Source: Oscillospiraceae bacterium
Lineage (GTDB): Bacteria > Bacillota > Clostridia > Oscillospirales > Oscillospiraceae
Direction: 5' to 3'
DNA: 49,769 bases
Assembly (NCBI GenBank): GCA_022795735.1
Contig: JAAWHG010000007.1
Location: 1-49,769 of the forward strand
Under the pieces are notes generated by a model. It ran no database searches and was not told the origin of the DNA. It saw only the letters and a list, made by a program, of their open reading frames with translations. The number at the start of each line of letters is the position of its first letter. The stretch's first letter is position 1. The translations under genes and the position numbers were made by a program. Of the stretch, positions 1-49,769 are shown piece after piece.

Positions 1-103
1 GCTCTTTCTCGCCCTGATTGGGAGTCTATCCTTTTCCCTTCACCTCCGCCACAAAACTACATTTTTTCCTCGGCCTTTTTTTACATTTTATCACTGGCGC
101 TGA

Positions 104-289
104 CAATGTCCGTTTGCGGTACAGGAGGGCGTAAAGGTCTATTTGGATCAATCCCTGAAACGCTTTGAGACCGTCTTTCCGGCGGCCGGAAGCGCGAACT
201 CGGCCATTGAGCTGACCATCTCTGAGCTGGAGCAGTATACGCCAAAATCTGAATGGGTTGATGTCTGCAAGGGTTGGCAGAACGTCTGA
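104..289 (+). pseudogene. possible 3' gene fragment upstream of tepA
   Basis: A 61-codon open stretch in frame 2 ends at TGA 287-289 and reads like real protein (for example VYLDQSLKRFETVFPAAG near its start and EWVDVCKGWQNV at its end). It follows an in-frame stop at 101-103 and has no ATG. A TTG at about 144 lies 14 nt after an AGGAGG, which is too far for a good start. Frame 1 is open from base 1 to about 169, so this could be a frameshifted or decayed gene whose 5' part lies left of the window. I do not recognise the family. Confidence 0.25.
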
Positions 290-349
290 TTAAGAACCGC
301 TTTCCCGGGAAATACTACCCCAAAAGAAAGACATGGGGGAGGTACTTCT

Positions 350-1051
350 ATGGAACAGCAAGACGATAGCTCGCGGGAACAAGAGCTGTTAACCGAACTG
401 GGCGCGGCGACCACAAAGACCAGCAGGGGAACCATCTATACGCTGACCATCATCGGACAGATCGAGGGACATCAGGTTTTGCCGGACAACGTCAAGACCA
501 CCAAGTATGAACACGTTATGCCCCTGCTGGCCTCTATTGAGGAGAGCGACGAGATTGACGGCCTTCTGTTGCTGCTCAACACGGTGGGCGGTGACATTGA
601 GGCGGGGCTAGCCATTGCGGAGCTGATCTCGGGGATGAAAAAACCTACGGTCTCTCTGGTACTGGGCGGCGGACACTCCATCGGCGTCCCGCTGGCGGTG
701 TCGGCCAGAAAGAGCCTGATTGCGCCCTCGGCAGGGATGACCATCCATCCGGTACGCATTTCCGGGACGGTAGTGGGCGCTCCGGCCACCTATGAGTATT
801 TCAATAAGGTGCAGGAACGAATTGTGGAGTTTGTCACCTCCAATTCCCGCATTGGCCGTCAGGCGTTTTTGGACTATATGATGGCCACCGGCGAACTGGC
901 CTCCGACGTGGGGACGGTGATTTATGGCCGGGAGGCGGTGGCCTGCGGTCTGATTGATAAATTGGGAAATCTGGGCGACGCGCTGGATACCCTGCATCGC
1001 CTGATCGACCGGGGGAAAAACCGGACTGCGAAACAGCGTAAAACCGAATAA
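350..1051 (+). CDS. tepA: ClpP-class serine protease, TepA-like
   Basis: A 233-residue ClpP/crotonase-fold protein of the translocation-enhancing protein A (YmfB/TepA) type found in spore-forming Firmicutes. The core has the glycine-rich strand LLLLNTVGGDIEAG (about residues 77-90), the nucleophile loop GGGHSIGVPLA (Ser at about 111) and MTIHPVR with the putative catalytic His (about 133). There is no signal peptide or membrane segment, so it should act in the cytoplasm. In Bacillus the homologue sits beside spoIIIE and has been linked to degradation of sporulation proteins. ATG 350 follows GGGGGAGGT at good spacing. It is convergent with the radical SAM pair, and the two units share the hairpin at 1057-1094. 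The call is firm at family level; its substrate is unknown. Confidence 0.85.
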   Translation: MEQQDDSSREQELLTELGAATTKTSRGTIYTLTIIGQIEGHQVLPDNVKTTKYEHVMPLLASIEESDEIDGLLLLLNTVGGDIEAGLAIAELISGMKKPTVSLVLGGGHSIGVPLAVSARKSLIAPSAGMTIHPVRISGTVVGAPATYEYFNKVQERIVEFVTSNSRIGRQAFLDYMMATGELASDVGTVIYGREAVACGLIDKLGNLGDALDTLHRLIDRGKNRTAKQRKTE

Positions 1052-1056
1052 TGGAA

Positions 1057-1094
1057 CCGGCGCGTTGCAGAATCCGCATTCTGCAACGCGCCGG
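1057..1094. terminator. 17-bp perfect hairpin between convergent genes
   Basis: Arms 1057-1073 and 1078-1094 are perfectly complementary with a 4-nt loop (ccgc). The position between converging stop codons suggests a bidirectional terminator. The U-tracts are poor on both sides. The core GCGCGTTGCA also occurs in the hairpin at 4414-4442. Confidence 0.75.
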
Positions 1095-1100
1095 TGTTCA

Positions 1101-1760
1101 TTATCGAAAAACGTTGAAGTTTTCGTCATAAAGCGCTAAGCGTCTGCTTTTGGCAAAATCAGGGGCGTATTTCGGAAGATAGGTTCCAATAGCCTTGACC
1201 AGCAAATCCGGGTTGAGCGGCGGATTCTGCGCCTGGACAACAGCTTCGAGAATCACGCGTTGTTCGCCGGCAATCCGGACTTCCAGACTGTGAAGCATTG
1301 GGATAATGTCAATCTGGGTCAAGCCGCTTTTGGATTTTTTCTCTACAACGAGCGTTTCCTGCGCAAAGAGAGCCGTCAACGCGGCGGACAGTCCATCCGG
1401 GAGGCCGTTGTCATATTCCAAAACAGTTTCCACCCGAAGCCAAGCCAGCTCCTTCAGATTTTTCTGCCCCCGGTAGGCTTCCAGGCATCGGACACCGGCG
1501 GGGAGGACTAGGTTGAGACGTTCCGGCAAGCTGTCCAGGGAATCATCTGGTCCGTCCAGCTCAAATTCTAAAATCTCACACTCGCTTGACGTCCCAACGG
1601 AAAGCGGCAAGGCAATGGAGACATAAGCGTGAGGATTGAAGCCCTCGGTGTGCCGTACCTGTAACCCGGCCCTGCGAAATGCCCGCTGAAAGACCCGCAT
1701 GAGATCGAGATGAGAAATCCAAATGCCGTTACCACTTTTTTCAAACAGCATCCTAAGCAT
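1101..1760 (-). CDS. TIGR03936 radical SAM-linked protein (DUF2344)
   Basis: 219 residues matching the DUF2344/TIGR03936 family, recognisable from the N-terminus (KSGNGIWISHLDLMRVFQRA, then GLQVRHTEGFNPHAYVSIALP). Members almost always follow or fuse to a TIGR03960 radical SAM protein, as here: its ATG (1760) overlaps the last 8 nt of that gene, which implies translational coupling. GGAGGA sits 8 nt upstream of ATG 1760, so this start is preferred over ATG 1751. The biochemical role is not established; the pair is usually assumed to act together in an RNA or protein modification. No membrane segment is seen. Confidence 0.88.
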   Translation of the reverse strand: MLRMLFEKSGNGIWISHLDLMRVFQRAFRRAGLQVRHTEGFNPHAYVSIALPLSVGTSSECEILEFELDGPDDSLDSLPERLNLVLPAGVRCLEAYRGQKNLKELAWLRVETVLEYDNGLPDGLSAALTALFAQETLVVEKKSKSGLTQIDIIPMLHSLEVRIAGEQRVILEAVVQAQNPPLNPDLLVKAIGTYLPKYAPDFAKSRRLALYDENFNVFR

Positions 1761-3582
1761 CGCACACGTCCTCCCGGTTCAGCTTGTTTGCGCCACATCC
1801 GGAGCAGGCGGCCCGGCAGTCCGGCGTAATCTCAGAACGATAGGCCCGTTCCCGTTCGCTCCATAGGAAATCGCGGTCTACGCTTGCGGAAATGGTCTGC
1901 CAGGGCAGCAGTTCATCCTTTCCGATGGCGCGGGTGTAGAAGCTGGGATCAATCCCACAGCGTTGGAAAGCATCCAGCCATAAGTCATAGCGGAAATACT
2001 CGTCCCAGGCGTCCAGACGCGCGCCATTTTGAACGGCTTGCTCCAGAACGGCGCCAAGCCTGCGGTCTCCGCGCGCCAAAACCGCTTCTAAACGGCTTAA
2101 ATCAGGCGCGTGCCACTTGTAATCCACACTTTTGGCGTAAAGGTGCTCCTTGAGCAAACGCTGACGGCGGGTGTACTCCTCTGGCGGAATTTGCGCTTCC
2201 CATTGAAAGGGGGTGAACGGCTTTGGGACAAAGTAAGCGGTGGCGACGCTGATTTTACATCCCCGCTTACGGTTGGTGGCCTTGGCGCGCCAGGTTTGGA
2301 GAATCTTATACACCAGGTCGGCAATCCCAAGCACATCCTCGTCGGTTTCAGTGGGGAGGCCCAACATAAAGTAGAGCTTTACACTGCTCCAACCGCCCTC
2401 AAAGGCGACGGCGCAGGTCTCCAAAATTTCCGCCTCGGTCACATTTTTGTTGATTGCGTCCCGAAGACGCTGCGTCCCAGCCTCCGGCGCGAAGGTCAGG
2501 CCGCTCTTGCGGACCTTCTGCACCTTCATCATCAGCTCTCGAGAGAAATTGTCGGCCCGGAGAGAGGGGAGAGAGAGATTGATCTTTCGGGGATTGCAGT
2601 AATCCAGCAGACGGTCGGTCAGGGGGCCTAATTCCTTGTAGTCGGAGGTGGAAAGGCTGGAAAGCGTGATTTCATGGCTGCCTGAGTTGGAGAGGACTTC
2701 CTCGGCTTGCGCGGTGAGGACATCCGCACGCCGCCGCCGCACCGGCCGATAGGTGAATCCAGCCTGACAGAAGCGGCAGCCCCGGATACAGCCACGAAAC
2801 AGTTCGAGGTTGCAGCGGTCGTGGACAATTTCCGTTGAGGGGACCAAGTCGTGAACGGGGTAAAAGGCTTGATCCAAATCGTGTACAATCCGTTTGGTTA
2901 CGACAGCCGGCGCGCCGTCTTTGGGGGTAATGGCGCGAAGCGTACCGTCTTCATGATAGGCGTGGTCATAGAGAGAAGGGACATAAACGCCTTCAATTTT
3001 GGAAACGGCTAACAGAAAGCGCTCTTTTTCCCATCCCCCGGCTTTGGCCGCAGCGTAGAGCTCCAGGATTTCCACCGTGCTCTCCTCACCCTCTCCGAGG
3101 GAGAAAAAGTCGATGAAGTCAGCCAGCGGCTCCGGATTATACATACAGGCGCCGCCCGCAAATACAATGTTTTTTAAACCGGTACGTTCGGCGGCATGCA
3201 GCGGCACTTGAGCCAGATTCAGCATATTGAGCACATTGGCATAGCTCATCTCATAGCCGATGGTGAAGGCAATCAAGTCAAAATCCTTCACCGGCCGGTG
3301 GCTCTCCAAAGCCCAGAGGGGGATATTCCGGGCGCGCAGTTCCGCTTCCATGTCCCCCCAGGGCGCAAAGACACGTTGGCACCAGACGCGGGGCATCCGG
3401 TTCATCACACCGTAGAGAATCCGCATCCCAATGTTGGACATACCGATTTCATAGGTATCCGGGAAGCAGAAAGCAACCTGTACCTCCGCGTCCTCTTTGA
3501 CAATTTGGTTGTACTCACCGCCGACATATCGTGCGGGCTTTTGCACTCTTGGCAGAATGCGTTCCATCATTGGTGTCAGCAT
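1753..3582 (-). CDS. TIGR03960 family B12-binding-type radical SAM protein
   Basis: 609 residues. The N-terminal third resembles the B12-binding-like domain of this family (VQVAFCFPDTYEIGMSNIGM). The radical SAM core carries the 4Fe-4S motif in RGCIRGCRFCQAGF (CxxxCxxC), followed by the TIM-barrel-like stretch LTFAPEAGTQRLRDAINKN. The C-terminus ends in a Cys-rich tail (CRAACSGCGANK). ATG 3582 is chosen although an in-frame ATG exists at 3621: it begins 2 nt after the upstream stop (3584) and the 609-residue length fits the family, while the longer form would overlap the upstream gene by 38 nt. It is co-transcribed with the DUF2344 partner. Substrate unknown. Confidence 0.9.
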   Translation of the reverse strand: MLTPMMERILPRVQKPARYVGGEYNQIVKEDAEVQVAFCFPDTYEIGMSNIGMRILYGVMNRMPRVWCQRVFAPWGDMEAELRARNIPLWALESHRPVKDFDLIAFTIGYEMSYANVLNMLNLAQVPLHAAERTGLKNIVFAGGACMYNPEPLADFIDFFSLGEGEESTVEILELYAAAKAGGWEKERFLLAVSKIEGVYVPSLYDHAYHEDGTLRAITPKDGAPAVVTKRIVHDLDQAFYPVHDLVPSTEIVHDRCNLELFRGCIRGCRFCQAGFTYRPVRRRRADVLTAQAEEVLSNSGSHEITLSSLSTSDYKELGPLTDRLLDYCNPRKINLSLPSLRADNFSRELMMKVQKVRKSGLTFAPEAGTQRLRDAINKNVTEAEILETCAVAFEGGWSSVKLYFMLGLPTETDEDVLGIADLVYKILQTWRAKATNRKRGCKISVATAYFVPKPFTPFQWEAQIPPEEYTRRQRLLKEHLYAKSVDYKWHAPDLSRLEAVLARGDRRLGAVLEQAVQNGARLDAWDEYFRYDLWLDAFQRCGIDPSFYTRAIGKDELLPWQTISASVDRDFLWSERERAYRSEITPDCRAACSGCGANKLNREDVCDA

Positions 3583-3583
3583 T

Positions 3584-4147
3584 TTACATCTCTTTTCTTG
3601 GAAAAAGATCAAGTCCCACACGCAGTAGGATTAGGGCGGCTGTTAAAATAGGCCAAAAGCCGCCGTGTAAGACAATCCCTGCCCAGAGCGACAGGATTGC
3701 AATTCCCAGGCCCAAAAGGATAGAAATAAGCAGCATAATCTTTTCCGCCCTCGCGCTTCCAACCCAAAGCGTCAGCGCGGCGGAAAGGGCGCGGCCTCCG
3801 TCCAGTGCGGGGAAGGGCAGCAGATTAAAGAGGGCCAGCAGGAGGGAGAACGCGGCAAGCTTGGGCCAAAGCCGTCCAACTGGCAATAACAGCAGATTGG
3901 CTGCCGGTCCTGCCAAGGCGCAAATAAACTCCTGGCGGCAATTCATGGGACCGGTTTCCAAGACGGCCCCGCCCAATCGAAGACGCAGACGCCGGGGAGG
4001 GATGTCCAGCAGAATCAACGCCGTGATGTGTCCCATTTCATGAAAGACAGTCGCGACGCAAAAGGGAAGGAAACAGCCGATAGGATTGACGTAAAATAAT
4101 AGCGCAATCAGCAGCGCCCAACCGGGTCCCACGTCAAGGAAGCCCAT
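3584..4147 (-). CDS. M50 family site-2-type protease, SpoIVFB-like
   Basis: 187 residues, very hydrophobic with several membrane helices. The zinc motif HEMGH (HExxH) lies in a helix near residues 35-39, and the second motif FPALDGGRAL (NxxPxxDGG type) supplies the third ligand. This architecture matches SpoIVFB, the intramembrane protease that processes pro-sigma-K during sporulation. ATG 4147 (preceded by GGTGGAG at 4-5 nt) overlaps the end of the upstream gene by 14 nt. An in-frame ATG at 4231 would add 28 residues inside that gene and is less likely. Position directly before TIGR03960 is a typical clostridial arrangement. The family call is strong; the sigma-K role is by homology only. 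Confidence 0.85.
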   Translation of the reverse strand: MGFLDVGPGWALLIALLFYVNPIGCFLPFCVATVFHEMGHITALILLDIPPRRLRLRLGGAVLETGPMNCRQEFICALAGPAANLLLLPVGRLWPKLAAFSLLLALFNLLPFPALDGGRALSAALTLWVGSARAEKIMLLISILLGLGIAILSLWAGIVLHGGFWPILTAALILLRVGLDLFPRKEM

Positions 4148-4355
4148 AGCGCTCCACCCAAAGCACGGGAACGGTTTCGCCAAATCCCTGTTCCATCCAC
4201 ATGTCCAACGCGGCAAATGCGGCTGCGACACGGTTGTCCTCCGGACCCGTCATCCAGCGTCCTACGACCTCGGTGCCCTGGGGATACCAGAGCCTGCCAC
4301 AGACAGCTGCTGCGGCGATCACGGCAATCAGCAGCCGCTTTTTCCATACCGCCAT
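4134..4355 (-). CDS. small single-pass membrane protein upstream of SpoIVFB-like protease
   Basis: 73 residues: a basic N-terminus (MAVWKKR), one membrane helix (LLIAVIAAAAVCG), then an acidic and aromatic extracytoplasmic tail ending WVERYGLP. ATG 4355 follows GGAGGTGG. A GTG at 4364 lies within that ribosome binding site and is less likely. Overlap with the protease gene implies coupling. In Bacillus the protease partner SpoIVFA is also encoded directly upstream and is a single-pass protein, so this may be a reduced functional analogue. That is inference from position only: no M23-like domain is present, and no similarity to SpoIVFA can be read from the sequence. Confidence 0.6.
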   Translation of the reverse strand: MAVWKKRLLIAVIAAAAVCGRLWYPQGTEVVGRWMTGPEDNRVAAAFAALDMWMEQGFGETVPVLWVERYGLP

Positions 4356-4413
4356 GCGAACCACCTCCGACCCACATTATGCGGAGACCGGTGGCGGATA
4401 GACGCGAAAACAA

Positions 4414-4442
4414 AGCGCGTTGCAGGAGTTTTGCAACGCGCT
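4414..4442 (-). terminator. terminator of the LRR gene
   Basis: Arms AGCGCGTTGCA (4414-4424) and TGCAACGCGCT (4432-4442) flank a 7-nt loop. On the minus strand the stem is followed by TTTGTTTTC, 10 nt after the stop of the LRR gene. It shares its stem core with the hairpin at 1057-1094. Confidence 0.8.
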
Positions 4443-4451
4443 CGTTTGTTT

Positions 4452-6152
4452 CTACGCATTACCGTCCTCTGTGGAGTCTTCTTCGGGGGGCGCTTCATAG
4501 GTGGGATCGTAGTTCACAATCACATCCAGCTTTAACAGCTCATCCACCGTGCCGGATACCGCATTGGCAAAGGCGTCTACCTGTACAAGAGTTGGGCACT
4601 CTAACAGCGGGGATAGATCAGTGATACGGTTGTAGTCCATGCTGACATAGTTCAGATAGGGGAGGCCCTTCAATCCGTTCAAATCTGGGATGCTGTTATA
4701 ATTCAGCGAAATGCGATTCAGGGAGGTGGCCTTTGAGAAGTCGGGAAGAACTTCAACGGTGTTGTGGTCGGCAAGGAGGGTACCCAATTCGGTAAGGGAG
4801 GACAGTGGGGTCAGATCAGAAATCTGGTTGTTGGAGACATCGACCAATTTCAAGGCTGTGCAGCCGCTCAAGACGTTTACATCGGTCAGCTTGTTGGCGG
4901 AGGCTGTCAGGGCGGCAAGATTGGCTTTCCCTTCCAGAGGCGCAAGGGTTGCAATCCGGTTGGAGGCGATGTCCAATAGCTCCAGATTATCCAACGCGAC
5001 CAGCGGGGAAATGGAGGAGAGGGTGTTGGTGCCGAGATAAACTTCACGCAGAGCAGTCATGCCCTGTAAGGCATCCACGTCGCCGATCGCGTTGTTGGAA
5101 AGGTCAAGCACCTCCAAAGTGGTCAGCGGGGCGAGGGCGGACACATTGGTGAGAGCGCAGCCGCTAAGCTTTAATTCTTTGAGCTTAGGGAGGGAAGAAA
5201 TGGCGGAGAGCACACTGTTGGAGATGGTGCAGCCGGAGAGATCCAAGGACTCCAATCCTGTTAATTCGGAGAGTACCGTTAAATCGACGCCGCTGGCATC
5301 ATTGAGAATGAGCGCGTTCAACGTTTTGCAGGAGGTCAAATCGCTCAAATCCATGGTGTCGGCAGGGAGAGTCAGTGTGGCCAGGCCCCAAAGCTCATTG
5401 CTCATAATCGGGTCGCCTGCTGGTTTGTCCAAAACCTCGTGTACCGCACGGGAAACGAAAGCGTCCTGGAAGCTGATTTCCCGAATAATACCGCCAATGG
5501 TATAGGTGGCGGAAACCGGCGTGCTGACCAAACCGTCCTCTGAAACGGTAACGGCGATTGCGGTTGTCTCCCCTTCCTCCAGCGTAACAGGCCCAGCGTA
5601 AAGGTCTTTTTCCAGGGAGGGGAAATCACCGTCCAGCGCCAAGCAGGCGATCCCGCCACTATAGCTGAGGGAAACATCCAGCAAATCCGTGTATTCGCCT
5701 GTCTCCGGTGAGAGCTGGGGCGGGGCGGGGCGGAGCTCGTTTAGCTGCCGCCGGACATTTTCGTTTGCGGTGCGGCTGAGCATCTGCTCGGCATCCAGCA
5801 GCTTGTCCTGAGCGACGTAAGTTCTGGAGAGCTCCAGATATAGCTCCGAGTTTTCCGGGTCGTTGGTGATGGCGCTGACCAGGGTGTACTCGGCTTTGGT
5901 ATAGTTGCCGTCCTGCGCATAGGCGTCGGCTAAATCAATGGCGATTTGGCTGTCATCCGGGGTGAGGGACCAGGCGTAGCGATACCAGCGGATGGCGCTC
6001 CGGCTACGTCCGGCGGCTGCCGCATTTTGCGCTTGCCGCAGGCAAAATGAACTGCTCAGGTCGGGGCGGTAGGAGAGGAAAAACCAGGCGGATACCACCA
6101 GCAGGACTGCAATTAAAAGCAGTGGGATTAGTATTTTTAACGCACGTATCAT
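4452..6152 (-). CDS. membrane-anchored TPR / leucine-rich-repeat protein
   Basis: 566 residues. An N-terminal membrane helix (about 7-28) is followed by TPR-like helices (about 38-135: SAIRWYRYAWSLTPDD, YTKAEYTLVSAITNDPEN, LYLELSRTYVAQDKLLDAEQ). A beta domain of about 80 residues (147-220; VTLEEGETTAIAVTVSEDG) resembles the chitobiase/FN3-like repeat domain. About ten internalin-type LRRs follow from 255 (LESLDLSGCTISN, LEVLDLSNNAIGDVDAL, LELLDIASNRIATLAPL). The tail is acidic (EEDSTEDGNA). It probably faces the outside or forespore side as a protein-binding scaffold; no enzymatic motif is seen. ATG 6152 follows GGAG at 7 nt. A consensus promoter lies just upstream and a terminator just downstream, so it is monocistronic. 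Confidence 0.8.
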   Translation of the reverse strand: MIRALKILIPLLLIAVLLVVSAWFFLSYRPDLSSSFCLRQAQNAAAAGRSRSAIRWYRYAWSLTPDDSQIAIDLADAYAQDGNYTKAEYTLVSAITNDPENSELYLELSRTYVAQDKLLDAEQMLSRTANENVRRQLNELRPAPPQLSPETGEYTDLLDVSLSYSGGIACLALDGDFPSLEKDLYAGPVTLEEGETTAIAVTVSEDGLVSTPVSATYTIGGIIREISFQDAFVSRAVHEVLDKPAGDPIMSNELWGLATLTLPADTMDLSDLTSCKTLNALILNDASGVDLTVLSELTGLESLDLSGCTISNSVLSAISSLPKLKELKLSGCALTNVSALAPLTTLEVLDLSNNAIGDVDALQGMTALREVYLGTNTLSSISPLVALDNLELLDIASNRIATLAPLEGKANLAALTASANKLTDVNVLSGCTALKLVDVSNNQISDLTPLSSLTELGTLLADHNTVEVLPDFSKATSLNRISLNYNSIPDLNGLKGLPYLNYVSMDYNRITDLSPLLECPTLVQVDAFANAVSGTVDELLKLDVIVNYDPTYEAPPEEDSTEDGNA

Positions 6153-6188
6153 CTGGCGTCTCCATTTCTTTCCTAAGATATAGACAAT

Positions 6189-6217
6189 ATTATAACGACG
6201 CCGTCGAAGACTGTCAA
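6189..6217 (-). promoter_or_regulatory. sigma-A promoter of the LRR gene
   Basis: On the minus strand TTGACA (6217-6212), a 17-nt spacer and TATAAT (6194-6189) match the consensus exactly, 37 nt upstream of the LRR start. Confidence 0.85.
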
Positions 6218-6224
6218 GGTTGCA

Positions 6225-7601
6225 TTAACGAGACTCCAGCGGAATATAATTATGATGCTGGAAGATTGCCTTGTACGCCGGGCGCATGATTCTACCGCCG
6301 GTGAAGACCTCTTCAAGCCGGTGGGCGCACCAGCCGGTGATGCGGGCCAGGGCAAAAACCGGGGTAAAAAGCTCCTGCGGAATGTGGAGCATTTTATAGA
6401 CCAGGCCCGAGTACATATCCACATTGGCGCACATGATTTTTGGGTTTCCGGTGACCTCCTCAAAAACGCCGGGGGTCAGCCGTTCAATTGATTCCATGAG
6501 TTCCAGCTCAGGAAGCAATCCTGTTTTCTCAGCCAAGGAGCGGGCATATTTTTTCAGCATCACAGCGCGGGGATCGGAGAGGGTGTAGACGGCGTGGCCC
6601 ATACCATAGACCAAGCCGGAGTGGTCGCCAACCTCTTTTTTCAGGATCAGGCGGAGATAGTCAGCCACCTCGCCGTCGTCCTTCCAATCATGGACGGCTT
6701 CTTTAATCTCGTTAAACTGACGCATGACCTGACTGTTTGCGCCGCCGTGTTTGGGACCCTTGAGGGAACCCACGGCCGCCGAGATGGCGGAATAGGTGTC
6801 TGTACCAGTGGAGGAAAGGACGCGGCATGTGAACGTGGAGTTGTTGCCGCCGCCGTGCTCAGCGTGGGCCACCAGGCACAGGTCGAGCAGCCGGGCCTCC
6901 TCAGGGGTATATTGCTTGTTCGAACGGATGGCCCGCAGGAAGTTTTCCGCGATGGACAGGCCCCGGACCGGGCGGTGCAGATATAGGCTTTTCTCGTCAA
7001 AGTAGTGCCGTTTCACCGCGTAGGAGTGGGCTATAATGGTGGGGAAGCGGGCGATGAGCTGAACGCATTGGCTCACCATATTTTCCAGGGAGGTACAATC
7101 CGGGTCCGGATCAGCGGAATACAGGGCGAGTACGGCACGGCCCAACTGGTTCATCACGTCGCGGGTCGGATGTTTGAGAATCATATCCTCCGTGAAGTTG
7201 TTAGGCAGGGGCATATGGTCATAGAGAAAATTTTTGAAGCGTTCCAGTTCAGCAGCGTTTGGCAGTTTGCGCAGGAGAAGCAAATAAGCAACCTCCTCAA
7301 AACCAAAGCGGCCTTCCTGCTGGTAACCTTCAATGAGATCGGTCACATTGTAGCCGCTGTAGGAGAGCTGGCCCTCCATGGGGATGCGCTCGCCGTCCAG
7401 AATTGAGTAGCCGATTACGCTGCCGACTTGGGTGTAACCGACCATGACGCCGGTGCCGTCGGCGTTGCGCAGGCCGCGCTTGACGTCCAGGTCGCCGCGC
7501 ATCATTTTGGACAAGGTGTCCTTGTTACTGCGGCCAACGTCGGTATAAAGCTGGCGGATGAACTCCATGTCCTCCTCCAGGTTAATATGCTGATGTTCCA
7601 T
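6225..7601 (-). CDS. citrate / 2-methylcitrate synthase
   Basis: 458 residues, type II (Si-) citrate synthase fold. The catalytic region shows VAHAEHGGGNNSTFTCR (His of the first helix), GSLKGPKHGGAN (His that binds oxaloacetate) and YGMGHAVYTLSDPRA (second active-site His), with a C-terminal ITGWCAHRLEE segment. It condenses acetyl-CoA (or propionyl-CoA) with oxaloacetate at the entry to the TCA cycle or glutamate synthesis. ATG 7601 follows GGAGGTGAACCGA; an ATG at 7616 overlaps the promoter side and lacks a good RBS. It stands alone under the promoter at 7635-7663. The citrate versus methylcitrate preference cannot be decided from sequence alone. Confidence 0.92.
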   Translation of the reverse strand: MEHQHINLEEDMEFIRQLYTDVGRSNKDTLSKMMRGDLDVKRGLRNADGTGVMVGYTQVGSVIGYSILDGERIPMEGQLSYSGYNVTDLIEGYQQEGRFGFEEVAYLLLLRKLPNAAELERFKNFLYDHMPLPNNFTEDMILKHPTRDVMNQLGRAVLALYSADPDPDCTSLENMVSQCVQLIARFPTIIAHSYAVKRHYFDEKSLYLHRPVRGLSIAENFLRAIRSNKQYTPEEARLLDLCLVAHAEHGGGNNSTFTCRVLSSTGTDTYSAISAAVGSLKGPKHGGANSQVMRQFNEIKEAVHDWKDDGEVADYLRLILKKEVGDHSGLVYGMGHAVYTLSDPRAVMLKKYARSLAEKTGLLPELELMESIERLTPGVFEEVTGNPKIMCANVDMYSGLVYKMLHIPQELFTPVFALARITGWCAHRLEEVFTGGRIMRPAYKAIFQHHNYIPLESR

Positions 7602-7634
7602 TCGGTTCACCTCCAAATCATATAGCTGTTAAAC

Positions 7635-7663
7635 ATTATAACAAAATAGACAGGATTCGTCAA
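7635..7663 (-). promoter_or_regulatory. sigma-A promoter of citrate synthase
   Basis: On the minus strand TTGACG, a 17-nt spacer and TATAAT (ATTATA at 7635-7640 on the plus strand) lie 34 nt upstream of the start codon. Confidence 0.85.
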
Positions 7664-7694
7664 TCAATTTTGTGAAAACAGGAGAGGAATTCGT

Positions 7695-8726
7695 ATGAAG
7701 AGAACAATTTTGGCAAGCTTTGTTGCGGCGGGAGGAATGGTTCTGCTGACGTTGAATCTGCTGTCTCCGGTACCATTGCCGTCCGGAACAGGGGAGGAGA
7801 CTGCGAAAGCGCCAGTGCAGAAGGAAACATCGCCCATCGAGGAGACGTTCCCGGTGGAAAGCAGGCAAAAAACGGAGGAAATGCAGCAGTCTTGGGACGA
7901 AACGCATAGCGTTGCCCTGCTTTGCGATGAAGAGGTCAAAATGATACGACTGGACGATTATCTCACCGGAGTAGTTCTGGCGGAGATGCCGCCCTCCTTT
8001 GAGCCGGAAGCATTGGCGGCCCAGGCTGTGGCGGCGCGGACGCTGACCTGCCGGCGGCTCGGGTCTCCCAAGCACGACCGTGCGGCGGTCTGCGCACAGT
8101 CCTCCTGCTGTCAGGCGTATATCAGTGAAGAAGCGGCGCGGGAAAAGTACGGCGAAGATTGGTCCAAGTGGCAGGAAAAAGTCAGGGCGGCGGTCGAAAA
8201 GACCGACGGATTGACAATCCGTTATCAGGGGGAGCTAATCGACGCGGTTTACTTCTCCAGCGCCGGTGGCGCAACCGAAAAGGCGGCGGCAGTCTGGGGT
8301 GGGGAGGTCCCATATCTCCAATCGGTGGAAAGTCCTGACGCGGAGGAGCGCTTCACAGCAGAGGTACGTATCTCCAAAGAGGAATTTCGAGCGGCCATTC
8401 TCCAGGAGACGCCGGATGCCCGGCTGGATGGCGGGCCGGCAGGCTGGTTCGGCGCGGCGTACCGGACAGAAGGCGGCGGCGTAGAACGGATTAAAATTGG
8501 CGGAATCGACTATAGCGGCGTGCTGCTGCGGAAGCTTTTTTCGCTGCGTTCCACAAACTTTACTGTTGCAGTAGAGGAAGACGAAATCCTCTTTGTGACC
8601 TACGGAAACGGACACAGGGTCGGCATGAGCCAGTACGGCGCGCAGGCGATGGCCCTGGAGGGAGCCGGATTTCAAGAGATTCTGACGCACTATTATCAGG
8701 GGGTGAACGTGCAAGAAAACGCTTGA
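7695..8726 (+). CDS. spoIID: stage II sporulation protein D, SpoIID/LytB family
   Basis: 343 residues. An N-terminal membrane anchor (about 4-25) is followed by a Ser/Glu-rich linker and the SpoIID domain: DDYLTGVVLAEMPPSF, then EALAAQAVAARTLT (about 95-127), VYFSSAGGATE (about 189-199) and the C-terminal signature GNGHRVGMSQYGAQAMA. SpoIID is the lytic transglycosylase of the DMP complex that thins septal peptidoglycan during engulfment, together with SpoIIP and SpoIIM. ATG 7695 follows AGGAGAGG. It is divergent from citrate synthase and ends before the shared hairpin at 8802. The SpoIID identity rests on full-length domain organisation; LytB-type amidase enhancers share this domain. Confidence 0.9.
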   Translation: MKRTILASFVAAGGMVLLTLNLLSPVPLPSGTGEETAKAPVQKETSPIEETFPVESRQKTEEMQQSWDETHSVALLCDEEVKMIRLDDYLTGVVLAEMPPSFEPEALAAQAVAARTLTCRRLGSPKHDRAAVCAQSSCCQAYISEEAAREKYGEDWSKWQEKVRAAVEKTDGLTIRYQGELIDAVYFSSAGGATEKAAAVWGGEVPYLQSVESPDAEERFTAEVRISKEEFRAAILQETPDARLDGGPAGWFGAAYRTEGGGVERIKIGGIDYSGVLLRKLFSLRSTNFTVAVEEDEILFVTYGNGHRVGMSQYGAQAMALEGAGFQEILTHYYQGVNVQENA

Positions 8727-8801
8727 CTGTATGGGACATTCAGTTAATGATATCAATGGTCTGTGATGATCGCAAAAAAAGTAAAAAATTGGACCAAACG
8801 C

Positions 8802-8835
8802 AAAAAGAGGATTGCCATGCGGCAATCCTCTTTTT
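8802..8835. terminator. bidirectional terminator spoIID / secG
   Basis: A 15-bp perfect stem (8802-8816 with 8821-8835) and ATGC loop, with A5/T5 on its flanks, sits between the converging spoIID and secG genes and can terminate both. Confidence 0.92.
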
Positions 8836-8871
8836 ACGGAATAATCCTTCCTAAATGGCTGTTTATATGGC

Positions 8872-9099
8872 TTAGATCAGGCACAGCACAAAGGTCAGAA
8901 TAATAAATACGGCGGCAACCCACTTGGTAGCGCGGGCGATCTTGGCGTCCCAAGTGTGGCTCTTGGTCTTGTTCATGAACGATCCGGACGAACCCGCAAT
9001 CGCACCGGAGAGACCCTCGCTCTTACCTGACTGAAGCAGGACGATGAAAGTCAGCAAGATCGCGGAAATGACCTGAATGATGGTAATAGCAGTTTTCAT
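8872..9099 (-). CDS. secG: preprotein translocase subunit SecG
   Basis: 75 residues with two membrane helices (about 4-21 and 55-74) around the conserved loop LLQSGKSEGLSGAIAGSSG, the hallmark of SecG. It is an accessory subunit of the SecYEG channel that assists SecA-driven export. Length is usual for Firmicutes. It has its own promoter at 9156-9184 and a shared terminator downstream. Confidence 0.95.
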   Translation of the reverse strand: MKTAITIIQVISAILLTFIVLLQSGKSEGLSGAIAGSSGSFMNKTKSHTWDAKIARATKWVAAVFIILTFVLCLI

Positions 9100-9155
9100 A
9101 GCTTCCTCCGTTTTTCAAAATGCGCAAAGGGCATTCATGGTATACAGCAAAAAAG

Positions 9156-9184
9156 ATTATACCATGTCCCGCCAGGAAAAGCAA
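9156..9184 (-). promoter_or_regulatory. probable promoter of secG
   Basis: On the minus strand TTGCTT, a 17-nt spacer and TATAAT (ATTATA at 9156-9161) lie 57 nt upstream of secG. Confidence 0.65.
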
Positions 9185-9193
9185 TAAAAAATA

Positions 9194-10756
9194 TTAGATC
9201 ATACTCTCTTCCCAACAACTGGGGGCGGTGATGTCCATCAGTTTGACCAGGGTGGGAGCCACGTTGGCCAGGCCATAGCTGCCATCTCTGATTTCGTGTT
9301 TCTCATCGGGGTCCCAGATGATAAAGGGAACCGGATTGAGGGAGTGGGCGGTGCGGACCGTCGTCTTGCCCTTTTTGGTTTCAGTCATCTGGTCTGCGTT
9401 GCCGTGGTCAGCGGTGACGCAGACAATATAGCCATATTGCTGTGCGGCTTCGATAATCCGGCCCAAGCCGGCGTCGACAAATTCCATGGCCTTGATGGCT
9501 GCTTCCAGAGAGCCGGTGTGACCCACCATGTCGCCATTGGGGAAGTTGCAGCGAAGAAAATCATACTTGCCGGAGGCCATGGCCTCTACCAGATGGTCGG
9601 TAATTTCCACCGATTTCATAGCCGGGGCCTGATCGAAGGGGATGACGTCGGAAGGAATCTCCACGTAGGTTTCAAGGCTTTCATCCACCTTGCCGGAACG
9701 GTTGCCGTTCCAGAAATAGGTAACGTGGCCATACTTCTGGGTTTCAGAGAGCGCGTACTCCCGGATACCCTTGGCGCAGAGGGTTTCAGTTAGGGTGTTG
9801 CGAATCACAGGCGGATCGACAAGGTAACTGGAAGGGATTTTTAAATCGCCGTCGTACTCCAGCATACCGGCGAATGCTACGCCGGTATAGTCGCCCCGGT
9901 CAAAGTGGGTAAAGTCTTTCCGGTCGAACGCCAAGGAAATTTCCTGCGCCCGGTCGCCTCGGAAATTGTAGAGGATGACGCTGTCTCCATTTTCGATCTT
10001 TCCGGCGGGCTTCCCATCCCGGGCGATGACAAAAGGAGGAAGATCCTGGTCAATACAGCCAGTCTCCTCACGATAGGTTTCAATGGCAGTCTTGGCGTCG
10101 GCGAACTGTCGGCCCTCGCCTTGGACATGGGTTTTCCAGCCCAGCTCCACCATCGGCCAGTTGGCCTCATACCGGTCCATCGTAATGGTCATGCGGCCGC
10201 CGCCGGAGGCGATACGGTAGTCAAAGCCGCCGCCCGACAGGGAGGAAAGCAGCTCTTCCAGCTGCGCTACATATTCCAGCGCCGAGGTGGCCGGCACGTC
10301 GCGCCCGTCTAAGAGAATGTGGCAGCAAACGCTGTAGACCCCCTCCTTTTTTGCCTGGCGAAGCAGGGCAAACAGGTGGGAGATGTTGGAATGGACATTG
10401 CCGTCGGACAGCAGCCCCAGGAAGTGAAGGGTCTTGCCGTTTTTTGCGTTTTCGGTGAGGCGGCGCCAGGTATTGGATTGGAACAGCGCGCCGCTCTCTA
10501 TGCTCTCTGTGACCAGTTTTGCGCCCTGCGCGTAGACCTGACCGCAGCCAAGGGCGTTGTGACCCACTTCAGAGTTGCCCATATCGTCGTCGCTGGGCAG
10601 GCCGACAGCGGTGCCATGCGCCTTGAGCCAAGTGTAGGGGCAGGTGGCGAATAGATGGTCAAGGTTGGGGGTCTTCGCGATTTTCACCGCGTCGCCGGGA
10701 CCGCCGTCACCGCGGCCCACGCCGTCCATAATCACGCATACGACTGGTTTTTTCAT
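9194..10756 (-). CDS. gpmI: 2,3-bisphosphoglycerate-independent phosphoglycerate mutase
   Basis: 520 residues of the alkaline-phosphatase superfamily, interconverting 3- and 2-phosphoglycerate in glycolysis with two Mn ions. Visible motifs are VIMDGVGRGDGG (first metal Asp), DDDMGNSEVGHNALG (phosphorylated Ser), LLDGRDVPATSALEY, NFRGDRAQE and the C-terminal metal site VTADHGNADQM. ATG 10756 has GGAGG 8 nt upstream and is preferred over ATG 10771. It lies 56 nt after recG with its own promoter (10787-10815), so transcription from both recG and that promoter is likely. Confidence 0.95.
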   Translation of the reverse strand: MKKPVVCVIMDGVGRGDGGPGDAVKIAKTPNLDHLFATCPYTWLKAHGTAVGLPSDDDMGNSEVGHNALGCGQVYAQGAKLVTESIESGALFQSNTWRRLTENAKNGKTLHFLGLLSDGNVHSNISHLFALLRQAKKEGVYSVCCHILLDGRDVPATSALEYVAQLEELLSSLSGGGFDYRIASGGGRMTITMDRYEANWPMVELGWKTHVQGEGRQFADAKTAIETYREETGCIDQDLPPFVIARDGKPAGKIENGDSVILYNFRGDRAQEISLAFDRKDFTHFDRGDYTGVAFAGMLEYDGDLKIPSSYLVDPPVIRNTLTETLCAKGIREYALSETQKYGHVTYFWNGNRSGKVDESLETYVEIPSDVIPFDQAPAMKSVEITDHLVEAMASGKYDFLRCNFPNGDMVGHTGSLEAAIKAMEFVDAGLGRIIEAAQQYGYIVCVTADHGNADQMTETKKGKTTVRTAHSLNPVPFIIWDPDEKHEIRDGSYGLANVAPTLVKLMDITAPSCWEESMI

Positions 10757-10786
10757 CTGGGATTCCTCCAAATTTCATTTTGCTCT

Positions 10787-10811
10787 ATTCTACAATATTC
10801 CCGCAAAAATT

Positions 10812-10815
<4 letters not shown>
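10787..10815 (-). promoter_or_regulatory. promoter of gpmI overlapping the recG stop
   Basis: On the minus strand TTGAAA (10815-10810), 17 nt and TAGAAT (10792-10787). The -35 box overlaps the recG stop codon. Confidence 0.65.
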
Positions 10816-12851
<2,036 letters not shown>

Positions 12852-12884
12852 GGTCTTTTACCCTCTCCATTACACGCAAAGCAA

Positions 12885-12912
12885 AGGCGCAAAGGGACTA
12901 CCCTTTACGCCT
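12885..12912 (-). terminator. rpsT terminator
   Basis: On the minus strand AGGCGTAAAGGG, TAGT loop, CCCTTTGCGCCT (12 bp with one G-U pair), followed by TTGCTTTG. It sits 18 nt after the rpsT stop and just ahead of recG, so recG may be read partly by read-through. Confidence 0.7.
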
Positions 12913-12929
12913 GTTACTTACTTCTGTTG

Positions 12930-13196
12930 TTACGACGCGACCGTGTTCATCTTACGGGCGATGCTGCTCTTTTTGCGCGCGGCGGTATTCTTGTGCAGAA
13001 TCCCCTTCTTGACGGCCTTGTCCAAGGACTTAACGGCAGCCTTGTAGGCACTGCCGGTCTGCTCCTTGTCGCCGGCGGCAGCGGCGGCGTCAAACTTCTT
13101 CAGCGTAGTCTTCAGCGCGGACCGGGCAGCTTTGTTCTGCTCCGCCGCAGCTTGGGACAGGAGAACTCTCTTTTTCGCAGATTTAATGTTAGGCAT
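12930..13196 (-). CDS. rpsT: 30S ribosomal protein S20
   Basis: 88 residues, Lys/Ala-rich and all helical, starting MPNIKSAKKRVLLSQ, the S20 signature; it binds 16S rRNA early in small-subunit assembly. GGAGG lies 6-8 nt upstream. It is under the promoter at 13241-13269 and ends in its own hairpin. In many Clostridia rpsT is followed by gpr; here recG follows instead. Confidence 0.95.
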   Translation of the reverse strand: MPNIKSAKKRVLLSQAAAEQNKAARSALKTTLKKFDAAAAAGDKEQTGSAYKAAVKSLDKAVKKGILHKNTAARKKSSIARKMNTVAS

Positions 13197-13240
13197 GTTT
13201 TACACCTCCTCCACCAGCGTTCTAAACCATGTGGTATTGT

Positions 13241-13269
13241 ATTATACTAGTTCTTTGGCAGAAAATCAA
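13241..13269 (-). promoter_or_regulatory. rpsT promoter
   Basis: On the minus strand TTGATT (13269-13264), 17 nt and TATAAT (13246-13241), 45 nt upstream of rpsT. Confidence 0.8.
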
Positions 13270-13375
13270 TAGGAAATTTCTCTTTTCCGAAAAGATATTT
13301 GATTATCTATGGAGCGCGTAAAGTTAAATTGCGCTGTATCCTACAGTCTGAACGCTTTACGGCAGGATTTCCCTC

Positions 13376-13404
13376 TTTACATTATAGAACATAAGTTCTA
13401 TAAT
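13376..13404 (+). promoter_or_regulatory. SOS promoter: sigma-A promoter with LexA box in the spacer
   Basis: TTTACA (13376-13381), a spacer of exactly 17 nt and TATAAT (13399-13404). The spacer holds GAACATAAGTTC (13387-13398), which fits the Gram-positive LexA/DinR half-site rule GAAC-N4-GTTC. The dyad extends to a 24-bp palindrome (13381-13404) broken only at the centre. LexA bound here would block polymerase directly, so the downstream polymerase should be damage-inducible. Confidence 0.85.
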
Positions 13405-13440
13405 AACGGGTATAAATTAAACCTCTGGAGGTGGTCTCAG

Positions 13441-14868
13441 ATGGGACAGCCAATGTACCTGGTCATTGACCAGAAATCGTTTTATGCCAGTGTGGAATGT
13501 GTGGAGCGGGGGCTCGACCCGATGACGGCCAATCTCGTCGTTGCCGACCCGGACCGGACCGACAAGACGGTCTGTCTGGCCGTTACGCCTGCCATGAAGG
13601 CCAAGGGGGTGAAGGGGCGGTGCCGGGTGTTTGAGATTCCGAAGAATATCAATTATATGATAGCCCCGCCCAGGATGCGGCTGTATATCGACTATGCCGT
13701 CAGAATCTATCGGATTTACCTCCAATACCTGGCCCCGTGTGACATTCACGTCTATTCGGTGGACGAGGCTTTTTTGGACGTGACCCGCTATCTGTCCTAC
13801 TACCGTAAAACGGCGCGGGAGCTGGGACAGGAGATTATGTCGGCGATTTTGGAGCAGACTGGTATCCGCGCAGCGTGTGGCATTGGAACAAACCTCTATT
13901 TGGCAAAGGTGGCTTTGGATATCACGGCCAAGCGCGCGCATGATTTTATCGGAGAACTGGACGAAGCGAGTTATTGCCGGACGTTGTGGGATCACCAGCC
14001 GCTGACCGATTTTTGGAGGATTGGTCCCGGGACGGTCCGGCGGCTGGCCAAATATGGCGTCAACACAATGGGGCGGATTGCCCAGATGGACGAGGAATTT
14101 CTCTACCAGCTGTTCGGCGTTGACGCTGAGCTGTTGATCGATCATGCGTGGGGGAGGGAGAGCGCCACGATGGAGGATATCAAACGGTACAGACCCTCTT
14201 CCAACTCCCTTTCCAGCGGTCAGGTTTTGCCGTGCAATTATGACTTCCAAGGCGGCGAGCTGATCGTCAAGGAGATGATGGACGCGCTGTGTCTGGACAT
14301 GGCAGACCGGGGCGTTGCGGCGGGGGCGGTGGGGCTGTACCTCAGCTACGATAAAAGGCAGGGGAAGCCGTCGTCCAAAGGGATGGCCAGACTTCCCAGA
14401 CCAGGCAACAGCGACGCAGAGCTGATTCCCGCCGTAGTGGCACTGTACCGCAGAATCGCGGAAAAGGGCGGCCAAATCCGGCGGGTCAACTTGACGGTTC
14501 AGGACCTTGTGCCGGAAGAGGCTGCCCTTTATGAACAGTACAGCCTGTTCGAGGACCCGGAAGGGAACGAGAAGCGGGCGCGCCGGCGGGCCCTGCAAAG
14601 GGCGGTGCTTTCCGTCCGGCATAAGTACGGGAAAAACGCGGTGCTGAAAGGGATGAATCTGTTGGAAGGGGCCACGATGCGGGAGCGGAACGGACAGATT
14701 GGAGGGCATAAGAGTGGAGAGACCGAAAATGCCGCGGGAGAACCGGGCCAAGCAGTTCATGCCGTTCGCGGCGCTGCGGGGGCTGGCGGAGGCGCTGCGG
14801 GAAGCGGAGCGGGAAACGGTCCCGCGGGCGGAATTGTGCGAAGAGGAAGCGGAGGCGCTGAACTGTAA
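13441..14868 (+). CDS. Y-family DNA polymerase (UvrX/YqjW/UmuC-like)
   Basis: 475 residues. Catalytic palm motifs are VIDQKSFYASVECVERG (first Asp, steric-gate aromatic) and YSVDEAFLDVTRYL (Asp-Glu pair). The helix-hairpin region is DFWRIGPGTVRRLAKYGV, then a little-finger domain. The C-terminus ends in the usual LKGMNLLEGATMRERNGQIGGH. ATG 13441 has GGAGGTG at 7 nt; an in-frame ATG at 13309 lies upstream of the promoter and is rejected. It performs translesion synthesis in the SOS response, supported by the LexA box. The frame continues about 50 residues past the usual GGHKS end as a Gly/Ala-rich tail that overlaps the next gene. Confidence 0.9.
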   Translation: MGQPMYLVIDQKSFYASVECVERGLDPMTANLVVADPDRTDKTVCLAVTPAMKAKGVKGRCRVFEIPKNINYMIAPPRMRLYIDYAVRIYRIYLQYLAPCDIHVYSVDEAFLDVTRYLSYYRKTARELGQEIMSAILEQTGIRAACGIGTNLYLAKVALDITAKRAHDFIGELDEASYCRTLWDHQPLTDFWRIGPGTVRRLAKYGVNTMGRIAQMDEEFLYQLFGVDAELLIDHAWGRESATMEDIKRYRPSSNSLSSGQVLPCNYDFQGGELIVKEMMDALCLDMADRGVAAGAVGLYLSYDKRQGKPSSKGMARLPRPGNSDAELIPAVVALYRRIAEKGGQIRRVNLTVQDLVPEEAALYEQYSLFEDPEGNEKRARRRALQRAVLSVRHKYGKNAVLKGMNLLEGATMRERNGQIGGHKSGETENAAGEPGQAVHAVRGAAGAGGGAAGSGAGNGPAGGIVRRGSGGAEL

Positions 14869-15052
14869 ACTGCTTAGGCTCCAACGGGGACAGACGGTTT
14901 CGGTTGTCTGGCATCGGGAGGGGGCGTATGCGGCGGTCAGCGGAGCGGTTTCCCGTTTGGATATGGAGCGGCGGGTGATGGAGGTCGCCGGGGAAAGGAT
15001 TTGCTTTGACGAGCTGCGGGAAGTGGAAATTTGCGAAGCGCCACAAGGCTAG
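14714..15052 (+). CDS. YolD-like protein
   Basis: 112 residues with the YolD-like core RENRAKQFMPFAALRGLAEALRE followed by a beta-rich domain (VSVVWHREGAYAAVSGAVSRLD, ICFDELREVEIC). YolD-family genes are regularly paired with UvrX/YqjW-type Y-family polymerases, and the family was proposed by others to assist polymerase V-like activity. GTG 14714 has GGAGGG 7 nt upstream; TTG 14699 and ATG 14729 are alternatives. The first 155 nt lie inside the polymerase frame. Function is inferred from pairing. Confidence 0.75.
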   Translation: MERPKMPRENRAKQFMPFAALRGLAEALREAERETVPRAELCEEEAEALNCKLLRLQRGQTVSVVWHREGAYAAVSGAVSRLDMERRVMEVAGERICFDELREVEICEAPQG

Positions 15053-15093
15053 AACGGCGGCGCATGATTTTTTTTCAAAATGAGTGTCCGGTT

Positions 15094-15122
15094 TTGACCC
15101 CTTTTTCCGTTATATATATATA
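15094..15122 (+). promoter_or_regulatory. promoter of the sigma-factor operon
   Basis: TTGACC (15094-15099), 17 nt, TATATA (15117-15122). The surrounding TGTCCGGTTTTGACC and CCGTTATATA blocks could instead be the -35 and -10 of a promoter read by the encoded sigma factor (autoregulation). That second reading is inference. Confidence 0.55.
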
Positions 15123-15184
15123 GGGAAATTATAGACAGGCGTTCTCTGCGGCGATGGAAGGAGGCGGTCAACATCCCGGGTTAT

Positions 15185-15676
15185 TTGCATACGGACGAGG
15201 GCGAGGCCGACCGTGCTAAATTTGAACAGCTCTACCTCCGCTACCGGGGGATGATGCTGTATGTGGCTATGGGCGTATTACACGATGGGCCGGACGCGGA
15301 GGATGCCGTGCATCAGGCGTTTTTGTCCGTGCTGGAAAATTTGGAGAAGCTTCCAGAGGTCGAGAGCCCGAAAACACAGGCATATGTTGTAACCGTCACC
15401 GAACGGAAGGCGATCGACATGCTTCGCGAGGAGAAAAATTATGTCGAAATCGAGGTGGAAGCGCTCGGAAGAGAGTTTCAGGCCCCCGGCGCAAGCGGGT
15501 TGGAGGACGCGATGGAGCGGCTGCCGGCGCGGTATCGGGAGGTTATGCTGCTGCGGTATCAGCAGGGCTACGACACGAAGGAGATGGCGCAGATGATGGG
15601 CATCAAACGGGAAAGCGTGGAAAAGCTGCTGTGGCGGGCAAAGTCCAGGCTGAAGCAGATTATGGAGGAGGGATAG
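15185..15676 (+). CDS. sigma-70 family RNA polymerase sigma factor
   Basis: About 163 residues, ECF-like size. Region 2 runs about 10-75 (YLRYRGMMLYVAMGVLHDG, DAEDAVHQAFLSVLENLEK, then AYVVTVTERKAIDMLRE); region 4 is about 112-160 (LPARYREVMLLRYQQGYDTK, MAQMMGIKRESVEKLLWRAK). No region 3 and no anti-sigma gene of the usual membrane type. The start is unusual: no ATG or GTG is in frame, TTG 15185 lies about 20 nt after AGGAGG, while ATC 15173 lies at the ideal 8 nt. It leads an operon of five uncharacterised genes (15679-20456) ending at the hairpin 20472-20521, and probably drives or answers that module. Confidence 0.85.
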   Translation: MHTDEGEADRAKFEQLYLRYRGMMLYVAMGVLHDGPDAEDAVHQAFLSVLENLEKLPEVESPKTQAYVVTVTERKAIDMLREEKNYVEIEVEALGREFQAPGASGLEDAMERLPARYREVMLLRYQQGYDTKEMAQMMGIKRESVEKLLWRAKSRLKQIMEEG

Positions 15677-15678
15677 TA

Positions 15679-16455
15679 ATGGATGTCAAATTGAACGCCA
15701 ATTCCGGCATACGGCCGGCGTATTACGGCAAACAGCCGTGCGCGCGAAAGGCGAAGGCGTCTTCGGTCTCTGCCGGACAGAAAAAGGACAGTGTGGAAAT
15801 CTCGCCGGAGGGCCGCGAGTTACATTCCCGCGCCCGGCTGCTGAAGGAGATGGAGGAGCGCTATGGCGTGCGAGGGGCTGGTCTTGCCATGGACCGGTCC
15901 GGAGGCGAAACCGCCTGCTTCGCCTCCTTCCTGGACGAATTTGACAGGCTTTTGGCTTCGGGAGACGCCGCGCATCTGGCGGTGATGGATATGCAGGCGA
16001 ACCAGAATGTCCGAAATCAGTTGGAGCGGTCGGTTCAGACGCTGCTTACCCAGGCCGGCGTTGAGGTTCCGGAGGACGTTTCCTTCCGGCTGACGGTTGC
16101 GCCCGGCGACTTCTATATGAAAGCGGACGGTCTGGACGACCCGGAACTGGCCAAAAGGATTGAAGAGGCGGTCAACAAGGGAGACAACGGGAAAAAGCTC
16201 TATAACCACATTCAGTACTGCAACCCCGCCCGTTTTGGCTATGAGGAGCCGGCGCGTTATACCGGCGGGCAGGCTTTGGGGTTGCGTTATCAGGGGGGAC
16301 GCCTGGCCGACCTTGATACGAAGTTTGGGTTCGGGCCGGGACAGACCGGTTGGCAGGACCAGCTTAGGGAGCGGCCCGAGGAGGTTGGCCTGCGGTATAT
16401 GGAACAGGCGGAGAAGACTGCGCTCGGGTTGGAAATGGAGCGAAACGACCGATAA
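15679..16455 (+). CDS. uncharacterised protein with FlgM-like N-terminal motif
   Basis: 258 residues, no signal peptide or membrane helix. The flexible N-terminus includes KKDSVEISPEGRELHSR (about 36-52), which resembles the DxVEIS segment of clostridial FlgM-type anti-sigma factors. The main domain (about 85-180) has DRLLASGDAAHLAVMDMQAN, VSFRLTVAPGDFYMKADGLD and a helix-rich end (EAVNKGDNGKKLYNHI) that I associate with DUF4885-like proteins, from memory and with moderate certainty. ATG 15679 follows GGAGGAGGGATAGTA, directly after the sigma gene (2 nt gap), so the two are coupled. Being next to a lone sigma factor, it is a candidate regulator or secreted partner. Confidence 0.6.
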   Translation: MDVKLNANSGIRPAYYGKQPCARKAKASSVSAGQKKDSVEISPEGRELHSRARLLKEMEERYGVRGAGLAMDRSGGETACFASFLDEFDRLLASGDAAHLAVMDMQANQNVRNQLERSVQTLLTQAGVEVPEDVSFRLTVAPGDFYMKADGLDDPELAKRIEEAVNKGDNGKKLYNHIQYCNPARFGYEEPARYTGGQALGLRYQGGRLADLDTKFGFGPGQTGWQDQLRERPEEVGLRYMEQAEKTALGLEMERNDR

Positions 16456-16476
16456 CATGGAAAGAAGTGGATTGCT

Positions 16477-17562
16477 TTGGATGGTATTCAGTCAAGTATA
16501 CAGCCGGTAAGTACACGACAGAGAAAGTATGTGCACACTGAGTTTGGAACGTTTGAGGACGTTTCACATGAAATTCAAAAGGTCGAGGGACCGGTGGATA
16601 CAAGCCATTTTAAGACGGTTCCCTGGTATGACCGTGACAGTTGGCAGAGGGAACTTCGCCCAGGCATGCTGGAGATGCAAGCAGCTAGTGGAGTAGGTTC
16701 AGTTGCTACATCTGCTGCTGCCGCACTGAAGGAAACGAAAGTAGTCATGGCAGAAGCCAGATCAGTGACTGGAAAATTCTATGATGGCACAATTTCGGAG
16801 GAAAAGTTTCAGTCAGAATATGAGCGTTTGTCAGAACGCTATGTAAATGCTTTTTGCAGCAGCGGCTATCCTGATAAGTTGGCGTGTCGCAGCACTCAGT
16901 GTCGGCTTGCGGCGCAAGAGATATTTTACGATGAGTTTCGCAAGATGGTGCTTGAAGAGGCGGTATCTCGTAATAATGCCGAAGGCAAGCAATATGCAAC
17001 AGGTGAAAAGGGAGTTAATCACACCGTCAAATACTACAATTCAGATTACTACTACAAAAGCGAAGCGGCCGTTGCCGCAATTACAAAAGGGGCCCTTGCG
17101 GTAGGAGAAGAATCCAGAGCATTGTGCAGTAAACGTGGTTACAATGATTATGAGTTTGAAGTTCCAGATTACAAATCGGATAGGTTCAATCTTTATGATA
17201 ATTTTAACAGCGCGTGGAGCAACAATTTTCTGGCGGACGACCAATTTATAACCGACTACGATGCGGTTCCACCTAAAAATTTCAAGTGGTTCTACGAGTC
17301 GGGCGGAAACAGCTCCGATACCGCGTTCACATGGGCCAGTTGTCGGGATGAAAATGGGGGAGAACACCTTGTGTCAAAGATGTTTAATTACAAGGACGCT
17401 GGAAAAGGGCTGTTTCGAGTCAGTGAGCTGCTGAAATTTAAGGAGGGAGGCCGTGAGCTGGTTTCCCAGGTCAATCGGTTTCTGAGTAGTCTACAGGTGT
17501 TCCAGAGGGGCTATTTTTCCCCGGATTATTCTGGGGCTGGACGGATAAATGTTTTTGCTTAG
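16477..17562 (+). CDS. uncharacterised protein, compositionally distinct
   Basis: 361 residues, soluble, not recognised. Tyr/Asn-rich central part (VKYYNSDYYYKSE, EFEVPDYKSDRFNLYDNFNS) and helical segments (EMQAASGVGSVATSAAAALK). The likely start is TTG 16477 after AGAAGTGG. The gene is visibly more AT-rich than its operon neighbours, with many AAT, TAT and GAA codons where they use GC-ending ones, which suggests later acquisition into the operon. It shares with the 18407 protein a style of mostly helical, cysteine-poor, non-exported protein. Confidence 0.6.
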   Translation: MDGIQSSIQPVSTRQRKYVHTEFGTFEDVSHEIQKVEGPVDTSHFKTVPWYDRDSWQRELRPGMLEMQAASGVGSVATSAAAALKETKVVMAEARSVTGKFYDGTISEEKFQSEYERLSERYVNAFCSSGYPDKLACRSTQCRLAAQEIFYDEFRKMVLEEAVSRNNAEGKQYATGEKGVNHTVKYYNSDYYYKSEAAVAAITKGALAVGEESRALCSKRGYNDYEFEVPDYKSDRFNLYDNFNSAWSNNFLADDQFITDYDAVPPKNFKWFYESGGNSSDTAFTWASCRDENGGEHLVSKMFNYKDAGKGLFRVSELLKFKEGGRELVSQVNRFLSSLQVFQRGYFSPDYSGAGRINVFA

Positions 17563-17582
17563 CTTATAAGGAGGCGCGGGTT

Positions 17583-18377
17583 ATGGATTTTTCGATGATA
17601 GGTTCAATTCGCAACTATACAAAAGCCTTGGATTTGCAAACCAAGTGGGATCAGAAAAAGAAGAGCGGCGACGTAACCGCCCATATGACGGAGCGTGACT
17701 GGATTCAGCAGCAGGTGGACGAGGACCGGGGAAAGGATAAGCTCCGAAGCATCAAAGCCAAGCTGGAAGCTGGAGGCAAGCTGACGGGGGAGGAGCGGAA
17801 ATACCTACAGTCCAAGGACCCGGAGGCCTACCAGGAGCTGGAAGACCAGGAACGGGAACAGAAAGAGTATGAGCGGGCGCTGAAAAGATGCAAGACCAAA
17901 GAGGATGTGCAGCGCTTGAAGGCGTCCAGGGTGGGGGCGGCGCTTACCAAACTGAAGGCAATCGAAAATAATCCCAATATACCGCTCGAAAAAAAGCTGA
18001 AAATTTTTATGGCAGAGAAGTGTAAGATGGATAAATTCGAGGAGAGTACGCAAAAATTCGTCAAACGCGGTGAGTATGAGCAGCTGCCCACCGAAAATGA
18101 GACTGCCAAGGCGGAAAAGGAGCAGCGTGAGGCGGCGGAGATCAAATTGACCACTGGAACGGAGAAATCCGCGAAGGACTGTGACGGGAAGCCAGAAGAG
18201 AAAGCGCCATCCGGCGGGGAAAGGGCTTCTGCGGCAGAACAGGCGGAAAAGCCGGATGTGAAACAGGAGTCGCCGGAAGCCCGCAAGGTCCGGCGGGCGA
18301 AGGCAAAGGCGGCTTACGCAGAACAGGTCGAGCCGCCGGGAGTGCCGGCGGCCCAGACGCTGGACATACGGAGTTAA
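17583..18377 (+). CDS. uncharacterised coiled-coil protein
   Basis: 264 residues, highly charged. It starts MDFSMIGSIRNYTKALDLQ; a long predicted coiled coil follows (DEDRGKDKLRSIKAKLEAGG, EERKYLQSKDPEAYQELEDQ, EREQKEYERALKRCKTKEDV). The segment KAIENNPNIPLEKKLKIFMA looks like a conserved helical unit. The C-terminal 80 residues are disordered and Glu/Lys/Pro/Ala-rich. ATG 17583 follows AAGGAGG. Similar N-termini and the IENNPNIP segment occur, as I recall, in lachnospiral proteins of unknown function. No signal peptide. Confidence 0.65.
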   Translation: MDFSMIGSIRNYTKALDLQTKWDQKKKSGDVTAHMTERDWIQQQVDEDRGKDKLRSIKAKLEAGGKLTGEERKYLQSKDPEAYQELEDQEREQKEYERALKRCKTKEDVQRLKASRVGAALTKLKAIENNPNIPLEKKLKIFMAEKCKMDKFEESTQKFVKRGEYEQLPTENETAKAEKEQREAAEIKLTTGTEKSAKDCDGKPEEKAPSGGERASAAEQAEKPDVKQESPEARKVRRAKAKAAYAEQVEPPGVPAAQTLDIRS

Positions 18378-18406
18378 ACGCGGAAAGCGGGATAGGAGGA
18401 AAAAGA

Positions 18407-19882
18407 ATGACAGATTTTTTGGCGAACCTTCCCCATTTTAACGCGGCGGATCTTGCCAGAAAGTTTCCAAACGGCTATCGAATCCAGAAGGTGGGACGGC
18501 TGGACGTGGAGCCAGGTGAACCGGGCGGCATTCCTGTTGCGAAAAATATGCTCTCGTCCGGCAGGAGTTACAGCACCAGCGACAGCTTTTCCTCTACAAC
18601 TGGGGCGGCCAAGCTGACTACGGAGCTGTTCGACACCAATCCGGCAAACTATACGAAGGAAAAAGCTTTGCAGGAGGTGTTCAATCAGCGGTACTCGCGG
18701 ATGCAGTTTGTCAATATAGATGGGGAACTAAACCTGGTAACCCCGGAGGACTTCCGGCTTGCCCCAAGAGAAGGGGATTTGGAGGCACTGGAGCAGGAGA
18801 TGCGGGAGAGCGGTCAGGCCGATTTGATGTGGGATTCTTTCCAAGCGGTTGTAACCAAAAGCTATAGTGGCTCGTTCAGTCAAAACAAGCTGACCAAGAC
18901 CGTTGACGCTTTGGCGGCACATTATGCGGCGCAGAAGAGCATTTTAAAAGAACGGTTTCAGGGGGAAGAGCTGACGGAGCAGTTAGAGCGGCTGGAAACC
19001 GTTTGGCAGACTGAGTCGGACCACCTCGCGAGCGAGTACATAAAGGATGTGAACGGCTTCCTGGAGGAAAACGGCCAGACAGGGCAGGCGGATAAATTCC
19101 GGGAGAGCGTCCGTGCGATTTTGGACGAGGCGGCCGCAAACTATGAAGAGAAAATCGCGCAGAATCCTGATTTACTGAGGCCCGCCGGAGAAAGGGACGA
19201 ATGGCTCAATACCCATCTTGGCTATTTGGCCGCCTCGCTCCAGATGTCGGGGCGGGACGGGGTTGAGGCACAGGCAGAAGTCAGGGGAGAGGAAAGCGAG
19301 GTTTTCTCCCTGAGTGAGCTGGAGATTGCCAGCCGGACGGTGAACCGGTATCAGTCTGCCGTCCGCGAGGGCTATACGACCGAGCATGGAATGGCTTTTG
19401 ATTTGGCGATGCTGGACATGGAAACGGACACTGCGATGAGGATGAAGGGGGCGGGCGATTCCCTCCGGAAGCTTATGGACGGGCTGCGGGAGAATGTGAT
19501 TCCAAAGATTTTGGCCCGGACAGACAGGTATTTCGCGCAGAAGCGGGCCAACGTCAAGCACGGGTGGGAAAGCCCGTCGTGGTATCCGCCGGTGGACCGG
19601 GGACTGTTCCAGGGAATTTACGACGCCGTGTGGAACGCCTACCGGCAGAACGGAGACGCGCTGGGAGCGATTCGGTCGGGGGCGGATGTTGGCAGGAATT
19701 TGACCGCACGGACGGTTGCGCGGGGCGGGACGGCTTCCCGGTGGTCCGTTTCTCTGATGGAGGGCGGGTACTGGGATACCTTCTATGGAGCGGGCAGCAG
19801 ATACGGCGGGGCGGCAAAGAGCGGCTATCAGGTTTATGCGGAGCGCTGGCAAAGCTTTTTGAATGAGCTTGGCGCTATGTGA
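18407..19882 (+). CDS. uncharacterised large helical protein
   Basis: 491 residues, the largest product of the sigma-led operon. The N-terminus MTDFLANLPHFNAADLARKF leads into a Ser/Thr-rich stretch (SSGRSYSTSDSFSSTTGAAK) and long helices (about 130-390). The C-terminus is aromatic (WYPPVDRGLFQGIYDAVWNA, then RWSVSLMEGGYWDTFYGAG). No enzymatic motif, membrane helix or signal peptide. ATG 18407 follows AGGAGG. Gap to the next gene is 16 nt. Not recognised; possibly a structural or secreted effector-like protein given its N-terminal low-complexity region. Confidence 0.65.
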   Translation: MTDFLANLPHFNAADLARKFPNGYRIQKVGRLDVEPGEPGGIPVAKNMLSSGRSYSTSDSFSSTTGAAKLTTELFDTNPANYTKEKALQEVFNQRYSRMQFVNIDGELNLVTPEDFRLAPREGDLEALEQEMRESGQADLMWDSFQAVVTKSYSGSFSQNKLTKTVDALAAHYAAQKSILKERFQGEELTEQLERLETVWQTESDHLASEYIKDVNGFLEENGQTGQADKFRESVRAILDEAAANYEEKIAQNPDLLRPAGERDEWLNTHLGYLAASLQMSGRDGVEAQAEVRGEESEVFSLSELEIASRTVNRYQSAVREGYTTEHGMAFDLAMLDMETDTAMRMKGAGDSLRKLMDGLRENVIPKILARTDRYFAQKRANVKHGWESPSWYPPVDRGLFQGIYDAVWNAYRQNGDALGAIRSGADVGRNLTARTVARGGTASRWSVSLMEGGYWDTFYGAGSRYGGAAKSGYQVYAERWQSFLNELGAM

Positions 19883-19898
19883 GAGGAGGCATACAATT

Positions 19899-20456
19899 AT
19901 GAAAATCAGCGAGGCAAAGGCGGCGTATTCGAGCCAGATGCAGACGTTGTGGGCGCAGAAGCGGGCGTTGACGGAGGCGTTAAAGGAGCAGGAGAAGAGC
20001 GGCATTCCGAGCTTCGACCGGGTAGAACTGTCCAAGGAACTGAAAAAAGTGGACGCCGAGTATAAAAAGGCCCAGTCGGTTGTGGAGGGGATCATGGCGA
20101 CCGAGGCCGCCGTCCATAACAGCGAGGTGTCCAGGCAGCAGATCGAGGCGATGGAGAAGTCGGCAAAAAAGATGGCCAAAATGATGGAAATCTACCGGCG
20201 CATCGCGTCAGGGGGACGCGTGCCGCCCGAGGATGAAAACGCGCTGATGCTTTACAGCAAGGAGCTCTATATGGCCGCGAAAATGGCGGCTATGATAAAA
20301 AAGGACAAGGACAATAAAAAGTATGATACCCTGCTCGACGAAGAGGACTCCGAAGGCGGGGAGAATACAGACGCTGCCGAGGTAGCGGCAAACACGGAAA
20401 TCAGCGTCGCCGCACCGGATGCGGCGGGGGATGCCGGGTCGGCCATAGGTTTGTGA
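19899..20456 (+). CDS. uncharacterised helical protein, last gene of the sigma-led operon
   Basis: 185 residues, almost entirely helical: MKISEAKAAYSSQMQTLWAQ, then a coiled coil (KELKKVDAEYKKAQSVVEGI; QIEAMEKSAKKMAKMMEIYR), a conserved-looking IASGGRVPPEDENALMLYSK, a Lys-rich stretch and an acidic/Ala tail. The MKIS start and coiled coil recall flagellar or type III chaperone-like proteins, but no family is assigned. ATG 19899 follows GAGGAGG; an ATG 36 nt earlier is within the previous gene. The strong terminator at 20472 closes the operon. Confidence 0.65.
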   Translation: MKISEAKAAYSSQMQTLWAQKRALTEALKEQEKSGIPSFDRVELSKELKKVDAEYKKAQSVVEGIMATEAAVHNSEVSRQQIEAMEKSAKKMAKMMEIYRRIASGGRVPPEDENALMLYSKELYMAAKMAAMIKKDKDNKKYDTLLDEEDSEGGENTDAAEVAANTEISVAAPDAAGDAGSAIGL

Positions 20457-20471
20457 AATCAGGATGCGAGG

Positions 20472-20521
20472 AAGCCGCTGGTTCAATCGACGTGCGAGGA
20501 GATTGAACCAGCGGCTTTTTG
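20472..20521 (+). terminator. terminator of the sigma-led operon
   Basis: A 17-bp perfect stem (20472-20488 with 20501-20517), a 12-nt loop and a T5 run. It marks the operon end 15 nt after the last stop. Confidence 0.93.
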
Positions 20522-20546
20522 ATTTGCGGCAAAACTGCGAGGGGGC

Positions 20547-20575
20547 TTGTGCTTGGAAGCTTTTGGGACTATAAT
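20547..20575 (+). promoter_or_regulatory. probable promoter of the lipid-type operon
   Basis: TTGTGC (20547-20552), 17 nt, TATAAT (20570-20575), 55 nt upstream of the acyltransferase start. The -35 box is weak. Confidence 0.55.
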
Positions 20576-20629
20576 ATACACGCTGGCTTTGGCATGATTT
20601 TTAATGGGCCAGGTGAAAGAAGAATTACT

Positions 20630-21400
20630 ATGAAACAAAAAAAGCGGAGGAAGGGGATTTCATCCGGGGTTTTCCGGTGTATCCGGTGGTTTGTGAAGCG
20701 CCTTTATCCGAAAATCAGGCTGGAGGGAACGGAGAACCTCCCAGACGGTCCCTGCATTGTGGCGGGCAACCACGCCCAGATGAACGGGCCCATTGCCTGT
20801 GAGCTGTACCTTCCCGGCGACCGGGCCATTTGGTGCGCGGGGGAGATGATGAAGCTGCGGGATGTGCCCGCCTACGCTTACGCCGATTTCTGGAGCGGCA
20901 AGCCCGGGGGAGTCCGGTGGTTTTACAAGGGGTTATCCTATGTGATTGCGCCCCTTGCCGTCTGTGTGTTTCATAACGCCCGCACCATTGCCGTCTATCG
21001 TGACGCGCGGGGGGCCGGGACATTCCGCAATACCGTCCGCTGTCTGGAAGAGGGGGCAAAGGTGGTGATCTTCCCGGAGGGGAAGGGGAAACGCAACCGG
21101 ATTGTCAATCAATTTCAGGATAAATTTGTTGATGTGGCCCGGCTCTATCACAGGAGAACTGGGGAGGCGCTGCCCTTTGTGCCAATGTATGTCGCGCCCC
21201 GGCTGAAAACGCTGTATTTTGGCAAGCCCGTCCTTTACCAGCCCAAAGAGCCTGCCGCTCTGGAACGTCAAAGGGTTGTGGAGGCGCTGATGCAGGCGGT
21301 AACGGACCTTGCGGAGGGACTGCCGGTCCATACGGTGGTCCCCTATGACAACATTCCAACCAAACACTACCCCACCAACAAACCCCAGGAGGCAGAATGA
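20630..21400 (+). CDS. PlsC-type 1-acylglycerol-phosphate acyltransferase family protein
   Basis: 256 residues. Block I of glycerolipid acyltransferases appears as VAGNHAQMNGPIACELYLP, where the usual HX4D Asp is replaced by Asn. Block II-like FHNARTIAVYRD and block III VVIFPEGKGKRNRIVN are present, with FVPMYVAP as block IV. It likely acylates a lysophospholipid or related acceptor at the membrane. ATG 20630 is chosen because the homologous region starts soon after (RRKGISSGVFRCIRWFVKR); ATG 20594 is possible and the RBS is weak for both. It overlaps the next gene by ATGA, so the three genes to 22918 form a coupled operon. Confidence 0.82.
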   Translation: MKQKKRRKGISSGVFRCIRWFVKRLYPKIRLEGTENLPDGPCIVAGNHAQMNGPIACELYLPGDRAIWCAGEMMKLRDVPAYAYADFWSGKPGGVRWFYKGLSYVIAPLAVCVFHNARTIAVYRDARGAGTFRNTVRCLEEGAKVVIFPEGKGKRNRIVNQFQDKFVDVARLYHRRTGEALPFVPMYVAPRLKTLYFGKPVLYQPKEPAALERQRVVEALMQAVTDLAEGLPVHTVVPYDNIPTKHYPTNKPQEAE

Positions 21401-22068
21401 AACAGCCTGTTGTTGACTATCGAAAGTTGCGCTTGTCCAACCTCAATACGCCGGAATTCTCCCATCTCAAGCTTCTGGCGGGCTGGGTTGTATATTTTGT
21501 GCTGTATGTACTGACGGAAAACCTGATTCCGGCTGAGTCTTGTACGCCGGTCCATTGTGCGCTGGACGATTGGATTCCTTTCCAGGAAATCTTTATCATT
21601 CCGTATTTTTGCTGGTACATTCTGATCGCGGGGTCTCTGCTGTATTTTTTGCTGTATCATATTCAGCAGTTTAAAAATCTTCAGACCTATCTGATTATAA
21701 CGCAGTTGACCGGTATGGCCATCTATATTCTGTTCCCCAGCAGGCAGGATTTGCGGCCTGAAGTGTTTCCGCGGGACAATGCTCTGACCGATTTGATTCG
21801 GCTGCTCTATTCGCTTGACACCAACACCGGCGTCTGCCCCTCCATGCACGTGGCCTTTTCACTGGGAATTGCCTCCACCTGGCTGCGGGAGAAATCCGCC
21901 GCGTGGTGGTTCAAGCTTATAATTGTGCTCTTTGCGGCGACAGTATGTGTGTCAGTAGCATTTGTCAAGCAGCATTCCGTGCTGGACATTGCTGCGGCTC
22001 TGCCGGTATGCGGGTTGGCCGAGTGGTTCGTGTTTTGGAGAAAGAAAGGAGACGGGAAGCATGGGTAG
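21397..22068 (+). CDS. PAP2 / inositol-phosphotransferase-like membrane protein
   Basis: 223 residues with about five or six membrane helices. Phosphatase motifs of the PAP2 superfamily are VCPSMHVAFSLGIAS (PSxH, about 146-160) and SVAFVKQHSVLDIAAA (the SRx5HxxxD-type motif with Val-Ala in place of SR). The N-terminal KxxxxxxRP motif is not evident; this sub-type resembles AUR1/Ipt-like phosphotransferases. The probable role is removal or transfer of a lipid phosphate. It starts with an ATGA overlap with the acyltransferase and its end overlaps the following gene by 8 nt. Confidence 0.8.
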   Translation: MKQPVVDYRKLRLSNLNTPEFSHLKLLAGWVVYFVLYVLTENLIPAESCTPVHCALDDWIPFQEIFIIPYFCWYILIAGSLLYFLLYHIQQFKNLQTYLIITQLTGMAIYILFPSRQDLRPEVFPRDNALTDLIRLLYSLDTNTGVCPSMHVAFSLGIASTWLREKSAAWWFKLIIVLFAATVCVSVAFVKQHSVLDIAAALPVCGLAEWFVFWRKKGDGKHG

Positions 22069-22918
22069 AAAATGGGGAGACCGGAAAGACGGCGTGCTGC
22101 TCAAGGACATAGATTCCATGCACTACATCATGCCGCTAATGTACCCCAACCGCTGCGACAACGAGGCGTTTTTGCACGTGCGGGTGGACTTGACCAATGC
22201 CGGAGCCTATTTGGAGCGAAAAAACGCGGGGGACCCGCCTTACCGTTACAATCTTTTTCAGATGGTGGTTACGGCAGTGCTGAAGACCGTCAATCTGCGT
22301 CCGCATCTGAACCGCTTTATCGCCAACAAGAATCTTTACCAGCGAAACGAGCTCACGGCGGCGTTTACCGTCAAGAAGATTTTTTCCGACAGGGGCGGGG
22401 AGGCTCTGGCGAGAATTTACGCCAAGGAAACCGACACGATTGACACCATCCATGACGAGATTTTCCGTCAGATTTCGCTGTGCCGCAGCGACCGGAGAGA
22501 CGAGTCCACGGCCAGCATGGACTTGATCCAAAAGATTCCGGGAAAGCACTTCATCGGCTGTGTGGCCCGGTTTCTCGACCGCCACGGCTGGATGCCGAAG
22601 GCCGTCATCGCAACCGACCCATACTACTGCTCGGCAGTACTGACCAACCTCGGGAGCTTGAAGCTGGATGCGGGCTACCACCATATGACCAACTGGGGTA
22701 CCAATTCGCTCTTCTGCGCCATTGGGCTGATTAAAAAACGCCCCTTTTATGACGAGGCGGGAAATCTGGAGATGCGGGAGAGCGTGGATTTGGGCATCAC
22801 GATTGACGAGCGGATTTCCGACGGCTACTACTATGCAAAGTCTATCAGACTGCTGCAATATCTTCTGGAAAATCCAGAGCTGCTGGAACGTCCGTTGGGC
22901 GAACCGGTGGAGCTGTGA
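22061..22918 (+). CDS. stand-alone 2-oxoacid dehydrogenase acyltransferase (E2)/CAT-fold protein
   Basis: 285 residues of the chloramphenicol-acetyltransferase-like fold without a lipoyl domain. Recognisable are KDIDSMHYIMPLMYPNRCDN, the PYYCSAVLTNLGSLKLDAGY strand and the C-terminal DERISDGYYYAKS. In CAT and E2 enzymes this last motif is HxxxDG with catalytic His; here the His position is Glu. That is characteristic, as I recall, of a clostridial sub-family often found beside PlsC-like acyltransferases, so the loss looks old rather than accidental. Active CoA chemistry is doubtful; trimeric assembly or acyl binding is possible. ATG 22061 overlaps the PAP2 stop by 8 nt. Confidence 0.75.
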   Translation: MGRKWGDRKDGVLLKDIDSMHYIMPLMYPNRCDNEAFLHVRVDLTNAGAYLERKNAGDPPYRYNLFQMVVTAVLKTVNLRPHLNRFIANKNLYQRNELTAAFTVKKIFSDRGGEALARIYAKETDTIDTIHDEIFRQISLCRSDRRDESTASMDLIQKIPGKHFIGCVARFLDRHGWMPKAVIATDPYYCSAVLTNLGSLKLDAGYHHMTNWGTNSLFCAIGLIKKRPFYDEAGNLEMRESVDLGITIDERISDGYYYAKSIRLLQYLLENPELLERPLGEPVEL

Positions 22919-22959
22919 ACGCGGATATTTTCCCGACTCTGTAAGAAATTGGGGGAAAT

Positions 22960-22999
22960 AAAGATTCCGCCGCCCACAAAACGGGCGGCGGAATCTTTT
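22960..22999. terminator. bidirectional terminator after the lipid-type operon
   Basis: A 16-bp perfect GC-rich stem (22960-22975 with 22983-22998) with a 7-nt loop, flanked by AAA and TTTT, between convergent genes. Confidence 0.93.
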
Positions 23000-23013
23000 G
23001 GAAACCGCTGGTA

Positions 23014-23313
23014 TTACAGCGTTAGGCTGCTGGATCTGGGGAACGCGTCATAGGACTCGATGTACGGCGCATACGCGCCCATGGAGACATCCGCGTCCTT
23101 GGGCTTGCTCTTGTCCCGGTTGAGCCAGATGTAGAAAGCGAGGGTCAGATCGAAAATACCCACCAGCACCAGGAGCACCACCAAGAAGGGAATCAGGATG
23201 GAGTAGGGCTCCCGCTGCTTCTTTGGCTTGGGGGGACGAGCTGGTTTCTTCTTTACAGGAGGCTTGGAGCCCTTCGCAGACTTTGCAGCCTTTGCCTTTT
23301 TTGCTTTCGCCAT
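23014..23313 (-). CDS. small Lys/Pro-rich single-pass membrane protein
   Basis: 99 residues: a strongly basic N-terminus (MAKAKKAKAAKSAKGSKPPV and further Lys/Pro), one membrane helix (ILIPFLVVLLVLVGIFDLTL, about 40-63), then a short tail ending RSSSLTL. Probably inserted with the basic part inside. No family recognised. ATG 23313 is assumed; a GTG at 23322 is in frame. The RBS is weak. Confidence 0.65.
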   Translation of the reverse strand: MAKAKKAKAAKSAKGSKPPVKKKPARPPKPKKQREPYSILIPFLVVLLVLVGIFDLTLAFYIWLNRDKSKPKDADVSMGAYAPYIESYDAFPRSSSLTL

Positions 23314-23477
23314 GATACGCACCGTCCGTCAAGTTATTTTTCACTGTCATTATTTTAGGCCAAAACACGGGCGTTGTCAAGGGCGGCGTGAGACCGTGCG
23401 TCAGAAGGTGGGGCGCGGGTGGATGAGACTGGGTGCGCCGCACGCCGGAAATCCCCTTGATTTTGTCATTTTCAGTA

Positions 23478-23506
23478 TGGACAGAATTTTGAACATATGC
23501 TATAAT
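23478..23506 (+). promoter_or_regulatory. promoter of the chemoreceptor gene
   Basis: TGGACA (23478-23483), 17 nt, TATAAT (23501-23506), a sigma-A type promoter. No sigma-D (flagellar) promoter pattern was seen. Confidence 0.7.
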
Positions 23507-23585
23507 TATAAAAAGGTATCCCATAGCAATGTTCTGCGGAGCAGAAGCGCAATGCGCCATATAGTTCAGGAGGAGCGAAGAGAGT

Positions 23586-25283
23586 ATGCTTAAGATGTAC
23601 AAAAACTTGAAGATAGGGACTCGCCTGCTGGCGGCGTTTATGCTTGTGGTATTGATTTCCAGTTTGGCAGGCGTCATCGGCATCTTCTATTTGCGCAGCA
23701 TTAACCGGGGCTATGGCGAGGCGCTGGTAGACAATGGATTTGCCCAGGGCGACATCGGCGTTTTGGGTATGGATTTCCAGGGACACCGTGCCACTGTGCT
23801 CTACCTGATCTATGAGCGCGACCCGGATACCCGCGCAAACTTGGAGAAGGAGCTTGATGCCAAGGTTGCCAGAATAGAGAGCGATATGGCGGAGGTCAAG
23901 GCGGGGATTCGCGACGTTGCGACAATGACTGCGTTCGAGGATTTGGAGTTCAGAATGGCCGAGTACGCCAAGGTCAGGGCGGAGACCGTCGAAATCAGCC
24001 ATACCTCCAGTGAAGAAGCGATGCTTTATTTCCGTGCCAACGCGGCGCCGCGGGCTACGGAAATTCAGAACGTGATCGAAGAGATGCTGAATGAGAAAAT
24101 GAAGGCTGGCGACGAGACCTCCATAGAACTGACCAGGCAGTCCAGTAAATCGATTGTTATGATGGTTATCATCATTGTGGCTGCAGTTCTCCTGTCGGTT
24201 GTGATTACCTTCTTCACGACAATGAGAATTACGGCGCCTTTGAAGGACATTCATAATGCCTCAATCGCGCTTGCAACTGGCCGGTTCAACACCAGTGTTT
24301 CCTATAAGAGCAGAGATGAGCTGGGCATGCTGTCGGAGAGTATCCGTACCATGATAAGCAATCTATCCAAATATATGGACGAGATTTGCAGAGACCTAGA
24401 GCGCATGTCGGACGGCGATCTGGACATCAAGTCCAACGATACCTTCTTGGGCGATTTTTCCGACGTGCAGCATTCTATCAATGGTCTGGTCAACTCGCTC
24501 AACGATGTGATTGCCAAGATTGACGAGACCGCAAATCAGGTGACCTCCGGGTCCGAGCAGGTTTCGGCCGGCGCGCAGGCGTTGGCGCAGGGTTCTACAG
24601 AGCAGGCGTCCTCCGTTCAGGAGTTGGCGGCTACGCTCAATGAGATTTCCCATCAAATCAAGCGCAATGCCGACAGTTCTGTGGAGGCCAGGCAGAGGGC
24701 CAGGGGCGTCGAGGATGAGATGGCCAAGAGCAACCAGCAGATGCAGGAGCTCATTAAGGCAATGGACGGTATTAGTGAAAACGCCGAACGGATTAGCAAA
24801 ATTACCAAGACCATTGAGGACATCGCGTTCCAGACCAATATTTTGGCGCTGAATGCTGCGGTAGAAGCGGCCCGGGCCGGTAGCGCGGGTAAGGGCTTTG
24901 CGGTGGTTGCGGACGAAGTGCGTAATCTTGCCGCGATGTCGGCCTCCGCATCCCAGAACACGACGGCTTTGATTGGGGACACGATGGACGCGGTGCAGAA
25001 CGGCGTACAGATTATGGATGAGACCGCCAAGGCATTTGAAGCGGCAATGATAGGCGTGCGCGAGGTTTCCACCACGATTGACAATATTTCCGACGCGTCC
25101 GCAGAACAGGCACGGTCGATCGAAGAGGTTTCGCTGGGGGTCGATCAGATTTCCAGCGTGGTGCAGACCAACTCCGCTACGGCGGAAGAGAGTGCCGCAG
25201 TCAGCCGGGAGCTTTCCGATCAGGCGGCCGCGCTCAAGGATTTGGTCAGCCAGTTCAAGCTCCGCAACAGCTACAGAGCGTAA
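23586..25283 (+). CDS. methyl-accepting chemotaxis protein
   Basis: 565 residues: first membrane helix (about 13-37), a helical sensor of four-helix-bundle type (about 38-190, [19 protein letters not shown]), second membrane helix (about 193-216, [19 protein letters not shown]), HAMP domain ([20 protein letters not shown]) and a long signalling coiled coil with the CheA/CheW hairpin tip [20 protein letters not shown] and [10 protein letters not shown]. It reports ligand to CheA; the ligand is unknown. ATG 23586 follows GGAGGAG at 10 nt. No other che or flagellar gene lies in the window. Confidence 0.95.
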
Positions 25284-25304
25284 GAAGTTACATAGAAAAA
25301 GATG

Positions 25305-25332
25305 GGGAGCCGGGGCATGTGCCCTGGCTCCC
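25305..25332 (+). terminator. terminator of the chemoreceptor gene
   Basis: GGGAGCC-G-GGGCA / TGCCC-T-GGCTCCC stem with a 2-nt centre, followed by ATATGTTTTTC, 20 nt after the stop. Confidence 0.85.
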
Positions 25333-25384
25333 ATATGTTTTTCATGCGATGTACGGAGGCTTCCGAAGTCGTGGATTTGCCTCA

Positions 25385-26140
25385 TCAGACCACGTGGCGC
25401 TGGGCACTGTTGGCGTCTCTGCCGAGGAAAAGGCGGCTCAGGACCGATTCAACGCGCTTGTAGAGGAGATAAGTGACGATGGAAACCAGGATTCCTTTGA
25501 GCAGATTAAAGGGGACCACGGCCATCAGGACCAGGGTATGGACGTTGGTAATGGCCGGATTGACAGCCTGCCCCATACCGACAATGGCTTCCAGAGGCAT
25601 ACCGAACAGCTTGGAGAAGGTTGGAATCAGATAGACCGCGTTAAAGAGGCTGCCAAAAACGGTTAGAATCAGGGTCCCGGCCGCCATACCAGCGATGGCG
25701 GTCTTTCGGGATTTGCGGATATGGTAGACGATGGCGGCTGGGAGGATAAAGCTGCATCCCACCACGAAATTGGCGAAGTCGCCGACAAAGGCGGTGCTTG
25801 TCCCCTTGAGCAGCAGCTTAATGACCACCTTCAGAAACTCGGTGACGACGCCGGCTGTTGGGCCGAAGTAAAAGGCGGTAATCAGGACGGGCAGTTCACT
25901 GAAATCCAGCTTATAAAAGCCGGGCGCGAAAAACAGCGGGAGCTCCAGGCACATGAGGACGCCGCCCAAGGCTGCCGAGATACCGAGAAACGCGGCATGA
26001 CGGGCGCCGCTGGAATGCCTGACGTCAGATTTTGTCAGCTTTTCGGCGGTCTTGGCCAAGGCGATGAGGGCGAGAAAGATGACCAGGCAGACCAGCAAAA
26101 AGGTGAGGTTTTCGGACGCGCTTTGAAACAGCTCTTTCAT
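25385..26140 (-). CDS. ribU: ECF transporter riboflavin-binding S component
   Basis: 251 residues with an N-terminal helix plus the six-helix S-component core. The diagnostic stretch FAPGFYKLDFSELPVLITAF and FGPTAGVVTEFLKVVIKLLL is typical of RibU, as is the loop LLKGTSTAFVGDFANFVVG. It works with the EcfA-EcfA'-EcfT module (not encoded here) to import riboflavin. ATG 26140 has GAGGTGATATCC upstream. An FMN riboswitch precedes it, which fixes the substrate inference strongly. The tail after the last helix is basic. Confidence 0.92.
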   Translation of the reverse strand: MKELFQSASENLTFLLVCLVIFLALIALAKTAEKLTKSDVRHSSGARHAAFLGISAALGGVLMCLELPLFFAPGFYKLDFSELPVLITAFYFGPTAGVVTEFLKVVIKLLLKGTSTAFVGDFANFVVGCSFILPAAIVYHIRKSRKTAIAGMAAGTLILTVFGSLFNAVYLIPTFSKLFGMPLEAIVGMGQAVNPAITNVHTLVLMAVVPFNLLKGILVSIVTYLLYKRVESVLSRLFLGRDANSAQRHVV

Positions 26141-26166
26141 GGATATCACCTCGATCAGAATGCGAA

Positions 26167-26192
26167 ACACCTGAAGGCGTGCCTTCAGGTGT
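26167..26192 (-). terminator. hairpin between FMN riboswitch and ribU
   Basis: ACACCTGAAGGC (26167-26178) pairs with GCCTTCAGGTGT (26181-26192). On the minus strand it is followed by TTTCGCATTCTG, a short and interrupted U-tract. It is probably the expression-platform terminator, or it may control access to the RBS about 10 nt downstream. Confidence 0.65.
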
Positions 26193-26209
26193 AAACAAAC
26201 GCGGTGCCA

Positions 26210-26318
26210 TTGCCTCTTTCATCCAGACTTTAACTGTCGGTACCGGAATTACACCGGTTCTGCTGACGCTTGCGGACTTTGACCGCCGATCGGGAATTTC
26301 ACCCTGCCCTGAGGACGC
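26210..26318 (-). ncRNA. FMN riboswitch (RFN element)
   Basis: On the minus strand the conserved blocks appear in order: CAGGGCAGGGTGAAATTCCC, GATCGGCGGTCAAAGTCCGC, AACCGGTGTAATTCCGGTACC, GACAGTTAAAGTCTGGATG, closed by CCTC...GAGG for P1. This is the classic RFN aptamer. It binds FMN and switches off riboflavin uptake when flavin is abundant. It lies 70 nt upstream of ribU. Confidence 0.96.
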
Positions 26319-26468
26319 TTTTCAATTGTTCCATTGCTATTATAACATGGTCCTTCGGAAATGCAACTCTTTTTTTACGAATGATCTTGTGCTATAATAT
26401 CAAAAAAACGAAGCAGTGCAGGGAATAAGCTGTTGGAAAAGGTTATGTGTGGACTGGAGGAAGAGAAT

Positions 26469-26882
26469 ATGTGGGTGTGTCCAAAGTGCGGACGGTCATT
26501 CAAAAATACGGAACAAGGCCACTATTGTGGGAAGCCCCCCGAGACGATCGAAGCGTATATTGACGCCCAGCCGGAGGCGGCGCAGGGCTACCTCCGGCAA
26601 GTGAACGCGGCCATCCAGGCAAGTATTCCAGGGGCACAGGAGCGGATTTCCTGGAGTATGCCCACCTATTGGAAAGGCCGAAATCTAATTCAGTTTGCGG
26701 CGGCCAAGCGGCACATAGGGTTGTACCCTGGTCCGAAAGCCGTTGAAGCGTTTGCCGGGCAGCTGGCGAAGTATAAAACAAGCAAGGGTAGCATCCAGTT
26801 TCCGTACAGCGAACCACTCCCGTTGGAATTAATTGCGGAGATTGCAAAGTGGTGTGAAATGGAATGTGATGCCGAAAAATAA
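26469..26882 (+). CDS. DUF1801/YdhG-like protein with N-terminal zinc ribbon
   Basis: 137 residues. The N-terminus MWVCPKCGRSFKNTEQGHYC carries a CxxC...HxC zinc-knuckle pattern. The rest has the YdhG/DUF1801 (frataxin-like fold, 'iron chaperone') features: ERISWSMPTYWKGRNLIQFA, KRHIGLYPGPKAVEAF and GSIQFPYSEPLPLELIAEIA. Function in bacteria is not settled. ATG 26469 follows GGAGGAAGAGAAT; an earlier in-frame TTG at 26433 lacks an RBS. It is divergent from the ribU leader. Confidence 0.82.
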   Translation: MWVCPKCGRSFKNTEQGHYCGKPPETIEAYIDAQPEAAQGYLRQVNAAIQASIPGAQERISWSMPTYWKGRNLIQFAAAKRHIGLYPGPKAVEAFAGQLAKYKTSKGSIQFPYSEPLPLELIAEIAKWCEMECDAEK

Positions 26883-26975
26883 TCTTTTGTAGAACTATTT
26901 TAGGGTATAACGAGGAGGCCTCCGCTGTATTGCCTCCAGCAGGGGCCCCCTTTATTATTACGCGTTGGCGTTAAA

Positions 26976-27446
26976 TCATGTGGTTTTTGGGTAATTTAGT
27001 CCCTGCATCAGGCCGCCCTGCGCCGCACTGGATACGTCGCCCCCCACCACTTGGTCCTGATAGACCAGGAGAGTGGCAAAGTAGCTGTCGGTGGTATCCG
27101 GGTAGTTCTCAACCTCATAGACATAGCGCTTGAGGGTCTTCCCGCTGTAGCGGCAGAGGTCGTAGCCTTGGGATTTCTGCAGTTCATTGTACCGCGCCAG
27201 CACCTCGGGGAGCACCTCGGGGACGCGGACCTCCTGGGTCTCCACCGGGTCGGGGTCCACCTCCCAGCCGAGGGACTGGAGATAGGAGACGCGGTCGTCG
27301 TTACTCTGGACGACGGCGACGCCGCTCTCGGCGCTGTCCTTTTTGGCGGCAGAGCATAGGGCCACCAGTAGGGCGACGATGACGACGACGATCAAGAGGA
27401 TCGTGATTAGCTTTCCTTTGGAGAGCTTTGCGGTCATGACAACCAT
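26976..27446 (-). CDS. DUF4830 domain membrane-anchored protein
   Basis: 156 residues: a membrane anchor (about 12-33, LITILLIVVVIVALLVALCS), then an extracytoplasmic DUF4830-type domain (RVSYLQSLGWEVDPDPVETQ, YNELQKSQGYDLCRYSGKTL, LLVYQDQVVGGDVSSAAQGG). Common in Oscillospiraceae; role unknown. ATG 27446 follows GGAGGAACTTCC. Divergent from the pseudouridine synthase gene. Confidence 0.82.
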   Translation of the reverse strand: MVVMTAKLSKGKLITILLIVVVIVALLVALCSAAKKDSAESGVAVVQSNDDRVSYLQSLGWEVDPDPVETQEVRVPEVLPEVLARYNELQKSQGYDLCRYSGKTLKRYVYEVENYPDTTDSYFATLLVYQDQVVGGDVSSAAQGGLMQGLNYPKTT

Positions 27447-27528
27447 GGAAGTTCCTCCTTCAAATCAGAATTGACTGCTAAAGCCTATTCCAGGAATGGG
27501 ACAAATATGACAAGCGGGGGTGTATGGC

Positions 27529-28236
27529 GTGCAGCGATTGGACAAAAGCCTGTCGGAGGCTGGTGTGGCTTCCAGAAAAGAACTGCGGGCTATGATACGC
27601 GCGGGACGGGTAACGGTGAACGGCGCGGTGGTCCGGGACCCGGAGGCCAGGGTTTCTGAGACCGACGAGCTGGCCGCGGACGGTGAAAAAGTCCGTCGGG
27701 GGACGGTGGTGCTGATGCTGAATAAGCCGGCGGGTTATGTGACCGCCACCGAGGACCCGAAAGAGCGTACTGTAATGGAACTCCTGCCGGAGGCGTACCG
27801 CCGCTTGGGCGTTGTGCCGGTAGGACGTTTGGACAAGGAAACCGAGGGCTTGCTGCTCTTTACCAACGACGGCGCCCTTGCCCACCGGCTGATCTCTCCG
27901 CGTCATGAAGTCCGGAAAGTTTATGAGGCCGAGCACGAGGGAGAGGCAGGGGAGGCCGACGTTGCCGCGTTTCAGGCGGGCCTGACTCTGCGGGACGGGA
28001 CGGTATGCCGCCCGGCGGCGTTGGAGCCGTTGGGGCCGGGACGGAGCCGGGTTACCCTCAGCGAAGGAAAATATCATCAGGTACGCCGGATGCTTGCGTC
28101 CTGCGGACTGCCGGTGACCGGCCTCCGTCGCGTAGCCGAAGGCGGACTCGTGCTGGGGGACCTTCCACTAGGGGGCTGGAGAGAACTGTGTCCGGCGGAA
28201 ATTATCGGGTTGGAAACTGTCCAAAATCGCCAATAG
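27529..28236 (+). CDS. 16S/23S rRNA pseudouridine synthase, RsuA/RluB/E/F family
   Basis: 235 residues: an N-terminal S4 RNA-binding domain (QRLDKSLSEAGVASRKELRA), then the catalytic domain with NKPAGYVTATEDP and the active-site loop VGRLDKETEGLLLFTNDG, whose Asp performs the isomerisation. KYHQVRRMLASCGLPV is the usual C-terminal motif. It converts uridine to pseudouridine in rRNA. GTG 27529 after GGGGGTG is preferred; GTG 27520 is possible. The exact target base cannot be assigned. Confidence 0.9.
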   Translation: MQRLDKSLSEAGVASRKELRAMIRAGRVTVNGAVVRDPEARVSETDELAADGEKVRRGTVVLMLNKPAGYVTATEDPKERTVMELLPEAYRRLGVVPVGRLDKETEGLLLFTNDGALAHRLISPRHEVRKVYEAEHEGEAGEADVAAFQAGLTLRDGTVCRPAALEPLGPGRSRVTLSEGKYHQVRRMLASCGLPVTGLRRVAEGGLVLGDLPLGGWRELCPAEIIGLETVQNRQ

Positions 28237-28323
28237 CGGGCCTGCAAGGGAATGTTTTTTTGATATGCTGGAGTATTTGAACAAAAACCGGGTCGCAAAT
28301 TGAAGTGAATTGTCAAATGCCTC

Positions 28324-28352
28324 TTGAAATATCGACAAATATGGTGTAGAAT
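28324..28352 (+). promoter_or_regulatory. promoter of the cdaR-ftsEX region
   Basis: TTGAAA (28324-28329), 17 nt, TAGAAT (28347-28352), 58 nt upstream of the CdaR-like start. Confidence 0.7.
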
Positions 28353-28409
28353 CTATGTGTATATTTGTGGATTCCGCAGCCGAACGGGACAGGAAGAGGA
28401 GGGCATTGT

Positions 28410-29504
28410 ATGTCCAGTCGTGTATTTCAGAGCGTGATTGTCCAGATGAAGGACGCCGTTGACCGCACCATTGGCGTCATCGACTCGGACGGGCGGGTGG
28501 TATCGTGCAGCGACACCGCTGTCGTCGGGGAGAAGTGGCCGGGGGCTGTCATTCGAATCAACAGCGCGCCCGATTCGGTGGTGGTTGTGGAAAAGAAAAC
28601 CTTTAAGCCCCTTTCGAGTTGGAGCGCCTATTTCGACTACGCAGTCTTCGCCGAAGGGGATGACGATGTGGCGCGGAGCGTCTGCATCATGGCCCATGTG
28701 GCGCTGAGCGGCGCGAAGACTTATTATGAGGAAAAGCACGACAAGGGGACCTTTGTTAAAAATATTATCACCGACAACATCCTTCCCGGCGACATCTATA
28801 TTCGGGCTAAGGAGCTCCATTTTGCTACCGACGTGCAGCGGGCGGTTTTCCTGATCCGGCAGATTGGACGGGCCGACGTGGCGGTGCTGGACGTCCTGCA
28901 AAATATGTTCAACGACAAGCAACAGGATTTTGTGCTGAGCATCAACGAGACTGACATCGCGGTGGTCAAGCAGGTTCCGGTCAACATCGAGACCGCCGAG
29001 CTCATTAAGATTGCCCAGTCGGTGGAGGATACCCTGAAGGCCGAACTCTTCATCAAGACGGCCATTGGTATTGGCACCGTCGCGGGGCATCTTCGGGAGT
29101 TGGCCGACGCCTACAAGGAGGCCCAGGTGGCCATTGAGGTGGGCAAGGTCTTCGATACGGAGAAGAGTATCCTCAGTTATGAGAATTTGGGCATCGGCCG
29201 GTTGATTTATCAGCTGCCCACCACGCTCTGCGAAATCTTCCTCTCCGAGGTCTTTAAGAAAAATTCGATTGACTCCCTTGACCAGGAGACTTTGTTTACC
29301 ATCAACAAGTTTTTTGAGAACAATTTAAACGTTTCTGAAACCTCCAGAAAGCTCTTTGTCCACCGTAATACCCTGGTTTACCGCTTGGAGAAGATTAAGA
29401 AGCTGACCGGCCTGGACCTGCGGGAGTTTGACCACGCCATTATTTTCAAGGTGGCGTTGATGGTTAAGAAATACTTGGTGTCCAGAGAAAATAGAATGAT
29501 ATAA
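28410..29504 (+). CDS. CdaR/PucR-type transcriptional regulator
   Basis: 364 residues. The N-terminal sensory part (about 1-120) has a sugar-diacid-recognition look (DAVDRTIGVIDSDGRVVSCS). A central GGDEF-like CdaR domain follows, then a C-terminal PucR helix-turn-helix (NKFFENNLNVSETSRKLFVH, RNTLVYRLEKIKKLTGLDLR). Such a regulator commonly precedes ftsE-ftsX in Clostridia; whether it controls division genes is unknown. ATG 28410 follows GAGGAGGG. The ftsE start is 12 nt downstream, so the genes form one transcript. Confidence 0.85.
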   Translation: MSSRVFQSVIVQMKDAVDRTIGVIDSDGRVVSCSDTAVVGEKWPGAVIRINSAPDSVVVVEKKTFKPLSSWSAYFDYAVFAEGDDDVARSVCIMAHVALSGAKTYYEEKHDKGTFVKNIITDNILPGDIYIRAKELHFATDVQRAVFLIRQIGRADVAVLDVLQNMFNDKQQDFVLSINETDIAVVKQVPVNIETAELIKIAQSVEDTLKAELFIKTAIGIGTVAGHLRELADAYKEAQVAIEVGKVFDTEKSILSYENLGIGRLIYQLPTTLCEIFLSEVFKKNSIDSLDQETLFTINKFFENNLNVSETSRKLFVHRNTLVYRLEKIKKLTGLDLREFDHAIIFKVALMVKKYLVSRENRMI

Positions 29505-29516
29505 CGGTGAAGACAC

Positions 29517-30192
<676 letters not shown>

Positions 30193-30206
<14 letters not shown>

Positions 30207-31080
30207 TTTCGGATACCTCCTCCGCGAGGGGGTGCGCGGCGTATTTCTCCACGGGTTTATGTCCTTTGCCGCCATCTGTGTTACGGTGGCCTGCCTGATT
30301 ATCGTGGGCAGCTTCAGCCTGATTCTGTACAATCTGGGACTGATGATTCGGGACTTGGAGCAGGAGAATGAAATGCTGATCTACATCGACGAGACCTACC
30401 CCGAAGCCGAGGCCAAAAGCGTCGGCTCGCAGATCAACATGATTTCCAACGTGCGGAAAGCGGAGTTTGTTTCCCGTGAACAGGCGCTGGCCGACTTCGT
30501 CGAGGAGCAGGGGGACCCCACCATGTTCCAGGGACTGGAGGCCGATACCTTCCGCGACCGTTTTGTGGTTACGATGGAGGACAACAGCCTGATGCGGGAG
30601 ACCGAGACGGAGATTCGCAGCATCGAGGGGGTGGCCGACGTGGTGGCCCATTATGAGATCGCCGAGGGCTTCAGTACGGTGCAGCGGGTGCTCAACATCG
30701 CGTCGGTGGCCATTATCGCGGTGCTGCTGGTGGTGTCGCTGCTCATAATCTCCAACACGGTCAAGCTGGTCATGTACGACCGCAAGGAGGAGATTGCCAT
30801 CATGCGCATGGTGGGCGCGACCAACAGCTTCATTCGCTTGCCCTTTGTGGTGCAGGGATTTCTGCTAGGTATCATTGCCGCCGCAGTCGCGTTCTTTTTG
30901 GAATGGGGTCTCTACGACCTGTTCTCCGCCAAGATTGCCAGCATTGACACCATGCGGCTGGTCTCCATGGTTCCTTTCCAGGATGTGCTGATTGTGATGG
31001 TGATTTTTTATGCGGTCACCGGATTTTGCGTCGGTGTGTTCGGCAGCTTGATGTCCATCCGTAAGTTCCTGAAGGTTTGA
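30193..31080 (+). CDS. ftsX: cell division protein FtsX
   Basis: 295 residues: first membrane helix about 18-40, a large extracytoplasmic loop (about 45-165; NEMLIYIDETYPEAEAKSVG), then three helices in the FtsX-type permease domain (VLNIASVAIIAVLLVVSLLI; REEIAIMRMVGATN-like KEEIAIMRMVGATNSFIRLP; VPFQDVLIVMVIFYAVTGF). It partners FtsE. ATG 30193 lies inside the end of ftsE, so translation is coupled. Confidence 0.94.
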
Positions 31081-31100
31081 TTGCCGGCATACGTTTAGGT

Positions 31101-31129
31101 GAAAAAGCGAGTTTTGCGGCAGCTTTTTC
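31101..31129 (+). terminator. weak hairpin after ftsX
   Basis: GAAAAAGC (31101-31108) pairs with GCTTTTTC (31122-31129) around a 13-nt loop, ending in its own T-run. Plausible partial terminator between ftsX and the M23 gene. Confidence 0.45.
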
Positions 31130-31171
31130 GTTCCGATTTGCACCGGGTGCCGCCCTGGTATGGTGATAATG

Positions 31172-32449
31172 ATGAAAAAACGAAAACTGATGGTTTCGGT
31201 TGTGGCAGCGGTACTGGCGGTGCTGCTGGCCGGGGGGCTGCTCTTTAACGCTATTATTGTCCTCACCCACGCCGCGTCTTCGTCGGCCCTCAAGCAGCAG
31301 ATCAGCAACCTGAAGGATCAGGCCGACCAGATTGCCATCAAGCAGGATGAGCTGAGCCAGCAGATTGCACAGAATAAGTCAGACACCGAGGATGTGGTGA
31401 GTAAAAAGGCTAATATCGATCAGCAGATGGAGCTGACCCGCCAGCAGATCGAAAACCTCAACGCCCAAATTCAGCAATATAACCTGATGATTGCCGCCAA
31501 GCAGGACGAGCTGGAGGCGACCCAGTTGGAGGAGGAGCGGCTGAACCAGCAGTATAAGTTGCGCCTCCGGAGTATGGAGGAGTCGGGCGATATTTCTTAT
31601 TGGTCGATTCTGTTCAGTTCCAGCAGCTTCACCGACCTGTTGGGCAGGGTTGACATGATCTCCGAGATCGCGGAGGCCGACCAGAAGATGATCGAGGAGA
31701 TTCAGACGGTCGCTGCCGAGATTGAGGAGGCCCGTAACGAGATCGAGGAGGATCGGGCCGACTTGGAGAGCGTCAAGGCCCAGCTTGCTGTGTTGGAGGA
31801 GCAGCTGACTGGTCAGCGGGCTGAAGCTGACGGTATTATTACCGAGCTGGCCTCCAAGCAGGGAGAGCTGGAGATGGATGCCGCGACCTATAAGGCCATG
31901 CGGGAGCAGGTAAGACAGCAAATACTGGATACGCAGGCTGCGTATGAGAAGGCGCTGGCTGACGAAGAGGCCGCGCGGAAAATTGCCGAGGCGAGAAAGA
32001 AAGCGGAGGCGAACCAGAAACCCAAACCTTCGGCCAGCGTGTCGGGCGGCGGAAATTCCAGCGGCTTTATGCACCCCTTGGGCGGCGGCGGTTATGTCAG
32101 CCAGAGCTATGGTTACCGCGAGCATCCAATTTATGGTTACTATGCGATGCACTACGGTGTGGACATCGCTGCAGGGCGGGGGACGCCTATCTACGCCACC
32201 AAGAGCGGCACTGTGACCGGTGCGACCTACAGTGAGGTCAACGGATACTATGTGACCATTAACCATAATGACGGCTACGCCAGCACTTACGCCCACATGA
32301 CAAACTATATTGTCAGCCCCGGCGAGACGGTGAGTAAGGGACAGGTGATCGGTTACGTGGGAGACAGCGGCTGGGCTACCGGCGCGCATCTGCACTTTGA
32401 GCTGATGTATGGCGGCGCCAACGTAAACCCAATGGAGTATGTCGGCTAA
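31172..32449 (+). CDS. EnvC-like murein hydrolase activator / M23 peptidase
   Basis: About 425 residues: signal anchor (about 5-30), long coiled coil (about 38-260; KQQISNLKDQADQIAIKQDE, EQLTGQRAEADGIITELASK), linker, and a C-terminal LytM domain with HYGVDIAAGRGTPIYA, NHNDGYASTYAHM and GAHLHFEL (zinc ligands H, D, H). All zinc ligands are present, so it may itself be an active endopeptidase, like PcsB/CwlO-type partners of FtsEX rather than the degenerate EnvC. Several ATGs precede it in frame (31160, 31169); 31172 is chosen because MKKRK starts a normal signal. Confidence 0.9.
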   Translation: MKKRKLMVSVVAAVLAVLLAGGLLFNAIIVLTHAASSSALKQQISNLKDQADQIAIKQDELSQQIAQNKSDTEDVVSKKANIDQQMELTRQQIENLNAQIQQYNLMIAAKQDELEATQLEEERLNQQYKLRLRSMEESGDISYWSILFSSSSFTDLLGRVDMISEIAEADQKMIEEIQTVAAEIEEARNEIEEDRADLESVKAQLAVLEEQLTGQRAEADGIITELASKQGELEMDAATYKAMREQVRQQILDTQAAYEKALADEEAARKIAEARKKAEANQKPKPSASVSGGGNSSGFMHPLGGGGYVSQSYGYREHPIYGYYAMHYGVDIAAGRGTPIYATKSGTVTGATYSEVNGYYVTINHNDGYASTYAHMTNYIVSPGETVSKGQVIGYVGDSGWATGAHLHFELMYGGANVNPMEYVG

Positions 32450-32460
32450 ATATCCTTTTT

Positions 32461-32489
32461 GGGGCGGACGTCGCCGTCCGCCCCATTTT
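32461..32489 (+). terminator. terminator between M23 and S41 peptidase genes
   Basis: GGGGCGGACG (32461-32470), TCGC loop, CGTCCGCCCC (32475-32484), then ATTTTT. It begins 11 nt after the M23 stop, so the next gene depends on read-through or another promoter. Confidence 0.88.
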
Positions 32490-32510
32490 TGCAAAAAGCT
32501 CGGAGGATAT

Positions 32511-33707
32511 GTGAAATTGAAATGGATTTTAAATGGGCTGGCGCTGCTGGCCCTGATGGTTACCACGGCTGTTGTTACCTTCAGTGTAACGTTGTACGCG
32601 ATGGGCGGCAATTCGGAAAATCCGGCTGCCGTCAAGATAGAAGAAATCCGCCGGTATCTGGACGTTTTTTTTATTGACGACTATGATGAGGCGGCGGTTT
32701 TGGAGGCTGCGGAGGCGGCAATGGGAGATGCAGCGGCGGAGGCCATGTTGGAGGCAACCGGCGACGAGTGGAGCCATTATGTCAGCGCGGCGGACTATCA
32801 GAGCGCCTATGAGCGGAGCGAAAACGCCTATGTGGGCATTGGCGTGACCATAGAGAATGAGACAAGTCAGGGCTTTACCGTCCGGGAGGTTGCGCCGGGC
32901 GGCCCCGCCGATCTCGGCGGCGTTCTGCCGGGCGATGTGCTGGTGGCGGTAGAAGGCAAACCGGTTTTAGAGCTGGGAAAAGAGGGGACTGTGGACTGTG
33001 TCGTGGGAGAGGCCGGTACGGAAGTGACGGTGACCTTTCTGCGCGGCGGGGAAACGCTGGAGTTGACTCTGACCAGAGCAAGTATTGTCACTACGGTAGC
33101 ATCGCTGGAGATGGTGGATGGCGTAGGCCTGATTACCATTAAAAATTTTGAACGGCATGCCGCCGAGCAGGCGTTGGCGGCCATTGAATCGGCTCTTGCG
33201 CAGGATGCGTCGGCGTTAATTTTCGACGTCCGCAATGACCCGGGAGGCTATGCGGATGAGATGGTGGCCATTTTGGACCGGCTGCTGCCGGAAGGGATTC
33301 TGTTTCAGAGTAGGGACTATGCCGGAAGGGAAGAGGAGGAACGCTCCGACGCTGTCTGCGTTGACCTGCCGATGGCGGTGTTGGTCAACGGGGAGAGCTA
33401 CAGCGCGGCGGAGTTCTTCGCTGCGGCGTTACAGGAATACGGCGCGGCCCAAATAGTGGGTGAGCAAACTTATGGCAAGGGAAACTTTCAATATGAATTT
33501 CCGCTGTCCGACGGCTCTGCTGTCTGGCTCTCGGCGGGGAAATACTATACCCCCAACGGCGTCAGCCTGGCGGGGGTGGGGATTACGCCGGATATTGTGG
33601 TAGAGCTGGACGATGAGCAGTTTTACAAGCTCTATTTCGACCAGCTTCCGCTAGAGGAGGACGACCAGATACAGGCGGCCTTAGAGGCGGTATGGGAATC
33701 GCCATAA
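32511..33707 (+). CDS. S41 family C-terminal processing peptidase (CtpA/CtpB-like)
   Basis: 398 residues: a membrane anchor (about 6-30), N-terminal dimerisation helices, a PDZ domain (GFTVREVAPGGPADLGGVLP, about 118-190) and the protease core with VLVNGESYSAAEFFAAAL (catalytic Ser) and GEQTYGKGNFQ (catalytic Lys), followed by GKYYTPNGVSLAGVGITPD. It is secreted and degrades or processes envelope proteins; CtpB acts in the sigma-K checkpoint of Bacillus and CtpA on hydrolases in other species. GTG 32511 follows GGAGG; an upstream in-frame ATG (32439) would read through the terminator hairpin and is rejected. Confidence 0.92.
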   Translation: MKLKWILNGLALLALMVTTAVVTFSVTLYAMGGNSENPAAVKIEEIRRYLDVFFIDDYDEAAVLEAAEAAMGDAAAEAMLEATGDEWSHYVSAADYQSAYERSENAYVGIGVTIENETSQGFTVREVAPGGPADLGGVLPGDVLVAVEGKPVLELGKEGTVDCVVGEAGTEVTVTFLRGGETLELTLTRASIVTTVASLEMVDGVGLITIKNFERHAAEQALAAIESALAQDASALIFDVRNDPGGYADEMVAILDRLLPEGILFQSRDYAGREEEERSDAVCVDLPMAVLVNGESYSAAEFFAAALQEYGAAQIVGEQTYGKGNFQYEFPLSDGSAVWLSAGKYYTPNGVSLAGVGITPDIVVELDDEQFYKLYFDQLPLEEDDQIQAALEAVWESP

Positions 33708-33712
33708 TGTCC

Positions 33713-33741
33713 TTGACAGCGGAAGATGCTTTTACTATAAT
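33713..33741 (+). promoter_or_regulatory. consensus sigma-A promoter of greA-lysS
   Basis: TTGACA (33713-33718), 17 nt, TATAAT (33736-33741): an exact consensus match, 35 nt upstream of greA. Confidence 0.92.
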
Positions 33742-33775
33742 GCCCGTGATAATATAAGGAAAGGAAACGTCGATC

Positions 33776-34264
33776 ATGGCAAAGGAATATAAATTGAGCA
33801 GCACCCGGCTCCACGAGCTGGAGGAGGAGCTGCATTATCTGAAGACCACCCGGGAGAAGGAGGTCGCGGAGCATCTGAAAGAGGCGCGCAGCTTTGGCGA
33901 CCTCTCGGAGAACAGCGAATACGACGAGGCGAAAAACGAGCAGGCCAAGCTGTATGGACGTATTGCGGAAGTGGAAAATATTTTGGCCCATGCGGTGCTT
34001 ATCGACGACGGGGCGGAGGAGGCCACCGGGCACATCGGTCTTGGCTGTTCGGTCAAGGTCCGTTATGAGGAAGACGGAGAGGAAATTGAGGAGGACTATG
34101 AGATCGTCGGTTCCCAGGAGGCCAACCCGATGGCAGGGCGCATCTCAGACGATTCTCCCTTTGGCCGCGCCGTGATGGGCCATGCGGAGGGCGACATCGT
34201 GGAGGTGGACGCGCCGGCCGGCTCAATGCGGTACACCATTGTCTCGGTAGAAAAGAAAAGCTGA
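33776..34264 (+). CDS. greA: transcription elongation factor GreA
   Basis: 162 residues. The N-terminal coiled coil starts STRLHELEEELHYLKTTREK and carries the conserved acidic tip GDLSENSEYDEAKNEQ. The C-terminal FKBP-like domain ends SPFGRAVMGHAEGDIVEVDA. It rescues backtracked RNA polymerase by stimulating transcript cleavage. It is 12 nt upstream of lysS, a pairing frequent in Firmicutes. Confidence 0.96.
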   Translation: MAKEYKLSSTRLHELEEELHYLKTTREKEVAEHLKEARSFGDLSENSEYDEAKNEQAKLYGRIAEVENILAHAVLIDDGAEEATGHIGLGCSVKVRYEEDGEEIEEDYEIVGSQEANPMAGRISDDSPFGRAVMGHAEGDIVEVDAPAGSMRYTIVSVEKKS

Positions 34265-34276
34265 GGAGGCGGAAAT

Positions 34277-35773
34277 ATGGCAGAAGAAAAAAACACGCCT
34301 GAGGTCTCCTACGGAGACCAGGTGCGCATCCGAAGAGAAAAATTGGCGCAGCTCCAGCAGGAGGGACATGACCCGTTTCAACTGACGAGGTTTGTGGCAG
34401 ATACCACCAGCGCAGCCATCAAGGAAAACTTTGAGGCGATGGAAGGGAAACCGGTTACCGTCGCGGGCCGGCTGATGAGCAAGCGCGGCATGGGCAAGGT
34501 CAGCTTCTGCGACCTCCAGGACAAGGAGGGCCGCATTCAGCTCTATGTCCGCCGCGACGAGGTGGACGAGGCAGAATACAACCGGTTCAAGAAGTATGAC
34601 ATCGGTGACATCGTCGGGGTAGAGGGGACGGCGTTCCGCACCCAGCGGGGGGAGATCAGCGTCCGCGCCGGGAAGGTCACCTTACTGAGTAAGGCCCTGC
34701 TGCCTCTGCCGGAGAAATTCCATGGTCTGACCGACCGGGAAACCCGCTACCGTCAGCGTTATGTCGATTTGATTGTCAACCCTGAGGTGCGGCGGAATTT
34801 TGAGCTTCGCTCCAAATTTATCAAGCATGTCAGAGATTTCATGGATGGGCGAGGATATATGGAGGTGGAGACGCCGGTTCTAAATACCATCTCTGGCGGC
34901 GCGACCGCGCGTCCCTTTGTCACCCATCACAATACGCTGGATATCGACATGTACATGCGCATCGCCACGGAGCTGCCGCTGAAGCGGCTGATCGTGGGCG
35001 GCATGGACCGTGTATATGAGATCGGTCGTATCTTCCGCAACGAGGGAATGGACCCCAAGCATAACCCAGAGTTTACCACCATTGAGCTTTATCAGGCTTA
35101 CGCCGACTTCAACGATATGATGGACCTCTTCGAGGACCTGTTGACCTCGGCGGCCCAGAAGCTTCTGGGGACCTACGAGGTGGAGTGGCAGGGCGAGAAA
35201 ATTGATCTCAAGCCGGGCTGGCCGCGCCTGCCGATGCATGAGGCGGTCAAGCAGTACACGGGCCTGGACTTCATGGCGATAACCTCCGATGCGGAAGCGG
35301 TGGCCGCTGCAAAGGGAGTTGGCGTGGAGCTGCCCGAGACGGCCGACCCCACGTGGGGCAACGCCCTTTACGAGGTTTTTGATCAACGAGTCGAAGAAAA
35401 GCTGATTCAGCCGACCTTTATCACGATGCACCCGGTAGATGTGTCGCCGTTGGCCAAGCGAAGCACGAAGGATGCGCGGCTGACCGAACGCTTCGAGCTG
35501 TTTATCTGTCACAGTGAGATGGGCAATGCGTTCTCTGAGCTCAACGACCCCATCGATCAGCGCGGCCGGTTCCAAAAACAGGTGGAGCTGCGTGACAAGG
35601 GGGACGATGAGGCTGGTATGATGGATGAGGATTTCCTGACGGCGCTGGAATATGGTATGCCGCCAACAGGAGGTCTGGGAATTGGAATCGACCGCTGTGT
35701 TATGCTCCTGACGGGGGCGGACTCCATCCGGGATGTCATTCTCTTCCCGACGATGAAGCCGGTGGGGGACTGA
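34277..35773 (+). CDS. lysS: lysyl-tRNA synthetase, class II
   Basis: 498 residues: OB-fold anticodon domain (VTVAGRLMSKRGMGKVSFCD, about 57-150), class II motif 1 region (TRYRQRYVDLIVNPEVRRNF), motif 2 YEIGRIFRNEGMDPKHNPEF, and motif 3 TGGLGIGIDRCVMLL. It charges tRNA-Lys. ATG 34277 follows GAGGAGG. Intact at its 3' end; the next 350 nt are the boundary with accessory DNA. Confidence 0.97.
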   Translation: MAEEKNTPEVSYGDQVRIRREKLAQLQQEGHDPFQLTRFVADTTSAAIKENFEAMEGKPVTVAGRLMSKRGMGKVSFCDLQDKEGRIQLYVRRDEVDEAEYNRFKKYDIGDIVGVEGTAFRTQRGEISVRAGKVTLLSKALLPLPEKFHGLTDRETRYRQRYVDLIVNPEVRRNFELRSKFIKHVRDFMDGRGYMEVETPVLNTISGGATARPFVTHHNTLDIDMYMRIATELPLKRLIVGGMDRVYEIGRIFRNEGMDPKHNPEFTTIELYQAYADFNDMMDLFEDLLTSAAQKLLGTYEVEWQGEKIDLKPGWPRLPMHEAVKQYTGLDFMAITSDAEAVAAAKGVGVELPETADPTWGNALYEVFDQRVEEKLIQPTFITMHPVDVSPLAKRSTKDARLTERFELFICHSEMGNAFSELNDPIDQRGRFQKQVELRDKGDDEAGMMDEDFLTALEYGMPPTGGLGIGIDRCVMLLTGADSIRDVILFPTMKPVGD

Positions 35774-35785
35774 TTTTCATAAAAT

Positions 35786-35833
35786 ACACAATATATAGTG
35801 TTTTCTTGAGCAGACAGATACTGTATATTGTGG
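35786..35833. promoter_or_regulatory. tandem NrdR operator boxes
   Basis: Box 1 at 35786-35801 (ACACAATATATAGTGT) matches the NrdR consensus acaCwATATaTwGtgt at every position. Box 2 at 35818-35833 (ATACTGTATATTGTGG) matches at 13 of 16. Start-to-start distance is 32 bp, about three helical turns, as in known NrdR sites. NrdR represses ribonucleotide reductase operons when dATP is high. No nrd gene follows directly; nrdD starts 7.1 kb downstream. The two boxes also form an imperfect inverted repeat. Confidence 0.75.
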
Positions 35834-35854
35834 TGCGAAAAAGAGCGATTTTTA

Positions 35855-35874
35855 TTTTACCCCAGTTTTACCCC
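35855..35874. repeat. two direct TTTTACCCC repeats, possible integrase arm sites
   Basis: TTTTACCCC at 35855-35863 and 35866-35874, 11 bp apart, about 0.9 kb beyond the stop of the tyrosine integrase. Short tandem repeats of this kind often serve as arm-type integrase sites near phage and ICE ends. Inference only. Confidence 0.35.
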
Positions 35875-36010
35875 ATTTCATTTCAAGACCCCAAGACCAC
35901 TCTAATGAAAACAGGACTTGTTTCTTAGAATGTAACTTCATAGCTGGTCAGTAAAATATGCAAAAAAGTTGAAATGTATTTTTTTGGATAAATCGTAGAT
36001 CCTTTGTTTT

Positions 36011-36113
36011 GCAGTTTTTCAGCGATGGGTTTTATCTCATACTGGGTATGTTATCAGAGTTAAAGAATACCCAGAGTAGAGATAGAATCCATCGCTGGAA
36101 ACTGCGTTTTTTA
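36011..36113 (+). ncRNA. long structured inverted repeat with T-run
   Basis: The outer arm 36011-36038 pairs with 36079-36105 over about 27 bp with three or four defects (core CAGCGATGG / CCATCGCTG, and TATCTC / GAGATA). An inner stem CTGGGTA (36042-36048) / TACCCAG (36068-36074) sits inside it. A TTTTTT run follows at once, then AAGGAG and ATG 36133. It could be a leader RNA with terminator, or DNA structure at an element end. No known riboswitch consensus was recognised. Confidence 0.5.
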
Positions 36114-36132
36114 TTTGCCAGGTAAGGAGACT

Positions 36133-36207
36133 ATGATGACACAAGATTTAGAGTTTGTTAAATCGTGTGCATTTACAATGTCCATATGGATTACTATGAC
36201 GGAGTAA
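36133..36207 (+). pseudogene. possible truncated 5' end of an interrupted gene
   Basis: A good AAGGAG lies 4-7 nt before ATG 36133/36136; the frame reads MMTQDLEFVKSCAF... and stops after 24 codons. It overlaps the 3' end of the leftward zinc-repeat gene. With NrdR boxes and a structured leader upstream, it may be the start of a host gene cut by insertion of the element. It could also be chance, since the RBS is the only positive evidence. Confidence 0.3.
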
Positions 36208-36726
36208 ATAACTGCTTACCTCTACAGTACGTCCACAGTTTTGACAAAGACATTTCCATCGAATTTCATTGCTCTTGATTTGTGCATTGGAAACTGGTTC
36301 TGTTACCAGAAGAAAACCAAATGTTTGTCCAACCAAATTATATTTGAGTTGGAATTTAGAGCAACCACATGACTTTGTTTTGCCACTGCGAAGATCGCTG
36401 GAGAAAACTGAAACAATAGTTCCACATTCACATTGACAGATCCATTTAACCTTTCTATATTTATGCACAGTATCCCTTTGCAGAACAGTAAGTTTGCCGA
36501 AGACCTTGCCGGTCAAATCAATAAGAGTGGATGATGGTTTATGACGAAGACAACCACAGGATTTAGTGCCATTTGCTTTTGTTAAATTCGTAGAGGATAC
36601 AATTGTTATATTGCCGCATTTGCATTGACATAACCACATAGGGCGCCCGGCTTTTTTAGATTCAACCTGTTTTATGACAGTTAATAATCCAATTGTTTTC
36701 CCACTTAAATCAATAAGTTTTCCCAT
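36148..36726 (-). CDS. triple zinc-ribbon-repeat protein of mobile elements
   Basis: 192 residues made of three copies of about 60 residues: DLSGKTIGLLTVIKQ...WLCQCKCG...SCGC, DLTGKVFGKLTVLQR...WICQCECG...SCGC, and NLVGQTFGFLLVTEP...WKCLCQNCG...HCKC. Each copy offers four Cys in a CxC...C, CxC pattern, consistent with a zinc site. Such repeats are common in phage and in HNH/AP2-type endonuclease-linked proteins, but no nuclease motif is seen here. It lies 11 nt after the integrase stop on the same strand, so it is probably co-transcribed. AT-rich like the rest of the element. Confidence 0.7.
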   Translation of the reverse strand: MGKLIDLSGKTIGLLTVIKQVESKKAGRPMWLCQCKCGNITIVSSTNLTKANGTKSCGCLRHKPSSTLIDLTGKVFGKLTVLQRDTVHKYRKVKWICQCECGTIVSVFSSDLRSGKTKSCGCSKFQLKYNLVGQTFGFLLVTEPVSNAQIKSNEIRWKCLCQNCGRTVEVSSYLLRHSNPYGHCKCTRFNKL

Positions 36727-36737
36727 TTTGAATTTAC

Positions 36738-38012
36738 CTAATTTATATGTATTTTCCCTTCAAGATTCGCGAAGGCTTCTTTCTTCTTCTCTTTTGTGGC
36801 TTCGGCATAAATGTTCAACGTTGTTTCAATATCAGCATGACCCATAATTTCTTGTATTACTTTAATGTTGCTTTCATTTTCACAAAATCTTGTACAAAAA
36901 GTATGACGAAGATTGTGTGCAGAGAAATGCCGTATCAACAATGGTTCGCGACCCTCTTTATCTGCCAAAACTGTCTCATCTTCGATATATGCTTTGCATA
37001 TACGATCTATACTTCGGTTGACATTATGTGGAGATAATGGTTCACCATAGCGATTTTGAAAAATGAAACCTGTAAATCCGTCCACAATAGACTCGTTAAA
37101 CCCAATAATTCTTTGCTTCTCCCATTCGGCTTTTAACGCTTCTCTTACTTCGGCAAGCATAGGGACAATTCGAATCCCAGCTTTGGTTTTAGGCGTAACA
37201 ATATGAAATCGCATTCTTTCTTCATCTTCATATTTTCGATAAACTAGATTATGATTAATGCTAATAATTCCCTCCTCAAAATCACAATCTTCCCATCGCA
37301 ACCCCACAGCTTCACCAATTCGACATCCAGTGCCAAGCAATACTATAAACAGCGGAAGCCAATGGTTATAGATTTTATGTTTAGATATATAATTGATAAA
37401 TGCTGTTTGTTCTGCAATAGTTAAGGCATGGCGTTTGGGTTTTTCCCAGTTGTGCGCTTTTTTGATTTCTGTCATAACCCCGTCTGTGGGGTTAAGTCGA
37501 ATATAACCGTCACGAACAGCAAGTGTAAAAACCGGATGAAGGATGGTGTGAATTATCTCCATACTATTTGGTTTAAAACCTTTTTCATATATTAGGCTAT
37601 TATAAAATGACTTGACATTAGAATACTTAATCTTTGCAATTTGTTGTTTACCAAAGTCATCTTTAATATATTTGCGATACATATACAAGTAATTACTGCG
37701 AGTTGATTCTTTTAACTCCTTTTTCCCAGACATATATAAATCAAATAAATTATTAACTGTGACCTTGTTTTCAACATATGATTTAATACCATCTTCTAAA
37801 TCGCGGACAACTTTTTTTTCTTTTTCTCTGAGACTAAGATCTGTTTTGCTGCCTGGTGGAGTTCGATCTGTGGGAACAAGTCGATTGCTATAAATATCGC
37901 GACGAATTCCTTCTGCATCTGTGTAACGATACCGATAAGAACCATCTTTTCGTTGTGATTCCCCATCTTTGAGGATTCTCCCTTTATTATCAGTTCGTTT
38001 CTTTCCGGCCAT
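36738..38012 (-). CDS. int: tyrosine recombinase integrase
   Basis: 424 residues, Tn916/phage-type integrase. The N-terminal arm-binding part has SYRYRYTDAEGIRRDIYSNR; a SAM-like core-binding domain follows (about 85-175). The catalytic domain has LGTGCRIGEAVGLRWEDC (Arg I), SAHNLRHTFCTRF (HxxR), MGHADIETTLNIYAEAT (His and nucleophilic Tyr), so all key residues are present. ATG 38012 follows AGGAGGATAATATAG. It should integrate and excise the accessory element whose left boundary lies near lysS. The matching att repeat was not found in the window. Confidence 0.95.
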   Translation of the reverse strand: MAGKKRTDNKGRILKDGESQRKDGSYRYRYTDAEGIRRDIYSNRLVPTDRTPPGSKTDLSLREKEKKVVRDLEDGIKSYVENKVTVNNLFDLYMSGKKELKESTRSNYLYMYRKYIKDDFGKQQIAKIKYSNVKSFYNSLIYEKGFKPNSMEIIHTILHPVFTLAVRDGYIRLNPTDGVMTEIKKAHNWEKPKRHALTIAEQTAFINYISKHKIYNHWLPLFIVLLGTGCRIGEAVGLRWEDCDFEEGIISINHNLVYRKYEDEERMRFHIVTPKTKAGIRIVPMLAEVREALKAEWEKQRIIGFNESIVDGFTGFIFQNRYGEPLSPHNVNRSIDRICKAYIEDETVLADKEGREPLLIRHFSAHNLRHTFCTRFCENESNIKVIQEIMGHADIETTLNIYAEATKEKKKEAFANLEGKIHIN

Positions 38013-38107
38013 CTATATTATCCTCCTGAGAAAATGCCTGAAAAATATGTGTTTGAATTTTATATCATTGGAATAATAAGGTCAAGAATTTGATATTCTT
38101 TGAAGAC

Positions 38108-38139
38108 AAAGAAGGCGTGGATCTCTCTACGCCTTCTTT
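38108..38139. terminator. bidirectional terminator between xis-like gene and int
   Basis: AAAGAAGGCGT (38108-38118) pairs with ACGCCTTCTTT (38129-38139); T-rich on both sides. It lies 5 nt after the excisionase-like gene on the minus strand. Confidence 0.85.
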
Positions 38140-38143
38140 TATT

Positions 38144-38347
38144 TTAGATTGAAATTGAATCAATGTAAGTTTTGATTTTCTCAACATTCCAAAAGACTCT
38201 TTTGCCAATTTGTATACGCGCTTCTGCTAATTCACCCGTTTGGACTGCGGAGTATCTTCCGCAACTCAACATGGCTTGCAATTCAAGTGTTGTAATCGCA
38301 ATTTTGTCTTGGGGATCAATGTTTTTAAATTGAGTTGTAGTTTTCAT
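38144..38347 (-). CDS. excisionase-like winged-helix DNA-binding protein
   Basis: 67 residues with a MerR/Xis-type helix-turn-helix: ITTLELQAMLSCGRYSAVQTGELAEARIQIG (about 17-48), then KRVFWNVEKIKTYIDS. Position just upstream of int on the same strand fits an excisionase that directs recombination toward excision. ATG 38347 follows GGAGGAAAAAT. Confidence 0.72.
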   Translation of the reverse strand: MKTTTQFKNIDPQDKIAITTLELQAMLSCGRYSAVQTGELAEARIQIGKRVFWNVEKIKTYIDSISI

Positions 38348-38903
38348 ATTTTTCCTCCATTTTATAGAAAAATTTGTCTATTTATAAAGAAATCCATTTT
38401 TATATACAATGCCACCCCCCCAAAAATAAACATGTGACATTATACAGGAGATTGATCGCCAATATCAAAAAATAATTGTCTTTGAGAAGATTTTTTTATG
38501 AGGAGACGAGCGTTTGGTTCGCAGTATTTAACTCTAGTCGTCGTTACCCAAATATTTCGTTATCGGTTGATTGCATTGAACATATATGATTATTCCTAGG
38601 GACATTTAAATCCTTGAAATTTTCGACTTAAAATGCTATAGTCAGCGCAGCAAACGAATTTCTCTGGATTACCTTGTCCCATTTTCCACCCCACCCCCAA
38701 TCCTCCTCCTTTCAGGGGGGGCAGGACAGGGGCTGTATTAGGGTAAAAGCAGGAGTCCAGAGTAATTCATACGAGTTGCTCTGGATTTTTTTTGTGTCTG
38801 ATTCCTTCTTGTGCATGAGAGGCGGGTGGGGGTGGAATGGTTAAAAAATGGCTGATGTAGGGTGGGGGTAAAACATAAAATTTACAAATCTGAGGTGATG
38901 TAT
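38348..38903. other. 556-nt AT-rich gap with one terminator
   Basis: No convincing gene on either strand. It contains a strong plus-strand terminator (38757-38793), several C- or G-runs (for example 38411-38418 and 38714-38721), and a TAGGGTAAAAG stretch. The orphan terminator suggests a short untranslated or decayed transcript unit upstream of it. Confidence 0.4.
38757..38793 (+). terminator. orphan intrinsic terminator
   Basis: CCAGAGTAA (38757-38765) pairs with TTGCTCTGG (38776-38784, one mismatch), followed by A and eight T. No coding gene precedes it on the plus strand within 390 nt. Confidence 0.8.
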
Positions 38904-39404
38904 ATGACAATGAAACACACATTCCCTGCGCCTGAATGCAATTCCTGTCCACACTATCAAACAGTTGGGGGATTGACTCGGTATTGTAATGGATTTAAGC
39001 GTCGTAAGCCCAAGCAATTCAAAAAATCTGATCCCAAGGTTAAAATCCCTAATTGGTGTCCTCGGAAAATCACACCACCTACTTGCCGAGTTTACGGGTT
39101 CAAAGATGAAAAAGGTGAATTTATAGAATTGTTGCGGCGCATGGAATACGAACAAGGAAAAATTGAAGCTATTTATCCTTCAGAGATACATTATCAATTC
39201 CGACAGGAGTTGCATCCAAATATGACAGCAAGGCAATTTTATGATGCAACGCAACAAAAATCTCTTTGCGAAATTATTTCTGAAAAGATTGGCATGGGTG
39301 AAATTGTTGAAATTGACGACGGTTTGCGACCTTATTTTTTCTATATAGTAGATTCATGGTCAGTGATACCGCTCTCATATTTCCGTCTGTTGAAAGATAT
39401 GTAG
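38904..39404 (+). CDS. uncharacterised protein with N-terminal Cys cluster
   Basis: 166 residues. The N-terminus has a likely zinc site: APECNSCPHYQTVGGLTRYC, then PNWCPRK. The rest is mixed helix/strand (QFRQELHPNMTARQFYDATQ, EIISEKIGMGEIVEIDDGLR). ATG 38904 follows GAGGTG at 6 nt; ATG 38898 is an alternative. Not recognised; typical of small cargo genes in clostridial mobile elements. Confidence 0.6.
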   Translation: MTMKHTFPAPECNSCPHYQTVGGLTRYCNGFKRRKPKQFKKSDPKVKIPNWCPRKITPPTCRVYGFKDEKGEFIELLRRMEYEQGKIEAIYPSEIHYQFRQELHPNMTARQFYDATQQKSLCEIISEKIGMGEIVEIDDGLRPYFFYIVDSWSVIPLSYFRLLKDM

Positions 39405-39443
39405 TCAGTTATAAATTCAAGGATAACATTAAGGAGGAACATT

Positions 39444-39890
39444 ATGGCTAAATTTGTACAGGATTCCAGCGGCGAGATTTACCGCATTTTGCTGGAGGCG
39501 GACGGGGGCATGTGGATCATCTCATTTTCGAATCCTGCACCGCCTGTATTTATTGCTTCCGCCGAAGAGTTCCAGTTGGTCGAAATTCCGTTTGATTTTC
39601 TGAAAGCAACAAAACGAATTTTGAAAAAAGCGGAAATACGTCGGAAAGTATTGATTCAGCCGTTGTTGGATATGGGTGGTCAGTGCATTACAGACAAAGC
39701 CTACCGATTGCAAATGAGTCGGAATATTGCTGAAATGACTGGTACAACAGCAAGGCAGATCCTCAGAATATTTTACAGATATTTAGCGACAGGTTCTTTG
39801 GAAAGATCAGAAGTAAAAGCGTTGAAACGGTTACAGGCGCAGCGGCGCAAAATTGCAGAACAGCGAAAGACAGCCGCTGTTCATACATAA
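39444..39890 (+). CDS. TnsB-type transposase N-terminal domain, stand-alone
   Basis: 148 residues. MAKFVQDSSGEIYRILLEAD, WIISFSNPAPPVFIAS and especially LIQPLLDMGGQCITDKAYRL then IAEMTGTTARQILRIFYRYL resemble, from memory, the first 150 residues of Firmicute TnsB-like (Tn7-family) transposases: a small beta domain followed by a helix-turn-helix. The DDE catalytic domain is absent: the frame ends at 39890 and no continuation is seen. It may be a truncated remnant or a protein domesticated for DNA binding. ATG 39444 follows AAGGAGG at 7 nt. Confidence 0.55.
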   Translation: MAKFVQDSSGEIYRILLEADGGMWIISFSNPAPPVFIASAEEFQLVEIPFDFLKATKRILKKAEIRRKVLIQPLLDMGGQCITDKAYRLQMSRNIAEMTGTTARQILRIFYRYLATGSLERSEVKALKRLQAQRRKIAEQRKTAAVHT

Positions 39891-40134
39891 CATGCTATGC
39901 CTTTGGGGGAGATGCTTTGCGGCTTTGTGGGAAGGGCGGCCTGAAGCGGGATGGAAAGCCTGTTTCGATTGCTGGCAGTTGCAGTAAGGGTTGGATATAA
40001 AACTGCTTTTAGCATTTTGCACAAATATCAAGAAAATATATATGAATATTTGATAACTATCTTGTGATAATTAACAAAATTTCCAGTATAATCCCTGTAT
40101 GAAACAACCCGAAGTTTGAAAGGAGAAATGCAAA

Positions 40135-40380
40135 ATGCGTCTGAAAAATGTTAATCAGGTCAACAAATTCAAAGAGGTTATCAATGAGTGTACAGGGAAT
40201 GTCTACATCCACACCCCGCAGGGCGATGTCTTCAACCTCAAGTCGGCGCTGTCCGAGTACATTGCGATTGGGCGGCTGCTGGATGAGCATGGGGACGAAC
40301 TCGAACTCTTTGCGGATCTGCGCGAGGATGAAACGCGGCTTATTCGATTCCTTTCGGAACTTGACAAAGACGCCGCGTAA
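40135..40380 (+). CDS. small uncharacterised element protein
   Basis: 81 residues: MRLKNVNQVNKFKEVINECT, then NVYIHTPQGDVFNLKSALSE and a helical acidic end (DLREDETRLIRFLSELDKDA). Related small proteins are frequent beside mobile-element genes in Clostridia; function unknown. GAAAGGAG precedes ATG 40135 and a strong terminator closes the unit, so it is a monocistronic gene. Confidence 0.65.
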   Translation: MRLKNVNQVNKFKEVINECTGNVYIHTPQGDVFNLKSALSEYIAIGRLLDEHGDELELFADLREDETRLIRFLSELDKDAA

Positions 40381-40384
40381 ACTA

Positions 40385-40424
40385 ACCCCTCGGAGCGAAT
40401 ATCGCTTCGGGGGGTGTTTTTTTT
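40385..40424 (+). terminator. terminator of the 81-residue protein gene
   Basis: ACCCCTCGGAGCGA / TCGCTTCGGGGGGT stem with a short AATA loop, followed by GTTTTTTTT. Confidence 0.92.
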
Positions 40425-40463
40425 GCCAGTGAAACCAAGCTGTTGTATAAGTTGATGAATGTT

Positions 40464-40703
40464 TTATTTTATTGTTACTCTCAGTTCCACTGTGCGTCCG
40501 TCTTTCAATGTCCATTCATAACCACTGGTAGTAGCTTTACAGCAGTCAATACCACCAAGAAGTTCCTGAATCATGTAATCTCTGACGGCACACAATGCTT
40601 CGTCGGTACACTTTGTTTTATTTTGCCACAGAGTCTTGTTCTTGCTATTTAATGTTCCTGCGTAGATTGCAAATGCACTGCATCCAACATGAAATTCTGT
40701 CAT
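40464..40703 (-). CDS. DUF7446-like small phage-type protein
   Basis: 79 residues: HVGCSAFAIYAGTLNSKNKT, LWQNKTKCTDEALCAVRDYM, ending in a strand-rich YEWTLKDGRTVELRVTIK. The VGxS...IYAG...W...K..VT.EA..AV layout recalls DUF7446-type phage proteins of unknown role (from memory). ATG 40703 follows AGGAGG. It is the last gene of a leftward group (42560-40464). Confidence 0.55.
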   Translation of the reverse strand: MTEFHVGCSAFAIYAGTLNSKNKTLWQNKTKCTDEALCAVRDYMIQELLGGIDCCKATTSGYEWTLKDGRTVELRVTIK

Positions 40704-40718
40704 TACAAACGCCTCCTA

Positions 40719-41573
40719 TCATTCGATAATTCCCAGCAGGACGTTCAAGATGGTTAGTTGTTCTTCCGAGACCGGTTGATTATCTGCATTCAGTGTACCA
40801 AGCGCAACAGACTTATTTGCGCCATGATAATCGCTTCCACCGGAAATCAGAAGGGAGTGGGCTTGGGCGAATTTGGCCAGTTTTTCGCAGTAAGCAAGAG
40901 GGTATTTGGAATAGAAGCATTCTAGACCCATTAAGCCGAATCCTGTCAACTCATCCAGCATTGCGCTGAATTGCTCGGGCGTAACCTGCTTTTCCCCTTC
41001 GCCTCCCAGCGGATGCGCCCATACCGGAATCCCGCCGGAGGCGAGAATCGCTTTTACGGCAATCTCCGCTTGGATTCGGCTGCTTTCAGTAAAGCAAAGA
41101 TTGATGGTTTGTTCAATAGCGGTCTTTCTGTCCGGCGCATAGCCATACTTTACCATCAGGTTTCCAAGATGGGGCTTGCCAACGCTGGAAAGTTGGTACA
41201 GCTTTTCCAGCTCATCTTCGGGGAACCGAATGCCTTTGTTCGCAAGGAAAGAAAGTCTTTGTTCCAGTTTGGTTCTGCGAAGATTGGCTCCCTGAGACAA
41301 TACGGATTGAAACGCCGGGTGGGTCATGTTGCAGTCATACCCCAGAATGTGACATTTTCCCGAGGCCATACGGCAGGAAAATTCGATCCCTGGAATAAAA
41401 AACATGTCATCTGGCATTTGCGCTTTCAATTGTTCCGCGCCTGTTATCGTGTCATGATCTGTGATTGCAAATACGCTGATTCCCGCAGACTTTACTTTTT
41501 CTGCCAGTTGAACAGGATTGTCAGTCCCATCCGAGGCGATTGTATGAATGTGCAAGTCAATTGTGTTTGGCAT
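40719..41573 (-). CDS. PHP domain phosphoesterase
   Basis: 284 residues. Metal-binding PHP motifs are IDLHIHTIASDGT (about 5-17), AITDHDTI (about 36-43), the IPGIEFSC Glu, and GGSDYHGANK near the C-terminus. It resembles the YciV/RNase AM-like branch (3',5'-nucleoside bisphosphate phosphatase and 5'-3' exonuclease activities are known in that branch). Next to nucleotide-metabolism genes it could act in nucleotide recycling. ATG 41573 follows AAGGAG. Confidence 0.88.
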   Translation of the reverse strand: MPNTIDLHIHTIASDGTDNPVQLAEKVKSAGISVFAITDHDTITGAEQLKAQMPDDMFFIPGIEFSCRMASGKCHILGYDCNMTHPAFQSVLSQGANLRRTKLEQRLSFLANKGIRFPEDELEKLYQLSSVGKPHLGNLMVKYGYAPDRKTAIEQTINLCFTESSRIQAEIAVKAILASGGIPVWAHPLGGEGEKQVTPEQFSAMLDELTGFGLMGLECFYSKYPLAYCEKLAKFAQAHSLLISGGSDYHGANKSVALGTLNADNQPVSEEQLTILNVLLGIIE

Positions 41574-41586
41574 AACACCAACTCCT

Positions 41587-41949
41587 TTATTGGAAAATAT
41601 AGGGCTTTATGATGGAATACAGGTTCTGTATTTCGTCAGAAGACATTTCATGCAGTGCTGTATTTATATTTCGGCGGATAACAGCTTCTTGTGATTTTCT
41701 GTTTATATAATCGTAAATGGCTTCCCTGGAGAGGAATAGTTTCCAACTTGGACTATAAGGATCGGTATCTTTCTGAAGACAATTCTTTATATCAAATCTT
41801 ACTTTTTCCCAAAAATCAACTGTTACATATGCTTCGTCAACCGACAGGACTTTTACTCTTCTGATCCTGTTTTCGACAGATTCATTCTCAAAATTTCTGA
41901 TGTGAAAAAGAAAAACGGTTTGCCCAACCTGAAAATCCTTTTGAGTCAT
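41587..41949 (-). CDS. uncharacterised small protein
   Basis: 120 residues. The N-terminal part looks like a small beta barrel (FQVGQTVFLFHIRN, RRVKVLSVDEAYVTVDFWEK); the C-terminal half is helical (FLSREAIYDYINRKSQEAVI). Starts at ATG 41949 after AAGGAGAC, 2 nt after the upstream stop, so it is coupled to the 41952-42560 gene. Not recognised. Confidence 0.6.
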   Translation of the reverse strand: MTQKDFQVGQTVFLFHIRNFENESVENRIRRVKVLSVDEAYVTVDFWEKVRFDIKNCLQKDTDPYSPSWKLFLSREAIYDYINRKSQEAVIRRNINTALHEMSSDEIQNLYSIIKPYIFQ

Positions 41950-41951
41950 GA

Positions 41952-42560
41952 TTAGTCTCCTTTCTTGTTTTGAGCACATCTGTGAATGCAAAGACACCTG
42001 TCTTTAACAAAGACCCAATATTCTTTCATTCCTGCTCTGTGCAGAATGCAGACTTCACTGATATCGCAAAGCCTTGCACTCTTTAACATTGGTTGTTTTC
42101 TGACCCAGCGAAGGGCAATCGGTCTGGCGGCGTCCGGCAGGAGAATTTTCTCGTCAACGTGCTTTTGGCAGCAGCGAGTGAAATGCAGGTCGTATGCCGC
42201 CACAGCTTTTTCCATAGTGCCGTAAAATGCTCCGTTACCTTGACTGATTCTATAAAATTTCTCTTCCCAGATAATTTCAGGGTCGTTATTCCAGATTACT
42301 CCTCCACGGGAACTATTTGGCGTAATGCAACCCGGAGCCCGCCCGATCAGAATCCTGATTCCATCAAGGTAATATCTATTGTCAGATTGTTCATGGAAAT
42401 CTTTGCTCAGAACCCGGATGATTTCTTTGCCATCCATCAGATCAACGCTTGCCAGTTCACCCTGGGAACCTGCCATTGTGGACGTATTGAAACAGTATCC
42501 TCTTTGGAGATAATCAGATACTATTTCGGTAAAACGTTTATTGATGTCCTGATGTGTCAT
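41952..42560 (-). CDS. uncharacterised protein
   Basis: 202 residues: MTHQDINKRFTEIVSDYLQR, GYCFNTSTMAGSQGELASVD, VIWNNDPEIIWEEKFYRISQ and a Cys/Trp-containing end (CLCIHRCAQNKKGD). A beta-rich domain that may bind a ligand or nucleic acid; no motif identified. ATG 42560 (AAGG upstream) is preferred to ATG 42680. Divergent from nrdD. Confidence 0.6.
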   Translation of the reverse strand: MTHQDINKRFTEIVSDYLQRGYCFNTSTMAGSQGELASVDLMDGKEIIRVLSKDFHEQSDNRYYLDGIRILIGRAPGCITPNSSRGGVIWNNDPEIIWEEKFYRISQGNGAFYGTMEKAVAAYDLHFTRCCQKHVDEKILLPDAARPIALRWVRKQPMLKSARLCDISEVCILHRAGMKEYWVFVKDRCLCIHRCAQNKKGD

Positions 42561-42816
42561 TGTGAACACGCCTTTCTCAGTATTTTTTTTGAATACAGCC
42601 TTTTTTGCTGCTAAAAAAATATACGGAAATGACATGCAAATATCAATCGCGCCCTCCCACATCCACCCCCAACCCCTCACAGCGCCACCTCTCCATCTTC
42701 CCGCAAAGGCAAACTACCCATATCTATATCCCGGAAAAACGCTCGTTCAATTCGACCGGGCGTTTTTAATATTCTGATTCAATTTTCGTACAATACAGAC
42801 AGTAATTCCACAGGAT

Positions 42817-42863
42817 GTCCCATATATGGTGTGATACATAAAATTGAATGGCATATTTTGTGC
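42817..42863. promoter_or_regulatory. degenerate NrdR-like box pair upstream of nrdD
   Basis: Box 42817-42832 (core CATATATGGTGT) and box 42848-42863 (core CATATTTTGTG) match the NrdR consensus at 11 and 10 of 16 positions. They are exactly 31 bp apart, the NrdR spacing. Together with their place 49 nt before nrdD they plausibly form its operator. Confidence 0.5.
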
Positions 42864-42911
42864 CATAAGAGAATTTTATTGTATCTTTAATTCAGAAAGG
42901 AGTAAGAAGAA

Positions 42912-45029
42912 ATGCGTATTATTAAACGTTCCGGTGAAGAAGTTGCTTTCAACAGGGAAAAAATTGAGGCGGCCGTCAAGAAAGCAAACCAGTCTGTGTG
43001 CGAGGCGGATCGCCTGCCGGAAGCCAGGATCAAACTGCTGGCAAGTATTGTGGAAGGCCGGTGTGAGGAACTGGGTCATATTCCGAATGTGGAAGAGGTT
43101 CAGGATATGGTCATCAAGGAACTTATGAAAACCACGTCGTACAATCTTGCGCAAAATTACATCATTTACCGTTTTCAGCACAATCAGATGCGGGGCAATA
43201 CTACGGACGCCGAGGTCCTGTCGATTGTCAACGGGACAAATGAAGAACTGCGCACTGAGAACGCCAACAAAGATGTCTCGATTGCGTCCACGCAACGGGA
43301 CTACATGGCGGGACAAACCAGCCGTGATGTCTCCCGCCGGCTTTTGCTGCCGGAGGAAATTGTCAGAGCGCATGATGAAGGCAAGATCCACTTCCATGAC
43401 ATGGACTTTTTCGCCCAGCGAATTCACAACTGCTGTCTGGTTGCGTTGGACGATATGCTTCAGAATGGCACCGTCATCACAGACACAATGGTTGAGAAGC
43501 CCCATAGTTTCTCTACTGCCTGCAACATTGCAACTCAAATTATTGCTCAGGTGGCGTCCAACCAGCACGGCGGCCAGACTATCACCCTGACCCACCTCGC
43601 GCCCTTTGTTGATGTCAGCCGGAAGGCAATTCGTAAAGAGGTGGAGGAAGAATTGTTGATGGCCGACGTTTCAAACGATTCCACAGCATACGATGCGCTG
43701 CGCGACGAGATTGTTGGGAAACGTCTTAGAAAAGAGATCGAAAAGGGGATCCAGACCATTCAGTATCAGATTCTGACAATCATGACAACCAACGGCCAGA
43801 CACCCTTTATCAGCATTTGCTGTTATCTGGGCGAGGCTGGAGACGATAAACTGCTTAAACACGATCTGGCGATGCTGATTGAGGAATTTTTCAAGCAGCG
43901 GATTCAGGGCATCAAGAACAAAGATGGCGTGTGGGTAACACCTTCATTTCCGAAGCTGCTGTACGTTCTTGAGGAGGACAATATCCATTCCGGTTCTCCA
44001 TACTGGTATCTTACAGAACTTGCCGCCAAATGCACGGCAAAGCGTATGGTTCCTGACTACATCAGTGAGAAGCAGATGAAGAAGTTGAAGATTGACGAAA
44101 ACGGCAATGGACAGGCTTACCCGTGCATGGGATGCCGGTCATTTCTCACTCCCTATGTAGATGAAAATGGCAAGCCGAAATACTACGGTCGCTTCAATCA
44201 AGGCGTCGTAAGCATCAATCTCCCATACGCGGCCCTCTCGTCTGAGGGAGACGTGGACAAATTCTGGAACATTCTCGAAGAAACACTTGAGCTTTGCCAT
44301 CGGGGGCTGAGGGCGAGGCATGAGCGGCTTTTGGGGACGCCGAGCGATATTGCGCCGATTCTCTGGCAGCACGGCGCTCTGGCGCGGCTCAAGCCCGGAG
44401 AGACCATCGACCGGCTGCTTTACGGTGGGTATTCCACTATCAGCCTTGGATATGCCGGTTTGTACGAGGCGGTTTATTACATGACCGGACATAGCCACAC
44501 TGACCCGGAAGGAAAACCTTTTGCCAAACAGATCATGCAGTATATGAACGACAAGTGCGCACAATGGCGCGAAGCGGAAAACATTGCGTACAGTCTGTAT
44601 GGCACACCTATCGAGTCCACAACTTACCGGTTCTCCAAACTGCTGCAAAAGAAGTTTGGAATTATTCACAACGTAACGGATCACGGGTACATCACAAATT
44701 CGTATCACGTCAATGTCCGGGAGAAGATCGACGCTTTCACAAAGCTTGACTTTGAGTCTGAATTTCAGGCGTTGTCTCCCGGTGGGGCAATCTCGTATGT
44801 CGAGGTTCCCAATATGCAAGACAATATCCCGGCGGTCCTCAACATCATCCAGTACATCTACGACAACATCATGTATGCTGAACTGAACACCAAGAGCGAC
44901 TATTGCCAGGAATGCGGATATGACGGTGAAATCAAAATCGTCGAGGAAGATGGCAAACTGATCTGGGAATGCCCGAAGTGCGGCAATCGTGACCAGACCA
45001 AAATGAATGTCGCTCGCCGGACCTGCGGT
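42912..45029 (+). CDS. nrdD: anaerobic ribonucleoside-triphosphate reductase NrdD, exon 1
   Basis: Residues 1-706 of a class III reductase that makes deoxynucleotides from NTPs. N-terminal ATP cone (MRIIKRSGEEVAFNREKIEA) for dATP control, active-site region YPCMGCRSFLTPY, zinc site CQECGY...ECPKCGN (CxxC twice), and RRTCG, whose Gly (codon 45027-45029) is the glycyl radical residue. Without splicing the frame would end nine codons later as RQTNIAAV, lacking the conserved tail. With exon 2 (45929-46018) the protein is 735 residues, as usual for the family. ATG 42912 follows AAAGGAG. NrdG (46080) activates it. Confidence 0.95.
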
Positions 45030-45928
45030 AGACAAACCAATATTGCCGCAGTATAAAACGATAGAAATTCAAGGGAAGCCCGAGCTGAGTATATCAGCCA
45101 GGTAATCTTGAGCCAAGTTTATCAACATATTTTATATTTAACAGAAGGGAGGTGGCGGGAATGCCTTATGTTTGTGAAGTGTGCGGACGGGAAATGTTCA
45201 GAAAGATAAAATCACACGGACATATTTTCTGCAATAAACATTACAAACAACTCAAAAAATATGGTCATGTGCTGGATAGTAATCCAAGGACAATACTTGA
45301 TAAGAATGAGTTTCATGTGGATGGCAATATTACATACATTGATCTCTATGATAAAGAGTGTAATGTGATTGCACAGGCAATGATTGACACAGAAGATATT
45401 CATAAAGTCAAATATACAAAATGGAAGCTGTCTAACTCCGGCTATGCTATGAATACACCAAAATTCTCTGGCGGAAGCAAACATATGTCCCATGAAATTC
45501 TTGGAACCAATGAGTTTGTAGATCATATCAATCACAATAAATTAGATAATCGGAAGAGCAATTTAAGAGTAGTTTCGAGAGCGCAAAATCAAATGAATGT
45601 AAATTATAAGGGTGTATCAAAAACAAAAAGTGGAAAGTATTATGCGCATATAAAACTAAATCAAAAATTGCTTAATTTAGGCGTATATATTTTTATGGAA
45701 GAGGCATATTTCGCCAGATGGTACGCTGAAACAATTTTATTTGGCGAATACCGCTTTCCAAAAGAAAAACCGTACATTCTCCCAGACAGAGAATATGAAA
45801 TTATGGAATATGTTGATAAAAAGGTGCAACGACTGTAATTATCGGCGTCGCTCAACCAAATGAAATGGAGAGGACGTAAGGAACAGTCTACTCCCCTGAT
45901 AAATATCGGGAAACCGAGGGTAGTAAGG
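45030..45928 (+). ncRNA. group I self-splicing intron in nrdD
   Basis: 899 nt. P1: exon CTGCGGT (45023-45029) pairs with GCCGCAG (45045-45051) with U-G at the splice site. P10: CCAATAT (45037-45043) pairs with exon-2 ATATTGG (45930-45936). Core: P-like AATTCAAGGGAAGCCC (45066-45081), Q-like AATCTTGAGCCAAG (45104-45117), P7 GACTGT (45831-45836) / ACAGTC (45883-45888). The last intron base is G (45928). The insertion is phase 0, directly after the radical Gly codon. It carries an HNH endonuclease gene. Subgroup not assigned. Confidence 0.93.
45161..45838 (+). CDS. intron-encoded HNH homing endonuclease with AP2-like domain
   Basis: 225 residues. N-terminal zinc finger (YVCEVCGREMFRKIKSHGHI, then FCNKHY), HNH core EFVDHINHNKLDNRKSNLR (about 118-136), and a C-terminal AP2-like DNA-binding domain (GVSKTKSGKYYAHIKLNQKL). 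This is the usual architecture of group I intron homing enzymes, which cut intronless alleles to spread the intron. ATG 45161 has GGGAGG 8 nt upstream. Its stop codon lies in the 5' strand of P7 (QRL-stop = CAACGACTGTAA), so coding and ribozyme core overlap. Confidence 0.88.
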   Translation: MPYVCEVCGREMFRKIKSHGHIFCNKHYKQLKKYGHVLDSNPRTILDKNEFHVDGNITYIDLYDKECNVIAQAMIDTEDIHKVKYTKWKLSNSGYAMNTPKFSGGSKHMSHEILGTNEFVDHINHNKLDNRKSNLRVVSRAQNQMNVNYKGVSKTKSGKYYAHIKLNQKLLNLGVYIFMEEAYFARWYAETILFGEYRFPKEKPYILPDREYEIMEYVDKKVQRL

Positions 45929-46018
45929 TATATTGGCACACAATTTTGGAACCAGGGCCGGACAGAGGAGATCAGGGACCGTGTACTGCACGTCAGCACG
46001 TCCGCCCTGACGGAATAG
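45929..46018 (+). CDS. nrdD: nrdD exon 2
   Basis: 29 codons and TAG: YIGTQFWNQGRTEEIRDRVL then HV and a short tail. This is the highly conserved C-terminus that follows RRTCG in NrdD proteins and completes the glycyl radical loop. No start codon or RBS of its own, so it is only expressed through splicing of the intron at 45030-45928. Confidence 0.95.
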   Translation, partial: YIGTQFWNQGRTEEIRDRVLHVSTSALTE

Positions 46019-46034
46019 AATTTTGCAATCAAAA

Positions 46035-46059
46035 CGAGGAGAGGCGCGTCCTCTCCTCG
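46035..46059 (+). repeat. hairpin between nrdD and nrdG
   Basis: CGAGGAGAGG (46035-46044) and CCTCTCCTCG (46050-46059), 10 bp with a 5-nt loop, no T-run. It may be an mRNA-stability or processing element rather than a terminator. It contains an anti-SD-like CCTCTCC arm 9 nt before the nrdG RBS. Confidence 0.6.
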
Positions 46060-46079
46060 CCCAATAACAGGAGGATTTA

Positions 46080-46613
46080 ATGTATATCGGTGAAATATTA
46101 AAAGCGGATACAGCAAATGGGCTGGGGATGAGAGTTACACTTTTTGTTTCCGGTTGTACAAATCACTGTCCTGGCTGTTTTCAGCCCCAAACATGGGATT
46201 TTACATACGGTCAGCCTTATACACCGGCAGTCGAGGAAATGATTATGCAGGAGCTTGCCAAGCCCTATTATCAAGGACTGACATTACTGGGCGGAGAGCC
46301 GTTTGAACCCTGCAATCAAAGAGAACTTGTCAAGCTCATCCGGCGGGTTCGGAGAGAAATGCCGGGGAAAGACATCTGGGCGTATACGGGGTTTACGCTT
46401 GAGAAGGATCTGGGCGAAGGAGGAAGGAAGTGGACAGAAGTAACGGAAGAAATTCTCAGGAATATTGATATTCTCGTAGATGGAAGATTCGAGCAAGATA
46501 AAAAGGATGTTTCTTTGAAATTCCGAGGATCGGCAAACCAGAGAATCATTGATATGAACAAAACAGTTTCCACAGGAAAGACGATTCTATCTTTGCTAAA
46601 TGGAAATTCTTGA
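46080..46613 (+). CDS. nrdG: anaerobic ribonucleotide reductase activase NrdG
   Basis: 177 residues, radical SAM protein. FVSGCTNHCPGCFQPQTWDF holds the CxxxCxxC 4Fe-4S motif; GLTLLGGEPFEPCNQ is the SAM-binding GGE motif. It generates the glycyl radical on NrdD using SAM. GGAGG lies 5 nt before ATG 46080, 62 nt after the nrdD exon 2 stop. Length and ending are complete. Confidence 0.95.
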   Translation: MYIGEILKADTANGLGMRVTLFVSGCTNHCPGCFQPQTWDFTYGQPYTPAVEEMIMQELAKPYYQGLTLLGGEPFEPCNQRELVKLIRRVRREMPGKDIWAYTGFTLEKDLGEGGRKWTEVTEEILRNIDILVDGRFEQDKKDVSLKFRGSANQRIIDMNKTVSTGKTILSLLNGNS

Positions 46614-46626
46614 ATCTTCTTGCCTG

Positions 46627-46659
46627 ACAGCCCTGTCCGAAAGGATGGGGCTGTTCTTT
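46627..46659 (+). terminator. terminator of nrdD-nrdG
   Basis: ACAGCCC / GGGCTGT and TCC / GGA around a GAAA tetraloop with a small internal loop, followed by TCTTTT, 14 nt after nrdG. Confidence 0.85.
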
Positions 46660-46737
46660 TGATAAAAATTTTTCATCTCCGTATATTTCTTCGGGCAAAA
46701 CAAAAGGCTGATTTAAATTAAAAAGGAGATAATGAAA

Positions 46738-47379
46738 ATGAAGTACAAGGTAATCAACATCATCAATGGGGAGACCGTCATCAGTTCCGACAGCAAGGCT
46801 GAAATCAAGGCATGGTTTTCTCGGCTTAACCGGCTGTGGGACTTAAATGTGACGGGAAAAGACACCGGAACTATGTATCCCGGACTGCCTTTCATCAAGT
46901 TCTATTTCCGTGAGACAAATCCCGCTCGGATTCGGAAGTATCAGGTGCTTGATGACGAAGGGCGGTCTGTGGATCCGAGAGATTGGGAAGTTGAAGACAC
47001 TGACGAACCTACCCACGATCCGTGTATCCAGATTTCTTTCATCAAGCATAAGGGCATTCGCGGACGCGGCAAAGGCGCATCGCTTATCCGTCAGGCGAAG
47101 CGGGAATCTGTCATTGATCTGGATTTGGATATCAAGCCGATCCGCTCCAGCGTCAGAATTCGGACGAACAGGTACGATATCCCCAAACTGTATCGTGGCG
47201 AGGAATTGAAGTGCTGGAAAAACAAGAAGGCTTTCCGGCAGTGGGCCCGCCACAAAAAGGGCGGTTTACGACCGGCTAAGCTTGCTGATATGTTTCTGTC
47301 GGCGGAAGAGGAAGAGGTTTGGAGTCAGGAGGTTCTTGATAGTTGCTTCGACGATTCGCTAGAAAGGATTTTTGCCTGA
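46738..47379 (+). CDS. uncharacterised basic protein
   Basis: 213 residues: MKYKVINIINGETVISSDSK start, Arg/Lys-rich middle (IKHKGIRGRGKGASLIRQAK, RSSVRIRTNRYDIPKLYRGE) and acidic C-terminus. The charge pattern suggests nucleic-acid binding. Not recognised. ATG 46738 lies 9 nt after GGAG; ATG 46732 is too close to it. Confidence 0.6.
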   Translation: MKYKVINIINGETVISSDSKAEIKAWFSRLNRLWDLNVTGKDTGTMYPGLPFIKFYFRETNPARIRKYQVLDDEGRSVDPRDWEVEDTDEPTHDPCIQISFIKHKGIRGRGKGASLIRQAKRESVIDLDLDIKPIRSSVRIRTNRYDIPKLYRGEELKCWKNKKAFRQWARHKKGGLRPAKLADMFLSAEEEEVWSQEVLDSCFDDSLERIFA

Positions 47380-47409
47380 TATTTTCAAAATTAACTATTA
47401 AAGGAGAGA

Positions 47410-47817
47410 GTGAAATTGAGGAAGGTAATGAAACATATTATCCCTGGCCTGCTCTTGGCTGTCACAATGCTGCTGTGTATGTGTTCCTGCACGGAAAGCA
47501 ACAAGGTTTCATACAATATCTCGCAGCAGGCCGACAACTTCAACGCGACGCGGAAAATAACCGTCGTCAACATTCGGGACAACACAATCCTGTATGAGTT
47601 GATCGGAAAGTGTTCTTTGAAGAACGAAGGGAACAATGAGCTGTCCGTAATCAGTGAGGTTTCACCGGGTACATACAAAAAAGATTTCATTTACCTCAGC
47701 GAGTGGACAACATACATTGTTCAGGACGTGTCCGGCGCTTATGTCGATCAATATCATTACGAGGTCAACATTCTTCCGCAGATGATTGGTGGAATAAGCG
47801 TTACGTCGAATGATTAA
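47410..47817 (+). CDS. phage-type beta-sandwich lipoprotein
   Basis: 135 residues: a signal peptide (HIIPGLLLAVTMLLCMCSC) with lipobox-like Cys near residue 25-27, then a beta-rich domain (NISQQADNFNATRKITVVNI, RDNTILYELIGKC, VSPGTYKKDFIYLSEWTTYI, YHYEVNILPQMI). The layout AADNF..R.I...N..T...L..I.G.CS....YKK...L...TTY matches phage 'beta-sandwich lipoproteins' as I recall them; in some phages such proteins are suspected in superinfection exclusion. The start is uncertain: GTG 47410 or TTG 47416, both near AAGGAG. Confidence 0.65.
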   Translation: MKLRKVMKHIIPGLLLAVTMLLCMCSCTESNKVSYNISQQADNFNATRKITVVNIRDNTILYELIGKCSLKNEGNNELSVISEVSPGTYKKDFIYLSEWTTYIVQDVSGAYVDQYHYEVNILPQMIGGISVTSND

Positions 47818-47838
47818 AGACCGCCGCCGCTCCACTTT

Positions 47839-47871
47839 AAGGCAGACTCCCGAAAGGGGGTCTGCCTTTTT
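47839..47871 (+). terminator. terminator after the lipoprotein gene
   Basis: AAGGCAGAC-T-CCC / GGG-G-GTCTGCCTT stem (47839-47851 with 47856-47868) with a GAAA loop and T5 run. Confidence 0.92.
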
Positions 47872-47935
47872 GCCTTTGCGGGAGCCGCGATGCGGCTGTG
47901 CGTGGCAAAAATAAGGTTAAAAATTGACGCTGGCA

Positions 47936-47964
47936 TTGATTTCAAATTTCTTTCCCAGTATAAT
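47936..47964 (+). promoter_or_regulatory. promoter of the 47991 gene
   Basis: TTGATT (47936-47941), 17 nt, TATAAT (47959-47964), 27 nt upstream of ATG 47991. Confidence 0.75.
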
Positions 47965-47990
47965 TATTTAAAACGAAGGAGGAATTTTTC

Positions 47991-48662
47991 ATGATTACGG
48001 AAAGCATTGCCAGCCAGATACACAAATATTTCAATGAGGAAACCCTGTACAGTTCTCAACTCAAGGCATTCGCAGAGACATATGTTCGGAGCAAAATTTC
48101 GGCGGCTCAGGTTCAAATGGATATTCATGCCGAAGTCAGTATGGACGGCGTGACATTTGAGTTCATAGTCGGATCAGGAAAAGACAGTGAAATCTGTTAT
48201 GTGGAAGTTGATCTGGAACAGGACTTCCCAGACGCCGCTGCCTGTGCCCAGCACATCCTCCAGACCGTCCTCACCGCCCTCCCCTCCGCCCTTGCGCCCG
48301 CCCTGAAACTGTTCCCCATCTCCACCCCAATCTGCCTGTTCAAAGAGAATAAGATTTTTTCTGACTTCTCCGCATTTCTGAACAAATTGGCGGCCAACAA
48401 GAAACTGAGCGACGAGTTCAAAGCGTCCCTGTCTGTCCCGGAGGCGTACTTTATCGATCAGTATGCCGATTATGCTTCGGTCAGCCACAATGGACGCGAA
48501 CTCTGCCGGGTTGTGGGGGACAGTCCTGATACATACCGCCTGTTCAATCCCTACGCCCAACCCAATGCCAACTCATTTCCTCGCCCTAACAACATTTTTG
48601 AGGCTCTGTGCTTTGCGAAGGTGGCTGAGAAGGCGATTGGGGAGGCGCTGGGGGCTGGTTAG
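47991..48662 (+). CDS. uncharacterised cytoplasmic protein
   Basis: 223 residues, not recognised: MITESIASQIHKYFNEETLY, ICYVEVDLEQDFPDAAACAQ, IFSDFSAFLNKLAANKKLSD. Mixed helix/strand, no export signal. It is monocistronic: own promoter, AAGGAGG before ATG 47991, own terminator at 48714. Codon use is GC-richer than the integrase end of the element. Confidence 0.65.
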   Translation: MITESIASQIHKYFNEETLYSSQLKAFAETYVRSKISAAQVQMDIHAEVSMDGVTFEFIVGSGKDSEICYVEVDLEQDFPDAAACAQHILQTVLTALPSALAPALKLFPISTPICLFKENKIFSDFSAFLNKLAANKKLSDEFKASLSVPEAYFIDQYADYASVSHNGRELCRVVGDSPDTYRLFNPYAQPNANSFPRPNNIFEALCFAKVAEKAIGEALGAG

Positions 48663-48713
48663 AAAACATCCTCCCCCCTTCAAATAAAGGCACGTTTGCG
48701 AATAATCTGATAG

Positions 48714-48741
48714 CCGGGGCAGTTTCCTGCTCCGGTTTTTT
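48714..48741 (+). terminator. terminator of the 47991 gene
   Basis: CCGG-G-GCAG / CTGC-T-CCGG stem (48714-48722 with 48727-48735) with TTTC loop, followed by TTTTTT. Confidence 0.85.
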
Positions 48742-48763
48742 GGTGTCTTAGGGATAGATGAAA

Positions 48764-48796
48764 ACGGGGACCTCAAACGAGATCCCCGCTATTTTT
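48764..48796 (-). terminator. terminator of the SLH protein gene
   Basis: On the minus strand, AGCGGGGATC and GGTCCCCGTTTTC form a stem with a short loop 10 nt or more after the stop; T-rich 3' end. The plus strand also ends in TTTTTTT. Confidence 0.7.
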
Positions 48797-48805
48797 TTGC
48801 CTAAA

Positions 48806-49769
48806 TCAGTTTGCCCATGTCTCAAAGCCGTCGCCGACCATAGCGTAATGGTCCAGGGCGGCTTCCATGATTTCCGAATAGGCCCAGAAAGTCATCGGAA
48901 CATCGTAGAAGATAGGAGCGGCGCTGACAGTGGCGACCTGACGGCCTAGAATGTGGTTCGTCATGGTGACAATTTCAGCACGGGTAACAGCCCCGTCGGG
49001 AACAAAGGTGTTGTCCCCATAGCCTTGCACCCAGCCCTGTTTGGCGCAGTAGTTGATGTACTTGACCGCCCAGTGGGTGGCAGGGACATCGTTGAAGTTT
49101 GTACTCTCAGCAACCCCATTCACGTTCACGCCTTTGTAATTGCACAGCAACGCAAGATATTCGGCGCGGGTGATCGGGGCGTCGGGATAGAACAGACTGT
49201 GAGAACCCAGCACATTCAGATAGCCATTGGACTGTGCGTAGTTGATGGCTCCAGCAGCCCAATGGCCGGCGGGAACATCGGTGTAAAAGCTGTTTCCGGC
49301 ATAGGAAGCGGTGGCACTGTCCTGCTGCTGGAGGATGGCGCGGTTGAGAATTGTAACCGCCTGGGCGCGGGTCAGAGTGTTGTTGGGGGCGAAGACACCA
49401 TTGCCCATGCCGCGAATGTACGCGGTGTGGAAAGTGTTTGCGCCGAGGGAAGGATTGGTCGGATGCACGGGCACCTGATTGACAGGATTGGAGTTTTCCT
49501 CAATCGTACCTTTGGCGGAACGGCTGGTAATGTGCATATTGCCGGGCATTTCATTGAATTCGACGCTCATGTCAGCGTTGCTCTTCCAGTTGACGGTGAA
49601 GGTCTTGCCGCCAAGAACAAGTTCACTTTCAAAGGGCTTGAGGGAAACAGTCTTGGAGCCAACGCGGAACGAGACTTCCTTGAGGATTCTCTTGTCGCGA
49701 GCCTCGACGCAGACGGTAACAGCGTCGTCTTCGTCATAACTGCCGGATCCGGTGTAGGTGATCACGCTG
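48806..49769 (-). CDS. SLH-domain surface protein, C-terminal part (partial)
   Basis: At least 319 residues, entering from the right edge. A beta-rich domain (about 1-100, VSFRVGSKTVSLKPFESELV) is followed by three S-layer homology domains: FHTAYIRGMGNGVFAPNNTL with TRAQAVTILNRA; FYTDVPAGHWAAGAINYAQS with ITRAEYLALLCN; FNDVPATHWAVKYINYCAKQ with VTRAEIVTMTNH. SLH domains anchor proteins to pyruvylated secondary cell-wall polymer. The GTG at 49765 is internal; the true start and signal peptide lie beyond the window. Whether it belongs to the element or to chromosome is unclear. Confidence 0.9.
   Translation of the reverse strand, partial: SVITYTGSGSYDEDDAVTVCVEARDKRILKEVSFRVGSKTVSLKPFESELVLGGKTFTVNWKSNADMSVEFNEMPGNMHITSRSAKGTIEENSNPVNQVPVHPTNPSLGANTFHTAYIRGMGNGVFAPNNTLTRAQAVTILNRAILQQQDSATASYAGNSFYTDVPAGHWAAGAINYAQSNGYLNVLGSHSLFYPDAPITRAEYLALLCNYKGVNVNGVAESTNFNDVPATHWAVKYINYCAKQGWVQGYGDNTFVPDGAVTRAEIVTMTNHILGRQVATVSAAPIFYDVPMTFWAYSEIMEAALDHYAMVGDGFETWAN

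Follow-up and report, generated by a model that had tools for sequence, protein, structure and literature searches.

More than 100 group I introns have been curated in ribonucleotide reductase (RNR) genes (PMC2795772), and six cases of split phage nrdD are recorded in the available part of a second source (PMC3653736). Group I introns are few in bacterial protein-coding genes; those in Bacillus recA, nrdE and nrdF, which share this type of host gene with the intron described here, are thought to be of phage origin, and the portion of a 2014 review at hand sees little evidence of movement between bacterial species (PMC3984707). In the Jug phages of the gut, group I introns or inteins interrupt nrdD in 95 of 104 genomes, and the accessible sections of that report mention splicing of some of the introns as visible in transcript reads (PMC12363816). 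The T4 td intron has the 3' end of its endonuclease gene, I-TevI, inside the structured core, an overlap of gene and ribozyme core that the obtainable text describes for I-TevI and others (PMC2988022). The T4 nrdD (sunY) intron with I-TevII combines a group I intron and an endonuclease gene within a class III RNR gene, as does the locus analysed here.

The window, which we define as the whole stretch analysed (49,769 nt, contig JAAWHG010000007.1 of an Oscillospiraceae bacterium), contains an nrdD gene that is split in phase 0 right after the predicted radical-glycine codon. We consider, with a probability of about 0.9, that the 899-nt insert is a group I intron, likely self-splicing, with an HNH-family gene whose predicted role is to let the intron home into uninterrupted copies of the site. 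The genes and boundaries concerned are as follows.

42912 to 45029, plus strand: nrdD exon 1, residues 1-706; the last codon, GGT, encodes the predicted radical glycine
45030 to 45928, plus strand: group I intron, 899 nt, phase 0, inserted directly after the Gly706 codon
45054 to 45056, plus strand: TAA in the exon 1 frame, 8 codons inside the intron
45161 to 45838, plus strand: HNH_3 endonuclease gene within the intron, 225 aa, with GGGAGGTGG ahead of the ATG
45929 to 46018, plus strand: nrdD exon 2, beginning YIGTQFWNQGRT, plus stop
46080 to 46613, plus strand: nrdG, the activating enzyme (TIGR02491, 177.5 bits, cut-off 126.1)

The protein is an NrdD by its match to NF006732 (858.9 bits, cut-off 657), with PF13597 also matched, and the window contains the features of a class III RNR: an ATP cone, the NRDD core, the RRTCGY radical loop and an adjacent nrdG. 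The radical loop is continuous only once the exons are joined. The open frame at 42912-45056 terminates RRTCG-RQTNIAAV-stop, and the missing tail restarts at 45929; exon 1 is free of internal stops, and the sequence of exon 2 is still that of an NrdD. A spliced aligner using a profile of 26 rows, including the joined protein of the window, placed a single intron at 45030-45928 between RRTCG and YIGTQ. The same boundaries were obtained when the profile was built from 24 other NrdD proteins without interruption, whether or not splice-site bases were given a bonus, so the coordinates and phase proposed in an earlier note on this DNA are exact. Its expectation that annotation would call the gene truncated also holds, as plain ORF calling yields the truncated frame. 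Gly706 aligns with G697 of PDB 9d3x, and Cys705 with Cys579 of T4 NrdD, in which the radical is located at Gly580 according to the part of the literature available to us. An intein was rejected for the window because the insert has in-phase stops, and an assembly artefact because the identical insertion position is present in other contigs. A stop codon lies 2-21 codons inside the intron in all eight same-site carriers.

The HNH protein matches the HNH_3 domain (PF13392, 35.6 bits, cut-off 24.8), its frame in the window is intact, and 776 homologues were retained at E up to 0.001 from 844 candidates. Two collection scans with an HNH alignment as query matched 45 loci; a single HNH protein as query found nothing among viral contigs, where the alignment did. 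Eight of the 45 are at least 54% identical, and every one of these is an nrdD gene with an intron after residue 706. They comprise L033, L034 and L035 (Clostridia MAGs) and five IMG/VR phage contigs, L042-L046, which are listed again as L134-L138. Three of the five (L042, L043 and L044) share one identical intron, counted once, and the eight loci therefore represent six distinct introns. The other 37 matched loci (45% identity or less) showed no nrdD. A further carrier, L244, whose HNH protein is 45% identical, was found via an exon-end pattern followed by a residue other than Tyr; this pattern returned 15 stretches, six being nrdD with a phase 0 intron and nine lacking an nrdD match. When base bonuses are removed the boundary is unchanged in seven of the eight carriers and moves by one codon in L046. 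An exact 5' core pattern of this lineage recovered five viral contigs, all nrdD carriers already identified. Among the carriers, HNH identity and NrdD identity are correlated (0.49, 21 pairs), which we do not take as proof. One intron lineage is found at a single codon junction across distant NrdD lineages, both bacterial and phage.

The nrdD gene of L035 lacks a match in its middle (2197-3021, residues 175-424), possibly through rearrangement or breakage; the same MAG has an intact copy elsewhere. A P7-P9 pattern matched 105 viral stretches; 80 of these were listed and examined, most of them without nrdD. This near-constant 39-nt element (L139-L218 for the 80 listed) is a convenient probe for a large class of phage group I introns.

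In group I introns the 5' splice site carries a U.G pair, and the last intron base is G. The window's intron ends in G, and the U.G pair is present in all eight same-site introns. The helices read from the window are given below; P1 (seven pairs with U.G), P10 (seven pairs), P7 (six pairs) and the terminal G had been proposed in the earlier note and are all present.

45023 to 45051, plus strand: P1, CTGCGGT (45023-45029, the Thr-Cys-Gly codons) with GCCGCAG (45045-45051), seven pairs, U.G at the splice site
45037 to 45043, plus strand: P10 guide CCAATAT, seven pairs with exon 2 at 45930-45936; weak among relatives
45059 to 45063, plus strand: P3 5' strand CGATA, with TATCG at 45840-45844
45069 to 45111, plus strand: P4, TCAAGG (45069-45074) with TCTTGA (45106-45111)
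45112 to 45126, plus strand: P6 5' strands, GCC and TTTATCAAC, with 3' strands at 45812-45820 and 45823-45825, within the HNH gene
45812 to 45836, plus strand: end of the HNH gene that is also ribozyme core, holding the P6 3' strands and the P7 5' strand GACTGT (45831-45836)
45846 to 45876, plus strand: P8, 45846-45857 with 45867-45876
45883 to 45888, plus strand: P7 3' strand ACAGTC, six pairs with 45831-45836
45890 to 45921, plus strand: P9, ACTCCC (45890-45895) with GGGT (45918-45921)

P1, P3, P4, P6, P7 and P8 are intact in the window. For covariation analysis we aligned the cores of the eight distinct introns at the Gly706 junction, excluding the coding part; the structure used for counting was read from the first seven, and L244 was added after it had been fixed. 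The core helices P3-P4-P6-P7-P8 are present with P7 pairing across P3, the sixth P7 pair being absent in two of the eight. Across the core helices 92.8% of cells are paired, and two-sided changes occur at 24 of 56 pairs. Neither value was reached by any of 500 shuffles, which do not remove relatedness, and when the partners were displaced by 1 to 3 columns, pairing fell to 36-43% and two-sided changes to 2-7 pairs. Further pair types, one of five covariation measures, did not exceed the shuffles (155 of 500 reach the observed value). P9 shows no two-sided changes among the eight introns, and P10 is paired in just 71.4% of cells. In L244, P3 (TGGTT/AACCA), distal P6, P8a and P8b are perfect though the letters differ. 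P1 pairing tracks the third, silent base of the Cys705 codon, with a CG pair in 3/8, a UA pair in 4/8 and a broken pair in 1/8. On these data the nrdD insert reads as a group I intron with a covarying ribozyme core, directly after the radical-glycine codon as the earlier note had placed it. P7.1 and P7.2 between P7 and P3 mark subgroup IA, which is usual in T-even phages; only 3 nt (45837-45839) separate P7 and P3 here, which by this rule alone argues against subgroup IA.

The general Rfam model, RF00028, had been suggested as a check, and its outcome is divided. The window gives a fragment match of 21.9 bits (E 0.0047, model positions 60-138 of 253), below the curated cut-off of 50, a detection threshold rather than a definition of group I introns; at the gathering threshold the intron is not reported. 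The single Rfam match at that threshold is an FMN riboswitch elsewhere in the window (26207-26320, minus strand, 103 bits). RF00028 found nothing further in the window's own genome, and among nine loci with nrdD inserts it matched L122 alone (E up to 1) and was therefore not used to judge the remaining inserts. Comparative covariation is the stronger test for this intron.

A covarying core also bears on the idea that the exons are translated separately and yield a functional NrdD in pieces with no need of splicing, on the model of a split phage nrdA; functional split genes are known, Aeh1 nrdA being the example given in the accessible part of the literature (PMC3653736). A 52-codon frame with an ATG at 45860 does extend through exon 2; however, it crosses the conserved P7-P9 region, and the exon 1 product would end in intron-coded residues just after the radical glycine. 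We regard translation in pieces as very improbable, and splicing of a group I intron as the far better account.

The end of the HNH gene coincides with the ribozyme core. The codons V-D-K form the distal P6 3' strand and R-L-stop contain the P7 5' strand; an alignment of 32 homologues shows Y217 as invariant and V218, K221, V222, Q223, R224 and L225 as nearly so. The letters of these conserved C-terminal codons therefore seem to serve protein and ribozyme together. By the scheme that we favour, guanosine would attack at the U.G pair after GGU, P10 would aid the alignment of exon 2, and ligation of the exons would give a continuous NrdD; the HNH protein would cut an uninterrupted nrdD near the site, and repair would copy the intron in. 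Splicing and homing are both deduced here from sequence. The HNH gene is present in one of 400 genomes searched in the family, namely the window's own, and intron DNA in one of 60 relatives searched. The earlier note overlooked the HNH gene, its overlap with the core, the recurrence at the same site and the mobile island described below.

A second intron lineage enters one base downstream, after the first base of the next codon (phase 1), with inserts of 275-779 nt. Like the window intron these are group I-like inserts at the radical-glycine codon, and the P9 sequence is shared by L109/L205; unlike it they enter in phase 1 and have their own guide, GTCCAC or GCCCAC. A one-base-later pattern returned eight stretches, seven being nrdD with a phase 1 intron and one without a match; the lineage was thus found in seven contigs (six distinct), and the addition of L078 and L144 brings it to eight distinct members (L078, L144, L205, L254, L255, L258, L259 and L260). 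L109, L121 and L205 are one contig, and L257 equals L258 over the stretches compared and was counted once. L144 was absent from the one-base-later matches and was caught by the P7-P9 pattern; the patterns therefore missed at least one member. An HNH match is absent in five of the six distinct second-lineage contigs searched, and the match in L255 falls outside the intron.

The two lineages occupy different glycine codons. Since the P1 guide pairs with the Cys705-Gly706 codons, the silent third base of the glycine codon belongs to the splice site, where group I introns need a U. The HNH lineage sits on GGT in 8/8. The second lineage sits on GGA in 7/8, each with the guide GTCCAC, and on GGG in one (L144), where the guide is GCCCAC, a matching change; the base therefore agrees with the guide as T with G (8/8) in the HNH lineage, and as A with U (7/8) or G with C (1/8) in the second. 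The patterns that recovered viral members placed no constraint on this base. Among 79 distinct empty sites (54 from 56 host loci and 25 from 39 viral or phage loci) we counted GGC 44, GGT 21, GGA 9 and GGG 5; GGC, at 44/79, is occupied by neither lineage. In a first comparison with 40 empty sites, a set that includes possible duplicates, the third base of Gly706 was the only site within 24 bases either side that was fixed in the eight carriers and variable in the empties.

We suggest tentatively, at somewhat less than even odds, that the radical-glycine codon serves as a landing site for which two group I lineages compete, both reading its silent letter: the HNH lineage would accept GGT only, through the U.G splice pair, the second lineage GGA, or GGG with a matching guide, and both would be barred by GGC, which is the codon used most often in this bacterial family. 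L144 shows that a guide can adapt, and codon exclusion therefore need not last. The pattern may instead be unrelated to guide pairing, if the carriers are merely AT-rich or if flanking letters were copied by homing, in which case the letter at Gly706 may be a consequence of homing. Local GC is indeed 0.44 in carriers against 0.58 in host empties, and the third bases of Arg702 (p 0.023) and residue 708 (p 0.021) likewise differ between carriers and empties; the GGT excess against viral empties alone has a p of only 0.010, and the related sequences are not independent. However, all four letters occur among viral empties of comparable GC (0.47), Gly706 alone of eight third positions tested is T in all eight carriers, and two lineages in AT-rich genes use different letters, each matching its own guide. 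We therefore think such an origin somewhat unlikely, and prefer, with the reserve expressed above, a cause in the pairing between guide and codon. If that is correct, synonymous choice at one codon would amount to heritable resistance to a selfish RNA. It would explain why in four genomes an nrdD without the intron persists alongside a resident homing endonuclease, the co-resident intact copies having GGC, GGA, GGC and GGA, and the pattern offers a simple testable rule on which genes are open to invasion.

The intact copy in the window's genome is a complete second nrdD (G000:C13:34513-36645), a 736-residue open frame with RRTCGYIGTQYW unbroken. Because of this copy, the claim in the earlier note that every active NrdD molecule here requires splicing does not stand; that the intron is absent from it also counts against the homing scheme. 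The C13 protein is 64% identical to the window copy and 80-81% identical to two same-genus copies and one family copy (L128-L130); the window NrdD is 63-68% identical to the six copies compared. In the NrdD tree 31 of 32 host-labelled rows form one clade (99/93), including the C13 copy, and the window copy falls outside it, grouped with L007 (94/84, not starred). The tree contains three carriers (the window, L033 and L045), which occupy three places and so speak for movement of the intron; starred branches force at least two changes, and long branches are flagged. L007 (G070:C50:4782-6890) is the only other family copy outside the host clade, on a long branch with the window copy, and is possibly a further nrdD acquired by transfer.

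The first 36 kb or so of the window consist of ordinary chromosome (a lysyl-type tRNA synthetase, FtsX, RecG and others). Beyond this point GC falls from 0.55 to 0.36-0.47, and the low-GC stretch that holds nrdDG includes the following two genes.

36738 to 38012, minus strand: Tn916-type integrase, at the start of the low-GC stretch
47410 to 47817, plus strand: match to a recombination directionality factor family (phrog_478; Pfam: Phage_VG64)

A second HNH-type gene (36148-36726, minus strand, phrog_374) directly adjoins the integrase. A search for island-end direct repeats of 16 bases or more found none; the far end may lie past the contig. The split nrdDG-intron unit was very likely brought in by an integrative element, joining the uninterrupted nrdD that belongs to the host. 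The intron could be a relic that no longer splices, in a split copy that is dispensable since the second nrdD supplies the enzyme: a complete second nrdD is also present in the other three carrier MAGs, and the split copy lies on the integrated element. We hold this to be improbable, as the intron has kept P1, P3, P4, P6, P7 and P8 unbroken, together with an exon 1 free of internal stops, an exon 2 that is still NrdD and an open HNH frame. A functional, splicing intron remains the preferred reading.

Several other nrdD inserts were observed. A single phage nrdD (L116, IMGVR_UViG_3300043080_000589, 68500-77500, minus strand) has ten intervening sequences, all with in-phase stops, after residues 162, 171, 295, 347, 405, 431, 513, 566, 599 and 706 of the window NrdD, the boundaries at 171, 405 and 431 being uncertain. 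The P7-like strand ATAGTC lies near the 3' end in nine of the ten; none of the ten gave an RF00028 match at E up to 1, and a P1 test on them gave a weak result. Seven of 34 viral nrdD loci (L104, L105, L106, L107, L109, L111 and L112) have inserts at several conserved sites, L109 alone of these being interrupted at the radical-glycine codon. Inserts of 879-1131 nt near conserved NrdD cysteines (L078/L079 at about 173, L046 at about 393-408 and L109 at 408) are open in phase, and are therefore probably inteins.

Set beside the described systems, the window intron shows the following differences. The T4 nrdD intron, to which the earlier note compared it, does interrupt the same gene, but at another site, between residues 264 and 286 in window NrdD numbering, and with a GIY-YIG rather than an HNH endonuclease; the T4 NrdD tail RRTCGYLG is unbroken, unlike the split tail of the window. 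The td intron lies in another gene and I-TevI is likewise a GIY-YIG endonuclease. The Bacillus introns occupy other genes and other sites. The Jug phages infect Bacteroides or Phocaeicola, and the radical-glycine site is not named in the available sections of that report (PMC12363816). In the literature covered by our search, to which most subscription journals are external and in which sources were available in part, no description of an intron at the radical-glycine codon was found. Annotation would label the split nrdD truncated, and the general Rfam model misses the intron at its cut-off. Homing-type group I introns are known; what is new is this location, with its interesting site pattern. 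The same intron lineage is found at one junction in distant bacterial and phage NrdD, in the window on an apparent integrative island, and a splice-site U on the synonymous position of the radical codon, with the guide of a second lineage tracking the same position, is new to us.
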